Position numbers and translations under genes: made by a program. Below, one piece after another: positions 1-64,000 of a DNA stretch of 64,000 nucleotides. The stretch comes from Actinomycetes bacterium (GTDB lineage Bacteria; Actinomycetota; Actinomycetes; Nanopelagicales; Nanopelagicaceae), in contig OX376642.1 of NCBI GenBank assembly GCA_947383695.1, positions 1,178,001 to 1,242,000 on the forward strand, in the 5' to 3' direction. How positions within the stretch are numbered: the stretch's first letter is position 1; each line of letters begins with the position of its first letter. Below the pieces are notes generated by a model. It was not told the DNA's origin. It ran no database searches and was given only the letters and a program-made list of their open reading frames with translations.

Positions 1-507
1 TAATGGTGCAAGACCAAGTGATGGTTCATCTAAGAGGAGCAGTTGTGGCTTAGACATAATTGCTCGTCCTATTGCCAACATCTGACGCTCGCCGCCAGAC
101 AAGGTATCGGCGCGCTGTTGAATGCGCTCACCTAGACGAGGAAATATTGAAGCGACTTGATCGATAGATTCCTTTGATTCCTTGGCGTTACGACGCCAAA
201 TAGCACCAAGCTCTAAGTTCTCGCGCACAGTTAGCTCTGGGATAACTGACTTGCCTTCAGATACATGTGAAATTCCGCGGCGGACCAATGCTTCGGGTTT
301 CTTTCCAACAATCTTTTCACCCTTCCACATAATTGAGCCATGTGTTGGTTGATTGAGTCCAGAAAGTGCCCGAAGTAAAGTGGTTTTGCCCGCTCCATTC
401 GCCCCGATAACCGCCGCGAGCTTGCCAGTTGGTACGGCTAATGAAACTTGGTTGACCGCACAAATAGCACCATGATGCACTGTCAAATTAGAAACGTTAA
501 GAGACAT
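1..507 (-). CDS. livF: Branched-chain amino acid type ABC transporter ATPase (LivF-like), 3' end cut by window
   Basis: ATP-binding subunit of a LIV/HAAT-family importer, working at the inner face of the membrane. About 169 codons are visible; the C-terminus lies beyond base 1. I read the Walker A motif GANGAGKTT at residues 35-43, the signature LSGGERQ, and Walker B LLLLDEPSLGLAP, in the order and spacing of LivF. The start ATG at 507 overlaps the 3' end of the upstream livG-like gene by 11 bp, so the two are translationally coupled. Permeases and a binding protein are not in the window and probably follow. The substrate could be amino acids, urea or short amides; the family alone does not decide. 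Confidence 0.9.
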   Translation of the reverse strand, partial: MSLNVSNLTVHHGAICAVNQVSLAVPTGKLAAVIGANGAGKTTLLRALSGLNQPTHGSIMWKGEKIVGKKPEALVRRGISHVSEGKSVIPELTVRENLELGAIWRRNAKESKESIDQVASIFPRLGERIQQRADTLSGGERQMLAIGRAIMSKPQLLLLDEPSLGLAPL

Positions 508-1273
508 TGTTGCTACCTGTTCCAAGGTAAGCAGCCATCACCGCTGGATCGCGGCGAACCTTCTCAGCATCTCCGCTTGCAATTACTTCACCAAAGTTAA
601 GAACATATAGCCTGCTACACACTGACATAACAACATCCATATGGTGTTCAATCAAGAGCACAGACATATCAGCGCTGAGATTCTTGATGAGTGAATTCAT
701 CCACTCGATATCATGGCTTCCCAAGCCTCCTGCAGGTTCATCTAACATCAAAATCTTTGGTTCACTTACTAATGCACGTGCAATAGCAACACGCTTTGTG
801 TCTGGATATGACAAAGTGTCTGCACGACGATGAGCGATACCACCTGCATAAACTCGTTCTAATGCAACTCGCGCCTTATCCCGAATGTGATTCTCATCTT
901 TTCTGTTGCGACCGATTGCTGCAGAGAAAAAACCAGTTGTTGCAAGATGTTGTGCACCAATCATGACATTTTCTAAAACAGTTAAGTCTCCAAAAAGTCC
1001 AACGCCTTGCAAGGTACGTGCAATTCCTAAATCAACGAGTTCGTATGGCTTTGGAAAATTACTCTTCTTTCCATTGAGATGAAAATCGCCAGAGTCAGGT
1101 GTAACTAATCCACACAAAGCATTAAAGAGGGTTGTTTTTCCTGCACCGTTTGGACCAATTAATCCAACAACTTCATTCTTGCCAACTTCTAGGTACACAT
1201 CATGAAGAGCGCGAAGTCCGCCGAAGGAGACATTTACTCTCTCGACGTGCAGCGCTGCAGTGTTAGTAGACAT
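497..1273 (-). CDS. livG: Branched-chain amino acid type ABC transporter ATPase (LivG-like)
   Basis: Partner ATPase of the LivF-like protein. The ATG at 1273 (protein MSTNTAAL...) gives 258 aa, the usual LivG length, and is preferred to an upstream start at 1297 that would add eight residues without homology. Walker A GPNGAGKTT is at residues 40-48 and Walker B reads ILMLDEPAGGL, followed by the switch histidine in LLIEHHMD. The signature is unusual: LSYPDTKR, where LivG normally has LSYGQQR. An N-terminal insert region and the C-terminal YLG tail (AAYLGTG) are typical of LivG. It overlaps alr by 11 bp upstream and livF by 11 bp downstream. Family certain, substrate unknown. Confidence 0.92.
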   Translation of the reverse strand: MSTNTAALHVERVNVSFGGLRALHDVYLEVGKNEVVGLIGPNGAGKTTLFNALCGLVTPDSGDFHLNGKKSNFPKPYELVDLGIARTLQGVGLFGDLTVLENVMIGAQHLATTGFFSAAIGRNRKDENHIRDKARVALERVYAGGIAHRRADTLSYPDTKRVAIARALVSEPKILMLDEPAGGLGSHDIEWMNSLIKNLSADMSVLLIEHHMDVVMSVCSRLYVLNFGEVIASGDAEKVRRDPAVMAAYLGTGSNNVS

Positions 1274-2360
1274 GAGGTGCGTAGATTCTAGGCACACGAG
1301 GGCCGATTCGTGTCACTATTTCATAATTAATACTTCCGCTAGCCGCGCCCCAATCATCTGCGGTGTACTCACCCCGCGTGCCATCACCGAAAACAATCAC
1401 CCAATCCCCAGATTTGGCCTGCGATCCTGGTCCAAGATCGACAACAAATTGATCCATTGAGACTCGACCAATAATGGGCGCTCTCACTCCATCGACAAAT
1501 ACACCAGCGCCTTGTGCCACACGAGGAATTCCATCGGCATACCCCATGGCGACAACACCTAACTTAGTCTGCTTATCTGTATGTGCGGTCGCGCCATATC
1601 CAACTGGAGTATGTGCTGCAACAGATTTCACTAAATGAAGCTTTGCACGCAATTGCATCGCTGGAGCCAATCCCAGAGCTTTGCTATCCCCTAAATGCTT
1701 TAGGTCTGGTGTTAAGCCATACAGAGAAATTCCAGTACGAACTAAGTCAAAGTGAGCGGCGGAATTTTTCAAAGTAGCCGCCGAATTTGAAAGGTGTTTA
1801 ATTTCAGGATTGATTCCAATATCTGCTAAATCTGTAACCATTTCATTGAAGCGTTTCAGTTGATCCACGTTTTGTTGTTCTTCTGGTTCATCAGCTCTGG
1901 CAAAATGAGAAAAAACTCCAATAACATGAACCTTTGAAAAATCTGATTTTAAGAACTCATTCCACTCATCAAGAAAACCACCGCGACTCATGCCTGTATC
2001 AAACTCAATATGAATTCGAGGTTTGTTTGGCAGAGTAGAAATTTCCTTAAAGGCTGCAATCGAAGCAACTGCAATATCAATATCGTGTGCAACCGCTTGC
2101 TTGAAATCTGATCCTGGCGGAACTAACCATGCAAGAATCGGAGCGCGGACTCCATGTGTGCGAAGTTTTATCGCCTCTTCTAATAGGGCAACACCCAGCC
2201 AATCAGCTCCAGATTTTTCAGCAGCTAATCCAACTTCAACTAATCCATGTCCATAGGCATCTGCTTTAACTACAGCCATCAAAGGGGTACGGGTTGGGCC
2301 TTTGAGCAGATTGATATTTGCAGCAATGCGATCTAAATCTATGCGTGCTTCAGCTCTCAT
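1263..2360 (-). CDS. alr: Alanine racemase
   Basis: Pyridoxal-phosphate enzyme converting L-alanine to D-alanine for peptidoglycan, cytosolic. The 365 aa match the family length. The PLP lysine lies in AVVKADAYGHG (Lys32), the RTGISLYG strand carries the conserved arginine, and the C-terminal domain has the catalytic tyrosine region VGYGATAHT and the GRVSMDQFVVDLG block. The start overlaps the acpS stop by one base (TAATG), so translation is coupled. It belongs to the run glmM-glmS-PAP2-acpS-alr, a gene order shared with many actinobacteria, which fits a wall-precursor role. Identification is secure. Confidence 0.97.
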   Translation of the reverse strand: MRAEARIDLDRIAANINLLKGPTRTPLMAVVKADAYGHGLVEVGLAAEKSGADWLGVALLEEAIKLRTHGVRAPILAWLVPPGSDFKQAVAHDIDIAVASIAAFKEISTLPNKPRIHIEFDTGMSRGGFLDEWNEFLKSDFSKVHVIGVFSHFARADEPEEQQNVDQLKRFNEMVTDLADIGINPEIKHLSNSAATLKNSAAHFDLVRTGISLYGLTPDLKHLGDSKALGLAPAMQLRAKLHLVKSVAAHTPVGYGATAHTDKQTKLGVVAMGYADGIPRVAQGAGVFVDGVRAPIIGRVSMDQFVVDLGPGSQAKSGDWVIVFGDGTRGEYTADDWGAASGSINYEIVTRIGPRVPRIYAPHVY

Positions 2361-2704
2361 TAGTTGCGCTCCACAATCACCATAGCTGATGCGATACCTG
2401 CATCATGTGAGAGAGATAGGTGCACATCTGCGCCATCAACTAAATCTGCAATTTCACCGCGGAACAGAAACACTGGCTTTCCACTTTCCAGGTTTACAAC
2501 CTCGGCCTCGTGCCACGACAGACCCTTGCCAGCGTTCAGCGCCTTTGTCAGCGCCTCTTTTGCAGCAAAACGTGCAGCTAGCGATGCCACTGGTTTGGTT
2601 TGCTCTGCTTCGGTAAACAGCTTCTGAGCTAGGCCTGGAGTTCTTTCCAAAGAAGCCTTAAATCGATCGATGTCTACAACATCAATTCCAATTCCATCGA
2701 TCAT
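2360..2704 (-). CDS. acpS: Holo-[acyl-carrier-protein] synthase
   Basis: Transfers the 4'-phosphopantetheine arm of CoA to a serine of acyl carrier protein. The 114-aa protein has the two signature blocks of the AcpS family: [12 protein letters not shown] near the N-terminus with the metal-binding Asp8, and [13 protein letters not shown] with the catalytic Glu. The substrate-facing loop is followed by [13 protein letters not shown], the usual C-terminal strand. It overlaps alr by one base and lies 9 bp after the PAP2 phosphatase gene. It would prime the cell's fatty-acid synthase; hadA/hadB-like dehydratases occur elsewhere in the window. Confidence 0.96.
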
Positions 2705-2713
2705 TGTAAAAGT

Positions 2714-3382
2714 CTAGTGCAACTGGCTTTTAGAGGGAACATACCTATCGATAGCAATCACAGCCACAAGTAATGCGCTTCCAATAAAGAGCCCGCCCAA
2801 TAGATCGCTGAACCAATGGGTATGTCTAATTAATGAAACTGTACAAACGGTCAGGCTAATCAATATGACTCCAGCACTAGCAAGGCGACCCTGATATCGA
2901 TCAACCTTTGCATATCTGTAAATCAAATACGCAAGCACTCCCCATGACAAAACCGCATTAGATGCATGCCCACTCGGGTAGGACATTCCACCTGCATGCA
3001 AGAGATCAAATCCATCACGAGGTTTGGTGCGACCTAAGAACAATTTGAATGTGCCAACGACAAGATTGAGCGAAAGTAATGAAACCATCGCTAAATTAAG
3101 AGGTCGCCAGGTCTTAAACTTGTAAGCAATAAATGATGCAGCAATTATCAACACAGCTGCTGTTAATCCGCGCAGACCTAAATCATCTAGACGCCTTAAA
3201 ATAAACCCCGCAAGGCCTTCAAATTGTGGCTTTGGTTGACTGTTAATCTCTTTGTCATATGAAACTAAAGGCCCATTAGTAAGTACCTGTTGAGTAACTA
3301 CTAAGAAGCCAAAAAATAGAAGTAAGGACCAGCGAAGTGCTCTGTCCATCTGACGGCGACGGGTTTGTGCAGGGGTACGCAT
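2714..3382 (-). CDS. PAP2-family membrane phosphatase
   Basis: Membrane phosphatase of the type 2 phosphatidic acid phosphatase superfamily, 222 aa with about six hydrophobic segments. The three phosphatase motifs are readable: FLGRTKPRDG (motif 1, slightly divergent from KxxxxxxRP), YPSGHASN (motif 2, catalytic His) and SLIRHTHWFSDLLGG (motif 3, Arg/His/Asp). Family members dephosphorylate lipid phosphates such as undecaprenyl pyrophosphate or phosphatidylglycerol phosphate. Its place between glmS and acpS makes recycling of the wall lipid carrier a reasonable guess, but the substrate cannot be read from sequence. It overlaps the glmS stop by one base. Confidence 0.88.
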   Translation of the reverse strand: MRTPAQTRRRQMDRALRWSLLLFFGFLVVTQQVLTNGPLVSYDKEINSQPKPQFEGLAGFILRRLDDLGLRGLTAAVLIIAASFIAYKFKTWRPLNLAMVSLLSLNLVVGTFKLFLGRTKPRDGFDLLHAGGMSYPSGHASNAVLSWGVLAYLIYRYAKVDRYQGRLASAGVILISLTVCTVSLIRHTHWFSDLLGGLFIGSALLVAVIAIDRYVPSKSQLH

Positions 3383-5220
3383 TATTCAACCGTTACAGAT
3401 TTAGCCAAGTTTCTAGGCTGATCAACATCATTACCCCGGACAACAGCCATTTCATAAGCAAATACTTGTAATGGAACAGTTGCTAAGACCGGCTGGAATA
3501 AAGCGGGAGCAATAGGAATACGAATAACATGCTCAGCACCTTCAACATGTGCTCCTTCTTCAGCAATGACAATTACTCGAGCACCACGAGCTTTTACCTC
3601 TTGGATATTGCTCAACATCTTTTCATCTAATGCGTGCTCATGGCCTGCAGGCAAGATCGCTATAACTGGAGTTCCCTGATCGATTAATGCGATTGGACCG
3701 TGCTTGAGCTCTCCCCCAGCAAAACCTTCGGCATGAATGTATGCAAGCTCTTTAAGTTTGAGTGCACCTTCTAAAGCAACTGGATAACCGATGTTTCTAC
3801 CCAAGAACAAGACTGTGTTGTTCTGTGCAAAGGTGCGAGTTAATTCGCGAAGTGGTTCAACGGTTTCAAGAATCTGTTCAATCTTTCCAGGAAGCTCTAA
3901 TAGTTCTTTGTAAAGATCACGGACTTGCGAATCCTTTAGTGAGCCATTTACTTGGCCAAGGTGTAATCCAATGAGGTACACCGCGATGATCTGCGTCAAC
4001 AAAGCCTTGGTTGATGCAACAGCAATTTCAGGACCGGCGTGGGTGTACAGCACCGCATCTGATTCGCGAGGAATCGTTGAGCTATTGGTATTGCAGATCG
4101 CTATTACTCTTCCGCCAGCTGCCTTTGCATGACGCACAGCCATCAAGGTGTCCATGGTTTCACCAGATTGCGAGATCGCAATAATCAAGGTGCTTGGATC
4201 AATGATTGGATCGCGATATCTAAACTCGCTAGCAATCTCTACATCAACAGGAATCTTTGCCCACTTTTCAATCGCATACTTTGCAACCATTCCTGCGTGA
4301 TAAGCGGTTCCACATGCAATTACAGTGATCTTCTTCAGTGAACGAATCTCATCTGCGCTCATGTGAAGCTCATCCAACAGGATTTGATTGTTATCGCTTA
4401 AGCGGCCAATCAAAGTGTCAGCTACTGCTTTTGGTTGTTCAAAGATCTCTTTCAACATGAAGTGTGCGAAGCCGCCCTTTTGTGCAGCGCTGGCATCCCA
4501 TGATATTTCGTATTGCTTGGGTGTTACTGGCTTGCCATCAAGATCGGTAATTTCAACTGATGTAGGTGTCATTGTGACGACCTCATCTTGGCCAAGCTCT
4601 ATCGCCTTTTTTGTAAACTCAATAAAGGCTGCAACATCTGATGCCATAAAGTTTTCACCATCACCCAAGCCCACAACAAGCGGTGAGTTACGTCGTACAC
4701 CAACAATTACATCTGGTGCATCGGCATGAATGGCGAGCAAGGTAAATGATCCACGTAAGGCTTTAACAGCATCTCGCATCGCAGCGGTTAAATCACCATT
4801 GTGTGCTTTGCGAAGATCGCTCAGTAAATGTGCAACAGATTCAGTATCTGTTTCTGATGAAAACTTGTGACCCTTTGCCTCTAACTGCGCACGGAGTTCT
4901 GTGTAGTTTTCAATAATTCCATTATGGATAACTGCAAGCTTTCTTTCATTATCTACATGAGGATGTGCATTTCCATCAGTTGGTCCGCCATGTGTGGCCC
5001 ACCGTGTGTGGCCAATTCCAGAATGAACATTTGGCAATGAAGCATCTAAAGAGTTTTCTAGATTTGATAGCTTTCCGGCCTTCTTTTCAATGAATAACTT
5101 GCCTGGTGTGCCAAGAGCGATTCCGGCAGAGTCATAGCCACGGTATTCGAGGCGACGTAGACCCTCAATTAATGGATGTGAGGCGGATTGCGGCCCTGTG
5201 TAACCCACAATTCCGCACAT
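3382..5220 (-). CDS. glmS: Glutamine--fructose-6-phosphate aminotransferase (isomerizing)
   Basis: Makes glucosamine-6-phosphate from fructose-6-phosphate and glutamine, the first committed step to UDP-GlcNAc. The 612-aa protein starts MCGIVGYTG, giving the N-terminal nucleophile Cys after Met removal, and continues with an Ntn-type glutaminase half (GHTRWATHG, HNGIIENY). Two SIS sugar-isomerase domains follow (CGTAYHAG, SQSGETMDTL, ASTKALLTQ), and the protein ends in the conserved DQPRNLAKSVTVE. It lies 6 bp after glmM, so consecutive pathway steps are co-transcribed. I saw no glmS ribozyme in the tiny gap before it. Confidence 0.98.
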   Translation of the reverse strand: MCGIVGYTGPQSASHPLIEGLRRLEYRGYDSAGIALGTPGKLFIEKKAGKLSNLENSLDASLPNVHSGIGHTRWATHGGPTDGNAHPHVDNERKLAVIHNGIIENYTELRAQLEAKGHKFSSETDTESVAHLLSDLRKAHNGDLTAAMRDAVKALRGSFTLLAIHADAPDVIVGVRRNSPLVVGLGDGENFMASDVAAFIEFTKKAIELGQDEVVTMTPTSVEITDLDGKPVTPKQYEISWDASAAQKGGFAHFMLKEIFEQPKAVADTLIGRLSDNNQILLDELHMSADEIRSLKKITVIACGTAYHAGMVAKYAIEKWAKIPVDVEIASEFRYRDPIIDPSTLIIAISQSGETMDTLMAVRHAKAAGGRVIAICNTNSSTIPRESDAVLYTHAGPEIAVASTKALLTQIIAVYLIGLHLGQVNGSLKDSQVRDLYKELLELPGKIEQILETVEPLRELTRTFAQNNTVLFLGRNIGYPVALEGALKLKELAYIHAEGFAGGELKHGPIALIDQGTPVIAILPAGHEHALDEKMLSNIQEVKARGARVIVIAEEGAHVEGAEHVIRIPIAPALFQPVLATVPLQVFAYEMAVVRGNDVDQPRNLAKSVTVE

Positions 5221-5226
5221 AATCTC

Positions 5227-6567
5227 TTACTCCAGTTCGGTTTTAACTACATCTGCAAGCTGCTGTGCAACTTCTTGCGCAAGGCTATCACTGGCCGCTT
5301 CAACCATGACTCTTACAAGGGCCTCAGTGCCAGATGCTCGCAGCAAAACACGCCCTGAATCACCTAAGCGATCCTCAGCTGATTTCACCGCTGCAGCAAT
5401 AACTGTATTTCCAGGCAACTTGTCTTTGGCAACATCCTTCACATTAATCAATACCTGTGGGAATCGAACCATTGTTGAAGCGAGCTCCTGAAGGGTTTTT
5501 CCTGTGCGAACTACCTCTTGCATAAGTTGCAGCGCAGTTAACAAGCCATCACCTGTGTTGGCTAATTCGCGCATAATGACATGGCCTGATTGCTCGCCAC
5601 CTAATGAGTAATCATTTGCGATCATGTTTTCAAGAACGTAGCGATCTCCTACAGGAGTTGTTACAACATTGATTCCAGAATCCTTCATCGCATGCATAAA
5701 TCCTAGATTGCTCATAACAGTTCCAACAACAGTCTCTGATTTTAAAACTCCGCGTGCTTTAAATCCGCGTGCCAAGATTGTAAGAATGTGGTCGCCATCA
5801 ACTTCATTTCCGGCAGCATCAATAGCTAAGCAGCGATCTGCATCGCCATCATGTGCGATACCAAGATCTGCACCCTCTTTAAGAACTGCGGTACGAAGTT
5901 GGTGAAGGTGGGTTGATCCACAATCATCATTGATATTCCAACCATCAGGTTGATTAAAGATTGCAACAACCTCTGCACCTGCGCGGCGATATACCTCGGG
6001 TGCAACATAAGAAGATGCACCATTGGCGCAATCGACAACGATCTTTAGACCTTTAAGTGGTGTTTCAACTGATGAGAGCAGATGCTTCAAATACTTTTCA
6101 GTGACAGCATCATCATTAATTACTCGGCCAACATTGCGACCAGTTGGGCGCTCCCAATCTTCGCCCATACGAGCTTCGATTCGAGCTTCAATCGCATCAT
6201 CTAACTTTCCGCCGCCACGTGCGAACAACTTGATTCCGTTGTCTGGCATTGGATTATGAGAAGCAGAGATCATGACACCCAAGTCGCACTTCATTTCAGC
6301 AACCAGGTGAGCAATCGCAGGTGTTGGAAGTACTCCGACGCGATACACATTGATTCCGGCGCTGGTTAAACCAGCAACAACAGCCGCCTCTAGAAACTCG
6401 CCAGATGCACGTGAGTCCTGGCCAACAATTGCAGTTGGCTGATGATCCTTATTTGATGAGCTTTCTACCAATATATGCGCAGCAGCAACAGAAACATCTA
6501 ATGCGAGTTCTGCGGTGAGATCACGATTGGCTAAGCCACGGATTCCATCGGTGCCAAAAAGCGCCAT
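5227..6567 (-). CDS. glmM: Phosphoglucosamine mutase
   Basis: Converts glucosamine-6-phosphate to glucosamine-1-phosphate. The 446 aa are normal for GlmM. The phosphoserine loop MISASHNPMPDNG places the catalytic Ser at residue 103. The metal-binding loop DGDADRC and the sugar-specificity loop GGEQSGHV are present, and the C-terminal phosphate-binding loop reads RASGTEALVRVM. The N-terminus MALFGTDGIRG is the standard GlmM start. The gene follows rpsI by 24 bp and precedes glmS by 6 bp, the classic actinobacterial rplM-rpsI-glmM-glmS arrangement. Confidence 0.98.
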   Translation of the reverse strand: MALFGTDGIRGLANRDLTAELALDVSVAAAHILVESSSNKDHQPTAIVGQDSRASGEFLEAAVVAGLTSAGINVYRVGVLPTPAIAHLVAEMKCDLGVMISASHNPMPDNGIKLFARGGGKLDDAIEARIEARMGEDWERPTGRNVGRVINDDAVTEKYLKHLLSSVETPLKGLKIVVDCANGASSYVAPEVYRRAGAEVVAIFNQPDGWNINDDCGSTHLHQLRTAVLKEGADLGIAHDGDADRCLAIDAAGNEVDGDHILTILARGFKARGVLKSETVVGTVMSNLGFMHAMKDSGINVVTTPVGDRYVLENMIANDYSLGGEQSGHVIMRELANTGDGLLTALQLMQEVVRTGKTLQELASTMVRFPQVLINVKDVAKDKLPGNTVIAAAVKSAEDRLGDSGRVLLRASGTEALVRVMVEAASDSLAQEVAQQLADVVKTELE

Positions 6568-6591
6568 TGGAACTCCTTTTGTAAAAGTGAA

Positions 6592-7074
6592 TTAACGCTT
6601 TGAGTATTGAGAACGCTTACGAGCCTTCTTAAGGCCGTACTTCTTGCGCTCAATAACACGTGCATCACGTGAAAGGAATCCAGCCTTCTTAAGTGCTGGA
6701 CGGTTTGCTTCTTCATCAATTTGGTTGAGTGAACGAGCAACACCTAGACGTAGTGCGCCAGCTTGACCTGAAACTCCACCACCGTTGATGCGTGCAAAAA
6801 CATCGTACTGGTTCTCAGCACCAACTGTGCGGAATGGCTCTGACACTAGTTGTTGGTGAACCTTGTTTGGGAAATAGTTTTCAAGAGTCTTACCGTTTAC
6901 AACCCAACGACCTGTTCCTGGAACAAGGCGAACACGTGCAACAGCTTCCTTACGACGACCAGTACCTGCACCTGGTGCCTTGATTGCTGGACGGTTTGTT
7001 GCTGGAGCTGGTGATGAAGTTGAGTATGAAGTAGGAGCTTCTTCGTTGTCGATTAGATCGAAATTCTCTGACAT
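6592..7074 (-). CDS. rpsI: 30S ribosomal protein S9
   Basis: S9 binds 16S rRNA in the small-subunit head, and its C-terminal tail reaches P-site tRNA. The 160-aa protein has the family core [16 protein letters not shown], the ISGQAG-like turn [11 protein letters not shown], and the invariant basic tail [11 protein letters not shown] ending in Lys-Arg. About 38 residues precede the core, an acidic then Ala/Pro-rich extension common in actinobacterial S9. It follows rplM by 11 bp. Confidence 0.98.
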
Positions 7075-7085
7075 TTACTTTTCCC

Positions 7086-7538
7086 TTACTTCACGATTTG
7101 TGAAACTTGATTGAATACATATGGCTTTGGTGCTTGAGCAGCATGTGGATGCTCTGGACCTGCGTAAACCTTTAGCTTTGATGCGATCTGACGACCGAGT
7201 GAATTCTTTGGAAGCATTCCCTTGATTGCCTTTTCAACTGCACGTGTTGGGTGTGTCTCTAGAAGCTCGCCGTACACAGTAGAAGTTAAACCGCCTGGGA
7301 AACCTGAGTGATGGTGTGACCACTTCTGTGATGCCTTGTTACCTGACAACGCGATCTTTTCTGCGTTGATAACTACGACGAAGTCGCCCATGTCCATGTG
7401 TGGAGCAAATGTTGTCTTGTGCTTTCCACGAAGTAGAACAGCAGCATGTGTTGCAAGACGGCCCAAGACCACATCTTGTGCATCGATGATGTGCCAGTTA
7501 CGGACCGCATCACCGGCTTTTGGACTGTATGTACGCAC
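7086..7538 (-). CDS. rplM: 50S ribosomal protein L13
   Basis: Early-assembling large-subunit protein. The 150-aa sequence begins [11 protein letters not shown] and carries the L13 blocks [36 protein letters not shown] and [11 protein letters not shown]. The C-terminal [11 protein letters not shown] is also typical. It heads the unit rplM-rpsI-glmM-glmS. A good promoter lies 61-89 bp upstream of the start (7599-7627). Confidence 0.98.
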
Positions 7539-7598
7539 GCTCTTGCCTACCTTCTTTTAGTAATTAATGACGGCGCCTTTGTCAGGCGCAGAGGAGTA

Positions 7599-7627
7599 AG
7601 GGTACCCGCGTCAGGCTCAGGGGTCAA
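7599..7627 (-). promoter_or_regulatory. Predicted promoter of rplM-rpsI
   Basis: On the minus strand the -35 hexamer TTGACC (7622-7627) is followed after exactly 17 bp by TACCCT (7599-7604), a TANNNT-type -10. The same hexamers recur before rpsL and rplJ, which supports the reading. Transcription would start near 7592 and give a leader of about 55 nt before rplM. Inside that leader is a small hairpin, GCGCC/GGCGC at about 7574-7590. It also implies that rplM can be transcribed separately from truA upstream. Confidence 0.6.
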
Positions 7628-7636
7628 AATCGCCCT

Positions 7637-8419
7637 TTAATCCACGCTCGGATAGTCCACCTGGCGAAGGGTGAGTCCGCAGGCTGGAAAGACCAAACTA
7701 TCTGAGATCCGAACCTTGTTGGCTAGGGTCTGCTCGATCCATTCTGGGCCAAATCGTCCATCTGCCACGCAGACAACTGCACCGACCAAGTTGCGAACCA
7801 TTGAATAACAGAATGAATCAGCAACAACATCACCAATTAGAAAACCGACAGAGTCTCTGCTCCATTCAAAACGTTGAAGGTTACGAACAGTTGTGGAGCC
7901 TTCGCGGAATTTGCAGTAGGCCGCAAAGTCATGGCTGCCCAGCATTAATGCACTTGCCTGATTCATGAGATCAACATCTAGAACGCGGTACCACGAAGCC
8001 ACATCTAAGCGATCCAGTGGCGAGATCGTTTGATTGCCATCCAAAATTTTGTATGTGTAGTGACGTCGTAGCGCTGAAAAACGTGCATTGAATGGGCCAT
8101 CAACGACCGCAACTTTCATAATCCGAACATCGGTATCTAACATGCGATTTAACTTGTAGCTCAAATCATCTAAATTCAACGTGTCAGGTACATCAACATG
8201 AATGACCTGACCTGTGGCATGTACGCCCGCATCGGTGCGCCCCGCAACAATTGTTTCAATCTTTGATTGAGTGGCAGTTGTTAACGCATTCTCAACCTCT
8301 TCCTGCACCGTTCTGCGATCTGGTTGTTTTCCCCATCCAGAAAAATTCGTTCCATCGTATGCAAGATCAATACGTAAACGAAGAAACCCACTCTCAGGGT
8401 AGAGAGTGGGTTCCGTCAT
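7637..8419 (-). CDS. truA: tRNA pseudouridine(38-40) synthase
   Basis: Isomerises uridines 38-40 in the tRNA anticodon arm. The 260-aa protein shows the TruA motif AGRTDAGVHATGQV with the catalytic Asp, the N-terminal RIDLAYDGTNFSGWG, and the C-terminal block YSMVRNLVGAVV. The ATG at 8419 adds about a dozen residues before the conserved core; no in-frame alternative start is closer. These first codons also encode a strong hairpin (8385-8412), described separately. It lies 26 bp after rplQ, the standard end of the alpha operon. Confidence 0.96.
   Translation of the reverse strand: MTEPTLYPESGFLRLRIDLAYDGTNFSGWGKQPDRRTVQEEVENALTTATQSKIETIVAGRTDAGVHATGQVIHVDVPDTLNLDDLSYKLNRMLDTDVRIMKVAVVDGPFNARFSALRRHYTYKILDGNQTISPLDRLDVASWYRVLDVDLMNQASALMLGSHDFAAYCKFREGSTTVRNLQRFEWSRDSVGFLIGDVVADSFCYSMVRNLVGAVVCVADGRFGPEWIEQTLANKVRISDSLVFPACGLTLRQVDYPSVD
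8385..8412 (-). terminator. Terminator-like hairpin inside the 5' end of truA
   Basis: A perfect 11-bp inverted repeat (AACCCACTCTC and GAGAGTGGGTT) with a 6-nt loop lies in codons 3-12 of truA. In the minus-strand transcript it is followed by a U-rich run (UCUUCGUUU). It would act as an imperfect intrinsic terminator or attenuator for the alpha operon after rplQ, or lower truA translation. The structure is seen in the sequence; termination is inferred. Confidence 0.55.
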
Positions 8420-8445
8420 GAGAATATTTTCTAAGGATTAAAGAC

Positions 8446-8811
8446 TTAGTTGGCTTTCTCTGTTACTAATTCAATTACTGCCATAGGTGCGTTGTCACCC
8501 TTGCGAGGACCGACCTTAGTGATACGTGTGTAGCCACCTTCGCGTGTTGCGAAGTTTGGACCGATCTCAGTGAACAGAGTGTGTACAACATTCTTGTTCT
8601 GAATCTGTGCCATGACCTGACGACGTGCAGCTAGATCACCCTTCTTAGCGAAAGTAATTAACTTTTCCGCTAACGGACGTAGGCGCTTAGCCTTTGCCTC
8701 TGTTGTTGTGATCTTGCCGTGCTCGAACAACTGCTCTGCGAGTGTGCGTAGAAGTAGTCGCTCATGTGATGGGCCTGAACCCAGACGAGGACCTTTACTT
8801 GGTGTTGGCAT
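8446..8811 (-). CDS. rplQ: 50S ribosomal protein L17
   Basis: Large-subunit protein near the peptide exit tunnel. The 121-aa sequence has the L17 N-terminus [26 protein letters not shown] and the [14 protein letters not shown] helix; the C-terminus [19 protein letters not shown] is invariant in the family. It is short, without the long acidic tail of many actinobacterial L17 proteins. It sits 10 bp after rpoA. Confidence 0.98.
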
Positions 8812-8821
8812 TTCTTATCTC

Positions 8822-9835
8822 CTAGGCCTGCTCTGCATCGACGAAATCATCGTCGACTGATGCGTTGTAGTTCTGATGTTGGGTTGGATCGAAACCAACT
8901 GGGCTGTCCTTAAGAGACATTCCCATTGAGACAAGCTTTGCCTTGACCTCATCAATTGATTTTGAACCAAAGTTACGGATATCTAGCAAGTCAGCCTCTG
9001 AACGGTTAACTAGCTCGCCAACTGTGTGAATGCCTTCGCGCTTCAAGCAGTTGTATGAACGAACTGTTAGATCTAGATCTTCGATTGGAAGAGCAAGATC
9101 TGCAGCAAGTGCTGCATCCATTACAGATGGCCCCATCTCGATGCCTTCAGCATCAAGATTGAGTTCACGTGCAAGACCGAATAGCTCAACCAATGTACGA
9201 CCAGCTGATGCAACTGCATCGCGTGGCTTCATTGATGGCTTTGTTTCTACATCTACAACAAGGCGATCGAAGTCTGTGCGCTGTTCAACGCGAGTTGCTT
9301 CTACCTTGTATGTAACCTTCAAAACTGGTGAATAGATTGAGTCAACAGGAATGCGACCGATTTCTGCGCCAGCCTGCTTGTTTTGTACCGCTGTTACGTA
9401 TCCACGGCCACGCTCAACTGTAAGTTCAATCTCAAGATTGCCCTTGCCGTTAAGTGTTGCAATGTGAAGCTCAGGGTTGTGAACTTCTACGCCAGCTGGA
9501 ACCGCGATATCTGCACCAGTAACTGCACCGGCACCTGACTTGCGGATGTAAACAACTGCTGGCTCATCGTTATCTGATGAAAGCACCAAGTTCTTGATGT
9601 TCAAAACGATATCGGTGAGATCTTCCTTGACTCCTTCAAGAGTGGTGAACTCGTGAAGTGCACCTGCAACGCGAATGCTTGTAACTGCTGCACCTGGAAT
9701 AGATGAAAGCAATGTACGACGCATGCTGTTGCCAAGTGTGTAACCAAAGCCTGGCTCTAGCGGTTCAATGATGAACCGTGAGCGATGCTCAGAAACTACT
9801 TCTTCGCTGAGAGTTGGACGTTGTGCAATTAGCAC
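8822..9835 (-). CDS. rpoA: DNA-directed RNA polymerase alpha subunit
   Basis: Assembly platform of RNA polymerase. The 337 aa comprise the N-terminal dimerisation domain ([28 protein letters not shown]) and, after a linker, the C-terminal DNA-contacting domain ([45 protein letters not shown]). The acidic tail [10 protein letters not shown] is family-typical. It is separated from rpsD by 124 bp holding three tandem hairpins, and is followed 10 bp later by rplQ. Confidence 0.98.
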
Positions 9836-9855
9836 TGCTGCTCCTCTTCATTCGG

Positions 9856-9950
9856 GGAAATCCACTATTTGATTTCCGCTCTTTCCCCTGATCCTTCAAT
9901 CAGGGGCCCTACTAAGTACTGCCCGCATGTCTTGTGCTTTCGCACAAGAC
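9856..9950 (-). other. Three tandem stem-loops between rpsD and rpoA
   Basis: The 124-bp gap holds three perfect hairpins: GGAAATC/GATTTCC with an 8-nt loop (9856-9877), CCCCTGAT/ATCAGGGG with a 6-nt loop (9885-9906), and GTCTTGTGC/GCACAAGAC (9929-9950). The last has, in the minus-strand RNA, a GAAA tetraloop closed by a C-G pair. None is followed by a U-tract in the minus-strand RNA, so they look like mRNA stabilising or processing structures rather than terminators. They could set the ratio of rpoA to the ribosomal proteins. Confidence 0.55.
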
Positions 9951-9959
9951 TTTCAAAAA

Positions 9960-10586
9960 TTACTTGGAATAAAGTTCAACGATTAGCTGCTCTTGAACCT
10001 GTGTGTCGATGACTGCACGAGCAGGAACTGAGTGAATGATGATTCGCATCTGTGAACCAACAACCTCCATCCATGCTGGAACTGCCTTCTCGCCAAGCTC
10101 TGCGCTAGCAACGATGAATGGTGTTAGATCCAATGACTTTGGAAGAACATCGATGATGTCCATTGCAGAGACACGGAATGAAGGAATGTTTACCTTCTTA
10201 CCATTTACCAAGAAGTGACCGTGACGAACTAATTGACGTGCCATGTCGCGGCTCTTTGCAAAGCCTGCACGGAACACAACGTTGTCGAGACGTGTCTCAA
10301 GAATGACAAGAAGGTTTTCACCAGTCTTGCCCTGCTTGCGGTTAGCCTCTTCGTAGTAACCACGGAACTGCTTTTCTAGAACACCATAAATACGTGCGCA
10401 CTTTTGCTTTTCGCGCATCTGTAATAGGTACTCAGATTCCTTTGAACGGCCGCGGCCGTGCTGTCCTGGTGGATAAGGACGTGATTCGATCGGACACTTT
10501 GGTCCATCGCACTTTGAGCCCTTAAGGAAGAGCTTTACTTTTTCGCGACGGCAACGCTTGCAGTCTGCTCCGGTATAACGAGCCAT
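9960..10586 (-). CDS. rpsD: 30S ribosomal protein S4
   Basis: Primary 16S rRNA binder and, in other bacteria, translational repressor of the alpha operon. The 208-aa protein keeps a zinc-type N-terminus with four cysteines (DCKRCRREK...KCDGPKCPIESR), the C+ form of S4. The S4 RNA-binding domain follows (LDNVVFRAGFAKSRDMARQLVRHGHFLVNGKKV). It ends IVELYSK as usual. It lies 16 bp after rpsK. Confidence 0.98.
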   Translation of the reverse strand: MARYTGADCKRCRREKVKLFLKGSKCDGPKCPIESRPYPPGQHGRGRSKESEYLLQMREKQKCARIYGVLEKQFRGYYEEANRKQGKTGENLLVILETRLDNVVFRAGFAKSRDMARQLVRHGHFLVNGKKVNIPSFRVSAMDIIDVLPKSLDLTPFIVASAELGEKAVPAWMEVVGSQMRIIIHSVPARAVIDTQVQEQLIVELYSK

Positions 10587-10602
10587 TTATTCTCTTCCTT
10601 CC

Positions 10603-11022
10603 TTAAACTCGACGTGGTTTCGGTGGGCGGCAGCCATTGTGTGGAGCTGGAGTTACATCAGAGATGGCTCCAACTTCTAGGCCTGCTGCTTGCAATGAAC
10701 GGATTGCTGTTTCGCGACCAGATCCTGGTCCCTTAACAAATACATCAACCTTCTTTAAGCCATGCTCCTGTGCGCGACGAGCTGCTGCTTCTGCTGCAAG
10801 CTGTGCTGCGAATGGAGTCGACTTACGTGAGCCCTTGTAACCAACCTGGCCTGATGAAGACCAAGAGATAACAGCGCCCGTTGGGTCTGTAATAGAAATA
10901 ATTGTGTTGTTGAAAGTGCTCTTGATGAACGCCTTACCAACTGCAATGTTCTTCTTCTCTTTCTTACGAAGCTTAACTTTGCCCTTAGCTGGAGCAGCAG
11001 TCTTTGATTTAGGAGCGGCCAT
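10603..11022 (-). CDS. rpsK: 30S ribosomal protein S11
   Basis: Platform protein near the mRNA exit. The 139-aa sequence has [41 protein letters not shown] and the terminal [16 protein letters not shown], all diagnostic. About 20 Lys/Ala-rich residues precede the core. It overlaps the rpsM stop by one base, so translation is coupled. Confidence 0.98.
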
Positions 11023-11399
11023 TACTTAGTCACCTTCTTCTTACCTGCAATTGCCTTACGAGGTCCCTTACGTGTACGCGCATTTGTATGTGTGCGCTGA
11101 CCACGAACAGGTAGTCCCTTGCGGTGACGAATACCTTGGTAGCTCTGGATTTCAACCTTGCGACGAATGTCGCCGGAAATTTCACGACGAAGGTCACCTT
11201 CGATTTTGAAGTTTGCTTCGATGTATTCGCGAAGCTTTGCTAGATCTGCTTCTTGCAGATCCTTAACGCGAATGTCTGGACTAATGCCAGTTGCAGCTAA
11301 TGTTTTTTGTGAACGGGTAAGACCCATTCCAAAAATGTAAGTGAGTGCGATTTCCAAACGCTTTTCGCGTGGAAGATCGACACCGACGAGACGTGCCAT
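11022..11399 (-). CDS. rpsM: 30S ribosomal protein S13
   Basis: Head protein contacting P-site tRNA and the B1 bridges. The 125 aa start [24 protein letters not shown] and end with the basic tail [18 protein letters not shown]; the middle has [20 protein letters not shown], the S13 signature. It follows rpmJ after a 132-bp gap in which I see no gene. Confidence 0.98.
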
Positions 11400-11531
11400 G
11401 TATCTACCTATCTATATCTGGAGGTCCTCCGCATTACTGTTCTCTGGCCTACCAGTCCAAAGGTCTTCGGTAATTTCTTACTGAAGTCGTAATACGAGTT
11501 ATTTATTAAGTTGTACTGCTTTTAAAGCTGA

Positions 11532-11645
11532 TTACCCTTGACGTTGCTTGTGACGCAGGTTTTCGCAAATGACCATGACGCGACCCTTGCGGCGAATGAC
11601 TTTGCACTTATCGCAAATCTTCTTAACGCTTGGATTAACCTTCAT
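11532..11645 (-). CDS. rpmJ: 50S ribosomal protein L36
   Basis: A 37-residue protein read directly on the minus strand: [20 protein letters not shown] at the N-terminus and an ending LRHKQRQG. Cys11, Cys14, Cys27 and His32 form the zinc ribbon of the C+ type of L36, so this copy needs zinc. It lies between infA (17 bp upstream) and rpsM, the universal position. Confidence 0.97.
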
Positions 11646-11662
11646 GTCTATTGCTCCCCTTG

Positions 11663-11884
11663 TTACTTATAACGATAAATAATTCGACCCTTTGTTAGGT
11701 CGTACGGACTCATTTCAACGATCACACGATCGGCAGGAAGAATACGAATGTAGTTCTTTCGCATCTTGCCGCTAATGTGAGCGAGGACTTTATGTCCGTT
11801 AGTTAGCTCCACACGAAACATCGCGTTGGGTAAAGCTTCAGCAACGGTGCCTTCCATCTCGATGGCGCCATCTTTTTTAGCCAA
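11663..11884 (-). CDS. infA: Translation initiation factor IF-1
   Basis: Single S1-like OB-fold protein that binds the ribosomal A site at initiation. The 73 aa read [14 protein letters not shown], then [35 protein letters not shown]-like core and the end [12 protein letters not shown]. The start codon is TTG at 11884 (context AGGTACAGC-TTG); no ATG is available nearby that keeps the conserved MAKKD start. The gene follows the inserted transporter genes rather than map. Confidence 0.97.
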
Positions 11885-11998
11885 GCTGTACCTACATTTC
11901 TGTTTAAGCGTGAAACAAGCGAACTCGTAGTTTAGGGCTCAGGCTCAAATAAGGGAAATCCGCCCAATGAACTACATTGTTGTAATTCAGGCCACAGA

Positions 11999-13165
11999 TC
12001 AGTTGCGTTTTACGCTGAAAATCGAGCTGCCCAGCAAGACCGCCAAGCCGATAAAGACCGCCCCTGCCCCAGATGCTGCAGCCAGGGCTCCTGCCGTTGC
12101 TGGCACTAGGAATTGGCCAAATCGATTGCCCATCAATCGAGCAGAAACAGCAAGTGCGCGCTCACTGCTTTCGGTTTTCTGAGAGACAAGAGACATCGTT
12201 AATGGTTGTCCTACACCCAATGAAAAACCTGCGATAAAGACAACTACACCTAGTGAAATCGCAGTGTGGGTGAAGGCCATCGCTGCACAACAAACAGTCG
12301 AAATTATCGTGCTCCACCACAGTAATTGGAATGTGGAAAAACGTTGACTTAAACGACCCAAGAAGAAACGGGAAAGCATTGTGGTGCCTGCTCGTATTGC
12401 CAGAATCGCACCGATTGCATATGGAGAGAAATTGTTTTCAGTACCAAATAGTGGCAAGAAAACAACTAAAACATCTGCCGCAGAGGAAATCGCTAGCGAG
12501 ATATAAATTGCGGCCATAATTCCGGGACGTTTAACTAAATTAACAGCTGCCTTGAATGTGCCTTCGCTGTTCTCTTTACCTTCAACGGTTGGTCTTTCAT
12601 TACGCCACTTAATGACCGGAACTAATGCAATTATAGTTAAGGCGACTCCAAGTAAGAAAGCGTTGGATGTTGACTTTGGAAGTGTTCCATTTGATCCTGC
12701 AACAATTGTTGCAATGATCGGTCCCAACATATGGCCTACAGATGCGCTAAAAGTATAGAAGCCAAAGTATCTGTCATAACTTGTTCGCGGTGCACGCAGC
12801 GCAACCATTGACTGTCCACCAACCATGCAAGCTAAATGTGCAAGACCTGCAGCAGCGGTTGCGATTCCAAGGGTTACAAGATTGTTTGCAAAAATTAAGG
12901 CACCAGATGTCACCATCATCGCCAGAGTTCCGTAGATGATGAACTTAGCTTCACCTAACTTGCCCACCCATGAACCAAATTGCAGAGCAAGCAAAACCGG
13001 AAACAATGCATATAGAGCTGCGATTAATCCGATTTGTGCGCTGTTGCCATCTAACTCAATAGCCCGATAAGTAATCATCGGACGAAGAACGTAAATTGTT
13101 GCTTGGGTTAGCGTCGATGAAACCAAGAGCGGCTTGGCCCACGGAAGTAACTTTTCTGCAGCCAT
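11999..13165 (-). CDS. Major facilitator superfamily transporter
   Basis: A 388-residue membrane protein with about twelve hydrophobic helices in two homologous halves. The loop between TM2 and TM3 contains GSWVGKLGEAKFIIYG, and the equivalent loop in the second half FFLGRLSQRFSTFQ, which are MFS motif-A positions. Family members exchange or export small solutes, including drugs. Its ATG abuts the tctA stop directly (TAA then ATG), so it belongs to the tctC-tctB-tctA unit and may move the same or a derived metabolite. The substrate cannot be assigned. Confidence 0.85.
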   Translation of the reverse strand: MAAEKLLPWAKPLLVSSTLTQATIYVLRPMITYRAIELDGNSAQIGLIAALYALFPVLLALQFGSWVGKLGEAKFIIYGTLAMMVTSGALIFANNLVTLGIATAAAGLAHLACMVGGQSMVALRAPRTSYDRYFGFYTFSASVGHMLGPIIATIVAGSNGTLPKSTSNAFLLGVALTIIALVPVIKWRNERPTVEGKENSEGTFKAAVNLVKRPGIMAAIYISLAISSAADVLVVFLPLFGTENNFSPYAIGAILAIRAGTTMLSRFFLGRLSQRFSTFQLLWWSTIISTVCCAAMAFTHTAISLGVVVFIAGFSLGVGQPLTMSLVSQKTESSERALAVSARLMGNRFGQFLVPATAGALAAASGAGAVFIGLAVLLGSSIFSVKRN

Positions 13166-14665
13166 TTACTTCTTTACTGCGAAGGTCTTCTTAAAGTTCC
13201 AAACAAGTGGCCCAATAATCACAAGAATCAAGATTCCGTAGATGACCTTAGGGAAAGTACCTGCGACCAGAATCCCCCAGTCGCCTTGGCTAATTTGCAA
13301 GGCCCGCTTGAAGTAAAGCTCTGACAGAGGTCCGAGAATTGCCCCGATAATTAAAGGAGTGATTGGTACTCCAAATCGGCGGAACAAGAATCCAATGACG
13401 CCCACTACCAATGCAACTTGTAAATCGAAGGTTGAGTTATTCAAAGCATATGCACCTAATAATGCAAAGGTGGTAATGCCTGCATATAGGTAATGACTTG
13501 GAATCTTAAGTAGCAAAACCCAGAAACGGATTAAAGGCAGATTGAGAACTAACAGTAAGAAGTTTCCAACAAATAGTGATGCGATCAAGCCCCACACAAT
13601 CTCTGGATTTGTCTGGAAAAGCATTGGGCCTGGCTGAATATTAAATGATTGAAAGGCAACCAAAACAACAGCTGCTGTTGCAGAGGTTGGTAGTCCTAAC
13701 GCCAACATAGGAACTAAAACGCCTGCAGCGTTTGCATTGTTAGCTGCCTCTGGTCCTGCAACTCCTTCAATCGCACCTTTGCCGAACTCATCTTTATTTT
13801 TCGAAAGTGCTTTTTCAACACCGTACGACAAGAAGGTAGGAACCTCGGAACCACCAGCTGGAATAACACCTAATGGGAAGCCAATCGCAGTTCCACGAAG
13901 CCATGGCTTCCATGATCGCTTGAAATCTTCCCGCGTCATCCATGCTTTTCCATTCATCTGCATTACAGATGCCTGAACAATTGTGTGACGACTTGCTAAA
14001 TAAAGAGTTTCGCCAAGTGCGAAGATCGCAACAATTACTGTCACCGTTTCGATTCCATCAATCGCGTTGAGATTTCCAAAGGTAAGGCGCAGTGCTCCAG
14101 ATTGAAGATCTGCACCTACCAACCCGATGACAAGACCCATAGATAGTGCGATCAGACCACGAATGCGTGAAGTGCCCAGCAAAGTTCCTACTGTGGCAAA
14201 AGCCAAAATAATCAACGATAAGTAACCTGCAGGCTGAATTGTGAGAGCAAACTCGGCTAATACCGGTGCTCCAAAGGCAAGCAAAATCGTTGCAATTGTT
14301 CCTGCCACAAATGAGCCAATAGCTGCGGTTGCAAGCGCTGCGCCTGCGCGACCGGCTTTAGCCATTTTATTGCCCTCAAGGGCGGTGATTACCGAACCGC
14401 TTTCACCTGGGGTATTTAAGAGAATAGAAGTTGTTGATCCTCCATACATTGCACCGTAGAAAATCGCTGCAAACATAATGAGAGCAGAGGTTGGATTTAC
14501 GGTCAATGTAATTGGAAGTAAAAGACCAATTGCCAAAGCTGGACCAATTCCAGGGAGCACTCCTACAAGTGTTCCTAAGAATGTTCCCAATAGGCCAAAC
14601 ATTAAGTTTGTAGGTGTGAAGACGGTTTGGAAACCATCCAATAGCATCGCGAAATTATTACCCAT
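13166..14665 (-). CDS. tctA: Tripartite tricarboxylate transporter, large permease TctA
   Basis: Twelve-helix permease of the TTT family, a proton- or sodium-driven uptake system using a periplasmic-type binding protein. The 499 aa match the family. Signatures read: [27 protein letters not shown] at the N-terminus, [24 protein letters not shown], and the internal repeat [18 protein letters not shown]. It overlaps tctB by one base. TTT systems carry citrate, aromatic acids, terephthalate and, in one characterised case, sulfolactate; the substrate here is open. Confidence 0.95.
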
Positions 14666-15180
14666 TATTTTAGGATCCCTTCAAAAAAGCCTGAAGGTAA
14701 ATTGATATTTAAACCTTTGCTAAATGAGAAATAAACGACAAATGCAAAAACTAAACTAATCAATAAATCTTTGAGAATTCTGCGAGATCCGAAGGCATAA
14801 GCAACTCCCCAGAAACATACTGTTGCGGCGATTACATAGCCTGCGATCTCAAGCAAAATTACGTGCATGCCAATCGCAACTGCAACGATTCCCATAGTTT
14901 TAAAATTTAATGGTGTGTAAGGATCACCTGGTTCATCACCATCGGGAGTTCCATGATTTCCGCGAAGCACATCAAGCATCAAACCAAATCCCACCAAGGT
15001 CGCAAAGGCTGCAACCATGTAAGGAAAGGTTTGGGGACTAACAATTGAGTTATCTTGTGGGATATCCATCTTTGATGTATCCCAGGCAACAAATATTCCA
15101 AGCAAGAAGAAGGAGCTGGCAAATGCCAGCTCCCCCTTTCCTTGCTTAGAGAGCTTGTTGAGAATCAAATTAGATTCCAA
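14665..15180 (-). CDS. tctB: Tripartite tricarboxylate transporter, small permease TctB
   Basis: Small membrane subunit of the TTT system, 171 aa with four hydrophobic segments (residues about 20-35, 55-70, 95-120 and 130-155), the fold of DUF1468/TctB. TctB sequences are poorly conserved, so the call rests on size, topology and position between tctA and tctC. It overlaps tctC by 11 bp and tctA by one base. Confidence 0.88.
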
Positions 15181-16297
15181 GACCCTTCATAACAGCGTTG
15201 ATTTCTGGAATGTGCTTCTCAAGGAATGTCTTGAAAGCAGTTCCTGCTGCGAATTCGTTATCCCAGTTGTTCTTCTTCAGCTGAGCCTGCCATGAAGGTG
15301 AGACATGCATGATGTCGATAACCTTGATGAAGTTGGTGTAATCAGCCTTTGGAAGATCAGCTGGAGCCATAATTCCGCGCCAGTTTCCGTATACAAGGTC
15401 ATATCCCTGTGAAACAAAGGTCTTGCCCTTGAAACCAGCGAGTGGCTTTGCAGATGAAACACCTAGAACGCGAAGCTTGCCTGATGCAACAAATGCGTTG
15501 AACTCAGATGATCCTGAGATACCAACCTGTGTTGAACCGCTGAGAACAGAGGTAATAACTTCTGGTCCACCAGAGAACACAACATAGTTCAACTTAGTTG
15601 GATCAATTGAAGCCTTTTGTGCAAGAAGACCGATGACCTGGTGGTCAATTCCACCCTTGCTACCACCAGCAATTGCAACGCTGTTTGGCTTAGCAACAAG
15701 ATCATCCATCAATTGCTTCAAAGTGCGGTACTTAGAGTTAGCTGGAACAACAATTGCATCGTATTCACGAAGAACCTTTGCAACTGGAGTTGAAGCTAGA
15801 AGGTTTAGAGGTGACTTGTTTGAGTAAAGTCCACCAGTCATTGCGATACCAGTAATCAGAGCAGCCTCTGGCTTGTTCTTAATTTCCTGGAATGCACCAA
15901 GTCCGACAGCTCCACCAGCACCTGGCTTGAATGTTGATGTGTACTCGCCAAGCAATCCTTCAGCCTTAAGAGTGTCGCTGATTGCATTACTTGTCAGTGA
16001 GTATCCACCTGGGTTTGCTGGAATCGTCCAGTCAATATTCTTTAGTGGCTTAACATCCTTGTACCACCACTTGTTCATACCCTTGTATGAACCTGTAGTT
16101 ACTACGAGACATGTTAGATCTGATCCATCAACTCCACGGCCCTTAGCAACTTTGCCGACAGATGCTGCTGTGCAGTCATCTCCAACTGTCGCCTTTGCTG
16201 CTGGCTTGATTGCAGCGTTAGCTGGAAGTGTTGTGCTTGCTAATACAGCAACTGCAGTTGCCGCAACAGCCAAGCGAATAAAAGAGTTTTTTCTCAT
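15170..16297 (-). CDS. tctC: Tripartite tricarboxylate transporter substrate-binding protein TctC
   Basis: Secreted solute receptor of the Bug/TctC family. Residues 1-28 form a Sec signal peptide (RKN, hydrophobic core, ANA cleavage site). Before the usual binding fold is a mini-domain with two cysteines (about residues 42-64, DDCTAASV...LTCLV) that may form a disulfide. Then come Bug-like segments: KPGAGGAVGLGAF, NSPLNLLA-like LNLLASTPVAK, IAGGSKGGIDHQVIGLLAQ and LRVLGVSSAKPL. It is 375 aa, longer than the usual 320-330 because of the extra domain. SD GGAG sits 9 nt before the ATG. It heads the tctCBA-MFS unit. Confidence 0.93.
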   Translation of the reverse strand: MRKNSFIRLAVAATAVAVLASTTLPANAAIKPAAKATVGDDCTAASVGKVAKGRGVDGSDLTCLVVTTGSYKGMNKWWYKDVKPLKNIDWTIPANPGGYSLTSNAISDTLKAEGLLGEYTSTFKPGAGGAVGLGAFQEIKNKPEAALITGIAMTGGLYSNKSPLNLLASTPVAKVLREYDAIVVPANSKYRTLKQLMDDLVAKPNSVAIAGGSKGGIDHQVIGLLAQKASIDPTKLNYVVFSGGPEVITSVLSGSTQVGISGSSEFNAFVASGKLRVLGVSSAKPLAGFKGKTFVSQGYDLVYGNWRGIMAPADLPKADYTNFIKVIDIMHVSPSWQAQLKKNNWDNEFAAGTAFKTFLEKHIPEINAVMKGLGI

Positions 16298-16412
16298 CGA
16301 TGAGTTCTCCGTAGTTAATGCCCCTCGAGGGTGAGGGATGGAGAGAAAATACAGCGTTCAGAGGTGAGATGTAAGGGATTTAAGTATCAAAAAGGTAACG
16401 AAATACCGGTTT

Positions 16413-17222
16413 TTACACGAGGTTAGAGATCTCAATACCTAAACGGCCGAGCGCTTCTTTGCCACCATCAAAGGCGGTTAACACAAATGGTTTGCCGTCG
16501 GGCAGGATCGCATAGGTATGTTCAAAGTGTGACCCACGTGACTTATCTGCGGAGACAACGGTCCAATCATCGCTTAGAACCTTAGTGCGCGCTGAGCCGC
16601 GTGTAATCATTGGTTCGATCGCTAAAACAAATCCAGGAATTATCTCGGGACCATTTCCCGCTTTTCCAAAGTTAAGTACGTGTGGTTCTTGATGCATCTC
16701 TGTGCCAATTCCATGTCCACCGTACTCCTGCAAAATTCCATACTTACCCTGCGAGATTGTGTACTGCTCAATTGCATATCCAATATCGGAAAGTCTTGCA
16801 CCATTCTTTCCAGCTGCAATTCCGCGCCACATCGACTCTTCACAGACATCCATCATCTTTTGATCCGCTGGATCGATGGTGCCGATACCGATTGAAAAAG
16901 CTGCATCTCCATGCCAGCCATCAACAATCGCACCGCAATCAACTGAAACAACATCACCATCATTGATTATGCGATCACCAGGAATACCGTGAACTATTTC
17001 ATCATTAATTGAAACGCAGATTGTTGCTGGGAAACCGTGATAACCCTTGAAGTTTGAGGTCGCGCCATTGCGCTTGATAACCGCCTCAGCAATTGTGTCT
17101 AATGCATTTGTTGTCATACCTGGCTTAATTGCTTCACGTATTGCTTTGTGAATCTCTGCAACAACTAAACCTGCACGGCGCATTGTCTTTAGTTGATCAA
17201 GGGTTTTTACCTGAATAGCCAT
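16413..17222 (-). CDS. map: Methionine aminopeptidase, type I
   Basis: Removes the initiator methionine from nascent proteins. The 269-residue protein has the pita-bread fold landmarks: the metal ligand aspartates in VSVDCGAIVDGWHGDAAFS, the His in YGGHGIGTEMHQEPHV, Glu in LAIEPMITRG and Glu in HFEHTYAIL. It follows adk by 10 bp, as in most spc operons; normally infA is next, but here tctCBA-MFS intervenes. In the 115 bp after its stop a weak hairpin (GGTA/TACC) followed by TTTTT could end the unit. Confidence 0.97.
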   Translation of the reverse strand: MAIQVKTLDQLKTMRRAGLVVAEIHKAIREAIKPGMTTNALDTIAEAVIKRNGATSNFKGYHGFPATICVSINDEIVHGIPGDRIINDGDVVSVDCGAIVDGWHGDAAFSIGIGTIDPADQKMMDVCEESMWRGIAAGKNGARLSDIGYAIEQYTISQGKYGILQEYGGHGIGTEMHQEPHVLNFGKAGNGPEIIPGFVLAIEPMITRGSARTKVLSDDWTVVSADKSRGSHFEHTYAILPDGKPFVLTAFDGGKEALGRLGIEISNLV

Positions 17223-17232
17223 GAGTGAAAAC

Positions 17233-17865
17233 TTACTGTGCTACGCGGCTTAGAGCTGAGATTGCGCTAGCTGTAATGTCTTCAACATTTCCTGCTGCAC
17301 TAACAGAGATAAGTAATCCCTCATTGCGATAGAAAGAGATAATTGGAGCGGTCTGCTCTGCATAGACCTCAAGGCGTCGTGTAATAACTTCAGCTTTGTC
17401 ATCCTCGCGCTGGTAAACCTCGCCACCACATGTTGGGCACTTATCTACGCCAACTGATGGAGCACCACAATCGCGACAAGTGCGACGTGATGAAAGTCGA
17501 GCGATGATTTCCTCATCAGCAAGTGAAAACTCTAGAACTGCGTGAAGTGGGGTCTTCTTATCGGCAAGGATTGCGCGTAGAACTTCAGCCTGTGCAACAT
17601 TGCGAGGAAAACCATCAAGCAAGAATCCATTGACAACATCATCATGAGTTAAGCGATCTCTCACCATCTCATTGGTTACTGAATCTGGAACTAACTCTCC
17701 ACGATCCATAAAGCTCTTTGCCTGGGTTCCAAGATCAGTTCCAGCCTTCAAATTGGCGCGGAAAATATCGCCAGTTGAAATATGTGGAATTGAAAAGTGC
17801 GCTGCTAGGAATTGTGCTTGTGTTCCCTTGCCTGCACCTGGTGGACCTACCAGGACTAAACGCAT
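17233..17865 (-). CDS. adk: Adenylate kinase
   Basis: Equilibrates ATP, AMP and ADP. The 210-aa protein has the P-loop GPPGAGKGTQA at residues 7-17, the AMP-binding region ISTGDIFRANL, and the DGFPRN motif. The LID carries four cysteines (CRDCG...CPTCG), the zinc-stabilised long form typical of Gram-positives. It overlaps the secY stop by one base, the normal secY-adk-map order. Confidence 0.98.
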   Translation of the reverse strand: MRLVLVGPPGAGKGTQAQFLAAHFSIPHISTGDIFRANLKAGTDLGTQAKSFMDRGELVPDSVTNEMVRDRLTHDDVVNGFLLDGFPRNVAQAEVLRAILADKKTPLHAVLEFSLADEEIIARLSSRRTCRDCGAPSVGVDKCPTCGGEVYQREDDKAEVITRRLEVYAEQTAPIISFYRNEGLLISVSAAGNVEDITASAISALSRVAQ

Positions 17866-19160
17866 TACTTAAGGAATCCCTCGTATGAACGCTGTTGTAG
17901 CTGAGATTCAATCTGCTTTGCAGTATCCAAACCAACACCAACAACGATCAAGATCGCAGTTCCACCAAATGGGAAGTTCTGTGTAGCTCCAAAGAGCACA
18001 AGTGCTCCGATTGGAATTACAGCAACTAACGCAAGGTAGAGAGAACCTGGAGCTGTGATGCGTGAAAGTACATACTGTAAGTACTCAGATGTTGGCTTTC
18101 CAGCACGGATACCTGGAACGAATCCACCGTACTTCTTCATGTTATCTGCAACCTCATCTGGGTTGAAGGTAATTGCAACGTAGAAGTATGTGAAGAAAAC
18201 AATAAGTGCTGCATATGTTGCAACATAAATAATGTGATCGCCCTTAACAAAGTTACGGCTAATCCAAACCGCCCATCCAGCTGTACTTCCGGTGAAGTTC
18301 ACAATAAGTGAAGGGATGTAGAGCAATGATGAAGCGAAAATTACTGGGATAACACCAGCCTGGTTAACCTTGATTGGAATGTATGTGCTGGTTCCACCGT
18401 ATGCCTGACGTCCAACCATGCGCTTGGCATATTGAACTGGAATACGACGTTGAGCCTGCTCAACAAAGACAACCGCGGCTACAACCAGCACACCTACCAA
18501 CATCACGAAGATGAAAGCAAAGAGACCCTTTTGTAGCTTGATTGACCATAGCTGGCTTGGGAAACCTGCAGCGATAGATGTAAAGATCAAGATTGACATA
18601 CCGTTACCAACACCACGATCAGTGATGAGCTCACCAAGCCACATAACAACAGATGTACCAGCTGTCATTACAACGATCATTGTGACGATGCGCTGCCATG
18701 ATGTGTCAGGGATGATTGCAAGAGAACATCCTGAAATCAAACGTCCTGGTGTACGAGCAACTGCAACCAAACCTGTTGACTGCAAGATTGCCAAACCAAT
18801 TGTTAGGTAACGTGTGTATTGAGTTAACTTTGCATTTCCTGATTGTCCTTCAGCCTTAAGAGCTTCGAAGCGAGGAATTACAACTGTTAACAACTGCACG
18901 ATGATCGATGCGGTGATGTAAGGCATGATTCCCAAAGCAAAGACAGAGAGCTGAATAAGCGCTCCACCACTGAATAGGTTAATCAAGCCAAACAATCCAC
19001 CAGTTTCTGCCGTCTTCAAACACTCTTTTACATTTGTGTATGAAACGCCAGGTGTTGGAACAACTGAACCAAAGCGGAACAGAGCCATGATTGAGAGAGT
19101 GAAGAAGATCTTCTTTCGTAGATCTGGTGTCTTAAAAGCCATACCGAATGCTGAAAGCAT
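17865..19160 (-). CDS. secY: Preprotein translocase subunit SecY
   Basis: Channel subunit of the Sec translocon, 431 aa with ten transmembrane helices. Signatures: the N-terminal FRFGSVVPTPGV, LNLFSGGALIQLSVFALGIMPYITASIIVQLL, and in the C-half INQAGVIPVIFASSLL-like NQAGVIPVIFASSLLYIP, then YFYVAITFNPDEVADNMKKYGGFVPGIRAG. Its partner secE is at 47 kb. It starts 42 bp after rplO. Confidence 0.98.
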   Translation of the reverse strand: MLSAFGMAFKTPDLRKKIFFTLSIMALFRFGSVVPTPGVSYTNVKECLKTAETGGLFGLINLFSGGALIQLSVFALGIMPYITASIIVQLLTVVIPRFEALKAEGQSGNAKLTQYTRYLTIGLAILQSTGLVAVARTPGRLISGCSLAIIPDTSWQRIVTMIVVMTAGTSVVMWLGELITDRGVGNGMSILIFTSIAAGFPSQLWSIKLQKGLFAFIFVMLVGVLVVAAVVFVEQAQRRIPVQYAKRMVGRQAYGGTSTYIPIKVNQAGVIPVIFASSLLYIPSLIVNFTGSTAGWAVWISRNFVKGDHIIYVATYAALIVFFTYFYVAITFNPDEVADNMKKYGGFVPGIRAGKPTSEYLQYVLSRITAPGSLYLALVAVIPIGALVLFGATQNFPFGGTAILIVVGVGLDTAKQIESQLQQRSYEGFLK

Positions 19161-19202
19161 TGATCTTCTCCTCTGTCTCTTCTATCTAAAGATGTTCGCT
19201 AA

Positions 19203-19643
19203 TTAGAGAACGTTTGTCTTGCCGCCGGCTGCAGTGATCTTGTCTACAGCAGATGAGGAGAAAGCGTGTGCAGTAACACTCACCTTGACATCGATTTCGC
19301 CGTTTCCAAGCACCTTTACAGGCAAGCTATCGCGTACTGCACCCTTTGCAATGAGATCTGCAACAGTTACATCGCCACCCTTAGGGAATAGCGCGTTAAT
19401 TGTTGAAACATTCACAGCCTGGTACTCAATACGTGCTGGGTTCTTAAATCCGCGAAGCTTTGGCAAGCGCATTACGAGAGGTAGCTGACCACCTTCGAAA
19501 CCTGCACGAACTGTGTTACGAGCGCGTGTTCCCTTACCACCGCGACCTGCGGTCTTACCCTTTGATGCTTCACCGCGACCCTTACGAGTCTTAGCTTTCT
19601 TAGCACCTGGAGCTGGACGAAGATGATGAAGTTTTAGTGTCAT
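19203..19643 (-). CDS. rplO: 50S ribosomal protein L15
   Basis: Late-assembling large-subunit protein that contacts many 23S rRNA domains. The 146 aa start with the basic [20 protein letters not shown], followed by the [21 protein letters not shown] stretch, [18 protein letters not shown], and a C-terminal [19 protein letters not shown]. It lies 2 bp after rpmD. Confidence 0.98.
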
Positions 19644-19645
19644 CT

Positions 19646-19828
19646 TTATTCGACCTCCTCAACCTTAATCAGGTGGCGAACGGCGTAAACCATGCCACGA
19701 ATTTCTGGACGATCTTCTTTAACAACAACATCGTTAATGCGCTTTAGGCCCAATGAACGAAGAGTGTCGCGCTGCTCAGGCTTGTTTCCAACCTTCGAGC
19801 GAATCTGAGTTACTTTCAAACGTGGCAT
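19646..19828 (-). CDS. rpmD: 50S ribosomal protein L30
   Basis: A 60-aa small ribosomal protein. It reads [22 protein letters not shown]-like strands and the helix [14 protein letters not shown], then a C-terminal [14 protein letters not shown]. Position between rpsE (one-base overlap) and rplO fixes it. The length is the usual 58-60. Confidence 0.97.
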
Positions 19829-20445
19829 TAGGCACCTACCGTGATCTGTGAAGCGCGGATAATTGCTGCAGGTGCAACATCTTCCAATGGACGACCACGT
19901 CGCGCAGCAATTTGTGCTGGGCTCTCAAGCATCTTCAATGCAGCAACGGTTGCGTGAACCATGTTGATTGCATTGTTAGATCCGAGTGACTTAGTCAATA
20001 CATCTGTGATGCCTGCACACTCAAGAACTGCACGCACTGGACCACCGGCGATAACTCCGGTACCTGGGCTAGCTGGACGTAGAAGAACTACACCCGCTGC
20101 AGTTTCACCTTGTACTGGGTGAGGAACTGTTCCTTGAACACGTGGAACTGTGAAGAATGACTTCTTCGCTTCTTCCACTGCCTTAGCAATCGCTGCTGGA
20201 ACTTCCTTGGACTTTCCGTAACCAATACCGACCTGACCGTTACCGTCTCCGACAACTACAAGTGCGGTGAATGAGAAACGACGTCCACCCTTTACAACCT
20301 TAGATACGCGGTTGATAAATACAACGCGCTCCATGAATGGATTCTTCTCTTTTTCACGATCATCACGACGTTCGCGACGCTCTGGGCGTCCCTTACCTCG
20401 CTCGTTACCTGCTGTTGCTGGCGCAGTAGTTGGATTAGTAGACAT
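19828..20445 (-). CDS. rpsE: 30S ribosomal protein S5
   Basis: Small-subunit protein at the mRNA entry; affects decoding fidelity. The 205 aa include an actinobacterial Arg/Glu-rich N-terminal extension of about 38 residues, then the dsRNA-binding core ([37 protein letters not shown]) and the C-terminal [18 protein letters not shown]. It overlaps rplR and rpmD by one base each. Confidence 0.98.
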
Positions 20446-20822
20446 TAGAACTCCAATCCGTTCTCTCGTGCACTGTCAGCTACAGCTGCAATACGACCGT
20501 GGTACTTATTTCCTGCACGATCGAAGACGACAGATGAAACTCCAGCAGCCTTAGCGCGTGATGCAATCAATGCACCAACAGCCTTTGACTTTGCAGTCTT
20601 GTCGCCCTTATCGGCACGAAGATCAGTTTCCATTGTGGATGCATAGGCAAGTGTCTTGCCCTGTGTGTCATCAATAACCTGTACAAACAAGTGACGTGAT
20701 GAGCGAGAAACGACTAAACGTGGACGAGATGCTGTTCCAGAAACCTTCTTGCGAACGCGGAAAGCACGACGGGCACGGGCGTTTGTTGCCGAACCTTTGC
20801 GGACCTTTACACCAATAGCCAT
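20445..20822 (-). CDS. rplR: 50S ribosomal protein L18
   Basis: 5S rRNA-binding protein. The 125-aa sequence has an Arg-rich start ([19 protein letters not shown]), [21 protein letters not shown], and the terminal [28 protein letters not shown], all family landmarks. It overlaps rplF and rpsE by one base each. Confidence 0.98.
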
Positions 20823-21361
20823 TACTTCTTACCTGTCTTTCCTTGCTTACGGCGAACAACTTCACCTGAGAGACGCAAGCCCTTGCCCTTGTAAGGATCA
20901 GCCTTGCGAAGCTTCTTTACCTTTGCAGCAACTTCGCCAACCAACTGCTTATCAATTCCAGAGATATGGAACTTTGTTGGTGACTCAACCTTGAAGGTGA
21001 TTCCTTCAGGTGCTGGGAATTGGATGTTGTGGCTGTAACCAAGTTGGAACTCGAGGTCCTTACCCTTTTCAGCTACACGGTAACCAACACCGACGATTTC
21101 AATAGTTAATGTGTAACCGTTAGTTACGCCCTCGACCATGTTCGCAACAAGTGTGCGAGATAGACCGTGAAGTGAACGTGTTACGCGCTCCTCGTTTGGA
21201 CGAGCAACGGTGATAACACCAGCTTCTTGGGAAACTTGAATTGGCTCAGCAACGTTTAGTGAAAGAGTTCCCTTAGGACCCTTCACTGCAACATTCTGTC
21301 CAGCGATTGTTACTTCTACGCCGCTTGGTACGGCGATAGGCATGCGACCAATACGTGACAT
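20822..21361 (-). CDS. rplF: 50S ribosomal protein L6
   Basis: Two-domain protein at the base of the GTPase-associated region. The 179 aa start [17 protein letters not shown] and include [10 protein letters not shown], then in the second domain the L6 signature [21 protein letters not shown]. It follows rpsH by 7 bp and overlaps rplR by one base. Confidence 0.98.
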
Positions 21362-21368
21362 TAGATGA

Positions 21369-21773
21369 TCACCATACGTAGGCGAGAACTTCTCCGCCTA
21401 CGCCCTGCTTATTGGCTTGCTTATCAGTAAGCAATCCAGATGAAGTTGAAATAATTGCAACGCCTAGTCCACCAAGTACCTTAGGTAGTGATGTTGACTT
21501 TGCGTACACGCGAAGTCCTGGCTTGCTTACACGACGCAAACCAGCGATTGAACGCTCACGGTTTGCACCAAACTTAAGGTCAAGAACAAGGTTCTTACCT
21601 ACTCCATTATCTGCATCTTCAACACGGTATCCCGCGATGTATCCCTCTTGTTGAAGGATCGCAGCGATACGTACCTTGACCGATGATGACGGCATTGAAA
21701 CCGAATCATGGTAGGCAGAGTTCGCGTTGCGCAGACGTGTCAACATGTCTGCGATCGGATCTGTCATTGTCAT
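21369..21773 (-). CDS. rpsH: 30S ribosomal protein S8
   Basis: Central-domain 16S rRNA binder; in E. coli it also represses the spc operon. The 134-aa sequence shows [23 protein letters not shown], a middle [21 protein letters not shown] and the end GIAIISTS-type [30 protein letters not shown]. It is preceded by an 88-bp gap after rpsN; I saw no clear S8-site hairpin there. Confidence 0.98.
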
Positions 21774-21861
21774 ACGTGGCCTCGTGGCCTTTCTCGAACT
21801 GGTTTCTTTCTACAGACCTTGTTCGTTGTAGTTATTTGGATAGGTTTAAAACTTTTTTGTA

Positions 21862-22047
21862 CTACCAAGATGCCTTGGTGATACCAGGAAGCTCACCACG
21901 GTGAGCCATTTCGCGGAAGCACACACGGCAGATACCAAACTTCTGATAAACAGAGTGTGGACGTCCGCAACGCTGGCAACGTGTATAGCCGCGAACCTTG
22001 AACTTAGGCTTGCGAGCTGCCTTTACCTTGAGCGATGTCTTTGCCAT
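21862..22047 (-). CDS. rpsN: 30S ribosomal protein S14, zinc-binding type (type Z)
   Basis: A 61-aa S14 with the zinc ribbon CQRCGRP...CRVC and the C-terminal [18 protein letters not shown]. This is the short, zinc-dependent version that sits in the spc operon of Gram-positives. L33 (51.4 kb), L36 and S4 in this window are also zinc forms. It starts 3 bp after rplE. Confidence 0.98.
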
Positions 22048-22050
22048 GGC

Positions 22051-22608
22051 TTATGCCTCCTTGAATGGAAAGCCGAGCGCCTTAAGAAGTGCGCGACCTT
22101 CAGCATCATTCTTTGCTGTCGTTACGAAAGTAATATCCATACCGCGTGGACGATCTACCTTGTCCTGTTCGATTTCTGGGAATACAACCTGCTCGGTTAG
22201 ACCGAAGGTGTAGTTACCTTTTCCATCAAACTGCTTTGGTGAAAGACCACGGAAGTCACGGATACGTGGAAGTGAGATTGAAAGCAAACGATCTGCAAAC
22301 TCCCACATACGATCTCCGCGCAAAGTTACGTGTGCGCCAATTGGCTGACCCTCACGAAGCTTGAACTGAGCGATTGATTTACGCGCCTTTGTAACCTGTG
22401 GTTTTTGGCCAGTGATTGTTGTTAGGTCGCGGATAGCTCCTTCGATCAACTTTGAATCACGAGCAGCGTCGCCGACACCCATGTTCACGATGACCTTTAC
22501 AAGTGTTGGAACCATCATTGGATTCTTAAATCCAAACTCGCTCTTTAGTGCAGGAGCGATATCGCTCTTGTACTTAGCTTTTAGACGTACATCTACCTTG
22601 GTTGACAT
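22051..22608 (-). CDS. rplE: 50S ribosomal protein L5
   Basis: 5S rRNA-binding protein in the central protuberance. The 185 aa read [47 protein letters not shown]-type core, and near the end [21 protein letters not shown]. It overlaps rplX by one base and is followed by rpsN after 3 bp. Confidence 0.98.
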
Positions 22609-22919
22609 TAGATGTCCTTTCCGGTGCGACGTGAGATACGAACATTCTTGCCTTCATCATCTTTGCGAACACCAAGACGAGTCGCCTTGCCATCCCCATC
22701 AACAACCATGACATTTGAAATGTGTAGTGATGCTTCAACAGTGATGATTCCGCCGACCTTTACGCCGCGATCACCAGTTGTCTCCTTTGTGTGACGCTTC
22801 TGGCGGTTAACGCCTTCAACTGTTACACGGTTGCCATCAACTGATAGAACCTTTCCTGTTGTTCCGCGATCTTTACCCGCGATAACAAGAACGGTGTCAT
22901 CCTTCTTAATCTTTGCCAT
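22608..22919 (-). CDS. rplX: 50S ribosomal protein L24
   Basis: Assembly-initiating protein with a KOW motif ([23 protein letters not shown]), 103 aa. It continues [12 protein letters not shown] and ends ISRRTGKDI. It lies 2 bp after rplN and overlaps rplE by one base. Confidence 0.98.
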
Positions 22920-22921
22920 TA

Positions 22922-23290
22922 TTAGAGCACCTCCGGAGCTAACGAGATGATCTTCATAAAGCGCTTGTCGCGAAGTTCACGTGCAACTGGTCCGAAGATA
23001 CGGGTTCCACGTGGCTCGCCATCAGCCTTCAAGATCACTGCAGCATTTTCATCAAACTTAATGTAGGAGCCATCTGGACGACGACGTTCCTTAACTGTAC
23101 GAACGATGACAGCCTTTACGACCTCACCCTTCTTAACCTGTCCGCCAGGAATTGCATCCTTAACAGAGCAAACGATGATGTCTCCGATACCGGCATAGCG
23201 GCGCTTGGATCCACCGAGCACACGAATACAGAGAAGCTCTTTAGCTCCTGTGTTATCCGCGACGCGTAGGCGCGATTCTTGTTGAATCAT
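22922..23290 (-). CDS. rplN: 50S ribosomal protein L14
   Basis: Very conserved 122-aa beta-barrel protein forming an intersubunit bridge. Landmarks: [42 protein letters not shown], and the C-terminal [29 protein letters not shown]. It follows rpsQ by 18 bp. Confidence 0.98.
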
Positions 23291-23308
23291 TAGTTATCCA
23301 CCGAACCC

Positions 23309-23578
23309 TTACTTTGCCTTCTCGAGAATCTCAACCAAACGCCAGCGCTTTGTTGCTGACAATGGACGAGTTTCCATGATGAGTACACGATCGCCCATGC
23401 CAGCAGAGTTCTGCTCGTCATGTGCTTTTAGCTTGCTTGAGCGAGACATAACCTTTGAGTACATACCGTGCTTAACACGATTTGAAACCTCAACGGTGAT
23501 GGTCTTATCCATCTTGTCGCTTATAACAATTCCTTCACGGACCTTACGGTCGCTGCGATCTGCATTATTAGTAGTCAT
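23309..23578 (-). CDS. rpsQ: 30S ribosomal protein S17
   Basis: An OB-fold 16S rRNA binder of 89 aa. It shows [21 protein letters not shown], a middle [34 protein letters not shown], and ends in a short Lys-rich tail. It overlaps rpmC by one base. Confidence 0.98.
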
Positions 23579-23793
23579 TACGCAGCTCCTCCGATTCCTA
23601 GTTCGCGTTCGCGAATAATTGTGTAGACACGTGCGATCTCTTTGCGCACTGCGCTTAGACGACCGTGGCTCTCAAGCTGTCCTGTTGCTGCCTGGAAACG
23701 TAGGTTGAAAAGTTCTTCCTTCAACTCACGAACCTTGCTCGTCAAATCTTCAGCTGACAACTGGCGTAGCTCTTCATTAGTTGTAATAGCCAC
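23578..23793 (-). CDS. rpmC: 50S ribosomal protein L29
   Basis: A 71-aa two-helix protein at the tunnel exit. It contains [32 protein letters not shown] and [20 protein letters not shown], the L29 pattern. It abuts rplP directly and overlaps rpsQ by one base. Confidence 0.97.
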
Positions 23794-24207
23794 TTATGCC
23801 TCCTCACGCTTTACTACACGACACTTCATTGGAAGCTTGTGCATCGCTAGACGCATTGCTTCTACTGCGATTGCTTCTGATACACCAGAGATCTCGAACA
23901 TAACGCGACCTGGCTTAACGTTTGCAATCCACCACTCTGGTGAACCCTTACCGGAACCCATACGAGTTTCAGCAGGCTTCTTTGTTAGTGGACGGTCTGG
24001 ATAAATATTGATCCAAACCTTTCCACCACGCTTGATGTAACGAGTCATAGCGATACGAGCCGCTTCAATCTGACGGTTAGTTACATAAGCAGGAGCTAGA
24101 GCTTGAATACCGAAGTCACCAAATGCAACTGTTGATCCGCCCTTTGCTGCGCCCTTACGGGATGGGTGGTGTTGCTTACGGTGCTTAACACGACGTGGAA
24201 TTAACAT
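23794..24207 (-). CDS. rplP: 50S ribosomal protein L16
   Basis: Binds near the A-site tRNA elbow. The 137 aa start [19 protein letters not shown] and carry [32 protein letters not shown]-type [15 protein letters not shown], and the terminal [13 protein letters not shown]. It overlaps rpsC by one base. Confidence 0.98.
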
Positions 24208-24980
24208 TAGTTAGATGCTCCTTCCGCAGTTGCAGTAGGTGTTCCCTGAGAAACAGTTACCTCTGCCTTTGGTGCACGAGGTGTACGAGGTCCGCGGCGC
24301 TCTGGCTTTGGAGCACGTGCTTCAGCAAGTGCCTTTTCAGCACGCTCTGTACGTGAACCAATAACTTCGCCCTTGTAGATCCATACCTTCACACCTAAGC
24401 GACCAAATGTTGTATGTGCCTCGTAGAAGCCATAATCAATATCGGCGCGAAGTGTGTGTAGAGGTACACGACCTTCACGGTAGAACTCAGAACGTGACAT
24501 TTCTGCACCACCAAGACGACCACCACACTGAACACGAATGCCCTGTGCGCCAGACTTCATTGCTGTTTGCATTGACTTCTTCATTGCGCGACGGAATGAA
24601 ACACGTGCAGCAAGCTGCTCCGCGATTCCCTGTGCAACAAGTTGTGCATCGATCTCTGGGTTCTTAACCTCAAGAATGTTGAGCTGTACTTGCTTGCCAG
24701 TTAGCTTCTCTAGACGCTGACGAAGGATGTCTGCTTCTTGACCACGACGGCCAATAACAATTCCTGGACGTGCAGTGTGTAGATCGATACGGACGCGATC
24801 ACGTGTGCGCTCGATTTCAATTCGAGATACACCAGCGCGCTCCATACCCTTCTGCATCAAGCGACGGATTTCGACATCTTCCTTGACGTAATCCTTGTAT
24901 AGCTTGTCTGCGTACCAACGTGACTTGAATTCAGTTGTAATGCCGAGACGGAAGCCGTGTGGGTTTACTTTTTGACCCAT
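24207..24980 (-). CDS. rpsC: 30S ribosomal protein S3
   Basis: Head protein with helicase function at the mRNA entry. The 257 aa start [15 protein letters not shown]; a KH domain follows ([23 protein letters not shown]), then [19 protein letters not shown] and [12 protein letters not shown]-terminal basic Ala/Pro-rich tail of about 40 residues is typical of actinobacterial S3. It overlaps rplV by one base. Confidence 0.98.
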
Positions 24981-25399
24981 TACTTGGTCGCTCCCTTCTG
25001 AGTAGTCTTCTTCAAATTCATTGTCTTTGATGAAGTTTTTACATCGCTAACTGCAACTGAGATGTGTGATGAACGCTTCAAGATACGGAAACCGCGACCC
25101 TGTGCACGTGGACGGAAACGCTTCATTGTGCGGCCCTCATCAACTAGTGCTTCTACAACCCAGAGCTCTGAAGCATCACGGATTGCAGGGTTCTTAGCCT
25201 TCGCATTTGCAACTGCAGAGTTAAGAAGTGTGTACACATCTTGTCCTGCAGCTTGTGGTGCGAACTTCAAAATGTTGAGTGCTTCATCAGCACGTTGTCC
25301 ACGAATTAGGTCGACGATACGACGTGCCTTCTGTGGTGTATGGCGAATGTCGCGCAGTACTGCGCGTGCAACTAATGCGTTCTCTTGTGTGTTAGCCAC
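24980..25399 (-). CDS. rplV: 50S ribosomal protein L22
   Basis: Lines the peptide exit tunnel. I place the start at GTG 25399 (protein starting [12 protein letters not shown]), preceded by AAAGG about 7 nt upstream and overlapping the rpsS stop by 8 bp. An earlier GTG at 25435 would add twelve residues unlike L22 and overlap rpsS by 44 bp. The protein is 139 aa: [49 protein letters not shown] and [10 protein letters not shown] are diagnostic. Confidence 0.96.
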
Positions 25400-25676
25400 G
25401 AGCTGCCTTTCGATCGTCGCCCTTAACGTGACCACGGAAGGTACGTGTTGGAGCGAATTCGCCTAACTTGTGTCCGATCATTGCGTCAGTTACGAAAACC
25501 GGAATGTGCTTACGGCCATCGTGAACTGCAATGGTGTGTCCGATCATTGAAGGAATGATCATCGAGCGACGTGACCAGGTCTTGATCACATTTTTTGTGT
25601 TGGCATCGTTTTGTGCATCTACCTTCTTGAGTAGATGTCCATCAACGAATGGACCCTTCTTGAGACTTCTTGGCAT
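25392..25676 (-). CDS. rpsS: 30S ribosomal protein S19
   Basis: Head protein pairing with S13. The 94 aa begin [20 protein letters not shown] and continue [32 protein letters not shown], ending in the [13 protein letters not shown] region. It follows rplB by 12 bp. Confidence 0.98.
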
Positions 25677-25688
25677 AAGGGCTCCTAC

Positions 25689-26522
25689 CTACCGCTTCTT
25701 ATTCGACTTGCGACGACGGACGATCATTGAATCTGATGCTTTCTTCTTACGAGTGCGGCCTTCAGGCTTACCCCATGGAGTCACTGGGTGACGTCCACCA
25801 GAAGTCTTACCTTCACCACCACCGTGTGGGTGATCTACTGGGTTCATAACAACACCACGAGTAGTTGGACGAACACCTAACCAGCGCTTACGTCCAGCTT
25901 TTCCGTAGTTAATGTTTCCTTGCTCTGCGTTTCCAACTTCACCAACAGTTGCGCGGCAACGAACATCGACGTTACGAATTTCGCCAGATGGCATACGTAG
26001 TTGTGCGTATGGGCCATCCTTTGCAACCAGCTGCACAGATGCACCAGCTGAACGAGCGATCTTCGCTCCTCCACCTGGGCGTAGTTCAATTGCGTGAACT
26101 GTTGTACCTACTGGAATGTTGCGAAGTGGAAGATTGTTTCCTGGCTTGATATCTGCCTTTGGACCATTCTCAACTGTTGCACCTTGAACTAGCTTGTCCG
26201 GTGCGATGATGTAACGCTTTTCTCCATCTGCGTAGTGCAGAAGAGCGATGCGCGCTGTGCGGTTTGGGTCGTACTCAATGTGAGCGACCTTCGCTGGAAC
26301 GCCATCCTTATCGTTACGAACAAAATCGATGAGACGGTATGCACGCTTGTGACCGCCACCTTGGTGACGAACAGTTACGCGACCTTGGTTGTTACGTCCA
26401 CCCTTTGAGTGAATTGGACGAACAAGAGACTTTTCAGGAGTCGAGCGAGTGATTTCAGCGAAATCAGGAACGCTTGCGCCGCGTTGACCAGGGGTCGTTG
26501 GCTTTAATTTACGAAGTGCCAT
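25689..26522 (-). CDS. rplB: 50S ribosomal protein L2
   Basis: Needed for subunit joining and peptidyl transferase structure. The 277-aa sequence contains [27 protein letters not shown], the RRSAGA-type loop [16 protein letters not shown], and the C-terminal signature [16 protein letters not shown] including the functionally important His. It follows rplW by 33 bp. Confidence 0.98.
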
Positions 26523-26555
26523 GATGATCCTTTTCTTTTCAAGGTCCAGTTCCCG

Positions 26556-26849
26556 TTAGGAAACCGGTCCTCCGAAAATGTCGATGCGGTCGCCAGCAGC
26601 AACTTGAACAATTGCGCGCTTGGTGTCTTTACGCTTTCCATCACCAAAACGAGTCTTCTTGTTCTTGCCCTGACGGTTCATTGTGTTAACGCTTACTACC
26701 TTCACGCCGAATACCTTTTCAACAGCGATCTTGATCTCTGTCTTATTAGCATCTGGTGCAACGATGAATGTGTACTTGTTCTCATCGAGCAACCCGTAGC
26801 TCTTTTCAGAAACTACTGGTGCAACTAGAACGTCGCGGTAATCTTTCAT
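26556..26849 (-). CDS. rplW: 50S ribosomal protein L23
   Basis: Exit-tunnel docking site for trigger factor and SRP. The 97 aa show [37 protein letters not shown], then [19 protein letters not shown]. It overlaps rplD by 4 bp (ATGA). Confidence 0.98.
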
Positions 26850-27517
26850 GCGCTGACCTCACTTTCGCGTGCAACTGATGTCGCACCCTTGCCCTTTGAA
26901 GGAGCCTTTAGGAAATCTTTGATCGCAGCTTCTGAGAACACAACGTCATCGCTCTTGAGGATGTCGTATGCATTCAACTGATCTGGAACAAGAAGGTGTA
27001 GGTCATCAGCGTTACGAAGTGAACGCCACGCTAGATCCTCAGTACGTGAAACAACTACAAGAAGATTCTTGCGATCGCTGAACTGACGAACTGCGGCAAT
27101 AGCTGACTTTGTTGAAGCCGCTGTTGCGATTGAATCAAGCACGTGAATACGATCGTGACGCTGGCGGTCTGAAAGAACTCCGCGCAGAGCAGCTGCGATC
27201 ATCTTCTTTGGTGTGCGTTGGAAGTATGTACGTGGGCGAACAGCGTGTGCTGCACCACCACCACGTTGTAGCGGAGCGCGAACAGAACCCTGACGTGCAC
27301 GGCCTGTTCCCTTCTGCTTGAAAGGCTTCTTTCCTGAACCAGATGTTTCACCACGGTTCTTTGCCTTCTGTGTTCCCTGGCGAGCAGCTGCAAGTTGTGC
27401 AGTTACTACCTGGTGAATCAAAGGAATGTTTGTCTGCGCATCAAAGATATCTGAAGGAAGATCTACTGATCCAACCTTCTTACCTTCTGCGTTCTTTACT
27501 TCAACAGTAAGCGCCAT
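26846..27517 (-). CDS. rplD: 50S ribosomal protein L4
   Basis: Tunnel-wall protein, and in E. coli the S10-operon repressor. The 223 aa contain the extended loop [36 protein letters not shown], which inserts into 23S rRNA. It lies 2 bp after rplC. Confidence 0.98.
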
Positions 27518-27519
27518 GA

Positions 27520-28215
27520 TTAGTTGCCAGCCTTTCCTGCTGTTTCATAGATCGCGTGCTTAGCTGCAGAGCGGATGAAAACTAACTGTCCGTCTGGGCC
27601 AGGAACTGATCCCTTGATAAGAAGTAGGTTGCGGTCTGCATCAACAGAGTGCACAACAAGGTTTTGAGTTGTAACGCGAACGCCACCCATAACACCTGAC
27701 ATGCGCATACCCTTGAAAACACGACCTGGTGTTGAACATGCACCGATTGAACCTGGCATACGGTGCTTACGATCTACACCGTGAGATGAACCAAGACCAC
27801 CGAAACCGTGGCGCTTCATAACACCAGCAGTTCCCTTACCTGTGCTTGTTCCAGTTGCATCAACCAATTCGCCAGCTGCGAAAACTGTTGCACCAAGCTC
27901 TTGTCCAACTGTGTAGCTAGTTGTGTCGAGTGTGCGAAGTTCTGCTACTGAACGGCGTGGTGTAACACCAGCCTTTGCGAAGTGACCAGCAAGTGGCTTT
28001 GTAATCTTCTTTGGGTCGATTGCGCCGAAAGCGATCTGAACAGCTGAGTAACCATCCTTCTCAGGTGTACGGATTTGCGTAACTACACATGGACCTGCTT
28101 CAACAACGGTTACTGGAACCATCTTGTTGTTGGCATCAAAAACCTGGGTCATGCCCAGCTTCTTACCGAGAACGCCCTTGATGGACGAGCCCGCTGCTTG
28201 AGTTGTAAAAGTCAT
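27520..28215 (-). CDS. rplC: 50S ribosomal protein L3
   Basis: Assembly initiator reaching the peptidyl transferase centre. The 231 aa show [34 protein letters not shown] and the central [20 protein letters not shown]...[35 protein letters not shown] block. It lies 16 bp after rpsJ. Confidence 0.98.
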
Positions 28216-28231
28216 TGTTGTCGTCCTTTCC

Positions 28232-28540
28232 TTAGAGCTTGATCTCGATGTCGACGCCTGCTGGCAAGTCGAGACGCATCAATGAATCAACAGTCTTAGG
28301 TGTTGGGTCGATGATGTCGATTAGGCGCTTATGTGTGCGCATCTCGAAGTGTTCGCGGCTGTCCTTATATTTGTGAGGAGAGCGAATAACACAGTAAGTG
28401 TTCTTCTCTGTTGGTAGCGGCACTGGACCCGCGACCGTTGCACCAGTGCGCTCAACAGTTTCAACGATTTTCTTCGCTGAACTATCAATCACCTCATGGT
28501 CATAGGCCTTGAGTCGAATGCGGATCTTTTGTCCCGCCAT
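28232..28540 (-). CDS. rpsJ: 30S ribosomal protein S10
   Basis: Head protein and transcription antitermination factor NusE. The 102 aa include [68 protein letters not shown]. It heads the S10 cluster, 128 bp after tuf. The SD AAGGAG is well placed. Confidence 0.98.
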
Positions 28541-28616
28541 GTCGTTCTCCTTCTATCTGTTCTTTCGAACCTTTGTTAAAACTTCGTCAATTATTAATTT
28601 TTCAAACTTTGTTTTT

Positions 28617-28643
28617 GCCCGGCGGTTTTTTACGCCGCCGGGC
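28617..28643. other. Strong GC-rich stem-loop between tuf and rpsJ
   Basis: GCCCGGCGG (28617-28625) and CCGCCGGGC (28635-28643) form a 9-bp all-GC stem with a 9-nt loop just after the tuf stop. The minus-strand RNA has A-residues, not a U-tract, after the stem, so it is not a canonical intrinsic terminator; some actinobacterial terminators lack a U-tract. It may partly end or protect the str-operon mRNA before the S10 operon. The rest of the gap holds AT-rich sequence where an rpsJ promoter could lie. Confidence 0.5.
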
Positions 28644-28668
28644 TCCAACATTTAAATCTTTAGAACTA

Positions 28669-29862
<1,194 letters not shown>

Positions 29863-29925
29863 TTTGGTTCCTCTTTCGTTTACTAGTGCTTAGTTATTAG
29901 GGGTTGTGCTTTTCTTTATTAGGGA

Positions 29926-32031
29926 TTATTCGCCGCGAACCTTCGCAATGATTTCCTTCGCTACGTTGCCTGGTACTTCTGCATACGAATCGAATTCCAT
30001 TGAGTAGCTTGCGCGACCTTGAGTTCTGGAGCGGAGATCGCCGACATAGCCGAACATCTCTGACAACGGAACTAGCGCCCTAACAACGCGGGCACCTGAC
30101 CGCTCGTCCATGGCCTGGATTTGACCACGACGACTGTTGAGATCGCCGATGACATCACCCATGAAGTCTTCAGGGGTAACAACTTCGACCTTCATTACTG
30201 GTTCGAGAATTGCAGGATCAGCAAGCTTTGCTGCTTCCTTAAACGCTGCGATACCAGCCACCTTGAAAGCGAGCTCCGATGAGTCAACATCGTGATACGC
30301 GCCGTCAAGAAGAGTTACTCGTACATCTGTTAATGGGTAACCAGCAAGAGGACCTGAGGTCATTGCTTCTTGGCAACCCTGATCTACTGAAGGGATGTAC
30401 TCGCGTGGAACGCGACCACCAGTGATCTTGTTTACGAACTCGTAACCGCCTTCAACTTCACCAGTTGGAAGTGGCTCGATCGCAATCTGAATCTTTGCAA
30501 ACTGTCCAGAACCACCAGTCTGCTTCTTGTGTGTGTAATCGTGACGAGCAACTGGCTTGCGAAGTGTTTCGCGGTAAGCAACCTGAGGCTTACCAACATT
30601 TGCTTCAACCTTAAACTCGCGACGCATACGGTCAACGAGAATTTCAAGGTGAAGCTCACCCATACCAGCGATGATTGTCTGGCCAGTCTCTTCATCAGTC
30701 TTTACGTGGAAAGTTGGATCTTCTTCAGATAGACGCTGAATCGCAACGCCAAGCTTCTCTTGGTCACCCTTTGTCTTTGGCTCAATCGCAACAGAGATAA
30801 CTGGTGCTGGGAAGTCCATTGATTCAAGGATTACCGGCTTAGCTGGATCACAGAGAGTCTCACCTGTTGTTGTGTCCTTAAGACCCATAACAGCAACGAT
30901 CATTCCCGCACCAACATTGTCACGCTCTTCGCGCTTGTTAGCGTGCATCTGATAAATCTTTCCGATGCGCTCCTTGCGATCCTTCGCTGAGTTCAAGATT
31001 GTTGAACCAGTCTCTAGAACACCTGAGTACACGCGGATAAATGTGAGCTTTCCAAGGTGTGGATCTGTCATGATCTTGAAAGCAAGTGCTGAGAAAGGCT
31101 CTTCGTTCTTAGGTAAACGCTTGATTTCCTTCTCTGGGTCATTCATATCGTGACCAACGATTGCATCAACATCGAGTGGGCTTGGAAGGTAACGAACAAC
31201 AGCATCAAGCATTGGCTGTACGCCCTTGTTCTTGAATGCTGAACCAGTTAGAACTGGTGAAAGCTTTGCAGCAAGAGTTGCGCGACGAATTCCGGCGATG
31301 ATCTCTGCTTCTGTTAATTCAATTCCTTCAAGGAACTTCTCCATCAACTGATCATCATTTTCAGCAAGAGTCTCGAGCATTGCTGCACGAGCTGTCTTAG
31401 ATGCTTCAAGCATGTCAGCTGGAATCTCTTCGATTGCGTAATCTTCACCCTTTTGTGTTTCTCCACGCCAGGTAAGCGCCTTCATTGCGATCAGGTCGAC
31501 AACGCCAAGGAAGTCAGACTCTGCACCGATTGGAAGTTGTAGAACTAGTGCAACTGCGTTTAGACGATCCTTGATCATGCCAACGCACTTATCAAATGAT
31601 GCACCTGTACGATCTAGCTTGTTAACAAAACAAATACGTGGAACTGAGTAACGATCTGCTTGACGCCATACAGTCTCAGACTGTGGCTCAACACCAGCAA
31701 CACCGTCGAACACAGCAACTGCACCATCAAGAACACGGAGTGAACGCTCTACTTCAACTGTGAAGTCAACGTGACCTGGTGTATCGATGATGTTAATGAG
31801 GTGCTTGTCCCACATACATGTAGTTGCAGCTGAAGTGATCGTGATACCACGCTCTTGCTCCTGCTCCATCCAGTCCATGGTTGCAGCGCCTTCGTGAACT
31901 TCACCGATCTTGTAGTTAATACCTGTATAGAAAAGGATGCGCTCAGTAGTCGTGGTTTTTCCCGCGTCGATGTGAGCCATGATTCCGATGTTGCGAACCG
32001 TAGCTAGATCGATCTTTTCTACTGTTGACAC
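29926..32031 (-). CDS. fusA: Elongation factor G
   Basis: Translocase GTPase. The 701 aa show G1 [11 protein letters not shown], effector [13 protein letters not shown]3 [10 protein letters not shown]4 NKLDR, and domain IV with the tip loop region [14 protein letters not shown]. The C-terminal [28 protein letters not shown] is diagnostic. It lies 48 bp after rpsG. Confidence 0.99.
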
Positions 32032-32079
32032 TTATATTCCTCTTCTCGTCGCTTCGTAAATTCTTTAGTTACTTAGTGA

Positions 32080-32550
32080 TTACCAGCGGTAGTGAGCAAA
32101 CGCCTTGTTTGCTTCCGCCATTTTGTGAGTATCTTCGCGACGCTTTACAGCTGCACCAAGACCATTGCTTGCATCAATAAGTTCATTTGTTAGACGCTCT
32201 GCCATTGACTTTTCGCGGCGTGAACGTGAGTAATCAATTAACCAACGTAGAGCCAAAGTTGTTGAACGGCTTGCCTTAACTTCAACAGGCACCTGGTAAG
32301 TAGCTCCACCAACACGGCGTGAGCGAACCTCAACAGCTGGCTTGATGTTGTCTAGTGCGCGCTTCAAAGTAATGAGCGGATCAACCTGAGTCTTCTCGCG
32401 TGTACCTTCTAGTGCGTTGTAAACAATCGCTTCTGCAGTTGAACGCTTACCGTGTAGAAGTACGCGGTTAATTAGCGCAGTAACAACTGGTGAGTTGTAA
32501 ACAGGATCTGCAACAACTGGTGACTTAACAACAGGACCTTTACGTGGCAT
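32080..32550 (-). CDS. rpsG: 30S ribosomal protein S7
   Basis: Head assembly protein near the E site. The 156 aa start MPRKGPVVK and contain [34 protein letters not shown] and the terminal [19 protein letters not shown]. It overlaps rpsL by one base. Confidence 0.98.
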
Positions 32551-32930
32551 TAGCTAGCCTTCTTCTCTCTCTTAGTACCGTAACGAGAACGTGACTGCTT
32601 ACGGTTCTTAACACCTTGTGTATCTAGTGATCCGCGAATGATCTTGTAACGAACACCAGGCAAATCTTTTACACGACCACCACGTACAAGAACAATGGAG
32701 TGCTCTTGCAAGTTGTGACCTTCACCTGGAATGTATGCAGTGACTTCCATGCCACTAGTAAGACGTACACGTGCAACCTTGCGAAGAGCAGAGTTTGGTT
32801 TCTTAGGGGTTGTTGTATAAACGCGTGTACAAACTCCGCGTCGTTGTGGTGAACCCTTAAGTGCAGGTGTGCTTGTCTTCGTAGTCTTTTCTGCACGACC
32901 ACGACGAACTAGCTGTTGAATTGTTGGCAC
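32550..32930 (-). CDS. rpsL: 30S ribosomal protein S12
   Basis: Decoding-centre protein and classical streptomycin-resistance locus. The 126 aa start [12 protein letters not shown]. The drug-related loops [16 protein letters not shown] and [16 protein letters not shown] both carry the wild-type lysines, so no resistance substitution is evident. It heads the str operon; a promoter and two small leader hairpins lie upstream. Confidence 0.98.
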
Positions 32931-33277
32931 TTCATCTCCATTCGTAACTTCGTTACTGATCTTTATTCACGCTTAATTACCGACCCACGCGGTCGGGTGT
33001 GTTGCACCCAACTCGCATGATCGCTGTTTGAAGTTTTTCAACTTGTGAACAGCACAGGCAAAGAAGCTCTAAAAAAGAGCAGACGCGAAGGGTAACCCAG
33101 CGGACTCATGCGAGGCAAATCCGCCCTTTTACCCCTCCCCAGCCCTGGAAAACCCCAAAAACACCTCTTTTTGATGCCCGGGCGTGTCGCAGCACACAGG
33201 GAAAGAGGCCCATTTATCGGGCGCCCCAGGGGTTTAGGCCCAAAAAGGCCCCCTTAAACCACGCTCAGGGAGGCTGA
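32931..33277. other. Intergenic control region between rpsL and deoD
   Basis: This 347-bp gap has no gene. The rpsL side (minus strand) holds a predicted promoter (33089-33118) and leader hairpins GGGTG/CACCC and CGACC/GGTCG near 32980-33015, plus GCTCT/AGAGC at 33066-33080. The deoD side is unusually rich in G and C runs and contains GGTTTA/TAAACC, an inverted repeat (about 33230-33260) whose right arm shares AAACC with the hairpin at 33257-33285. The two folds would therefore compete in a deoD leader. No deoD promoter stands out. Confidence 0.5.
33089..33118 (-). promoter_or_regulatory. Predicted promoter of the str operon (rpsL)
   Basis: On the minus strand TTGCCT (33113-33118) is followed after 18 bp by TACCCT (33089-33094), the same -10 as in the rplM promoter. 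The start would be near 33082, giving a leader of about 150 nt with two short hairpins before rpsL. Confidence 0.5.
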
Positions 33278-33285
33278 GTGTGGTT
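33257..33285 (+). promoter_or_regulatory. Hairpin holding a Shine-Dalgarno-like GGAGG in its loop, before deoD
   Basis: AACCACGCTCAG (33257-33268) pairs with CTGAGTGTGGTT (33274-33285), 12 bp with one G-U, and the 5-nt loop is GGAGG. The stem contains the GTG at 33278 and lies 11 nt before the ATG at 33296. No other good ribosome-binding site precedes deoD. Either the loop is the ribosome-binding site for the GTG, or it is a control structure for translation of deoD. There is no U-tract, so a terminator is unlikely. Confidence 0.5.
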
Positions 33286-33295
33286 GGCTCCCTTC

Positions 33296-34000
33296 ATGAG
33301 CACACCACATATCTCGGCTAAAAAGGGCGACATTGCCGATCGCATCCTTCTACCTGGCGACCCACTGCGCGCTAAGTGGATTGCAGAAAACTACTTAGAA
33401 GATGTCACGCAATTTAATGCGGTGCGCAACATGTTTGGTTTTACAGGAACATATAAAGGTCAACGTGTTTCTGTCATGGGTACAGGAATGGGACTGCCAT
33501 CGATATCAATTTACGCCACTGAACTTTTCAATGAATACGATGTTCAGGTCGCAATTCGTATCGGAACATGTGGTGGATTGCTAGAAAAGACAAAGATTGG
33601 TGATGTCATTCTTGCTATGACGGCTTCGACTGATTCAAATATCAATCGTCGCTTTACTAACAACTTAGATTTTGCACCTCATGCGGATTTCCAACTTTTG
33701 CTAGCAGCTTATGAAGCATCTAAGGGCAATCCAAATGTTCACATCGGTGGAATTGCATCGATGGATTATTTCTACGATGAAACAGATTCAGCGCAGAAGT
33801 TAATTCAACATGGCGTACTAGGTGTTGAGATGGAAGCAAACGCTTTGTACTCAATCGCAGCACGTAAGCAACGTCGCGCACTTGCTGTCTTAACTGTTTC
33901 TGATCACATCATTACCCACGAATCAATGCCATCAGAGCAACGTGAGAAGTCACTCAATGCGATGGTTGAAATTGCACTTACCGCAGCCCTGAACGGATAA
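33296..34000 (+). CDS. deoD: Purine-nucleoside phosphorylase (DeoD type)
   Basis: Phosphorolytic cleavage of purine (deoxy)nucleosides to base plus (deoxy)ribose-1-phosphate, for salvage. The ATG at 33296 gives 234 aa starting MSTPHISAKKGDIAD, matching the conserved DeoD N-terminus. A GTG at 33278 would add six residues but has the better SD (GGGAGG, 4 nt upstream). Signatures: LLPGDPLRAKWIAE, GMGLPSISIYATEL, RIGTCGGL and VEMEANALYSIA, the last binding ribose; the catalytic Asp is in VSDHI. It is the first plus-strand gene after the minus-strand ribosomal block and precedes the M48 protease by 2 bp. Confidence 0.95.
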   Translation: MSTPHISAKKGDIADRILLPGDPLRAKWIAENYLEDVTQFNAVRNMFGFTGTYKGQRVSVMGTGMGLPSISIYATELFNEYDVQVAIRIGTCGGLLEKTKIGDVILAMTASTDSNINRRFTNNLDFAPHADFQLLLAAYEASKGNPNVHIGGIASMDYFYDETDSAQKLIQHGVLGVEMEANALYSIAARKQRRALAVLTVSDHIITHESMPSEQREKSLNAMVEIALTAALNG

Positions 34001-34002
34001 AG

Positions 34003-35244
34003 ATGAGTACATCTGAAGTGTTGTTGCTTGGCATCGTTACCTTTATTTTGATTGATTTTGCTGCTGGTCGAGTGATCGATTACTTGAATGAAAGCGGTAA
34101 AAACAAGCCCTTATCCCCCGTTGCCGCTGAAATCTACAACCCAGATGAGTACGCAAAGTCCCTTGAATACGGCACCGCTAAGTACAAAGTTGAGCTATTT
34201 ACCTCTGTAATCAGCACCGTTGTAATGCTTTCGGCGATTATCTTAGGTTGGTTTGCCTGGCTTGATCAGATCATTCGGGACCGTTTTAGCAACAACTTAC
34301 TCATCACAGTCATCTTCTTTGGGGTACTTATCGTTGGAGGAATGCTGGTTAACCTTCCGGTTTCTTACTACTCAACATTTGTCATCGAAGAAAAGTTTGG
34401 TTTTAACAAGACAACTAAGAAATTGTTCGTGATTGATTCAATTAAGCAATTGCTTCTAAGCGTTGCCCTGGGCCTACCCATCATTTTCTTGATCGCTTGG
34501 ATTTACCAAAACCTTGAATCCACTTTCTGGTTAGTTGGATGGCTCGCGGTTTCTGCAATCTCGCTCTTCATGTTCATCTTTGGCACACGTATCTTCTTGC
34601 CAATGTTCAACAAATTGAAGCCACTTCCTGAAGGTGAACTGCGTTCAGAGGTAGAGGCGTACTGCCAGTCACAAGGCTTTCCGCTTTCGAAGTTATGGGA
34701 AATGGATGCATCAAAGCGTTCTACAAAATTGAATGCATTTTTCTCTGGCATGGGCAAGGTAAAGATCATTGGCTTGTATGACACCTTGATTGAGAAGTTA
34801 ACAACTAAGGAAACTGTTGCAGTTCTTGCTCACGAGGTTGGGCACTACAAGCGCAAGCATGTCTACACAATGTTTGCATTCAGCAATGTTCAAACCCTAG
34901 TTATCTTCTCTTTAATGGGCTGGTTGCTTGGTAATCCAAATCTTTCCAAGGCACTTGGTTCAGATACTCCCAGCTTTCATCTTTCAATGATCGCCTTCTT
35001 TATGCTCTTCACACCAGTATCTACAGTGCTTGGCTTGATCAATAACTCCTTCTCGCGTTACAACGAGTATCAAGCAGATCAGTACTCAATTGATACTTAC
35101 CCTGGGGCTCGCGAACACATGTATTCAGCGCTTAAGAAGCTCTCTGTCGAGTCCTTGAGCAACTTAAACCCACACCCTGTTTACGTTGCGGTGCATTACT
35201 CGCACCCACCGATTCTGGATCGTTTAGCTAACTTACAGAAGTAG
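34003..35244 (+). CDS. M48-family membrane metalloprotease (Ste24/CAAX prenyl protease type)
   Basis: An integral-membrane zinc protease of 413 aa. The N-terminal half has four or five hydrophobic segments with the family marker TFVIEEKFGFNKTT. The catalytic half has HEVGHYKRKH (HExxH zinc motif) and the third ligand in YNEYQADQYSID. It resembles eukaryotic Ste24 more than HtpX in having the long N-terminal membrane domain. In bacteria such proteins are linked to membrane protein quality control; prenylated substrates are not expected. It follows deoD by 2 bp and ends at a bidirectional terminator. Confidence 0.9.
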   Translation: MSTSEVLLLGIVTFILIDFAAGRVIDYLNESGKNKPLSPVAAEIYNPDEYAKSLEYGTAKYKVELFTSVISTVVMLSAIILGWFAWLDQIIRDRFSNNLLITVIFFGVLIVGGMLVNLPVSYYSTFVIEEKFGFNKTTKKLFVIDSIKQLLLSVALGLPIIFLIAWIYQNLESTFWLVGWLAVSAISLFMFIFGTRIFLPMFNKLKPLPEGELRSEVEAYCQSQGFPLSKLWEMDASKRSTKLNAFFSGMGKVKIIGLYDTLIEKLTTKETVAVLAHEVGHYKRKHVYTMFAFSNVQTLVIFSLMGWLLGNPNLSKALGSDTPSFHLSMIAFFMLFTPVSTVLGLINNSFSRYNEYQADQYSIDTYPGAREHMYSALKKLSVESLSNLNPHPVYVAVHYSHPPILDRLANLQK

Positions 35245-35255
35245 TTTCTTTATAA

Positions 35256-35291
35256 AACAAGAAAGGCTCCCTTTCGGGAGCCTTTCTTGTT
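35256..35291. terminator. Bidirectional intrinsic terminator between the M48 protease and rpoC
   Basis: A perfect 16-bp inverted repeat (AACAAGAAAGGCTCCC, loop TTTC, GGGAGCCTTTCTTGTT) lies 11 bp after the plus-strand stop and 12 bp before the convergent rpoC stop. U-rich ends on both sides let it work in both directions. Confidence 0.9.
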
Positions 35292-35303
35292 AATTGATAT
35301 TGC

Positions 35304-38300
35304 TTAACGAGGTACTTCAACCTCATCGAGACGAACAGCCTCACCAGAACCTTGTTGGTCAAATGGTGTGAAGTCGTACTCATCGTAAGCTGCGTAAACC
35401 GCTGCCTTTGCTTCCTCAGTTGGCTCAACACGAATGTTGCGGTAACGAGCAAGACCAGTACCAGCAGGAATCAACTTACCGATGATGACATTCTCCTTCA
35501 GTCCGAGCAATGGATCGCTCTTCTCTGAAAGTGCTGCATCTGTAAGTACGCGAGTTGTTTCCTGGAATGAAGCCGCTGACAACCATGACTCAGTTGCAAG
35601 AGATGCCTTAGTGATACCCATAAGTTCTGGGCGACCTGAAGCAGCCTTTCCTCCTGATGTCACAACGCGACGGTTTTCAGTCTCGAAACGACCACGCTCA
35701 ACAAGCTCGCCTGGAAGTAGATCTGCATCTCCTGCTTCAAGCACTGTGATGCGCTTTAGCATTTGACGAACAATTACTTCAACGTGCTTATCGTGAATTC
35801 CTACACCCTGTGAGCGATACACGGATTGGATTTCATTAACCAAGTGAACCTGAGTTGCACGTGGTCCAAGAATACGAAGAACCTGCTTTGGATCGATCGC
35901 GCCAACAACCATCTTCTGGCCTACTTCAACGCGTGAACCTTCTTCTACAAGTAGCTTCTGACGACGAGTGATTGGGTAAGCAACCTCTTCGCCTCCATCA
36001 TCTGGAGTAACGACGATCTTCTTGCCCTTTGCATCTTCGCGGAATGAAACAACACCAGCTGTTTCTGCGATTGGTGCAACACCCTTAGGTGTACGTGCTT
36101 CGAAGAGCTCGACGATACGTGGAAGACCGTGAGTGATGTCATCACCAGCAACACCACCAGTGTGGAAGGTACGCATTGTTAGCTGTGTACCAGGCTCACC
36201 GATTGATTGTGCTGCAATGATTCCAACTGCTTCACCGACTGCAACGCGCTGACCAGCTGCAAGTGAACGACCGTAGCAAGCTGCACACTGTCCGACCTTG
36301 CTATCGCAAGTGAGAACTGAGCGAATCTTTACTTCGTCAACACCGGCTGCAACGAGTTCATCAATGTTGCGATCACCAAGATCTGTACCTGCTGGAAGAA
36401 CAACCTTGCCGTCAACTGTCACATCTTCAGACAATGTACGTCCGAATACTGAAGTTTCGACATGGTCATGCTTAACAAGGCTGCCTGACTCCTGATGTAC
36501 ACCGATCTGTAGAACAAGACCGCGATCAGTACCGCAATCCTCTTCACGGATGATGACATCCTGAGCAACGTCGCAGAGACGACGTGTTAGGTAACCAGAG
36601 TCAGCGGTACGAAGCGCTGTATCTGCAAGACCCTTACGAGCACCGTGAGTAGAAATGAAGTACTCAAGTACTGAAAGACCTTCGCGGAAGTTTGACTTAA
36701 TTGGACTTGGAATAATTTCACCCTTTGGGTTAGCTACAAGTCCACGCATACCGGCGATCTGACGGATCTGCATCATATTTCCACGAGCACCAGAGAAGAC
36801 CATCATCCACACTGGGTTAACGCGAGGGAAGTTTTCTTCCATCTCCTTACCCACTTCAGCTGTTGCCTTGGTCCAGATCTCGATCAATTCCTGACGACGC
36901 TCGTCATCAGTGATGAGTCCCTTTTCATATTGTGATTGAACCTTTTCAGCCTGTGTTTCGTAGCCCGCAAGAATTTCCTTCTTACGTGGAGGTGTCACAA
37001 CATCTTCAATACCGATAGTTGCACCAGCGCGAGTTGCCCAGTGGAAGCCGAGTGACTTCAACGCATCAAGCGTCTCAGCTACAACAACCTTTGGATAGAA
37101 CTCAGCTAGGCGATCAACGATTCCACCAAGTTGCTTCTTGGTGACATCAAGATCTACATATGGATAATCAGCTGGTAGCGCTTCGTTAAACAGTGCGCGA
37201 CCAATTGTTGTCTCAATAGTTTCGCCTGTCTTTGTCAGACGAATCTTGATCTTTGCTTGCAATGAAACTGAGTGTTGATCATGGGCCATGATCGCTTCTG
37301 CGATTGAACCAAATGCACGACCTTCTCCGAGTTCATTGTCGCGAACCATTGTTAAGTAGTAGAGACCAAGAACCATGTCCTGTGTAGGAGATGTAATTGG
37401 ACGACCAGATGCTGGTGACAAGATGTTGTTTGAAGACAACATCAAGATACGTGCTTCAGCCTGCGCCTCAGCAGATAGAGGTAAGTGAACCGCCATCTGG
37501 TCACCGTCGAAGTCAGCGTTGAAAGCTGTACATACGAGTGGGTGAATCTGAATCGCCTTACCTTCAACCAATTGTGGTTCGAAAGCTTGGATACCTAAAC
37601 GGTGAAGGGTTGGTGCGCGGTTAAGGAGAACAGGATGCTCTGCAATAACCTCTTCTAGAACATCCCAAACAACTGGACGTGCACGCTCAACCATACGCTT
37701 TGCAGATTTAATGTTCTGCGCGTGGTTTAGATCAACAAGTCGCTTCATTACGAATGGCTTGAAAAGTTCAAGTGCCATCTGCTTTGGAAGACCGCACTGG
37801 TGCAGCTTCAACTGTGGACCTACAACGATTACTGAACGACCTGAGTAGTCAACGCGCTTACCGAGCAAGTTCTGACGGAAACGTCCTTGCTTACCCTTAA
37901 GCATGTCTGACAATGACTTCAGCGCACGGTTACCTGGACCTGTAACTGGACGACCACGACGACCGTTATCGAACAACGCATCTACAGCTTCCTGCAACAT
38001 ACGCTTTTCATTGTTAACGATGATCTCTGGTGCACCGAGATCAGCAAGACGCTTCAAACGGTTGTTACGGTTGATAACACGACGGTATAGATCGTTGAGA
38101 TCTGAAGTCGCAAAGCGACCACCATCGAGCTGAACCATTGGACGTAGATCAGGTGGAATAACTGGAACGCAATCAAGAACCATTGATGCTGGCTTGTTGC
38201 TTGTTGTAAGGAATGCGTTAACAACCTTCAAGCGCTTGATTGCACGAGTCTTCTTTGCGCCTTTGCCATTTTCAGAAAGATCTGTAAGTAGCTTGTGCTC

Positions 38301-39116
38301 TGTCTCAAGGTCAAAAGTTTCTAGACGACGCTTGATTGCAGCTGCACCCATGTCACCCTTGAAGTACATGCCATAACGGTCACGCATTTCACGGTAAAGG
38401 TTCTCATCACCTTCGAGATCCTGAACCTTAAGGTTCTTGAAACGTGCCCACACATCTTCTAGACGAGTGATTTCACGCTCTGCACGATCACGGATCGCCT
38501 TGAGTTCACGCTCTGCTGATTCACGAACCTTGCGCTTTACATCAGACTTTGCATCCTCAGCTTCGAGTTCTGCAAGATCTGCTTCAAGCTTCTTGGTGCG
38601 AACATCTACATCGTTATCACGACGAGTTTCGATCTTCTTACGATCGTTAGCAAGCTTCTTCTCAAGCTGTGGCATATCTTCTTCACGAGCTTCAGCATCA
38701 ACCTCTGTGATCATGTAAGCAGCGAAGTAAATAACCTTTTCTAGATCCTTTGGAGCAAGATCAAGTAGGTATCCAAGACGTGATGGAACACCCTTGAAGT
38801 ACCAGATGTGAGTTACAGGAGCTGCAAGCTCGATGTGACCCATGCGCTCACGACGGACCTTTGCACGTGTGACTTCAACACCACAACGCTCGCAAATGAT
38901 TCCCTTAAAGCGTACGCGCTTGTACTTACCGCAATAACATTCCCAGTCACGAGTAGGTCCGAAGATCTTCTCGTCAAAGAGTCCATCCTTTTCAGGCTTT
39001 AGTGTGCGGTAGTTGATTGTCTCTGGCTTCTTAACCTCACCAAAAGACCACTCGCGAATGTTCTCTGCAGATGCGAGACCGATACGTAGTTCATCAAAGA
39101 AGTTGACATCTAACAT
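35304..39116 (-). CDS. rpoC: DNA-directed RNA polymerase beta' subunit
   Basis: Largest RNA polymerase subunit, 1270 aa, the short actinobacterial form. The N-terminal zinc ribbon reads CYCGKYKRV...CERCGV, the active-site Mg loop [12 protein letters not shown], the bridge-helix/trigger-loop region [13 protein letters not shown] and [19 protein letters not shown] second zinc site is in CGTDRG...[14 protein letters not shown]. Residues about 150-240 form a charged coiled-coil-like insert. It follows rpoB by 13 bp and ends in the shared terminator. Confidence 0.99.
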
Positions 39117-39129
39117 GTTATTTTCCCTC

Positions 39130-42100
39130 TCACACTTCTTCTACGCTGCTTGGCTCAACTCGTGACAAGTTGATACCTAGCTCTTCGGCGGCACGGAACA
39201 CTTCTTCATCTGTATCGCGCATTTCAATTGCGACACCTTCTGAAGAAAGTACTTCTACATTGAGACAGAGTGATTGCATTTCCTTGATAAGTACCTTGAA
39301 TGACTCAGGGATACCTGGTTCAGGAATGTTTTCACCCTTAACGATCGCTTCGTACACCTTTACGCGGCCGAGAACATCGTCAGACTTAATTGTTAGCAAC
39401 TCTTGGAGTGTGTAAGCAGCACCGTAAGCTTCAAGTGCCCACACTTCCATTTCACCAAATCGCTGACCACCGAACTGCGCCTTACCACCAAGTGGTTGCT
39501 GCGTGATCATTGAGTATGGACCAGTTGAACGTGCGTGAATCTTGTCATCAACCAAGTGGTGGAGCTTCAAGATGTACATGTATCCAACTGAAATTGGTGT
39601 TGGGTATGGCTCGCCGGAACGACCGTCAAATAGACGAGCCTTTCCGCTCTTACCAATAAGTTGATTTCCATCGCGGTTTGGAAGAGTTGCAGAGAGAAGA
39701 CCAGAGATTTCATCTTCAAGCGCACCATCGAACACAGGAGTTGCGAACTTTGTTCCGGGCTCGCCCTTCTCTGCACCGATTGCACGCATGTGCTTCTGCC
39801 ATGCCTCATCAATACCTGAAAGATCCCAACCAGTCTTTGCAACCCAACCTAAGTGGAGTTCAAGAACCTGGCCAACGTTCATACGACCAGGTACACCGAG
39901 TGGGTTTAGAACAACATCTACTGGAGTTCCATCTTCAAGGAATGGCATATCTTCAACTGGAAGAATCTTTGAAATAACACCCTTGTTACCGTGGCGACCA
40001 GCAAGCTTGTCACCATCTTGAATCTTGCGCTTCTGTGCAACGTAAACGCGAACCAATTGGTTAACGCCAGCTGCAAGCTCGAAACCTTCTTCAGATTCAA
40101 AGATCTTTACGCCGATAACCTTTCCAGATTCACCGTGTGGAACCTTGAGAGATGTATCGCGAACTTCGCGAGCCTTCTCACCAAAGATTGCACGAAGCAA
40201 ACGCTCTTCAGGTGTTAGTTCAGTTTCTCCCTTAGGAGTTACCTTTCCAACCAAGATATCGCCAGGAACTACATCTGCACCTACGCGGATGATTCCTCGC
40301 TCATCTAGATCTGCAAGAACTTCTTCAGAAACGTTAGGGATATCGCGAGTGATTTCTTCTGCACCAAGCTTTGTATCGCGAGCATCAACTTCATACTCTT
40401 CGATGTGGATTGATGTAAGAACATCATCCTGAACTAGGCGCTGAGAAAGGATGATCGCATCTTCGTAGTTGTGACCTTCCCATGACATAAATGCCACGAG
40501 TAGGTTCTTACCGAGCGCCATTTCACCCTGATCGGTACATGGACCGTCAGCGATAACTGAACCAAATTCAACGCGCTGACCTTCAGAAACAACAACCTTC
40601 TGGTTGTATGAAGTTCCCTGGTTTGAACGTGTGAACTTATGTAGAGAATAAGTTTGGTAGGTCGAGTCATCTGCCATGACCTTAACTTCATCAGCAGAAA
40701 CCTCAGTTACAACGCCAGCCTTAGTTGCAGTAACAACATCGCCTGCATCTACAGCTGCGCGGAACTCCATACCTGTACCAATTACTGGTGCTTCTGCACG
40801 CATCAAAGGAACAGACTGACGCATCATGTTAGAACCCATCAACGCACGGTTAGCATCATCGTGCTCAAGGAATGGGATCATCGCTGTTGCAACAGACACC
40901 ATCTGACGTGGTGAAACATCCATGTAATCAACTTCTTCACCTGGAATGTATTCAACTTCTCCACCGCGACGACGTACAAGTACGCGTGGTTCAGCGAAGT
41001 GATTGTCATCAGTTAGTGGAGCGTTTGCCTGCGCGATGATGTGTTCATCTTCTTCATCAGCGGTTAGGTAATCAACCTGATCTGTTACGCGACCCTTAAC
41101 AACCTTGCGGTAAGGAGTCTCGATAAATCCAAATGCAGTTACGCGACCATATGTTGCAAGTGATCCGATAAGACCAATGTTTGGTCCTTCAGGAGTTTCA
41201 ATTGGACACATACGTCCGTAGTGAGATGGGTGAACGTCACGAACTTCGAAACCTGCGCGGTCACGTGAGAGACCACCAGGTCCAAGCGCTGAAAGACGAC
41301 GCTTGTGTGTAAGTCCTGACAAAGGATTTGTCTGATCCATGAACTGTGACAACTGAGATGTTCCGAAGAACTCCTTGATTGACGCAACTACTGGACGGAT
41401 GTTGATCAGAGTCTGAGGAGTAATTGCCTCAACATCTTGTGTCGTCATACGCTCGCGAACTACGCGCTCCATACGTGACAGACCGATGCGAACCTGATTC
41501 TGAATCAATTCACCAACTGTACGAAGACGACGGTTACCGAAGTGATCGATATCGTCCTTCTCTACGCGAACTTCGCGGCCGTACTCCATCAATAGATCGC
41601 CACGGTGAAGCGCTACTAGGTAGCGCAAAGTCGCAACAATGTCAGAGATAGTAAGTAGTGAAGATGAAAGCTCTAGATCAAGACCTAGCTTCTTATTTAC
41701 CTTGAAGCGACCGACCTTGGCCAAGTCGTAACGCTTAGGGTTGAAGTAAAGGTTTTCGATCAAGTTCTGTGCAGCTTCCTTAGTTGGAGGCTCACCAGGA
41801 CGAAGCTTGCGGTAGATATCTAGCAGCGCTTCATCTTGTGTCTTAACAGTGTCTTTTTCAAGAGTTGCGCGCATTGATTCAAACTCGCCGAACTCTTCAA
41901 GAATTTGTTCTTCAGTCCAACCAAGTGCCTTTAGGAACACTGTTACAGACTGCTTACGCTTACGGTCGATGCGAACACCAACAAGATCCTTCTTATCAAC
42001 TTCAAACTCAAGCCATGCACCACGTGAAGGAATTACCTTTGATGTGAATACATCTTTGTCAGAAGCCTTTTCAATTGTGCGCTCGAAGTACACACCAGGT

Positions 42101-42585
42101 GAACGAACCAACTGAGAAACAACAACGCGCTCGGTTCCATTAATAACGAATGTTCCGCGAGCTGTCATAACTGGGAAGTCACCCATAAATACTGTCTGTG
42201 ACTTAATTTCACCAGTGATGTTGTTTGTGAACTCTGCTGTTACGAATAGTGGTTGTGCGTAAGTCATATCGCGTTCTTTGCACTCATCAATTGAGTACTT
42301 AGGCGGCTCGAAACGGTGATCGCGGAACGATAGAGACATAGTTCCCTGGAAATCTTCGATCGGAGAAATCTCTTCAAAGATTTCTTCAAGACCTGAAGTT
42401 GTTGGGATTTCTCCACGATTCATTGAATCGGTTGCTGCGATACGTGAACGCCATGCATCGTTACCTAATAGCCAATCAACGCTTTCAGTTTGCAGCGCTA
42501 ATAGGTTAGGAACTTCTAGGGGTTCGCGGATCTTGGCGAATGAGACTCGACGTGGTGCTACTGAGATTTTTTTAGACGCGGCCAA
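39130..42585 (-). CDS. rpoB: DNA-directed RNA polymerase beta subunit
   Basis: Catalytic core subunit, 1151 aa from a TTG start at 42585, chosen because AAAGGA lies 6 nt upstream and because LAASKK...[20 protein letters not shown]-type sequence is the actinobacterial RpoB start. The upstream in-frame ATG adds twelve unrelated residues. The rifampicin pocket reads [39 protein letters not shown], with wild-type Asp, His and Ser positions, so sensitivity is expected. [12 protein letters not shown] and the C-terminal [24 protein letters not shown] are intact. Confidence 0.98.
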
Positions 42586-42713
42586 GAGATGTCCTTTCAG
42601 ACAATATTCGGGAACACACAACTATTAGGTCTCAGCCGCTATATGCCCTGACCATAGAAATTTGTGCGAAGGTGAAGGGTATCCAAACCACCCCCGCCCT
42701 GTCCAACCGGGTG

Positions 42714-42742
42714 CTTATACCCCTACGCAGGCGCTTTGTCAG
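42714..42742 (-). promoter_or_regulatory. Predicted promoter of rpoBC
   Basis: On the minus strand CTGACA (42737-42742) is followed after exactly 17 bp by TATAAG (42714-42719), five of six matches in each hexamer. It lies 23 bp past the SDR stop and gives a leader of about 120 nt before the rpoB TTG. Confidence 0.7.
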
Positions 42743-42764
42743 CGAATTGCCCAAAAATGTGGAT

Positions 42765-43565
42765 CTAGCCCTTCCAGCTCCAGACATCTTCGCCACGCAC
42801 GATGCGCTCAAATCCACCATCTATATAGATGGTCTGCCCAGTGACATGGGTGTTCTCGACCGCTGTCAGCCAGATCAGTAATGAGGCCACAACTTCAGGC
42901 TCCATAAATCCATTGAGCGGCATCGGTACTAATTTGGAGAGACCTTCACGCTCTTCAGGGGTCTTAATCAACTGATCCACCATCGGGGTCTTCACGATCG
43001 CAGGACCTACGGCGTTGATTGGAATTCCAGCCCCAGCCCATTGTGGCTTTAGACATTGCTGGCGGATCCAGCGACTAATTGCACGCTTTGTAGATCCATA
43101 AATTAACTGTTCGCCGCCAGCTGCTGCATCTACCAATCCTTGAGCGATCTTTACAGCTTTGGCTTCATCATTGGCACACATCGCTTCAACTAATTCTGGG
43201 CTGTTAGGCATAATCGATGCAACAGAACTTGTAATAACTACACGTGGAGTTTTTGATTTAGTGAGCGTTGGCAATAACTCATTGAGAAACTCAGTTACAC
43301 CGAAGTAATTGACTGAAACAGTCGTCGCGGTTGGATGAGCTAATCCAGCACAAGCGATGATCGCATCAATTGAATTGTTGGAAAGTTGGATCGCACTCTT
43401 TGCCGCATCAACTCTTCCTTGTGGAGTGCTGAGATCTGCAACAACATCTGCATTGTGAATGTCTACACCTATAACGGTATTGCCAAGGCTCTTTAACTTT
43501 TCAGCGGTCGCTAGACCAATACCTGATGCAGAACCCGTAATTACATATGTGCGTGTCATCGTCAT
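42765..43565 (-). CDS. Short-chain dehydrogenase/reductase (3-alpha-hydroxysteroid dehydrogenase/carbonyl reductase-like)
   Basis: NAD(P)-dependent Rossmann-fold oxidoreductase of 266 aa. The cofactor loop is TGSASGIG, the NAG-equivalent is CAGLAHP, the catalytic serine is in VITSSVAS and the catalytic pair in YGSTK. The segment between, rich in Ala/Glu and about 25 residues longer than in compact SDRs, resembles the HsdA-type 3-alpha-HSD/carbonyl reductase group. The substrate is unknown. It sits alone between the rplL terminator and the rpoBC promoter, an accessory insertion among essential genes with its own promoter (43586-43614). Confidence 0.88.
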   Translation of the reverse strand: MTMTRTYVITGSASGIGLATAEKLKSLGNTVIGVDIHNADVVADLSTPQGRVDAAKSAIQLSNNSIDAIIACAGLAHPTATTVSVNYFGVTEFLNELLPTLTKSKTPRVVITSSVASIMPNSPELVEAMCANDEAKAVKIAQGLVDAAAGGEQLIYGSTKRAISRWIRQQCLKPQWAGAGIPINAVGPAIVKTPMVDQLIKTPEEREGLSKLVPMPLNGFMEPEVVASLLIWLTAVENTHVTGQTIYIDGGFERIVRGEDVWSWKG

Positions 43566-43585
43566 CTCTTCTCTTTAGTGACTGA

Positions 43586-43614
43586 ACTCTACGCTTGGTC
43601 AAGAACTTTGTTAA
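43586..43614 (-). promoter_or_regulatory. Predicted promoter of the SDR gene
   Basis: TTAACA (43609-43614) and TAGAGT (43586-43591) on the minus strand are 17 bp apart, giving a start about 15 nt before the ATG at 43565. Confidence 0.5.
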
Positions 43615-43643
43615 TAGAAAAAGTGAATGCTAAGTCTCATGAA

Positions 43644-43678
43644 AAAACCCCGCTTGGCGTAATGCCAAGCGGGGTTTT
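43644..43678 (-). terminator. Intrinsic terminator after rplL
   Basis: AAAACCCCGCTTGGC, loop GTAAT, GCCAAGCGGGGTTTT: a perfect 15-bp stem, GC-rich with a U-tract in the minus-strand RNA, 14 bp past the rplL stop. It closes the rplJL transcript. Confidence 0.92.
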
Positions 43679-43692
43679 CCTTAAGTAATGAA

Positions 43693-44076
43693 TTACTTGA
43701 TTGTGACTGTTGCGCCAGCTGCCTCTAGTGCTGCCTTTGCCTTGTCTGCAGTCTCCTTGCTTGCCTTCTCTAGAAGGGTTGCTGGAGTTGCATCTACTAG
43801 GTCCTTTGCTTCCTTCAAGCCAAGGCTTGAATTCAGTCCACGAACTTCCTTGATCACTGCAATCTTCTGTGATCCTGCGTTTTCCAAGATAACTGTGAAC
43901 TCATCTTGTGCTGCATCTGCGCCACCTGCTGCTGCGCCACCTGCTGCTGCAACCGCTACTGGAGCTGCTGCTGTTACATCGAATTCAGTTTCAAATGACT
44001 TAACGAACTCTGAGAGCTCGACCAATGTCATTTCCTTGAACTGACCCAATAGGTCTTCTGTGCTGAGCTTTGCCAT
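43693..44076 (-). CDS. rplL: 50S ribosomal protein L7/L12
   Basis: Stalk protein that recruits translation GTPases. The 127 aa show the N-terminal dimerisation helix ([25 protein letters not shown]), an Ala/Gly hinge with repeated [11 protein letters not shown], and the C-terminal [26 protein letters not shown] domain. It lies 5 bp after rplJ and before a strong terminator. Confidence 0.98.
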
Positions 44077-44081
44077 ATTCG

Positions 44082-44741
44082 TTATTCCTTCTCTTCTGTT
44101 TCTGTGGATGCTTCAGTTGCTTCTGCTGCTGGAACTTCAGCAACTTCAGCCACAACTTCTGGTGTTGTTTCTTCTGTTACTACGACCGCGTCTGCAGTCG
44201 CAGCTGGCGCTGGAACCTCTGCCACAGCATTGTTTGCTGCTGGCTCGGACACACCTTGTGCTGCTTCAAGCTTGATGCGAAGTGCGTCAAATACGCGCGC
44301 TGCCTTAGCAAGCGATCCCTTCATTGCACCAGCAAGCTTTGCCAATAGAACTTCACGAGACTCGAGGTTAGCGAGCTGCATGATTTCTGCTGGAGTTACA
44401 GACTTGCCTTCGTAGATTCCACCCTTAATAACTAGGAATGGATTCTCCTTTGCAAAATCACGGAGGCTCTTTGCTGCATCAATTGGATCACCCTTGATGA
44501 ATGCAACAGCTGATGGACCGGTTAGAAGATCATCTGCAATCTCTACTCCAGCATCCTTTGCTGCAATCTTTGTAAGAGTGTTCTTCACTACTGAGTACTT
44601 AGTTGTTGAACCAAGTGCACGGCGAAGTTCCTTCATTGATGTAACAGAAAGACCACGATATTCAGTTAGCACTGTTGCATTAGCTGTACGGAAATCCTCC
44701 GCAAGTTCAGCAACCGCTGATGTCTTATCTGGGCGAGCCAT
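44082..44741 (-). CDS. rplJ: 50S ribosomal protein L10
   Basis: Stalk base protein binding L7/L12 dimers. The ATG at 44741 ([17 protein letters not shown]) has AAAGG 8 nt upstream; a longer in-frame reading to 44825 runs through the leader attenuator and is rejected. The 219-aa protein shows [23 protein letters not shown] and the [15 protein letters not shown] core. A low-complexity Ala/Glu/Thr/Val tail of about 50 residues after the L12-binding helix is longer than in E. coli. Confidence 0.96.
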
Positions 44742-44781
44742 TCGGTTCACCTTTCCTGTTTCATTGGTGACCGTAGGAAAT

Positions 44782-44814
44782 AAAAAAATCCGTAACGCGT
44801 AAGCGCCACGGATT
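44782..44814 (-). terminator. Attenuator in the rplJ (L10) leader
   Basis: In the minus-strand leader AATCCGT (arm 44808-44814) pairs with ACGGATT (44787-44793), with an inner GCG...CGC helix, and is followed by seven U (44782-44788). This intrinsic terminator lies about 41 nt before rplJ and after the probable L10-binding fold, where TAGATC pairs with GATCTA at about 44853-44878. The arrangement matches known L10 leaders, in which L10 binding controls readthrough; the regulation itself is inferred. Confidence 0.75.
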
Positions 44815-44904
44815 ACCATGATCACCTACGCGGGCTGAGATTTCCTCATTTATTTAGATCTTCCTTGCGGTTGATCTAGACCTGCGGTCTTTGGTTATGG
44901 CGTA

Positions 44905-44934
44905 AGGCTACGGCCGAGCGGGCTGCGGGGTCAA
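44905..44934 (-). promoter_or_regulatory. Predicted promoter of rplJL
   Basis: TTGACC (44929-44934) and TAGCCT (44905-44910) on the minus strand, 18 bp apart. It is downstream of the rplA terminator, giving a leader of about 157 nt that contains the L10 regulatory fold. Confidence 0.6.
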
Positions 44935-44957
44935 ATTGAGCGTGGAACGGGAATGAA

Positions 44958-44986
44958 AAGGGCCCCGGCACAATGCCGAGGCCCTT
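44958..44986 (-). terminator. Intrinsic terminator after rplA
   Basis: AAGGGCCCCGGCA, loop CAA, TGCCGAGGCCCTT: 13 positions with one mismatch, 14 bp past the rplA stop, with U-rich RNA (UUUUCAUUC) after it in the minus direction. It separates the rplKA transcript from rplJL. Confidence 0.85.
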
Positions 44987-45000
44987 CCCTTTAATTCTGC

Positions 45001-45705
45001 TTAGTTAGCTGATGGTTCGCGAACTAGGTTTGGATCTACTGCGATTCCAGGTCCCATAGTTGTTGAAACAACAGCCTTCTGTACGTAGCGACCCTTTGAT
45101 GAGTTTGGCTTTGCACGAAGAACTTCATCCATTGCTGCTGCGTAGTTCTCAGCAAGCTGTTCGGCTGTAAATGAAACCTTGCCGATTAGGAAGTGAAGGT
45201 TTGAGTTCTTATCAACACGGAACTCAATCTTTCCGCCCTTAATATCTTCAACAGCCTTAGCAACATCTGTAGTTACTGTTCCTGTCTTTGGGTTTGGCAT
45301 CAAACCACGAGGTCCTAGAACCTTACCGAGGCGACCGACCTTACCCATGAGATCTGGTGTTGAAACAACTGCATCGTAATCAAGACGTCCCTTTGAAACT
45401 TCTTCAATCAGTTCATCTCCACCGACGATATCTGCACCTGCAGCACGAGCTGCATCTGCATTTGCACCATTCGCGAAAACCAAAACGCGAGCGGTCTTAC
45501 CTGTTCCGTGTGGAAGGTTAACTGTTGAGCGGATCGCTTGATCTGCCTTCTTTGGGTCAACTCCAAGTACCAATGCAACTTCTACAGATGCGTTGTACTT
45601 AACTGTTGATGTCTCCTTGGCGAGTGTTACCGCCTCTAGTGGTGTGTAAAGGTGATCCTTCTTTACCTTTTCAGCTGCCGCTAAGTAGTTCTTTGAGCGC
45701 TTCAT
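45001..45705 (-). CDS. rplA: 50S ribosomal protein L1
   Basis: L1-stalk protein; in many bacteria also a repressor of its own mRNA. The 234 aa show [73 protein letters not shown], and a GPGI-type C-terminus [10 protein letters not shown]. It lies 120 bp after rplK; that gap holds a candidate L1-binding hairpin. Confidence 0.98.
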
Positions 45706-45744
45706 TTCATCCTCGTCCCTCTTTTTTCAAAGAAGATAGTGGTT

Positions 45745-45774
45745 GTGGTTAGCGGACCAGCGAGGTCCTCCCAC
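45745..45774 (-). promoter_or_regulatory. Candidate L1-binding hairpin between rplK and rplA
   Basis: In the minus-strand RNA GTGG pairs with CCAC and, inside, GGACC pairs with GGTCC around the loop TCGCT. The two helices are separated by an asymmetric internal loop (GA on one side, GCTAA on the other). Two helices with an asymmetric purine-rich loop is the architecture of the rRNA and mRNA sites bound by L1, and the position in front of rplA fits autoregulation. The fold is seen; the binding is inferred. Confidence 0.5.
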
Positions 45775-45825
45775 ATCTCTTCACCAATTTGGCGATGAGA
45801 AATTTCTTTTTTAATTTAACTAGAA

Positions 45826-46257
45826 TTAGCCGTTTACTGTGATTCCCATTGAGCGAGCTGTACCCGCAATGATCTTCGCAGCTTGATCAATGTCATTTGC
45901 ATTGAGGTCAGCCATCTTCTGTGTTGCGATCTCCTTGACCTGAGCCATGGTGATGTTTGCAACCTTTGTCTTGTGAGGAACAGCTGATCCCTTTTCAACG
46001 CCAGCAGCCTTCAAGATCAAACGTGATGCAGGAGGTGTCTTGGTGATGAATGTGAATGAGCGATCTTCGTAGACAGTGATCTCAACTGGAATGATCTGGC
46101 CCTTTTGTGATGCTGTTGCATCGTTATATGCCTTCACGAACTCCATGATGTTGACACCATGCTGACCTAGCGCAGGACCAACTGGTGGTGCAGGTGTTGC
46201 TGCTCCAGCCTGAATCTGCAACTTGATAAAGCCGCTTACCTTCTTCTTTGGTGCCAT
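45826..46257 (-). CDS. rplK: 50S ribosomal protein L11
   Basis: GTPase-centre protein, the thiostrepton site partner. The 143 aa show [36 protein letters not shown] with the conserved prolines, and the C-terminal domain IAQVKEIA-type [21 protein letters not shown] and [11 protein letters not shown]. It follows nusG by 36 bp. Confidence 0.98.
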
Positions 46258-46293
46258 TTCTTTTCCTCTTTTTCTTGGTTTTGTTCTAAAAAA

Positions 46294-47034
46294 TTAGATC
46301 TTCTGTACTTGCCCGAATGAAAGCTCAACTGGTGTTTCACGTCCGAAGATTGAAACAAGAACCTTGAGCTTTGCCTGCTCTGGCATGATCTCTGAGATCG
46401 ATGCTGGAAGAGTTGCAAAAGGGCCATCCATAACTGTTACTGACTCGCCAACTTCGAAGTCAACAACACGGATCTGATCCTTATCTGACTTCTTCACAGG
46501 ACGTGGAGCCAGAATCTTTTCTACTTCATCCATGCTAAGTGGTGAAGGGTGGTGAGCATTTCCAACGAAGCCAGTAACACCAGGAGTGTTACGAACTGCA
46601 GACCATGACTCATCTGTTAAATCCATACGAACAAGAACGTAACCTGGGTAGATGTTGCGCTTAACCATCTTGAACTGGCCGTTCTTAAGCTCCTTTACCT
46701 CTTCTTCAGGAACTTCAATCTGGAAGATGTATTCCTCCATATTTAATGAAGCGATACGGTTGTGAAGGTTGCCTTTAACCTTCTTCTCGTAACCTGCATA
46801 AGAGTGGACTACATACCAATCGCCAAGCGCTGTGCGCAGGGTGCGACGGAACTCTGCATTTGGATCATTCTCATCTGATTCGATGTCGCCATCTTCATCT
46901 GATGCGAGCGCAAGCTCTGGCTCAGTTGAAGCAACTGGAGCTTCAACGATCTCTTCAACTACGGGAGTTGAAATCTCTGTTGCATTGGCAGCAAGGGCTG
47001 CCTCAAATGCATCTGGTTTGATCTCTTCGGTCAT
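46294..47034 (-). CDS. nusG: Transcription elongation/antitermination factor NusG
   Basis: Binds RNA polymerase and couples it to Rho or the ribosome. Residues 1 to about 65 are a very acidic extension, usual in actinobacteria. Then the NGN domain ([54 protein letters not shown]) and the C-terminal KOW domain ([21 protein letters not shown]). The total is 246 aa. It lies 9 bp after secE. Confidence 0.97.
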
Positions 47035-47043
47035 CGTCTGTCC

Positions 47044-47274
47044 TTATCCAAATACCCAGAAGACAACTTTTGTAAGAACAAAGTCGATGACTGAAACAAC
47101 AGCAATAATGAAGGTAACGAACACGAGTACAACAGCTGTGTATGTAGTTAGCTGGTTACGTGTAGGCCAAACAACCTTACGGAGCTCTGAAACAACTTGG
47201 CGATAGAAAAGTCCAACGCGCGCAAATAGACCGAGCTTCTCGGCTACTTGTTCAACTGACTCTGTCATCGTCAT
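47044..47274 (-). CDS. secE: Preprotein translocase subunit SecE
   Basis: Clamp subunit around SecY. The 76-aa protein has a cytosolic amphipathic helix (FYRQVVSELRKVVWPTRNQL, the diagnostic motif) and one transmembrane helix near the C-terminus. It lies between tRNA-Trp and nusG, the standard actinobacterial order. Confidence 0.96.
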   Translation of the reverse strand: MTMTESVEQVAEKLGLFARVGLFYRQVVSELRKVVWPTRNQLTTYTAVVLVFVTFIIAVVSVIDFVLTKVVFWVFG

Positions 47275-47329
47275 TTCCTTTCGAACTTCGTTAGTACATC
47301 TTTATCTTTACGTGCTGTAAAACTTTGTG

Positions 47330-47403
47330 CAGGGCAGGAGGGACTCGAACCCCCAACCGGCCGCTTTGGAGACGGCAACTCTAGCCAATTGAGCTACTGC
47401 CCT
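47330..47403 (-). tRNA. trpT: tRNA-Trp(CCA)
   Basis: A 74-nt cloverleaf on the minus strand: acceptor AGGGCAG pairs with CTGCCCT, D-arm GCTC/GAGT, the anticodon loop is CTCCAAA with CCA, and the T-arm contains GTTCGAGTC. CCA is not encoded. It precedes secE as in mycobacteria. Confidence 0.95.
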
Positions 47404-47517
47404 TCGCGAGAGCATGGCGAAACCATAGGGAAAAGCAAACCCTCGTGAGCGTCGAAGTGTAGAGGCAAGGTGGGGTTCAGGTCTAACTCGCGCCTGAAAT
47501 ACGGCAGACTTACGCCT

Positions 47518-48717
47518 ATGACTCCACGTATCTCCGCCCGTATCGCAGCTATCGCAGAATCAGCCACTTTGGCTGTTGATGCAAAGGCCAAAGCGCTTAA
47601 AGCTGCTGGCCGTCCAGTAATTGGCTTTGGTGCAGGAGAGCCTGATTTTCCAACACCTGATTACATCGTTGAAGCAGCCGCTGCTGCGACAAAGGTTGTT
47701 GCAAACCATCGCTACACACCAACACCTGGTTTGCCAGATCTACGTGATGCGATCGTTGCAAAGACAAAGCGTGACAGCAACTATGAAATTACCGCTGACC
47801 AGGTTTTAGTTACAAATGGTGGAAAGCAAGCGGTGTACCAAGCATTTGCAGCGATTGTTGATCCAGGTGATGAGGTTCTACTTCCATCTCCATATTGGAC
47901 AACATATCCAGAGTGCGTGAAGTTAGCTGGCGGAGTTACCGTTGATGTTTTCGCTGATGAGACACAAAACTATTTAGTATCTGTTGAACAACTTGAAGCT
48001 GCACGGACACCAAAGACAAAGGTTTTGCTCTTCTGCTCACCTTCGAACCCAACAGGTTCTGTTTACTCTGTTGAACAAGTTAAGGCGATCGGTGAATGGG
48101 CTGTAAAGAACAACATCTGGGTTATCACAGATGAGATTTACGAGCACTTGCTGTACGACGGTGCAACTGCGCCATCACTTCCAGTTTTGGTTCCAGCACT
48201 TGCTGATACCTGCATCATCTTGAATGGTGTTGCTAAGACATATGCAATGACAGGTTGGCGAGTAGGTTGGATGATCGGACCTAAGGATGTCATTAAGGCA
48301 GCAACTAACTTGCAGTCACACCTTTCATCAAATGTTTCCAATGTTTCACAACGTGCTGCAATTGCTGCGTTGACTGGAAACCTTGATGCGGTTCACACAA
48401 TGGGCGAGGCGTTTAACCGTCGTCGCAAATTAATTGTTGGTTTACTCAATGAGATTCCTGGCTTTGAGTGCCCAACTCCAACAGGTGCTTTCTATGTATA
48501 TCCATCTGTTAAGGGTGTACTTGGAAAGACAATCCGCGGTAAAACACCTACAACATCTGCAGAATTAGCTACATTGATTCTTGAAGAGGTTGAAGTTGCC
48601 GCTGTTCCTGGTGAGGCATTTGGTCCATCTGGATACCTACGCTTTTCATACGCAACAAGCGATGAGGATATTGTCGAAGGTATTGGCCGTATCAAAAAGC
48701 TACTTACTGAAGGTTAA
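47518..48717 (+). CDS. aspC: Class I aminotransferase, aspartate aminotransferase type
   Basis: PLP enzyme of fold type I, 399 aa from ATG 47518. No SD precedes this ATG, so the transcript may be leaderless. The PLP-binding block is [16 protein letters not shown] with Schiff-base Lys240. SPSNPTG and [11 protein letters not shown] hold the pyridine-nitrogen Asp and cofactor contacts; the substrate arginine is in LRFSYATS. It resembles the AspC-Ib group that transaminates aspartate with 2-oxoglutarate; some members also act on arogenate. It is convergent with murB, overlapping by 4 bp at the stops, and divergent from tRNA-Trp. Confidence 0.9.
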
Positions 48718-49730
48718 ATCTCAACTCCAACTAGATTTACTTCAGCTTCAAGGGTAATTCCAAATACCTCTTTAACTTGATTTCGTGCGCGCTTAGCAAG
48801 CTCTGCAATATCTGCGGCGGTTGCATTTCCTGAGTTAGATAAAGCAAGAACATGCTTTGTCGAAATACGTGCACCACCGACTTCATCACCCTTATGTGTG
48901 CCAGAGTTTTCAATCAACCATGCAGCTGAAACCTTTACTCGTCCATCATTTAATGGCCACTTTGGTGCAGCGTTTGGCAAAGTATCTGCTTGCTGCTGAG
49001 TAACAATTGGATTGGTAAAGAAAGATCCTGCAGACCACGAATCATGATCATCAGGTGACAACAACATTCCCTTACTTGCACGAAGCTCTAGAACTGCAGC
49101 GCGTGTTTCTTTAACTGTTGCTTTATCACCTGGATCAATACCAAGTTTCTTAGCAAGTTCAACGTAGGTAATTGGATCACTCATTTCACCAATGCGAATT
49201 TGGAACTGAACATCTAATACAACATAGCGTCCAGGGTGAGATTTGAAATGAGAGTTTCGATATGTGAATTCACATTGAGCATTTGTAAATGTTTTAACCG
49301 CTTTTTCTTGGCGGTCATAGGTACGAACTCTTGTAATGAACTCTGCGACTTCATGACCATAAGCACCAATATTTTGAATCGGTGCAGCTCCAACTGTTCC
49401 AGGAATACCGCTAAGGGTTTCTAATCCTGCATATCCACGATCAATAGTTGTTTGAACAAAGGTGTCCCAATCTTCACCCGCACCAATTGTTAGCGTTGCA
49501 CCGCTGCAAGCATCGACCTCTGATTGAACAGAGTTGTTTGAGATACGAATAACTATGCCATCAAAGCCTTTATCGGCGATAAGAACATTGGTCCCGCCGC
49601 CCATGATTAAGACTGGTGAATCCCCCGCCTCTTCAATCGCAGCGATGATTTCAGCCTCGGTAGATACCTGAACTATTTTTTGCGCCGGGCCACCCACGCG
49701 GAAGCTGGTGTACTTGGATAACTCGGTCAT
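48714..49730 (-). CDS. murB: UDP-N-acetylenolpyruvoylglucosamine reductase
   Basis: Flavoenzyme that reduces UDP-GlcNAc-enolpyruvate to UDP-MurNAc. The 338 aa start [20 protein letters not shown]-binding motifs [15 protein letters not shown] and [18 protein letters not shown] are present, the catalytic Ser is in [12 protein letters not shown] and the Glu region in the terminal LEAEVNLVG. It follows the glycosyltransferase gene by 9 bp and is the last gene of the unit beginning with the tRNAs; with glmM, glmS and alr it completes several wall steps seen in the window. Confidence 0.97.
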
Positions 49731-49739
49731 GTAAGAAGG

Positions 49740-50627
49740 TTACCTGCGTGGGGACAAAATTGCGCTTTTACCTCTGTACTTATCAAGGATGCGGTCGTAA
49801 TTCTTCTTAGATTGAACTTCGCGGTACTCGGGATCAGCATCGTGATACCCGTGGTGGCGATCCTGAATCAGCGGGAGCTCCATCTGCAGCAAACGTCCAC
49901 CGGCTTGTCGAATCTTTAATGAGTATTCGATATCTGCATTTCGATAATACAAAGCACGAGGATTAAATCCACCAACTTCAATCATCGCTTCACGATTAAA
50001 GGCCATGAAGTATGAGAACAAGACATCAACTTCGCCGGGACCCTTGTCATCAACACTGCGCCATTCATCTTCAGTATTAATTAATCCACCGCGCCAACCA
50101 ACCGCTACATACTCGCCCTTTTCTAATTCCTGAACAACGGGAGTAATTGCATCTGCCGTAAATCGTGTTGATGGATCCATCACGACTACATACTTGCTCT
50201 TAACCTTTTCAAGAAAAACGTTGGCGCAATCTCCCCATGCAGCACCTGGATTAACCGAGATTAAGTAAGTTCGTTTATCCATCTGTTCAAAGAGAGATCC
50301 AGCATCACCAATTGAAATAATCGCAACGGCACAATCACTATTGGCCTTAATCGTCTTTACAGTTTCTAATGCATCCTCGGTAAAGCCATCAACAATTAAG
50401 CCAACAGTTACATCTTTTTCCAAATCAATTGGGCGAATATCACGTGGATAGGCCAGGGTTATATATGGCTTCTTTGGGCGGAGTTCGTATCCCCCAGCAA
50501 CATCAACGATCTCAAACCCTGCTTGCAACAGTTCATCACGATACTTATCTGCAAGTGCGAAATCTTTAGCGGCTCGAGCATCCATGCGTGCTTGAGCAAG
50601 TGCGGTTACTGAATCAGGAATACTCAC
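49740..50627 (-). CDS. Family 2-type glycosyltransferase with a CysS-like N-terminal segment
   Basis: A 295-aa protein. Residues about 10-52 (QARMDARAAKDFALADKYRD...) resemble the C-terminal helical domain of cysteinyl-tRNA synthetase, where R-x-x-AR-x-x-KDF-x-x-AD-x-x-RD-x-L is conserved. The rest is a GT-A fold: a VGLIVDGFTEDALETVKTIK strand-helix, a putative metal motif VVMDPSTRF, and GGFNPRALYYRNADIEYSLKIRQAGGRLLQ. No membrane segment. Substrates unknown. It overlaps hadB by 4 bp and precedes murB by 9 bp. The position suggests envelope glycan work, but this is inference. Confidence 0.75.
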   Translation of the reverse strand: MSIPDSVTALAQARMDARAAKDFALADKYRDELLQAGFEIVDVAGGYELRPKKPYITLAYPRDIRPIDLEKDVTVGLIVDGFTEDALETVKTIKANSDCAVAIISIGDAGSLFEQMDKRTYLISVNPGAAWGDCANVFLEKVKSKYVVVMDPSTRFTADAITPVVQELEKGEYVAVGWRGGLINTEDEWRSVDDKGPGEVDVLFSYFMAFNREAMIEVGGFNPRALYYRNADIEYSLKIRQAGGRLLQMELPLIQDRHHGYHDADPEYREVQSKKNYDRILDKYRGKSAILSPRR

Positions 50628-51019
50628 TTAACGACAACCGCTTTAGACATTCCTAGAACTTTAACTCCGGCAGAGGTTGCGCTCAGATCAATCTTGATTC
50701 GCTCACCATCAACTTCTGATACAACGCCAGAAACTGTTAGATCTACCTTTTGATCAGCGGGAACAATGACCGGCTTTACAAAGCGACCTGAGAACTCCTT
50801 CACCGCAGCTGATCCGCCAGCCCAATCTGTAACAAACTTTCCGACCAATGCCATGGTTAACATTCCATGTGCAATCACATTAGGAAGGCCGACAGAGAGT
50901 GCAAACTCTTCATTTTGGTGGATTGGGTTTTGATCCCCGCTGGCATCGGCGTACGCCTTAAGCATTGCGCGATCTACATAAAAGATCTTTTCCTCGAGAA
51001 TTGTTCCAACTTCAATCAT
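50624..51019 (-). CDS. hadB: MaoC-like (R)-hydroxyacyl dehydratase subunit (HadB type)
   Basis: Hot-dog-fold protein of 131 aa. The catalytic dyad lies in YADASGDQNPIHQNEEFA with Asp29 and His34, and IAHGMLTMALVG is the next conserved block. In mycobacteria the neighbouring HadAB dimer dehydrates 3-hydroxyacyl-ACP; the same gene order rpmG-hadA-hadB is kept here. With no mycolic-acid genes in view the role is probably general fatty-acid elongation. It overlaps hadA by 4 bp. Confidence 0.9.
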   Translation of the reverse strand: MIEVGTILEEKIFYVDRAMLKAYADASGDQNPIHQNEEFALSVGLPNVIAHGMLTMALVGKFVTDWAGGSAAVKEFSGRFVKPVIVPADQKVDLTVSGVVSEVDGERIKIDLSATSAGVKVLGMSKAVVVK

Positions 51020-51405
51020 GCGCGCACTACCAATGTGGACCAGGTTGAAACAACCAACTTGTCTCCTGAATGTAAATCGGAACGCACAGTTACGATTTCA
51101 TTGCCGGCTGCAACTTTGTAACTTTCAATTGTTGAAGAACATTTAAAGGTATCGCCCGCAACGATTGGCCGCTTGATATCAAAGCGCTGATCACCATGAA
51201 CTACTCGAGACCAATCCAAACCAATTTCAGGGTTGGACAGGATCTCTTGTGATTGTTCTAAGGTAATTCGAATTGAAAAAGTTGGAGGAGCTACCGTTGT
51301 ATTGTTTTCAGAAAGGACGGCACAAAAGGCATCAATTTCAGATTGAGAAACAGTTACAGACTCTGCACCTTCAAAGGTGCGCCCGACAGAATCGGGATTG
51401 AGCAT
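51016..51405 (-). CDS. hadA: MaoC-like dehydratase stabilising subunit (HadA type, FAS1-like N domain)
   Basis: The ATG at 51405 ([15 protein letters not shown]) overlaps the rpmG stop by one base and gives 129 aa; an earlier in-frame start lies inside rpmG and is rejected. The hot-dog fold lacks the Asp/His dyad of hadB, as expected for the non-catalytic partner. VVHGDQRFDIKRPIVAGDTF and LVVSTWSTLVVR are family-like strands. It acts with hadB, whose start overlaps its stop by 4 bp. Confidence 0.85.
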   Translation of the reverse strand: MLNPDSVGRTFEGAESVTVSQSEIDAFCAVLSENNTTVAPPTFSIRITLEQSQEILSNPEIGLDWSRVVHGDQRFDIKRPIVAGDTFKCSSTIESYKVAAGNEIVTVRSDLHSGDKLVVSTWSTLVVRA

Positions 51406-51575
51406 TAGCGAGTTTCGCGGTGAAGAGTTGAAGACTTGCAACGTGGACAGAACTTCTTGAGTTCCATACGGTCTGGATCGTTGCGGCGGTTCTTCTTTGT
51501 GATGTAGTTACGCTCTTTGCAATCCACGCATGCCATGGTGATCTTTGGACGTACGTCCGCGCTCTTGCTTGCCAT
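51405..51575 (-). CDS. rpmG: 50S ribosomal protein L33
   Basis: A 56-aa ribosomal protein read directly on the minus strand: [20 protein letters not shown], then [20 protein letters not shown] and the end [12 protein letters not shown]. The pairs CVDC and CPRC form a zinc ribbon (C+ form). It lies after tRNA-Met and overlaps hadA by one base. Confidence 0.96.
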
Positions 51576-51657
51576 GGTCTTACTCCTTCAGTCGATTACG
51601 AGAGGCTTAGGTTACCCGAGCCATCTCGTAGCGCGAAATTCACGCTTGTGGATCTAG

Positions 51658-51731
51658 TAGCGGAGGCGGGATTTGAACCCACGACACAGCGATTATGAGC
51701 CGCTTGCTCTACCAAGCTGAGCTACCCCGCC
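51658..51731 (-). tRNA. metT: tRNA-Met(CAT), elongator
   Basis: A 74-nt cloverleaf: acceptor GGCGGGG with CTCCGCT, D-arm GCTC/GAGC, anticodon loop CTCATAA with CAT, T-loop TTCAAAT. The first pair is G-U rather than the C-A mismatch of initiator tRNA, so it is not the initiator. tRNA-Ile2 with a modified CAT cannot be excluded by sequence alone, but the thrT-metT-rpmG order supports elongator Met. Confidence 0.88.
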
Positions 51732-51782
51732 AAGGGTTGTGCGTTTGAAAGATAGGTAATTCTTGGTGAAGAACCTCTTTCG

Positions 51783-51855
51783 AGCCCCCCACCGGAATCG
51801 AACCGGTGACCTTTTCCTTACCATGGAAACACTCTACCGACTGAGCTAGGGGGGC
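51783..51855 (-). tRNA. thrT: tRNA-Thr(GGT)
   Basis: A 73-nt cloverleaf: acceptor GCCCCCC with GGGGGGC, anticodon stem TTTCC/GGAAA enclosing the loop ATGGTAA with GGT, T-arm CCGGTTCGATTCCGG. It is the first gene of the transcript continuing to metT, rpmG and hadA. Confidence 0.94.
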
Positions 51856-51870
51856 GTTGGACGAATGCGA

Positions 51871-51899
51871 AGCCTACCTTCTTACTTCCACTTTGGAAA
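51871..51899 (-). promoter_or_regulatory. Predicted promoter of thrT-metT-rpmG-hadAB
   Basis: TTTCCA (51894-51899) and TAGGCT (51871-51876) on the minus strand are 17 bp apart; the start would be about 9 nt before the tRNA-Thr 5' end. TTCCA-AAG-TGGAA forms a small inverted repeat over the -35. Confidence 0.5.
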
Positions 51900-51909
51900 A
51901 ATTACCTCT

Positions 51910-52860
51910 TTATTGAGCAGGATCTAGCGTGATTTTGCCTGTTGTTTCGCGGCTCAACATCGCCTTGTGGGCTTGGCTGGCCTGACTCAATGGATAGGTT
52001 GCACCGATTACCGGCTTCAACTTTCCTTCAACAACAAGAGCAAAGAGTTGCTCAATAACATCATTCATTAACTCTTTCTTACCGAAGCAATGTGACAACC
52101 AAAATCCAGTGATGGTTTTACTTCCACCCATAAGCGTTGCTGGTTGAATCATTGATGGTGCAACACGTGATGCCATGCCGTAGGTAACAAGACGACCAAA
52201 TGGCGCAAGAATTTCTAGGCTGTCATCAAAGGTCTTTCCGCCAACCATTTCAAGAATCAAGTTAACGCGCTTGCCACCATTGGCAGCTTTAATCGCATCA
52301 CCTAAGTTTTCATGGGTTGCTTCAACAACAACATCTGCACCAAGTGAGGTTGCAAGTGCGCGCTTTCCTTCAGAGGATGCAACCGCAATAACCTTTGCAC
52401 CCCACAACTTTGCTAATTGAATTGCAATAGTTCCAACACCACCGGCAGCTGCATGTACGACAACTGTTTCGCCAGGTTGCACATGTCCAACGGTTTTCAA
52501 AATGTGCCAAGCCGTTGATCCTTGAACCAACATGCACAGTGCTTGTCCATCTGAAACGCCATCAGGAATTGGAATCATTACTGAAGAGTGAGTAACCGCT
52601 TTCTGTGCATATCCCCCACCTTCAACTGGTGCTAAAACTCGAACACCCTTTGAGGTTGTTCCGACAACTTCAATGCCTGGAACCAATGGAAGCTTCTGTG
52701 CTGAAAGGTAAGAGTTTTCAGTTTGGTGTGTGTCTGCATAGTTGATTCCGATTGCAGAAACTTCTATGAGTTCAAATCCATCTGCCGCCTTTGGATCTTC
52801 TAGATCAACTAAGTGCATGACATCTGGACCACCAAATTCGGTGATCTGAATTGCTTTCAT
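51910..52860 (-). CDS. Zinc-independent MDR oxidoreductase (NADPH:quinone reductase-like)
   Basis: Medium-chain dehydrogenase/reductase of 316 aa with a GroES-like N-terminal half and a Rossmann half. The cofactor loop is HAAAGGVGTIAIQLAKLWGAKVIAVASS. Zinc ligands are absent. The N-terminal pattern AIQITEFGGPDVM and GINYADTHQTENSY match quinone oxidoreductase / crotonyl reductase relatives. It lies 3 bp after the ABC permease gene, so it is probably co-transcribed with the carbohydrate transporter; the link in function is unknown. Confidence 0.88.
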   Translation of the reverse strand: MKAIQITEFGGPDVMHLVDLEDPKAADGFELIEVSAIGINYADTHQTENSYLSAQKLPLVPGIEVVGTTSKGVRVLAPVEGGGYAQKAVTHSSVMIPIPDGVSDGQALCMLVQGSTAWHILKTVGHVQPGETVVVHAAAGGVGTIAIQLAKLWGAKVIAVASSEGKRALATSLGADVVVEATHENLGDAIKAANGGKRVNLILEMVGGKTFDDSLEILAPFGRLVTYGMASRVAPSMIQPATLMGGSKTITGFWLSHCFGKKELMNDVIEQLFALVVEGKLKPVIGATYPLSQASQAHKAMLSRETTGKITLDPAQ

Positions 52861-52863
52861 TAT

Positions 52864-53760
52864 TTACCCCTTGGTTGAGCCGAGTGTTAAGCCTGAAACA
52901 AACTGCTTGCGCAGTACAAAGAAGACGATAAGGGTAGGCAGCGCTGCGATAGTCGCACCAGCTGCCAAGAGGTTGTAATCCGTTACAAATTCACCCTGCA
53001 GTCGGCCAAGCGCCGAGGTAATCGGACGTTTTGAATCCGAGGACATCAGAACAAGTGCCCAGAAGAAGTCGTTGTAAATCCACGTAGTCATAAGTACGCC
53101 CAATGAAGCTAGCGCTGGACGAAGCAAAGGCAACATCACCTTTGTGTAGTGGGTGAAGACGCTAGCGCCATCAACCATTGCTGACTCGCTGATTTCCTTT
53201 GGAACTGTCTTCATATAACTTGAAAGAACAAATGTTGCAAAGCCCATCTGGAATGCAACGTGAATCAAAACAACACCCCATGGTGAGTCATACAAAAGGC
53301 GCGGAATTCCAACAGCCTTTCCTAAGGTGATGTACATCTTGAAAACTGGAATGAAAACTAATTGTGCTGGAAGCAGGTTTCCTGCTGTGAAAAGTAGCAA
53401 CAGCGAAACATTCCACTTGAATGAGTAACGGCTAACCACGAATGCAATAAGTGAGCCAAAGAAGAGTGTTAGCGCAACAGCAGGAATTGTGATCGCTGCT
53501 GTGTTCCAGAAGTACAAAGGCAGATCCATACGAGAGATTGCTTCTGTGTAGTTATCTAGATTTAAAGTTTTTGGAATTGAGAAGAGGCCATTTGCACGTA
53601 CATCCTTGTAGGGACGCAATGAAGTCCAGATCGTCCACGCAATTGGGAAGATCCAAACAATTGCGAAGATACCGATGAAGCCAGAGATAAAACGGTCCTT
53701 GACCTTCTGCTTGTTCTTGTACTTAGCAGCCGCTTGTGCGAGTTCTAGATCTACGCTCAT
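52864..53760 (-). CDS. Carbohydrate ABC transporter permease (MalG type)
   Basis: Inner-membrane permease of the CUT1 family, 298 aa with six hydrophobic segments. The EAA loop reads SAMVDGASVFTHYTKVMLPLLRPALASLGV, the ATPase docking site. The partner permease overlaps by 4 bp. No ATPase gene is present in the operon, so a shared MsmK/UgpC-like ATPase elsewhere is likely. The sugar is unknown. Confidence 0.93.
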   Translation of the reverse strand: MSVDLELAQAAAKYKNKQKVKDRFISGFIGIFAIVWIFPIAWTIWTSLRPYKDVRANGLFSIPKTLNLDNYTEAISRMDLPLYFWNTAAITIPAVALTLFFGSLIAFVVSRYSFKWNVSLLLLFTAGNLLPAQLVFIPVFKMYITLGKAVGIPRLLYDSPWGVVLIHVAFQMGFATFVLSSYMKTVPKEISESAMVDGASVFTHYTKVMLPLLRPALASLGVLMTTWIYNDFFWALVLMSSDSKRPITSALGRLQGEFVTDYNLLAAGATIAALPTLIVFFVLRKQFVSGLTLGSTKG

Positions 53761-54671
53761 TGGACATCACTCTTAAAGGTTGCTCGTAGGTAGGCAATAA
53801 TCGGTCCGATCGAAAGAACAAAGAGAATAACGGCGTAGGCCGCACCCTTCATGGATGCGCCTTCTCCAGCGATGTTTTGGAAAACCAAGGTACCCAAAAT
53901 CGGGAAGCCAGCTGAAGAGCCATAAATAATGTAAACAATGTCGAATGCACGTAGGGATTCGATGATTGTAATAACGATAACGATGATGTTTACCGGCTTC
54001 ATTGAAGGGAAAACAACCTTCTTGAAGGTCTGCCATTCAGTGGCTCCATCAAGGGATGCGGCTTCACGTAGCGCTGAATCAACTGACTTGAGGCCAGCTA
54101 AGTACAAAAGCATGATGTAACCAATATGTCGCCACGAGGCGATGGTCAAAATGACATAAATATTGATGTCGTAATTACCAAAAAATGAAATTGCATTATC
54201 GATATCGCGACCAAAGAGGCCGTTAACAAAGCCATCTGGGCGAAGTAAGAAGTTCCAGATAATTCCAGTAACTGCAAGTGAAAGCACAACCGGTAGGTAG
54301 TACGCGGTTTCATAAAACTTATGTCCGCGGATCTGACGATCAATTTGGTATGCAAGCAAAATTCCTAGCGGGGTTGCAATTAATGCAAACCAGCCCAACC
54401 AAATAACATTGTTCTTGAGACCTTCCCAGAACGCAGGGGTGTCAAAGAAAATATTTTGGTAGTTAGCTAGTCCAGCCCATTTGATTCGGCTGATTGAAAT
54501 ACCGGACCAGTATGTAAATGAAAGAAGAATTGTTAATACCGCTGGAATCCAAACAAGTAACAAGTGGAAGAAGAGCGGAATACCTACGAATGCACCTAGT
54601 GTTGTGCGATCTGCCTTGGAAAAGGCTCGACGGCGAGAGACTTTAGTGATGTCTTTCGCCGTCGAGCTCAT
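53757..54671 (-). CDS. Carbohydrate ABC transporter permease (MalF/UgpA type)
   Basis: CUT1-family permease of 304 aa with six membrane segments. Its EAA loop reads EAASLDGATEWQTFKKVVFPSMKPVN. It overlaps the MalG-type gene by 4 bp. It is preceded by a 51-bp gap after the binding-protein gene that contains a 15-bp AT-rich palindrome. Confidence 0.93.
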   Translation of the reverse strand: MSSTAKDITKVSRRRAFSKADRTTLGAFVGIPLFFHLLLVWIPAVLTILLSFTYWSGISISRIKWAGLANYQNIFFDTPAFWEGLKNNVIWLGWFALIATPLGILLAYQIDRQIRGHKFYETAYYLPVVLSLAVTGIIWNFLLRPDGFVNGLFGRDIDNAISFFGNYDINIYVILTIASWRHIGYIMLLYLAGLKSVDSALREAASLDGATEWQTFKKVVFPSMKPVNIIVIVITIIESLRAFDIVYIIYGSSAGFPILGTLVFQNIAGEGASMKGAAYAVILFVLSIGPIIAYLRATFKSDVQ

Positions 54672-54702
54672 ACTTGTAACCCTATCTCTAATTAATCCAA
54701 TA

Positions 54703-54717
54703 TAACTAATTTAGTTA
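54703..54717. promoter_or_regulatory. AT-rich palindrome between the binding-protein and permease genes
   Basis: TAACTAA-T-TTAGTTA, a perfect 7-bp inverted repeat around one base. The one-base centre cannot form an RNA loop, so if functional it is a protein-binding site. It could also be chance in an AT-rich gap. Confidence 0.3.
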
Positions 54718-54722
54718 ACGAA

Positions 54723-56042
54723 TTAAGCTAGAGGAGGAAGTGCTTCCCATTGTGATTGCAAAGTATCTTGGATCTTTGCAACATCCTTTGGATTCTTGAA
54801 CCATGACTGGATTGCTGGACCAACAACTGGGCCTGCAAAGTCTGGACGAGTATCGCGATCAAGGAACTGAGTGATGTACTTGGCTTCTGCCATAACAGCA
54901 AGTTGTTCCTTCTGGAATGGGTCGTATGTTGATGTGTCCTGGCCACTGTTTGCTGATGTCATTGGAATAAGAGCTCCGTTTGCATCCTTAGCAGCAAGTG
55001 TTGCGTTCACACCTTCCATGTCGCCAGCAAACTTCAAGAAGTCTGCTCCGCCATCATTATTTGTACCGTTTGCAGCTACACACCAACCATCGATAGGTGC
55101 ATCGATAGTGTCGCGGCCGTGCTCTGGGTTAATTTCTGGGAATGGAATGATTGAAAGGTCAGCGTAATCAGCTTCTGACTGCTCCTTGAAGTTTCCACCG
55201 AACCATGAACCCATAAGCATTGATCCAGCCTTCTTCTGTAGAAGAAGCTGCATAGCTCCATCCCACTCGAGATCTAGAACGTTTGGATTCATGTATGGAA
55301 GCAACTCAGCCCAGTGTGAGAACACATCTGTAACCTTTGCATCTGTCCACTTTTCGCGACCAGCAAGTAGGTCTACGTGGAACTGGTAACCATTAACGCG
55401 AGCGTTGATGATGTCGAATGTTCCCATTGCTTCCCAACCGCCCTTATCTCCGGCAGCGAAACCAACAAGACCCTTCTTCTTCATACCATCAAGCATCTTT
55501 AGGTATTCATCCCAGTTTGTTACGTTGTCTGCATTCAATCCCAAGTCTGCGAACATTGACTTACGGAAGTGAAGACCCCATGGGTACCAAGACTTTGGAA
55601 CGAAGTACTGCTTGCCATCAAGACCAGTTGAAGCGATCTTGTAGCTCTCTGAGTACTGATCGCCAATTGCGTCCCATACGCCAGTTAGATCTGCAAGCAG
55701 ACCCTGCTCTGCGAAGAACTGCATGCGATATCCAGCCATCCACTCAAAAGTATCGTCAGGTGTTCCCTGTAGATACTGTGAGAGGTTGTTCTGGAATGCA
55801 TTTGACTCAGTTGCGTTGTACTTAACTTCGTTGCCTGTCTTTGCTGTGTACGCAGCAATTAAAGCTTCGTTTTGTGCAGTAGGACCTGCATCTACAGAGC
55901 GAGCTCCGTATGCAAGTGGACCTGTTGCTTTGTCACCGCAGCCTGCAAGTAGAGATCCACCTGCTGCGATTCCTAAACCACCAACTGCAGCACCCTTAAG
56001 TACTGAGCGGCGGGAAATGCCATTATTTAGATCTGACATCAT
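54723..56042 (-). CDS. Extracellular carbohydrate-binding lipoprotein of an ABC transporter
   Basis: Family 1-type solute-binding protein of 439 aa. The N-terminus has a twin-arginine-like motif SRRSVLKG, a hydrophobic stretch and the lipobox LLAGC with Cys35 as the lipid-modified residue. The mature part resembles sugar receptors (GTPDDTFEWMAGYRMQFFAEQGLLADLT, KYFVPKSW-type QYFVPKSWYPWG, GSWFGGNFKEQ). The twin-Arg signal suggests export of the folded protein. It heads the binding protein-permease-permease-oxidoreductase operon. Confidence 0.93.
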   Translation of the reverse strand: MMSDLNNGISRRSVLKGAAVGGLGIAAGGSLLAGCGDKATGPLAYGARSVDAGPTAQNEALIAAYTAKTGNEVKYNATESNAFQNNLSQYLQGTPDDTFEWMAGYRMQFFAEQGLLADLTGVWDAIGDQYSESYKIASTGLDGKQYFVPKSWYPWGLHFRKSMFADLGLNADNVTNWDEYLKMLDGMKKKGLVGFAAGDKGGWEAMGTFDIINARVNGYQFHVDLLAGREKWTDAKVTDVFSHWAELLPYMNPNVLDLEWDGAMQLLLQKKAGSMLMGSWFGGNFKEQSEADYADLSIIPFPEINPEHGRDTIDAPIDGWCVAANGTNNDGGADFLKFAGDMEGVNATLAAKDANGALIPMTSANSGQDTSTYDPFQKEQLAVMAEAKYITQFLDRDTRPDFAGPVVGPAIQSWFKNPKDVAKIQDTLQSQWEALPPLA

Positions 56043-56063
56043 CGTCCTTTTCTAGTAATTGAG

Positions 56064-56073
56064 CCTTCGAAGG
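56064..56073. promoter_or_regulatory. CG-centred palindrome upstream of the sugar-binding protein gene
   Basis: CCTTCGAAGG, perfect over 10 bp, lies 21 bp before the ATG at 56042. LacI-family operators are CG-centred palindromes, and such regulators commonly control CUT1 operons, so this is a reasonable operator candidate. No regulator gene is adjacent. Confidence 0.35.
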
Positions 56074-56201
56074 TCATTGGGTTTTGAGGGGTCAAATCCC
56101 TTGGACACTCGGAAATCTACGCCTGGGCAGGCTCAATAGATAGGAAGTACAGGTAACAAAAGGGTTACGTTTGAGCAGCTTTTTGCCGCTTTTTGATCTC
56201 T

Positions 56202-56372
56202 TTATGCGCCTTTTCCGAAGAGTTTGCTGAAGAAACCGGGCTCCTTGGGGTCATTGGCATGGCCCTGACAGCGATCCTTCTTTGCCACACCTTTCAGGGC
56301 TATTTCGATGTGTTGGCCACACCCTGACCAGCTCGGCTTTCCACATTTACGACAGGTAGTTCTACTGCACAT
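56202..56372 (-). CDS. Cys-rich microprotein, paralogue of the one at 58310-58423
   Basis: A 56-aa protein from ATG 56372 (MCSRTTCRKCGKPSWSGCGQ); the longer in-frame reading to 56438 runs into the upstream flavoprotein gene and is rejected. Cysteines at 2, 7, 10, 18 and 35 and histidines at 21 and 38 suggest a zinc- or iron-binding site. About two thirds of the first 36 residues are identical to the 37-aa microprotein at the operon start. A Lys/Phe-rich tail (GFFSKLFGKGA) could be amphipathic. It lies 16 bp after the CoA-disulfide reductase/rhodanese gene. I recognise no characterised family. Confidence 0.8.
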   Translation of the reverse strand: MCSRTTCRKCGKPSWSGCGQHIEIALKGVAKKDRCQGHANDPKEPGFFSKLFGKGA

Positions 56373-56388
56373 CTTTTTCTCTTTTCTC

Positions 56389-58017
56389 TTATTTGCTCGC
56401 AGCTGGAGAGTTGCTCCAGGTGAGATATCCGCCATCAAGATTTACTGCATTGAACCCAAGCTCTTTAAGGAGCATCGATCCTGTATGTCCGCGCAAGCCA
56501 ACTTGGCAATTTACCAAAAGATTTCTGTTAGTTAATTCCTTATACCGATCACGAATTTCATCAACTGGAATGTTGATAGCACCAGGAATGATTCCTCTAC
56601 CACACTCAGCTTCAGAACGAACATCTAGTAGTTCGTAACCATTTTCGCGATACTCATCAATCTGATGCCACTGAGCAACCTTTGAGACTCCTGACAAAAC
56701 GTTTTCGGCCACATACCCCAACATGTTTACGGGATCTTTTGCCGAACCAAATGGAGGTGCATAAGCAAGTTCTAGATCAGCAAGCTCAGGTGCAGTTATT
56801 CCTCCACGCATCGCAGTTGCAATGACATCGATTCGCTTATCTACTCCCTCAATACCAACGCCTTGAGCTCCAAGAATTTCACCTGACTTGGGATCAAAGA
56901 TAAGTTTCAAAGTCATTTGCTTTGCATCTGGGTAGTAACCAGCATGTGAGTTTGGATGAATGTGAATAGCTTGATGCGGAATGTTTGCCGCTTTAAGTCG
57001 CTTTTCATTCCAACCTGTAGTTGCAATCATGAGATCAAAGACTTTAACAATTGCGGTTCCGATAGTTTTTACTGGTCGAACAGTTAAACCACAGATGTGA
57101 TCTGCAACTACGCGACCATGACGATTTGCTAGGTTTGCCAGTGGAACCAGCGTTGCATTTCCATCAAGTGCATCAGTCTTTTCGGCGGCATCGCCAACCG
57201 CGTAAATATCAGCGTTACTTGTGCGATTGAACTCATCAACTTTGATTCCGTTGCGGGTACCAATATCAAGCCCAGCAGCCTTAGCTAGGCCAATCTCAGG
57301 GCGAACTCCGATTGCCAAGATAACTATCTCCGCTGGCAAAACATCTCCATTGGAAAGTTCTACTGAATTCGGAGTTATATTCACAACGCTGGCACCGAGA
57401 CGAAGATCCACATTGTGTGAACGCATTTCTTGTGCAACTAAGGTTGCAAGTTCTGGATCTAAAGGCATCAAGACTTGATCAGTTGCTTCAACTAATGCGG
57501 TTGGAATCTTGCGGTGAACAAGGTTTTCAGCGATTTCAACACCGATAAATCCACCGCCAATGACAACAGCACTTGCTGGTTTTTTACCAACACTTGCAGC
57601 AATCTTTTCAACATCTTCAACTGTTCTCAGTGTCATACCACGTTCAATTCCAGGAATAGGTGGGACGACAGGAGATGCACCTGGGCTCAAAATTAATTTG
57701 TCATAATCAAGTTCATCAGTTTGACCCGTAATGAGATTCTTGATTGCTACAACTTTCTTGCTGGGATTAATTGCAAGAACTTCTGTACTTACCCGAACAT
57801 CCAAGCGAAAACGTGCATGCAGGCTTGCAGGTGTCTGTAACAAGAGATCCTTTTCCTCTTCAATCACTCCACCTACGTAATATGGCAAGCCACAATTGGC
57901 ATAGGAAACGTGCCCGCTTTTTTCGAGAACAATAATTTCCGCTGATTCATCTAAGCGACGCAGGCGAGTTGCGGCTGACATTCCTCCCGCAACACCACCA
58001 ATAATGATTGCGCGCAT
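56389..58017 (-). CDS. CoA-disulfide reductase/rhodanese fusion (CoADR-Rhd)
   Basis: FAD- and NAD(P)H-dependent disulfide/persulfide reductase with a C-terminal sulfurtransferase domain, 542 aa. FAD motif IIGGVAGGMSAATRLRR at the N-terminus; the single redox Cys42 is in SYANCGLPYYVGG, typical of CoADR and Npsr, which use CoA. NAD motif VVIGGGFIGVEIAENL at mid-protein. The rhodanese domain (residues about 455-542) has the catalytic Cys504 in VNCQVGLRGH. Such fusions reduce CoA persulfide or polysulfide and release sulfide. It lies 2 bp after the regulator gene in the same operon. Confidence 0.92.
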   Translation of the reverse strand: MRAIIIGGVAGGMSAATRLRRLDESAEIIVLEKSGHVSYANCGLPYYVGGVIEEEKDLLLQTPASLHARFRLDVRVSTEVLAINPSKKVVAIKNLITGQTDELDYDKLILSPGASPVVPPIPGIERGMTLRTVEDVEKIAASVGKKPASAVVIGGGFIGVEIAENLVHRKIPTALVEATDQVLMPLDPELATLVAQEMRSHNVDLRLGASVVNITPNSVELSNGDVLPAEIVILAIGVRPEIGLAKAAGLDIGTRNGIKVDEFNRTSNADIYAVGDAAEKTDALDGNATLVPLANLANRHGRVVADHICGLTVRPVKTIGTAIVKVFDLMIATTGWNEKRLKAANIPHQAIHIHPNSHAGYYPDAKQMTLKLIFDPKSGEILGAQGVGIEGVDKRIDVIATAMRGGITAPELADLELAYAPPFGSAKDPVNMLGYVAENVLSGVSKVAQWHQIDEYRENGYELLDVRSEAECGRGIIPGAINIPVDEIRDRYKELTNRNLLVNCQVGLRGHTGSMLLKELGFNAVNLDGGYLTWSNSPAASK

Positions 58018-58019
58018 GC

Positions 58020-58307
58020 TTATGCCAGGCTTAGGAATAGTTTTTGGAGCTGTGCGGTGACCGCATCAGAGTTGTTCTTTCCTTCAACGATGCATTCTTT
58101 AAGACTGGCAGAGATCAATGTAAAGGCTGCTGTATTTACCGCCTTAGAAACGGCTGACATCTGCGTCACGATCTCATCGCAGTTTCGGCCTTCTTCTAGC
58201 ATTCTTGCGACAGCGCCTAACTGTCCCTGTGCGCGCTTGATTCTCTTTGCAATTGCCACGATCTGTTCTTCATCCGATAGAACATGTGCGATTTTCTTGG
58301 TAGCCAT
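58020..58307 (-). CDS. CsoR/CstR-family repressor, predicted persulfide-sensing type
   Basis: A DUF156/CsoR four-helix DNA-binding protein, 95 aa from ATG 58307 (an earlier ATG at 58316 overlaps the microprotein stop). IAKRIKRAQGQLGAVARMLEEGRNCDEIVTQMSAVSKAV is the family core. Cys43 and Cys72 are 29 residues apart, as in both CsoR and CstR; at the position of the CsoR copper-ligand His (Cys43 + 25) there is Ser68. The missing His argues against copper and for a CstR-like persulfide sensor. It is linked to a CoADR-rhodanese gene, and its likely operator lies in the operon promoter. Confidence 0.9.
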   Translation of the reverse strand: MATKKIAHVLSDEEQIVAIAKRIKRAQGQLGAVARMLEEGRNCDEIVTQMSAVSKAVNTAAFTLISASLKECIVEGKNNSDAVTAQLQKLFLSLA

Positions 58308-58309
58308 GA

Positions 58310-58423
58310 TTAGCACTTACAACGATCTGCTTCAGCTACGCCGGCTAGCGCTTCTTCAATGTGCTGGCCGCATCCTGACCAAGTGACTTTCTTACATACA
58401 TTGCAGGTTACTGGTGAACACAT
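58310..58423 (-). CDS. Cys-rich microprotein at the head of the persulfide operon
   Basis: A 37-aa protein read directly: MCSPVTCNVCKKVTWSGCGQ, then HIEEALAGVAEADRCKC. Cysteines at 2, 7, 10, 18, 35 and 37 and His21. SD AAGGGG lies 7 nt before the ATG, and the stop is 2 nt before the regulator ATG, so it is translated as the first gene of the operon. It shares about two thirds identity with the 56-aa protein at the other end. The pattern C-x4-C-x2-C-x4-W-x2-C-x2-H...RC is kept in both. A sulfur carrier or metal-binding role is inference. Confidence 0.82.
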   Translation of the reverse strand: MCSPVTCNVCKKVTWSGCGQHIEEALAGVAEADRCKC

Positions 58424-58462
58424 GGTTTTTCCCCTTAGTTTTGTACCTAAGGAAAACCTACC

Positions 58463-58485
58463 ATACCCCCGGGGGTATATGTCAA
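58463..58485 (-). promoter_or_regulatory. CsoR/CstR-type operator within the persulfide-operon promoter
   Basis: ATACCCCCGGGGGTAT (58463-58478) is a perfect 16-bp palindrome of the CsoR-family type (TACCC and GGGTA half-sites). It starts 2 bp after a consensus -35 TTGACA (58480-58485, minus strand), so it lies in the promoter spacer, where a bound repressor would block RNA polymerase. The -10 is not sharp; TAGGTT lies 19 bp from the -35. The -35 overlaps the stop of the upstream suyZ gene. Autoregulation by the downstream repressor is predicted. Confidence 0.85.
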
Positions 58486-59474
58486 AGACCGGTTATTTTT
58501 ACCGCTGCGAGAGCTACCCCAGCCACAATCACCCAGGCAATCATTCCCATAGCCATTGGGCGTGGGCCGATGGCGCGAATCGCCTTCCAGCGAACCCCTG
58601 AACCCAATGCAACTAATCCTGCGCCAAGCATTAACTTACTTACTAGAACAATGTCGCCGTGCAGACGATCATTGATATCAATGATGTTGTTTAGAGTCGC
58701 AACAGCTATAAACCCAAGTACAAAGTAAGGAATCAAAGGAACTTTTGCGGTTGCCACCTCTTGCTTACCTTGTGATGTTAACCAGCGACGGTGGCGTAAA
58801 GACAAGATCAAAACAATAGGAGCAAGTAAACAAACGCGGGAAAGCTTTACAACGATTGCATACTTATCTGCATCATCTCCCCATACAGATGCTGTTGCTA
58901 CCACTTGACCAACATCGTGGACCGCCGCACCTGCCCACGCACCAAACTCTCGGGTATCCAAATTCAAGGCATGCCCAATCAAAGGCAGTACAAAGATTGA
59001 AAGAGTTCCGCACAATGAAATCAAACCAATTGCATACGATGTTTCTTCTTCAGTTGCACGCGTCTGCGGCTTGATCGCAGCAACAGCGGTTGCTCCACAA
59101 ACTCCAAATCCAACACCGATCAACAGTCCAAGTTCACCAGACATCTTGAACAGCTTTGATAATCCAAGAATTCCAAAGATTGTAAAGGTCACAACAATTA
59201 CAACTGTTATTACGCCTTTGAGGCCGATCTCCTTTAGCGACACAACACTTACTTGTGCACCCAGAAGAGCAACACCAATCCGCATAATTGTTTTGCTAGA
59301 AACTTTGGTCGCAGGAGCAGCAAATGCTGGCCACTGTGCAAAGTTTGCAACTAAGAATCCAAAAGCCACACATAATGCAAGCGGGCTAATTGCCGACTGC
59401 ATCTGATTAATTTGAAATGCAATAGCAACCAATACACCAATTAAGCCAAAGCCTGGTGCGTAGGTTTTAACCAT
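58482..59474 (-). CDS. suyZ: YeiH-family (UPF0324) exporter, predicted sulfite/sulfate exporter of sulfolactate degradation
   Basis: Integral membrane protein of 330 aa with about ten hydrophobic helices. GVALLGAQVSVVSLKEIG, GVGFGVCGATAVAAIKPQTRATEEETSYAIGLIS and AGAAVHDVGQVVATASVWG are the YeiH/UPF0324 blocks. Members beside suyAB have been proposed to export the sulfite or sulfate released from sulfolactate (SuyZ). Here it is the last gene of the suyAB-slcC-comC operon, starting directly after the comC stop. The gene name rests on this context. Confidence 0.8.
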   Translation of the reverse strand: MVKTYAPGFGLIGVLVAIAFQINQMQSAISPLALCVAFGFLVANFAQWPAFAAPATKVSSKTIMRIGVALLGAQVSVVSLKEIGLKGVITVVIVVTFTIFGILGLSKLFKMSGELGLLIGVGFGVCGATAVAAIKPQTRATEEETSYAIGLISLCGTLSIFVLPLIGHALNLDTREFGAWAGAAVHDVGQVVATASVWGDDADKYAIVVKLSRVCLLAPIVLILSLRHRRWLTSQGKQEVATAKVPLIPYFVLGFIAVATLNNIIDINDRLHGDIVLVSKLMLGAGLVALGSGVRWKAIRAIGPRPMAMGMIAWVIVAGVALAAVKITGL

Positions 59475-60461
59475 TTAGAAGCCCAGCTGCGCAAAGACTT
59501 GATCGGTAATGGTTATTTCATCATCAAGATTGAGCTTTTCTGGGTTCACACGGTTGGCCCCAGGTAGCCGTCCGCCTGCGGCATTGACCTCTGAAACAAA
59601 CTCATTGGTGCGGTTATTTGCACCATCTACCGACAATTTAGCCGCATCGATTGCGATGACAAAGTGTGAAATGTGTTGAGGCATCGCATCTTGGCTAGCG
59701 GCAAACATATCTGGAATATTCTTTGCAAGGGTTGGACCGATCAACATTCCGGTTAATGATTCAACAAGGACTGCAACTGCATAACCCTTAACACCACCAA
59801 GTGGTGCAAGCATTCCGGCAAGTGCTTCCTTTGCATCGGTTGTTGGTGCACCATCTTTGGTAAATGCCCATCCTGGTTCTAACTCTGCACCAGCTTGTGC
59901 TTTCGCCTGAATCTTTCCTCGCGCAACTGCGCTAGTTGCAAGATCTACAACTGTTGGAGGATTTGTTGGAATACCTGCTGCAAGTGGTGATGTAGAAAGC
60001 AGCGCTTTGTTTCCACCCCATGGTGGCATAACAGCAGGTCCTGTACTAAATGCAATTCCGACTAAGCCACGATTAATCATTGGCCAGACATAAATTCCAA
60101 GAGCACCACAGTGATTTGAGCGACCAACACCAACAGCTGCAATTCCATTGACCATTGCGCGTTCTGCTGCAACCTCTGCAGCATGTTGTAGCTGCCAATG
60201 TCCCAAACCATCATCACCATCAAAGACAACAAGGCTAGGCAAATCTGTAACGGTTTTTAGTTGGGCATTTGGCTTGATTCCACCTGCTTGTAAACGAGAG
60301 AGATAAAAGGGCAGACGCATTAATCCGTGGCTACCAATCCCCCAACGATCACTAGCAACAATGCAGCGTGCAGTTGTTGCGGCATGTTCTGTTGGAACAC
60401 CAGCGGCTTCAAGCAAAGTTTGTGCTTTTGTGATCGCTGAACCAACAGTTAGCTGAGGCAT
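59475..60461 (-). CDS. comC: Predicted (R)-sulfolactate dehydrogenase (ComC type, malate/L-lactate dehydrogenase family)
   Basis: NAD(P)-dependent oxidoreductase of the LDH2/MDH2 fold, 328 aa. SDRWGIGSHGLMRLPFYLSRLQAG with the substrate Arg and His, VGVGRSNHCGALGIYVWPM, and LLSTSPLAAGIPTNPPTVVDLATSAVARGKI with the cofactor contacts are the family blocks. ComC oxidises or reduces (R)-sulfolactate/sulfopyruvate; closely related enzymes act on malate, ureidoglycolate or delta-pyrroline carboxylate. The neighbours slcC and suyAB support the sulfolactate call. It lies directly after slcC and directly before suyZ. Confidence 0.83.
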   Translation of the reverse strand: MPQLTVGSAITKAQTLLEAAGVPTEHAATTARCIVASDRWGIGSHGLMRLPFYLSRLQAGGIKPNAQLKTVTDLPSLVVFDGDDGLGHWQLQHAAEVAAERAMVNGIAAVGVGRSNHCGALGIYVWPMINRGLVGIAFSTGPAVMPPWGGNKALLSTSPLAAGIPTNPPTVVDLATSAVARGKIQAKAQAGAELEPGWAFTKDGAPTTDAKEALAGMLAPLGGVKGYAVAVLVESLTGMLIGPTLAKNIPDMFAASQDAMPQHISHFVIAIDAAKLSVDGANNRTNEFVSEVNAAGGRLPGANRVNPEKLNLDDEITITDQVFAQLGF

Positions 60462-61400
60462 TTAATTACTACTTTCCTTTAACGCCCCCACTGCATGGGT
60501 GGCAGGCTTTGAGTTCAACACTAATTCAATATTTGCGGTCAAGATCTGATTAATACGAAGCTGGCTTTCCTTAGTTATTCCTGCGACGTGTGGAGTCAGA
60601 ATTAGGTTTGGAATTGTTTCCATCTCGCCCTTGGTTGGAGGCTCTTGGGCACGTACATCTAGTGCAGCCCCAGCAATGGTTTTAGCCTTTAAAGCGGCCA
60701 TTAAGTCCGCCTCGTTAATGACCTCGCCACGACCAACATTGACGATGATCGCATCGGACTTCATAAGGCTAAGTGTCTGCGCATTGATCGTTCCGTTGGT
60801 TTCTGGTGTTGAAGGCATATGAATACTGACAACATCGCTGCGCTTTAAAACATCTTGAAAGGTAGTTAATTCAATTCCTGAAAGGTTCTTTGCATAAGGA
60901 TCAAAGCCAATAACCTGACAGTTAAAACCTTGAATGAGCTTGGCGGTTGCAACACCTGTTGCACCACATCCCAATAATCCCCAGGTTAAACCAGAAAGTT
61001 CGCGGCCTGGTGTACGAACCCAGCCACCGTCTCGGGTTGCAACATCATGTCCTGGAATATTGCGCAGTAGTGAAAGCGCAAGGCCAAGTGTTAATTCACC
61101 AACGCTAACCGCGTTTGCACCAAGACCTGCAACAACTACTACACCTGCAGCATCTGCTGCCTTTAAATCTATATTGTCTAAACCAACACCAGCGCGAGCA
61201 ATTACCTTTAACTTAGGTGCAGCTGCAATTACATCTGCAGTGACCTTGGTTCGATTGCGTACAACAAGTGCGGTTGCATCCTTAAGTGCTGCTTTGAGCT
61301 CTTCAGGGTTACTCCACAAATCATCATTACGAGTAATGGGAAAACTCCCTTCCAGTGCTTGGAAGGGAGTTCCCCATACATCTTCAGAAATCAGAATCAT
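60462..61400 (-). CDS. slcC: Predicted (S)-sulfolactate dehydrogenase (SlcC type, D-isomer 2-hydroxyacid dehydrogenase family)
   Basis: A SerA-like oxidoreductase of 312 aa. KVIARAGVGLDNIDLKAADAAGV, the NAD motif GLLGCGATGVATAKL, GRGEVINEADLMAAL and the catalytic His in LTPHVAGITKE are all present. It lacks the regulatory ACT domain of biosynthetic phosphoglycerate dehydrogenase. In Chromohalobacter salexigens the (S)-sulfolactate dehydrogenase SlcC of this family works with ComC to convert (S)- to (R)-sulfolactate via sulfopyruvate. Its ATG overlaps the suyB stop by one base. Confidence 0.83.
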   Translation of the reverse strand: MILISEDVWGTPFQALEGSFPITRNDDLWSNPEELKAALKDATALVVRNRTKVTADVIAAAPKLKVIARAGVGLDNIDLKAADAAGVVVVAGLGANAVSVGELTLGLALSLLRNIPGHDVATRDGGWVRTPGRELSGLTWGLLGCGATGVATAKLIQGFNCQVIGFDPYAKNLSGIELTTFQDVLKRSDVVSIHMPSTPETNGTINAQTLSLMKSDAIIVNVGRGEVINEADLMAALKAKTIAGAALDVRAQEPPTKGEMETIPNLILTPHVAGITKESQLRINQILTANIELVLNSKPATHAVGALKESSN

Positions 61401-62566
61401 TATGCAGAGATGTACAACTTCGTGAATGTGAATTCGCGGTGACCCATAACCTCAGCCTTACATAGACGACCGTTAACAGTGTCATAAATGACATCCATCA
61501 TCATGTCGCCAGCCTTCTTAAGGTCATACTCGTAACGAAGCAAACCTGAAACATCAAGATCGATGTGCTCAGTCATTGACTTAGCAGTCTTGATATTTGC
61601 AGTTAACTTCAAGACAGGAACGATTGGGTTACCAATAACATTTCCTTGTCCTGTTGGGAACAAGTGAATAACCGCTCCACCTGCTGCCATCAGAGTTACG
61701 CACTCTGCTGCTGCAGATGATGAATCCATGAAGTACAAGCCAGGGTTAGCTGGGTTAGGCATCTCTGCAGGCTTTAGAACGCCTACAACTGGCACTGAGC
61801 CAGTCTTTGCGATGTTTCCAAGCGCCTTCTCTTCAATAGTTGTTAAGCCACCAGCGATGTTTCCTTGTGTTGGCTGTGAACCAAGAAGGTTCGCACCAGT
61901 TGCTTCAATTACCTTGATGTAGTTGTCGTATGTTGTTTGGAACAACTCACGAGTTGCTGCATCAATGCAACGCTCAGCGATGAGGTGCTCGCCACCTGTT
62001 AGCTCTGAAGTTTCTCCAAAGAAAACAGATCCGCCAGCTTCGACCCAACGATCAACAGCTTGTGATGTAGTTGGGCAAGAACCTAGACCAGATGTTGTAT
62101 CTGACTCACCACACTTAACAGACATGATCATGTCGCCCATTTCAGCCTCTGTGCGAACAAGACCTGATGCATCTTGTAGGAACATCGCTGCTACGCGGCT
62201 AGCTTCTTGAATAACTTGTAGGTCACCCTTGCCTTCAATTGAAAATGCTGCGACTGGCTTTCCAGTCTTTGCAATTCCATCAGCAACACGTTGTGTCCAC
62301 TTTGGTTCGATACCAATAACAACAACCGCTGCAACGTTAGCGTTAACGCCAGTTCCAATAAGTGTGTCAAAAGTTAGTTGTAGATCTTCACCAAATTGCA
62401 GGCGACCAAATGCGTGAGGTAGTGCCATTGTTCCCGGAATAACCTTTGCAACAGCTTCTGCAGCTGCATTGGAAAGATCATCAAGAGGCAAAATAATTAC
62501 GTGATTGCGGATACCCATAGCGCCGTTTTCGCGGCGGTACCCCATTAAGCGCGGCTTGCTTCCCAT
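61400..62566 (-). CDS. suyB: (2R)-sulfolactate sulfo-lyase, large (beta) subunit
   Basis: Catalytic-type large subunit of the UxaA/altronate dehydratase superfamily, 388 aa. GYRRENGAMGIRNHVIILPLDDLSNAA, MALPHAFGRLQFGEDLQLTFDTLIGTG, VKCGESDTTSGLGSCPTTSQ and GETSELTGGEHL are the superfamily metal/substrate blocks; IPHxyGRLQFG and NxxGGLTTIEEKALGNI fit SuyB rather than altronate hydrolase. It releases sulfite from (R)-sulfolactate to give pyruvate. The ATG at 62566 has GAGGAG about 6 nt upstream and overlaps suyA by 22 bp. Confidence 0.9.
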   Translation of the reverse strand: MGSKPRLMGYRRENGAMGIRNHVIILPLDDLSNAAAEAVAKVIPGTMALPHAFGRLQFGEDLQLTFDTLIGTGVNANVAAVVVIGIEPKWTQRVADGIAKTGKPVAAFSIEGKGDLQVIQEASRVAAMFLQDASGLVRTEAEMGDMIMSVKCGESDTTSGLGSCPTTSQAVDRWVEAGGSVFFGETSELTGGEHLIAERCIDAATRELFQTTYDNYIKVIEATGANLLGSQPTQGNIAGGLTTIEEKALGNIAKTGSVPVVGVLKPAEMPNPANPGLYFMDSSSAAAECVTLMAAGGAVIHLFPTGQGNVIGNPIVPVLKLTANIKTAKSMTEHIDLDVSGLLRYEYDLKKAGDMMMDVIYDTVNGRLCKAEVMGHREFTFTKLYISA

Positions 62567-62847
62567 CGATAACTCCTCATGTTGTGTGTGTGAATGTAAT
62601 CGCCCTTTTTGATGGCAGCTGATGCAAGTCCGACTTTGATGCCGTACTTAATGATTGCGTCGCCCTCAGCAAGATCTGTGAGTGCAAATTTGTGTCCTAG
62701 TGGAATCGCGTGGTTAAGCACCGCGGTGCCCTCGGTTCCTTCCTTCACGGAACGACCGTGAAGAGTTCCTGGTTGCAGATCTTCCATCGCAACAGCGACA
62801 TTGTCGCCATCGTGGTGGAGCAGATACTGCGGTGGAGTTATTGCCAT
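62545..62847 (-). CDS. suyA: (2R)-sulfolactate sulfo-lyase, small (alpha) subunit
   Basis: SAF-domain small subunit, 100 aa from ATG 62847 (MAITPPQYLLHHDGDNVAVA); an upstream ATG at 62871 adds eight residues not found in relatives. AVLNHAIPLGHKFALTDLAEGDAIIKYGIKVGLASAAIKKGDYIHTHNM is the conserved SAF core, including the G-x-x-HG-type His region. In other dehydratases of this superfamily the SAF domain is fused or encoded next to the large subunit; here it is split, as in SuyAB. It heads the operon and is divergent from the MocA-type gene. Confidence 0.9.
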   Translation of the reverse strand: MAITPPQYLLHHDGDNVAVAMEDLQPGTLHGRSVKEGTEGTAVLNHAIPLGHKFALTDLAEGDAIIKYGIKVGLASAAIKKGDYIHTHNMRSYRWEASRA

Positions 62848-62881
62848 ATCTACACAAGCCTCTCTTCGCATATAAATGGGT

Positions 62882-62972
62882 AGTGGTCTGACCTCTTGCG
62901 GGAGTCTAGGACAGTTGAGCGTGTTTCGTCTACCCCCCTGCCCAAATTTCTTGAAGTGGTCTAACCTGTTGC
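62882..62972. repeat. 18-bp near-perfect direct repeat in the suyA/MocA divergent promoter region
   Basis: AGTGGTCTGACCTCTTGC (62882-62899) and AGTGGTCTAACCTGTTGC (62955-62972) match at 16 of 18 positions, 73 bp apart. The core GGTCTGACC is a palindrome around one base and resembles FadR-type (GntR/FCD) sites such as TGGTCNGACCA. The right copy overlaps a TAACCT -10 that would give a leaderless MocA transcript; the left copy lies just upstream of the AT-rich TTTATA before suyA. Joint control of both directions is inferred. Confidence 0.55.
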
Positions 62973-62973
62973 C

Positions 62974-64000
62974 ATGAAATCAGAGCTTCGGTACGGGATT
63001 ATCGGCGCGGGCAGCATGGGCCGCGAGCACATTGAGAACATCAAGGTCATGGGTGGAGCGACGGTCACAGCGATCAGCGACCCTCATACGCCATCTCAGG
63101 AGGCCGCCCTTGCGATGGCCCCAGGTGCCACAGTTTTCACCGATCATCGCGCTCTGCTGGAGTCAGGTTTGGTCGATGCCGTTGTTATCGCAACCCCTAA
63201 TGACACACATGCCGCGGTATTAAAGGATGTTCTGGAAAGTGATTTAGCGGTCTTTGTTGAAAAGCCACTTGCTACAACAGTTGAAGATTTGAAATCAATC
63301 CTTGCGTGGGATGAAAAGCGAAGCGCGATGACATGGATGGGTCTTGAGTACCGCTTCATGCCACCGGTTGCTGAAGCAATTGCTCGCGCCAAGGAAGGCG
63401 AAGCGGGAAAGATTCATCAAGTTTCAATCCGCGAACACCGCGAACCCTTTTACCCAAAGGTTGATAACTGGAATCGTTTTGCAGAGCGCACAGGTGGAAC
63501 CCTTGTTGAAAAGTGTTGCCACTACTTCAACTTGATGGACATCGTTGTTGGTGAACAACCTGTCCGAGTTTTTGCATCAGGTGGTCAAGCTGTTAATCAC
63601 TTAGATGAAAAGTACGATGGCACGCAAGCAGATATGTTGGACAACGCATATGTTGTTCTTGAGTATGCAAACGGTGCACGCGGAATGTTGGATCTGTGCA
63701 TGTTTGGCGAGGGATCATTTGATAAAGAGATCTTGACGATTGTTGGCGATGAAGGAAAGATCGAATCATTCCTGCCATCACAGGTACTACGTGCTTCACG
63801 TCGTGACTCAATTGGAAAGCTTTCAGGCTGGAAGACAGGTGCAGCACGAACTCCGGGTAGCGAACAAAAGATTATTCATAATTACGATGTGAAGTACATG
63901 GGTCACCACTACGGTGCCTCTTACATCGAACACACCAAGTTCCGTGATGCGATTCTTAACTCAACTCCAGCTGAAGTTACCCTGAAAGATGGTGTAACTA
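62974..64000 (+). CDS. Gfo/Idh/MocA-family oxidoreductase, 3' end cut by window
   Basis: NAD(P)-dependent dehydrogenase acting on sugars or inositol-type substrates. The visible 342 codons start MKSELRYGIIGAGSMGREHI with the Rossmann loop GAGSMG; ATPNDTHA and the EKPLATT motif (catalytic Lys) follow, then the C-terminal domain with GGTLVEKCCHYFNLMDIVVG, where the His replaces the usual G-x-L-x-D-x-x-x-H pattern closely. The ATG is 6 nt after TAACCT, with no SD, so a leaderless transcript is likely. The substrate is unknown; whether it serves sulfonate metabolism cannot be read. Confidence 0.88.
   Translation, partial: MKSELRYGIIGAGSMGREHIENIKVMGGATVTAISDPHTPSQEAALAMAPGATVFTDHRALLESGLVDAVVIATPNDTHAAVLKDVLESDLAVFVEKPLATTVEDLKSILAWDEKRSAMTWMGLEYRFMPPVAEAIARAKEGEAGKIHQVSIREHREPFYPKVDNWNRFAERTGGTLVEKCCHYFNLMDIVVGEQPVRVFASGGQAVNHLDEKYDGTQADMLDNAYVVLEYANGARGMLDLCMFGEGSFDKEILTIVGDEGKIESFLPSQVLRASRRDSIGKLSGWKTGAARTPGSEQKIIHNYDVKYMGHHYGASYIEHTKFRDAILNSTPAEVTLKDGVT

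Follow-up and report, generated by a model that had tools for sequence, protein, structure and literature searches.

A sulfolactate-cleaving operon as the probable terminal half of a sulfoquinovose catabolic locus in an acI-type actinobacterium

Which substrate feeds an operon for sulfolactate degradation in a freshwater actinobacterium? The question arises from a window of 64,000 nucleotides (the whole stretch of DNA that was analysed) of a Nanopelagicaceae genome, in which the original prediction had described suyA, suyB, slcC, comC and suyZ as a complete sulfolactate-degradation operon. This description missed a larger sulfoquinovose (SQ) locus, with a GH188 gene that starts at 62974, still inside the window: the suy operon is the terminal half of this locus, which extends past the window end, and not a stand-alone sulfolactate system. 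From homology identities, synteny, co-occurrence, a tree, active-site residues and conserved sites we consider it highly probable that the operon is the C–S-cleaving part of a catabolic locus for SQ, the head group of plant and algal sulfolipid, in an acI (Planktophila-type) actinobacterium; within this reading we infer every reaction, the stereochemistry, transport, regulation and the sulfolactaldehyde (SLA) step. SQ breakdown is usually split between two bacteria, one of which stops at sulfolactate or DHPS while another cleaves the C–S bond, and both halves in one bacterium have been called unusual (PMC12421959). Here, tiny freshwater actinobacteria that occur in great numbers have what looks like a nearly complete set of genes leading from a sulfur sugar of algal and plant membranes to pyruvate and sulfite. 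If the pathway runs, cells of the Nanopelagicaceae (acI), which rank among the most common bacteria of lakes, would feed on the carbon of sulfolipid from algae and cyanobacteria and release its sulfur into the water as sulfite.

The operon consists of five ORFs on the minus strand, each abutting or overlapping the next, between 58482 and 62847 in the order suyA-suyB-slcC-comC-suyZ; ORF call and domain matches confirmed the presence and positions of the five predicted genes. By homology, suyA (62545–62847, 100 aa) encodes the putative small SAF-domain subunit of an (R)-sulfolactate sulfo-lyase (SAF, 22.8 bits at a cut-off of 21). Its ATG start lies at 62847, and a second open ATG is found upstream at 62871. 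The adjacent suyB (61400–62566, 388 aa) was assigned to the large subunit from identities and the tree described below; it matches the second (105 bits) and C-terminal (264 bits) GD_AH domains, so that a small SAF and a large GD_AH protein are encoded separately, as in a two-subunit enzyme. The product of slcC (60462–61400, 312 aa) appears from domains (2-Hacid_dh 100 bits, 2-Hacid_dh_C 180 bits) and identity to be an (S)-sulfolactate dehydrogenase-like member of the D-2-hydroxyacid dehydrogenase family. A sequence check found R, E and H, the usual catalytic positions of this family, to be kept in this suy-linked protein. Its top NCBIfam model was phosphoglycerate dehydrogenase (266 bits, under the cut-off of 454), and the NCBIfam search of this protein returned no SlcC model. 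For comC (59475–60461, 328 aa), domain (Ldh_2, 315 bits) and identity suggest an (R)-sulfolactate dehydrogenase-like enzyme; the top NCBIfam model, L-sulfolactate dehydrogenase NF040650, scored 198 bits and did not reach the equivalog cut-off of 500, and we therefore call the protein ComC-like only. In the PDB the L-sulfolactate dehydrogenase 2x06 (E 6.4e-42) ranked third after 1vbi, a malate/lactate dehydrogenase, and 3uoe, a dehydrogenase. SuyZ (58482–59474, 330 aa) is by its domain (PF03601, 236 bits against a cut-off of 24.5) a putative YeiH-family exporter of sulfite or sulfur anions; its top NCBIfam model was the YeiH family TIGR00698 (166 bits, under the cut-off of 232.6), and it is just 29% identical to the exporter adjoining suyAB in Paracoccus versutus. 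Scans for promoters (6 found, 8.7 expected from shuffles) and terminators (4 found, 7.6 expected) yielded no excess. Downstream of suyZ, CUT1-type ABC genes were observed at 52864–56042; they occur near suyZ in only some relatives and are for this reason not claimed as an SQ transporter.

The predicted pairing of SlcC and ComC with suyAB has counterparts near suyAB on a Rhodococcus plasmid (50% and 54% identity, respectively) and in Methylobacterium (37% and 36%). Proteobacteria had been regarded as the setting of such clusters; this proved too narrow, as suy genes also occur outside them, for example in Rhodococcus, in relatives from the order and in rows of the tree. The assignment of the host to the acI type held up, SuyB being 97% identical to that of isolate IMCC19121. 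A search of viral_contigs with SuyB as single protein query, which reaches close relatives only, gave no match.

A sulfoquinovose source had been guessed, and the neighbouring genes bear this out. Divergent from suyA on the plus strand, a gene at 62974–64000 that continues beyond the window (full length 367 aa, L003:975-2078) encodes a candidate sqgA-like GH188 NAD+-dependent sulfoquinovosidase, assigned from best PDB matches and active-site residues: 8qc3 and 8qc2, ArSqgA/FlSqgA, gave E values of 8e-103 and 1e-102. Eight of nine active-site residues named in PMC10755693 could be located in ArSqgA and seven of these eight are identical here, with Lys107, Tyr136, Arg166, Lys172, Glu189, His193 and His321 of ArSqgA kept in 20/20 rows. 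Leu170 of ArSqgA, which binds via its backbone, corresponds to Tyr160 and is Tyr in all 20 rows; for Glu163, the same numbering did not lead to a Glu in ArSqgA, and the residue directly after it is a conserved Glu. Approximately 12–19 kb beyond the window lie genes for an SFP aldolase, a sulfofructose (SF) kinase, a GntR regulator, a sugar ABC transporter and an SftI/SqvD-type SQ isomerase; the locus is split in this genome by a block of roughly 10 kb. The aldolase is closest in the PDB to the SFP aldolase 7ag1 (E 4e-74, against 2e-19 for the next-best class, tagatose-bisphosphate aldolase) and 44% identical to E. coli YihT; in NCBIfam it matched tagatose aldolase models, and no SFP aldolase model was returned. 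The kinase is closest to the SF kinase 7ag6 (4e-28 versus 3e-21 for ketohexokinase), with an identity to YihV of only 30%. Both genes typical of sulfo-EMP are thus present and nearest to those enzymes. The sole NCBIfam match of the isomerase was SftI sulfoquinovose isomerase (E 4.5e-79, under cut-off), and a blastp comparison of this cluster isomerase with YihS gave no match; since it is SftI-type and not YihS-type, we term the pathway hybrid. A structure prediction of the isomerase from a three-sequence alignment (mean pLDDT 41.6) was set aside.

In the proposed pathway, the ABC sugar transporter would bring in SQ-glycerol or SQ, GH188 would free SQ, and the isomerase would convert it to sulfofructose. 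The YihV-type kinase would form sulfofructose-1-phosphate, which the YihT-type class I aldolase would split into DHAP and SLA. SLA would be oxidised to (S)-sulfolactate by an aldehyde dehydrogenase, which may be a GabD-like enzyme encoded outside the cluster; SlcC would then form sulfopyruvate, ComC (R)-sulfolactate, and SuyAB pyruvate and sulfite; SuyZ would export the sulfite, which the cell is apparently unable to reduce. The presence of both SlcC and ComC makes sense because SQ should yield (S)-sulfolactate while SuyAB cuts the (R)-form.

Among 20 relatives' loci suyA-suyB-slcC occur in this order in 20/20, comC in 18/20 and suyZ in 17/20, the shorter loci stopping at a contig end; GntR and PfkB genes lie upstream in all 20, and SFP aldolase, GH188 and suyA are neighbours in 16. 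In raw counts that include shared ancestry, SuyB and the isomerase were each found in 64 of 296 genomes, 58 of which have both, and in the 108 genomes of the order that are at least 90% complete they occur together in 32 and either alone in 0. In one genus (g8), none of the 19 suy genomes (0/19) matched the SFP aldolase at E 1e-10, and the route there can therefore not be identical.

Could the operon instead serve stand-alone use of sulfolactate or DHPS, with dissolved compounds made by others being imported and mineralised and the proximity of SQ genes incidental? Cupriavidus carries suyAB near hpsN and hpsO, Paracoccus versutus has it together with genes for an exporter and for an ABC transporter, and SlcC and ComC would equally suit external racemic sulfolactate. 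However, the SQ-isomerase homologue is also present in 32/32 good suy genomes, and suyZ is the only transporter inside the five-gene operon, the downstream ABC genes being kept in some relatives only. The suggested DHPS input was rejected, as the HpsN search of this genome gave a single match of 32% identity next to an apparent histidinol-phosphate aminotransferase (HisC-like) gene. Overall we regard stand-alone use as unlikely. Equally improbable is a 6-sulfosugar other than SQ, for example sulfofucose (6-deoxy-6-sulfogalactose), processed via a FucI-type isomerase, sulfotagatose and a tagatose-bisphosphate-like aldolase before Suy. The isomerase does fall in the fucose isomerase C-domain family, a tandem pathway from sulfofucose to SuyAB is known from Paracoccus wurundjeri (PMC12421959), and the GH188 group with Tyr for Leu170 has, with its neighbourhood, been put forward as potentially forming a new pathway (PMC11465081). 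Yet the only NCBIfam match of the isomerase is an SQ isomerase, the aldolase is far nearer to SFP than to tagatose aldolases in the PDB in spite of its NCBIfam matches, the residues of GH188 that contact SQ are kept, among them the Glu at C4-OH, and the P. wurundjeri route is Entner-Doudoroff-like and not of the isomerase/kinase type.

SuyAB is proposed to be an (R)-sulfolactate sulfo-lyase giving pyruvate and sulfite. SuyB is 73% identical to the protein of a sulfonate-type operon in Rhodococcus, 56–61% to SuyB of Paracoccus, Cupriavidus and Methylobacterium and only 36–39% to UxaA. SuyA is 46% identical to Rhodococcus koreensis SuyA and 37–43% to three proteobacterial SuyA; as two UxaA N-domain proteins reach 41% and 33%, it does not discriminate by itself. 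A quick tree with long outgroup branches, in which most SuyB-type rows are so called by homology and not by assay, separated SuyB and 104 other sulfolactate-lyase-type rows from 10 altronate/galactarate dehydratase-type (UxaA/GarD) rows with a branch support of 100, placing SuyB outside the latter clades as the original prediction implied. A role of SuyAB as a sugar-acid dehydratase for altronate, galactarate or a related substrate, as part of a neighbouring uronate-type block, can practically be dismissed: a KdgK/KdgA/KduI/KduD-like block (by inspection) lies directly beyond the GH188 gene in this genome, the sole NCBIfam match of SuyA and SuyB is galactarate dehydratase (43 and 119 bits at a cut-off of 731) and GarD 6u7l is the only related PDB entry, but tree and identity gap led to the rejection of this reading, the order has separate UxaA-type paralogues (31–35%), and the 16 relatives' loci showing both genes have GH188 adjoining the aldolase with no uronate block between.

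With regard to the SLA step, the Rhodococcus aldehyde dehydrogenase was not the best match of any ORF in the 20 loci. An unlinked GabD-like candidate (L062) exists in this genome and perhaps oxidises SLA; it has the Cys, the Glu and both Arg proposed in PMC10599462 (by eye), which SSADH sequences there have too. Found in 194/296 genomes at E 1e-170, it is non-specific to the pathway, and singling out a dedicated SLA dehydrogenase by phyletic pattern was given up, this GabD-like enzyme being too widespread to tell. Sulfite reductase (PF01077) had 0 matches in this genome, with the control positive in 11/14, so sulfite is probably exported by the cell. The PAPS reductase family gave one match under cut-off (20.2 versus 22.5 bits), and acI cells reportedly require sulfur in reduced form (PMC5301498).

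Between suyA and the GH188 gene we found two operator-like sites on the plus strand, TGGTCTGACC at 62884–62893 and TGGTCTAACC at 62957–62966, the latter 7 bases ahead of the GH188 start codon. Each is invariant in 10/10 columns over 18/18 rows, compared with 41/126 columns for the region overall, and g8 genomes carry an operator-like site before GH188 in 3/3 rows. The GntR/FCD regulator of the cluster may act on the two divergent promoters, that of suyA and that of GH188, via these two TGGTCTRACC sites. Genome-wide, TGGTCNGACC had 6 forward and 2 reverse matches, barely above the reversed control (2 and 3). Candidate operators by the isomerase were withdrawn: TGGTCNGACCA palindromes (6/15 rows) and those further in sit inside the M24-like or isomerase coding regions. 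Only the suyA/GH188 pair and the g8 site before GH188 are left standing.

An M24/creatinase-like protein that lacks the usual metal-binding aspartates adjoins the isomerase and is present in 31/32 good pathway genomes. We tentatively suggest, at less than even confidence, that acI (Nanopelagicaceae) bacteria break down sulfolipid sugar fully to sulfite in one streamlined cell by a hybrid route of GH188, SftI-type isomerase, YihV/YihT-type kinase and aldolase, a housekeeping GabD-like SLA dehydrogenase and SlcC/ComC/SuyAB, with the M24/creatinase-like protein as a further unrecognised component.

The cluster itself is not a first sighting: a short note by Backlund & Higgins 2024 (PMC11465081) already lists most of it, as a GH188 'Y160' gene cluster, for Actinobacteria bacterium IMCC26103, an acI-A4 isolate (PMC5301498). 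Like ours, that cluster contains a GH188 protein in which Tyr replaces Leu170, both sulfolactate lyase subunits (alpha and beta), a PGDH-like gene, SFP aldolase, SF kinase, a regulator, ABC transporters and a fucose isomerase; our GH188 has Y160, and three g8 proteins have Y158, the second group of that paper. Their list includes an SLA dehydrogenase, whereas none was found in our cluster; our guess is that this may be the ComC gene. The accessible text of PMC11465081 does not mention acI, racemisation by SlcC/ComC, the relationship to SftI, the conserved sites or the co-occurrence across the order, and a literature search that covered only a minority of subscription papers found none pairing 'sulfolactate' or 'sulfoquinovose' with 'Planktophila'. 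Arthrobacter sulfo-EMP (PMC10755693, PMC12890257) shares an actinobacterial SF kinase, a class I SFP aldolase and GH188 instead of GH31, but relies on SlaB and on an isomerase of the YihS type and releases sulfolactate from the cell, whereas our locus has an SftI/SqvD-type isomerase and suyAB-slcC-comC leading on to sulfite. This isomerase type of the fucose isomerase family is shared with sulfo-EMP2, sulfo-TAL and sulfo-TK (PMC9594981); our kinase and aldolase are of the YihV/YihT type and not SqiK/SqiA, and no transaldolase or transketolase was seen in our cluster. Hybrid EMP/EMP2 clusters are already known in general terms (PMC9594981). Finally, the SlcC/ComC-SuyAB route of Chromohalobacter and Paracoccus has the same four proteins and converts (S)- to (R)-sulfolactate before cleavage (PMC9594981, PMC12421959); there it is fed by external sulfolactate or, in P. 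wurundjeri, by sulfofucose via an ED-type route (PMC12421959), whereas ours is linked to SQ.

Reading of the open reading frames bore out the proposed operon of five minus-strand genes whose ends abut or overlap (suyA, suyB, slcC, comC and suyZ; 58482-62847), in which the Pfam domains SAF, GD_AH, 2-hydroxyacid dehydrogenase, Ldh_2 and PF03601 were found. The source genome is a single contig of 1,431,431 bases with a listed completeness of 99.86% (window at G000:C1:1178001-1242000). SuyB is 97% identical to the proteins of the acI isolate IMCC19121 and the single cell SCGC AAA044-N04, which marks the host as an acI/Planktophila-type actinobacterium, in agreement with the original prediction. 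All gene functions in the locus are putative assignments by homology, and several family matches fall under curated cut-offs.

Among the best 40 of 314 plasmid records, 13 rows matched SuyB at 56–72% identity and the next at no more than 38.8%. Among the members of this high-identity group, Cupriavidus has suyAB close to annotated hpsN and hpsO, Paracoccus versutus has an exporter along with it, and in Rhodococcus koreensis it is accompanied by genes for aldehyde dehydrogenase, 2-hydroxyacid dehydrogenase and Ldh. A position inside the altronate or galactarate dehydratase clades had been named as evidence against the assignment; instead, in a quick tree of 115 rows a branch of support 100 parts 105 SuyB-type sequences from 10 UxaA/GarD rows. 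The E. coli outgroup branches are very long and the tree carried a long-branch-join warning; the closer outgroups, too, fall on the far side of this split. A clade of 24 rows (support 96) comprises this family together with three named acI-type loci and is nested within a clade shared with other Actinomycetota (support 99). The R. koreensis plasmid (L004) carries suyAB with the aldehyde dehydrogenase, an MFS transporter and slcC- and comC-like genes, and also codes for a 3-hydroxyisobutyrate-dehydrogenase-like protein, possibly of the DHPS dehydrogenase type; it is a candidate DHPS-to-sulfite operon in actinobacteria.

Divergent from suyA, a gene starting at 62974 encodes a Gfo/Idh/MocA-type protein of family GH188. 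Its best PDB matches were 8qc3 (E 8e-103) and 8qc2 (E 1e-102), followed by 8zn9 (‘Oxidoreductase, putative’, E 1e-86), with the next match at 1e-26. According to PMC10755693, 8QC2 and 8QC3 are FlSqgA and ArSqgA, GH188 NAD+-dependent sulfoquinovosidases, and of the residues named there our protein keeps Lys107, Tyr136, Arg166, Lys172, Glu189, His193 and His321. Leu170 of the reference is replaced by Tyr160, and this whole pattern is identical in 20 of 20 aligned rows.

Further putative sulfoquinovose (SQ) genes lie beyond the window. About 10 kb separate GH188 from the SFP aldolase gene in our genome (L003:2075-13742); by inspection alone this block looks to be of uronate/pectin type (KdgK, KdgA, KduD, KduI, a GH105-like protein and an ABC transporter), and it is absent from 16 relatives' loci in which GH188 stands beside the aldolase. 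Past it follow genes for a class I aldolase, nearest to SFP aldolase, a PfkB kinase, nearest to sulfofructose kinase, a GntR/FCD regulator, two permeases, a solute-binding protein and a FucI-family protein. The sole NCBIfam match of the latter was the SftI sulfoquinovose isomerase (E 4.5e-79), at 266 bits well under the cut-off of 700, and it scored barely above the threshold of the Pfam fucose isomerase C-domain (29.6 versus 29.3); a PDB sequence search found no credible relative. Its Glu302, its Asp326 24 positions further on and its His439/440 are conserved as far as an acidobacterial homologue of 27% identity; the metal ligands of FucI show the same 24-residue spacing.

We compared 20 relatives' loci, picked from genomes with SuyB matches so as to span genera. 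The order suyA, suyB, slcC and the upstream GntR and PfkB genes were present in all 20, and aldolase and GH188 directly upstream of the suy genes in 16. In the other four (L055-L058, genera g8 and g13) the SFP aldolase was not seen; suy genes and kinase are there, and the isomerase is seen in genomes of both genera. Order-wide, raw counts uncorrected for shared ancestry place SuyB-clade genes (76–100% identity) in 64 of 296 genomes, the isomerase in 64, both in 58 and the aldolase (at least 74% identity) in 45. Among the 108 good genomes (at least 90% complete, at most 5% contaminated), SuyB and the isomerase occur in the identical 32; the 12 genomes with one alone all come from the less complete part of the set. 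The aldolase is found in 25 of these 32, the other seven all belonging to g8, and was not found in any of the 19 g8 genomes with suy genes. An M24/creatinase-like protein adjoining the isomerase (L061:7986-9050, equal to G000:C1:1260985-1262049) occurs in 64 of the 296 genomes; of the 32 good ones carrying suyB and isomerase, 31 have it. A weak alignment places residues other than Asp at the positions of the two metal-ligand aspartates of methionine aminopeptidase. Outside the phylum, Acidobacteria bacterium BP7.bin24 (L080) carries in a row genes for a PFK-family kinase, an SftI-type isomerase (161 bits, under the cut-off), GntR, an SSADH-like aldehyde dehydrogenase, suyA, suyB, comC and slcC, apparently another SQ-to-sulfite tandem that includes the aldehyde dehydrogenase.

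In the proposed route, sulfolactaldehyde (SLA) from SQ would give (S)-sulfolactate, SlcC and ComC would turn it into the (R) form and SuyAB would cleave the latter. As described in PMC9594981 and PMC12421959, (R)-sulfolactate is the SuyAB substrate and SlcC and ComC interconvert the two forms. That SuyAB cuts (R) whereas SQ-derived SLA should give (S) explains the presence of both dehydrogenases in the operon. An SLA dehydrogenase was not found in the cluster, a gap likewise described for P. wurundjeri (PMC12421959). The own-genome aldehyde dehydrogenase nearest to the Rhodococcus suy-operon enzyme (37%) is a GabD-like protein, L062. Its first PDB match was 3ek1, an unassigned aldehyde dehydrogenase, with SSADHs and 8c54 (RlGabD) about equal. 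By eye, its catalytic and Arg residues agree with those put forward in PMC10599462; proteins of this type occur in 194 of the 296 genomes (E 1e-170). A sulfite reductase was not found in our genome, so export by the putative exporter SuyZ would be the simplest fate of sulfite; acI is reported to be without assimilatory sulfate reduction (PMC5301498).

Directly downstream of suyZ lies an operon-like minus-strand group (56202-58478) with the palindrome ATACCCCCGGGGGTAT (58463-58478). Its members are two small Cys-rich ORFs, the first of 37 aa and recognised by eye, a fusion of CoA-disulfide reductase and rhodanese (family profile matches) and a CsoR-family repressor. The repressor has two Cys 29 apart and misses the copper-site His, and is CstR-like by the usual criteria. 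Repressor and reductase adjoin suyZ in two of the 20 relatives too (L048, L049), and the group resembles a control system for persulfide or sulfite stress.

Two TGGTCTRACC sites (62884 and 62957) lie between suyA and GH188 in the window. Both 10-base sites are wholly invariant in 18 rows, with 41 of 126 columns invariant overall and 21 of 106 outside the sites. TGGTCNNACC occurs in 22 of 22 GH188 upstream rows, against 0.2 expected from mononucleotide shuffles that ignore relatedness. In three of three g8 rows the palindrome TGGTCTGACCA precedes GH188, which there opens a co-directional run including isomerase and suy. TGGTCNGACC is found at seven places in our genome, motif matches being barely above the reversed control (8 versus 5). 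The GntR protein is predicted to bind the TGGTCTRACC and g8 sites. Palindromes before the isomerase were ruled out as operators because they fall within coding sequence, and common operators for both halves of the locus were therefore dropped; the case for an SQ-to-sulfite locus is not weakened by this, since it is borne by synteny, the tree and co-occurrence. About 110 bases into the isomerase coding region, many loci (L045, L049, L051, L054, L060 and others) share a TGGTCGGACCA palindrome, which in several rows also stands in the final codons of the M24-like gene; it is like the intergenic sites in sequence type but probably reflects just conserved codons.

Parts of this system have been described. 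PMC11465081 already records this cluster in IMCC26103, as its Y160 group, with the suggestion of a new sulfoglycolytic pathway; its Y158 group, which is without SFP aldolase, corresponds to our g8 loci (Y158 in three g8 rows). SQ genes in aquatic genomes were surveyed in PMC13372026, whose main text contains neither ‘Planktophila’ nor ‘Nanopelag’, and PMC12890257 gives a general account of hybrid sulfo-EMP1/2 combinations. To these our analysis adds the identity of the host, the SLA step without a clear enzyme, the relationship to SftI, the conserved intergenic sites, the co-inherited M24-like protein and the coupling of both halves with their order-wide co-occurrence.
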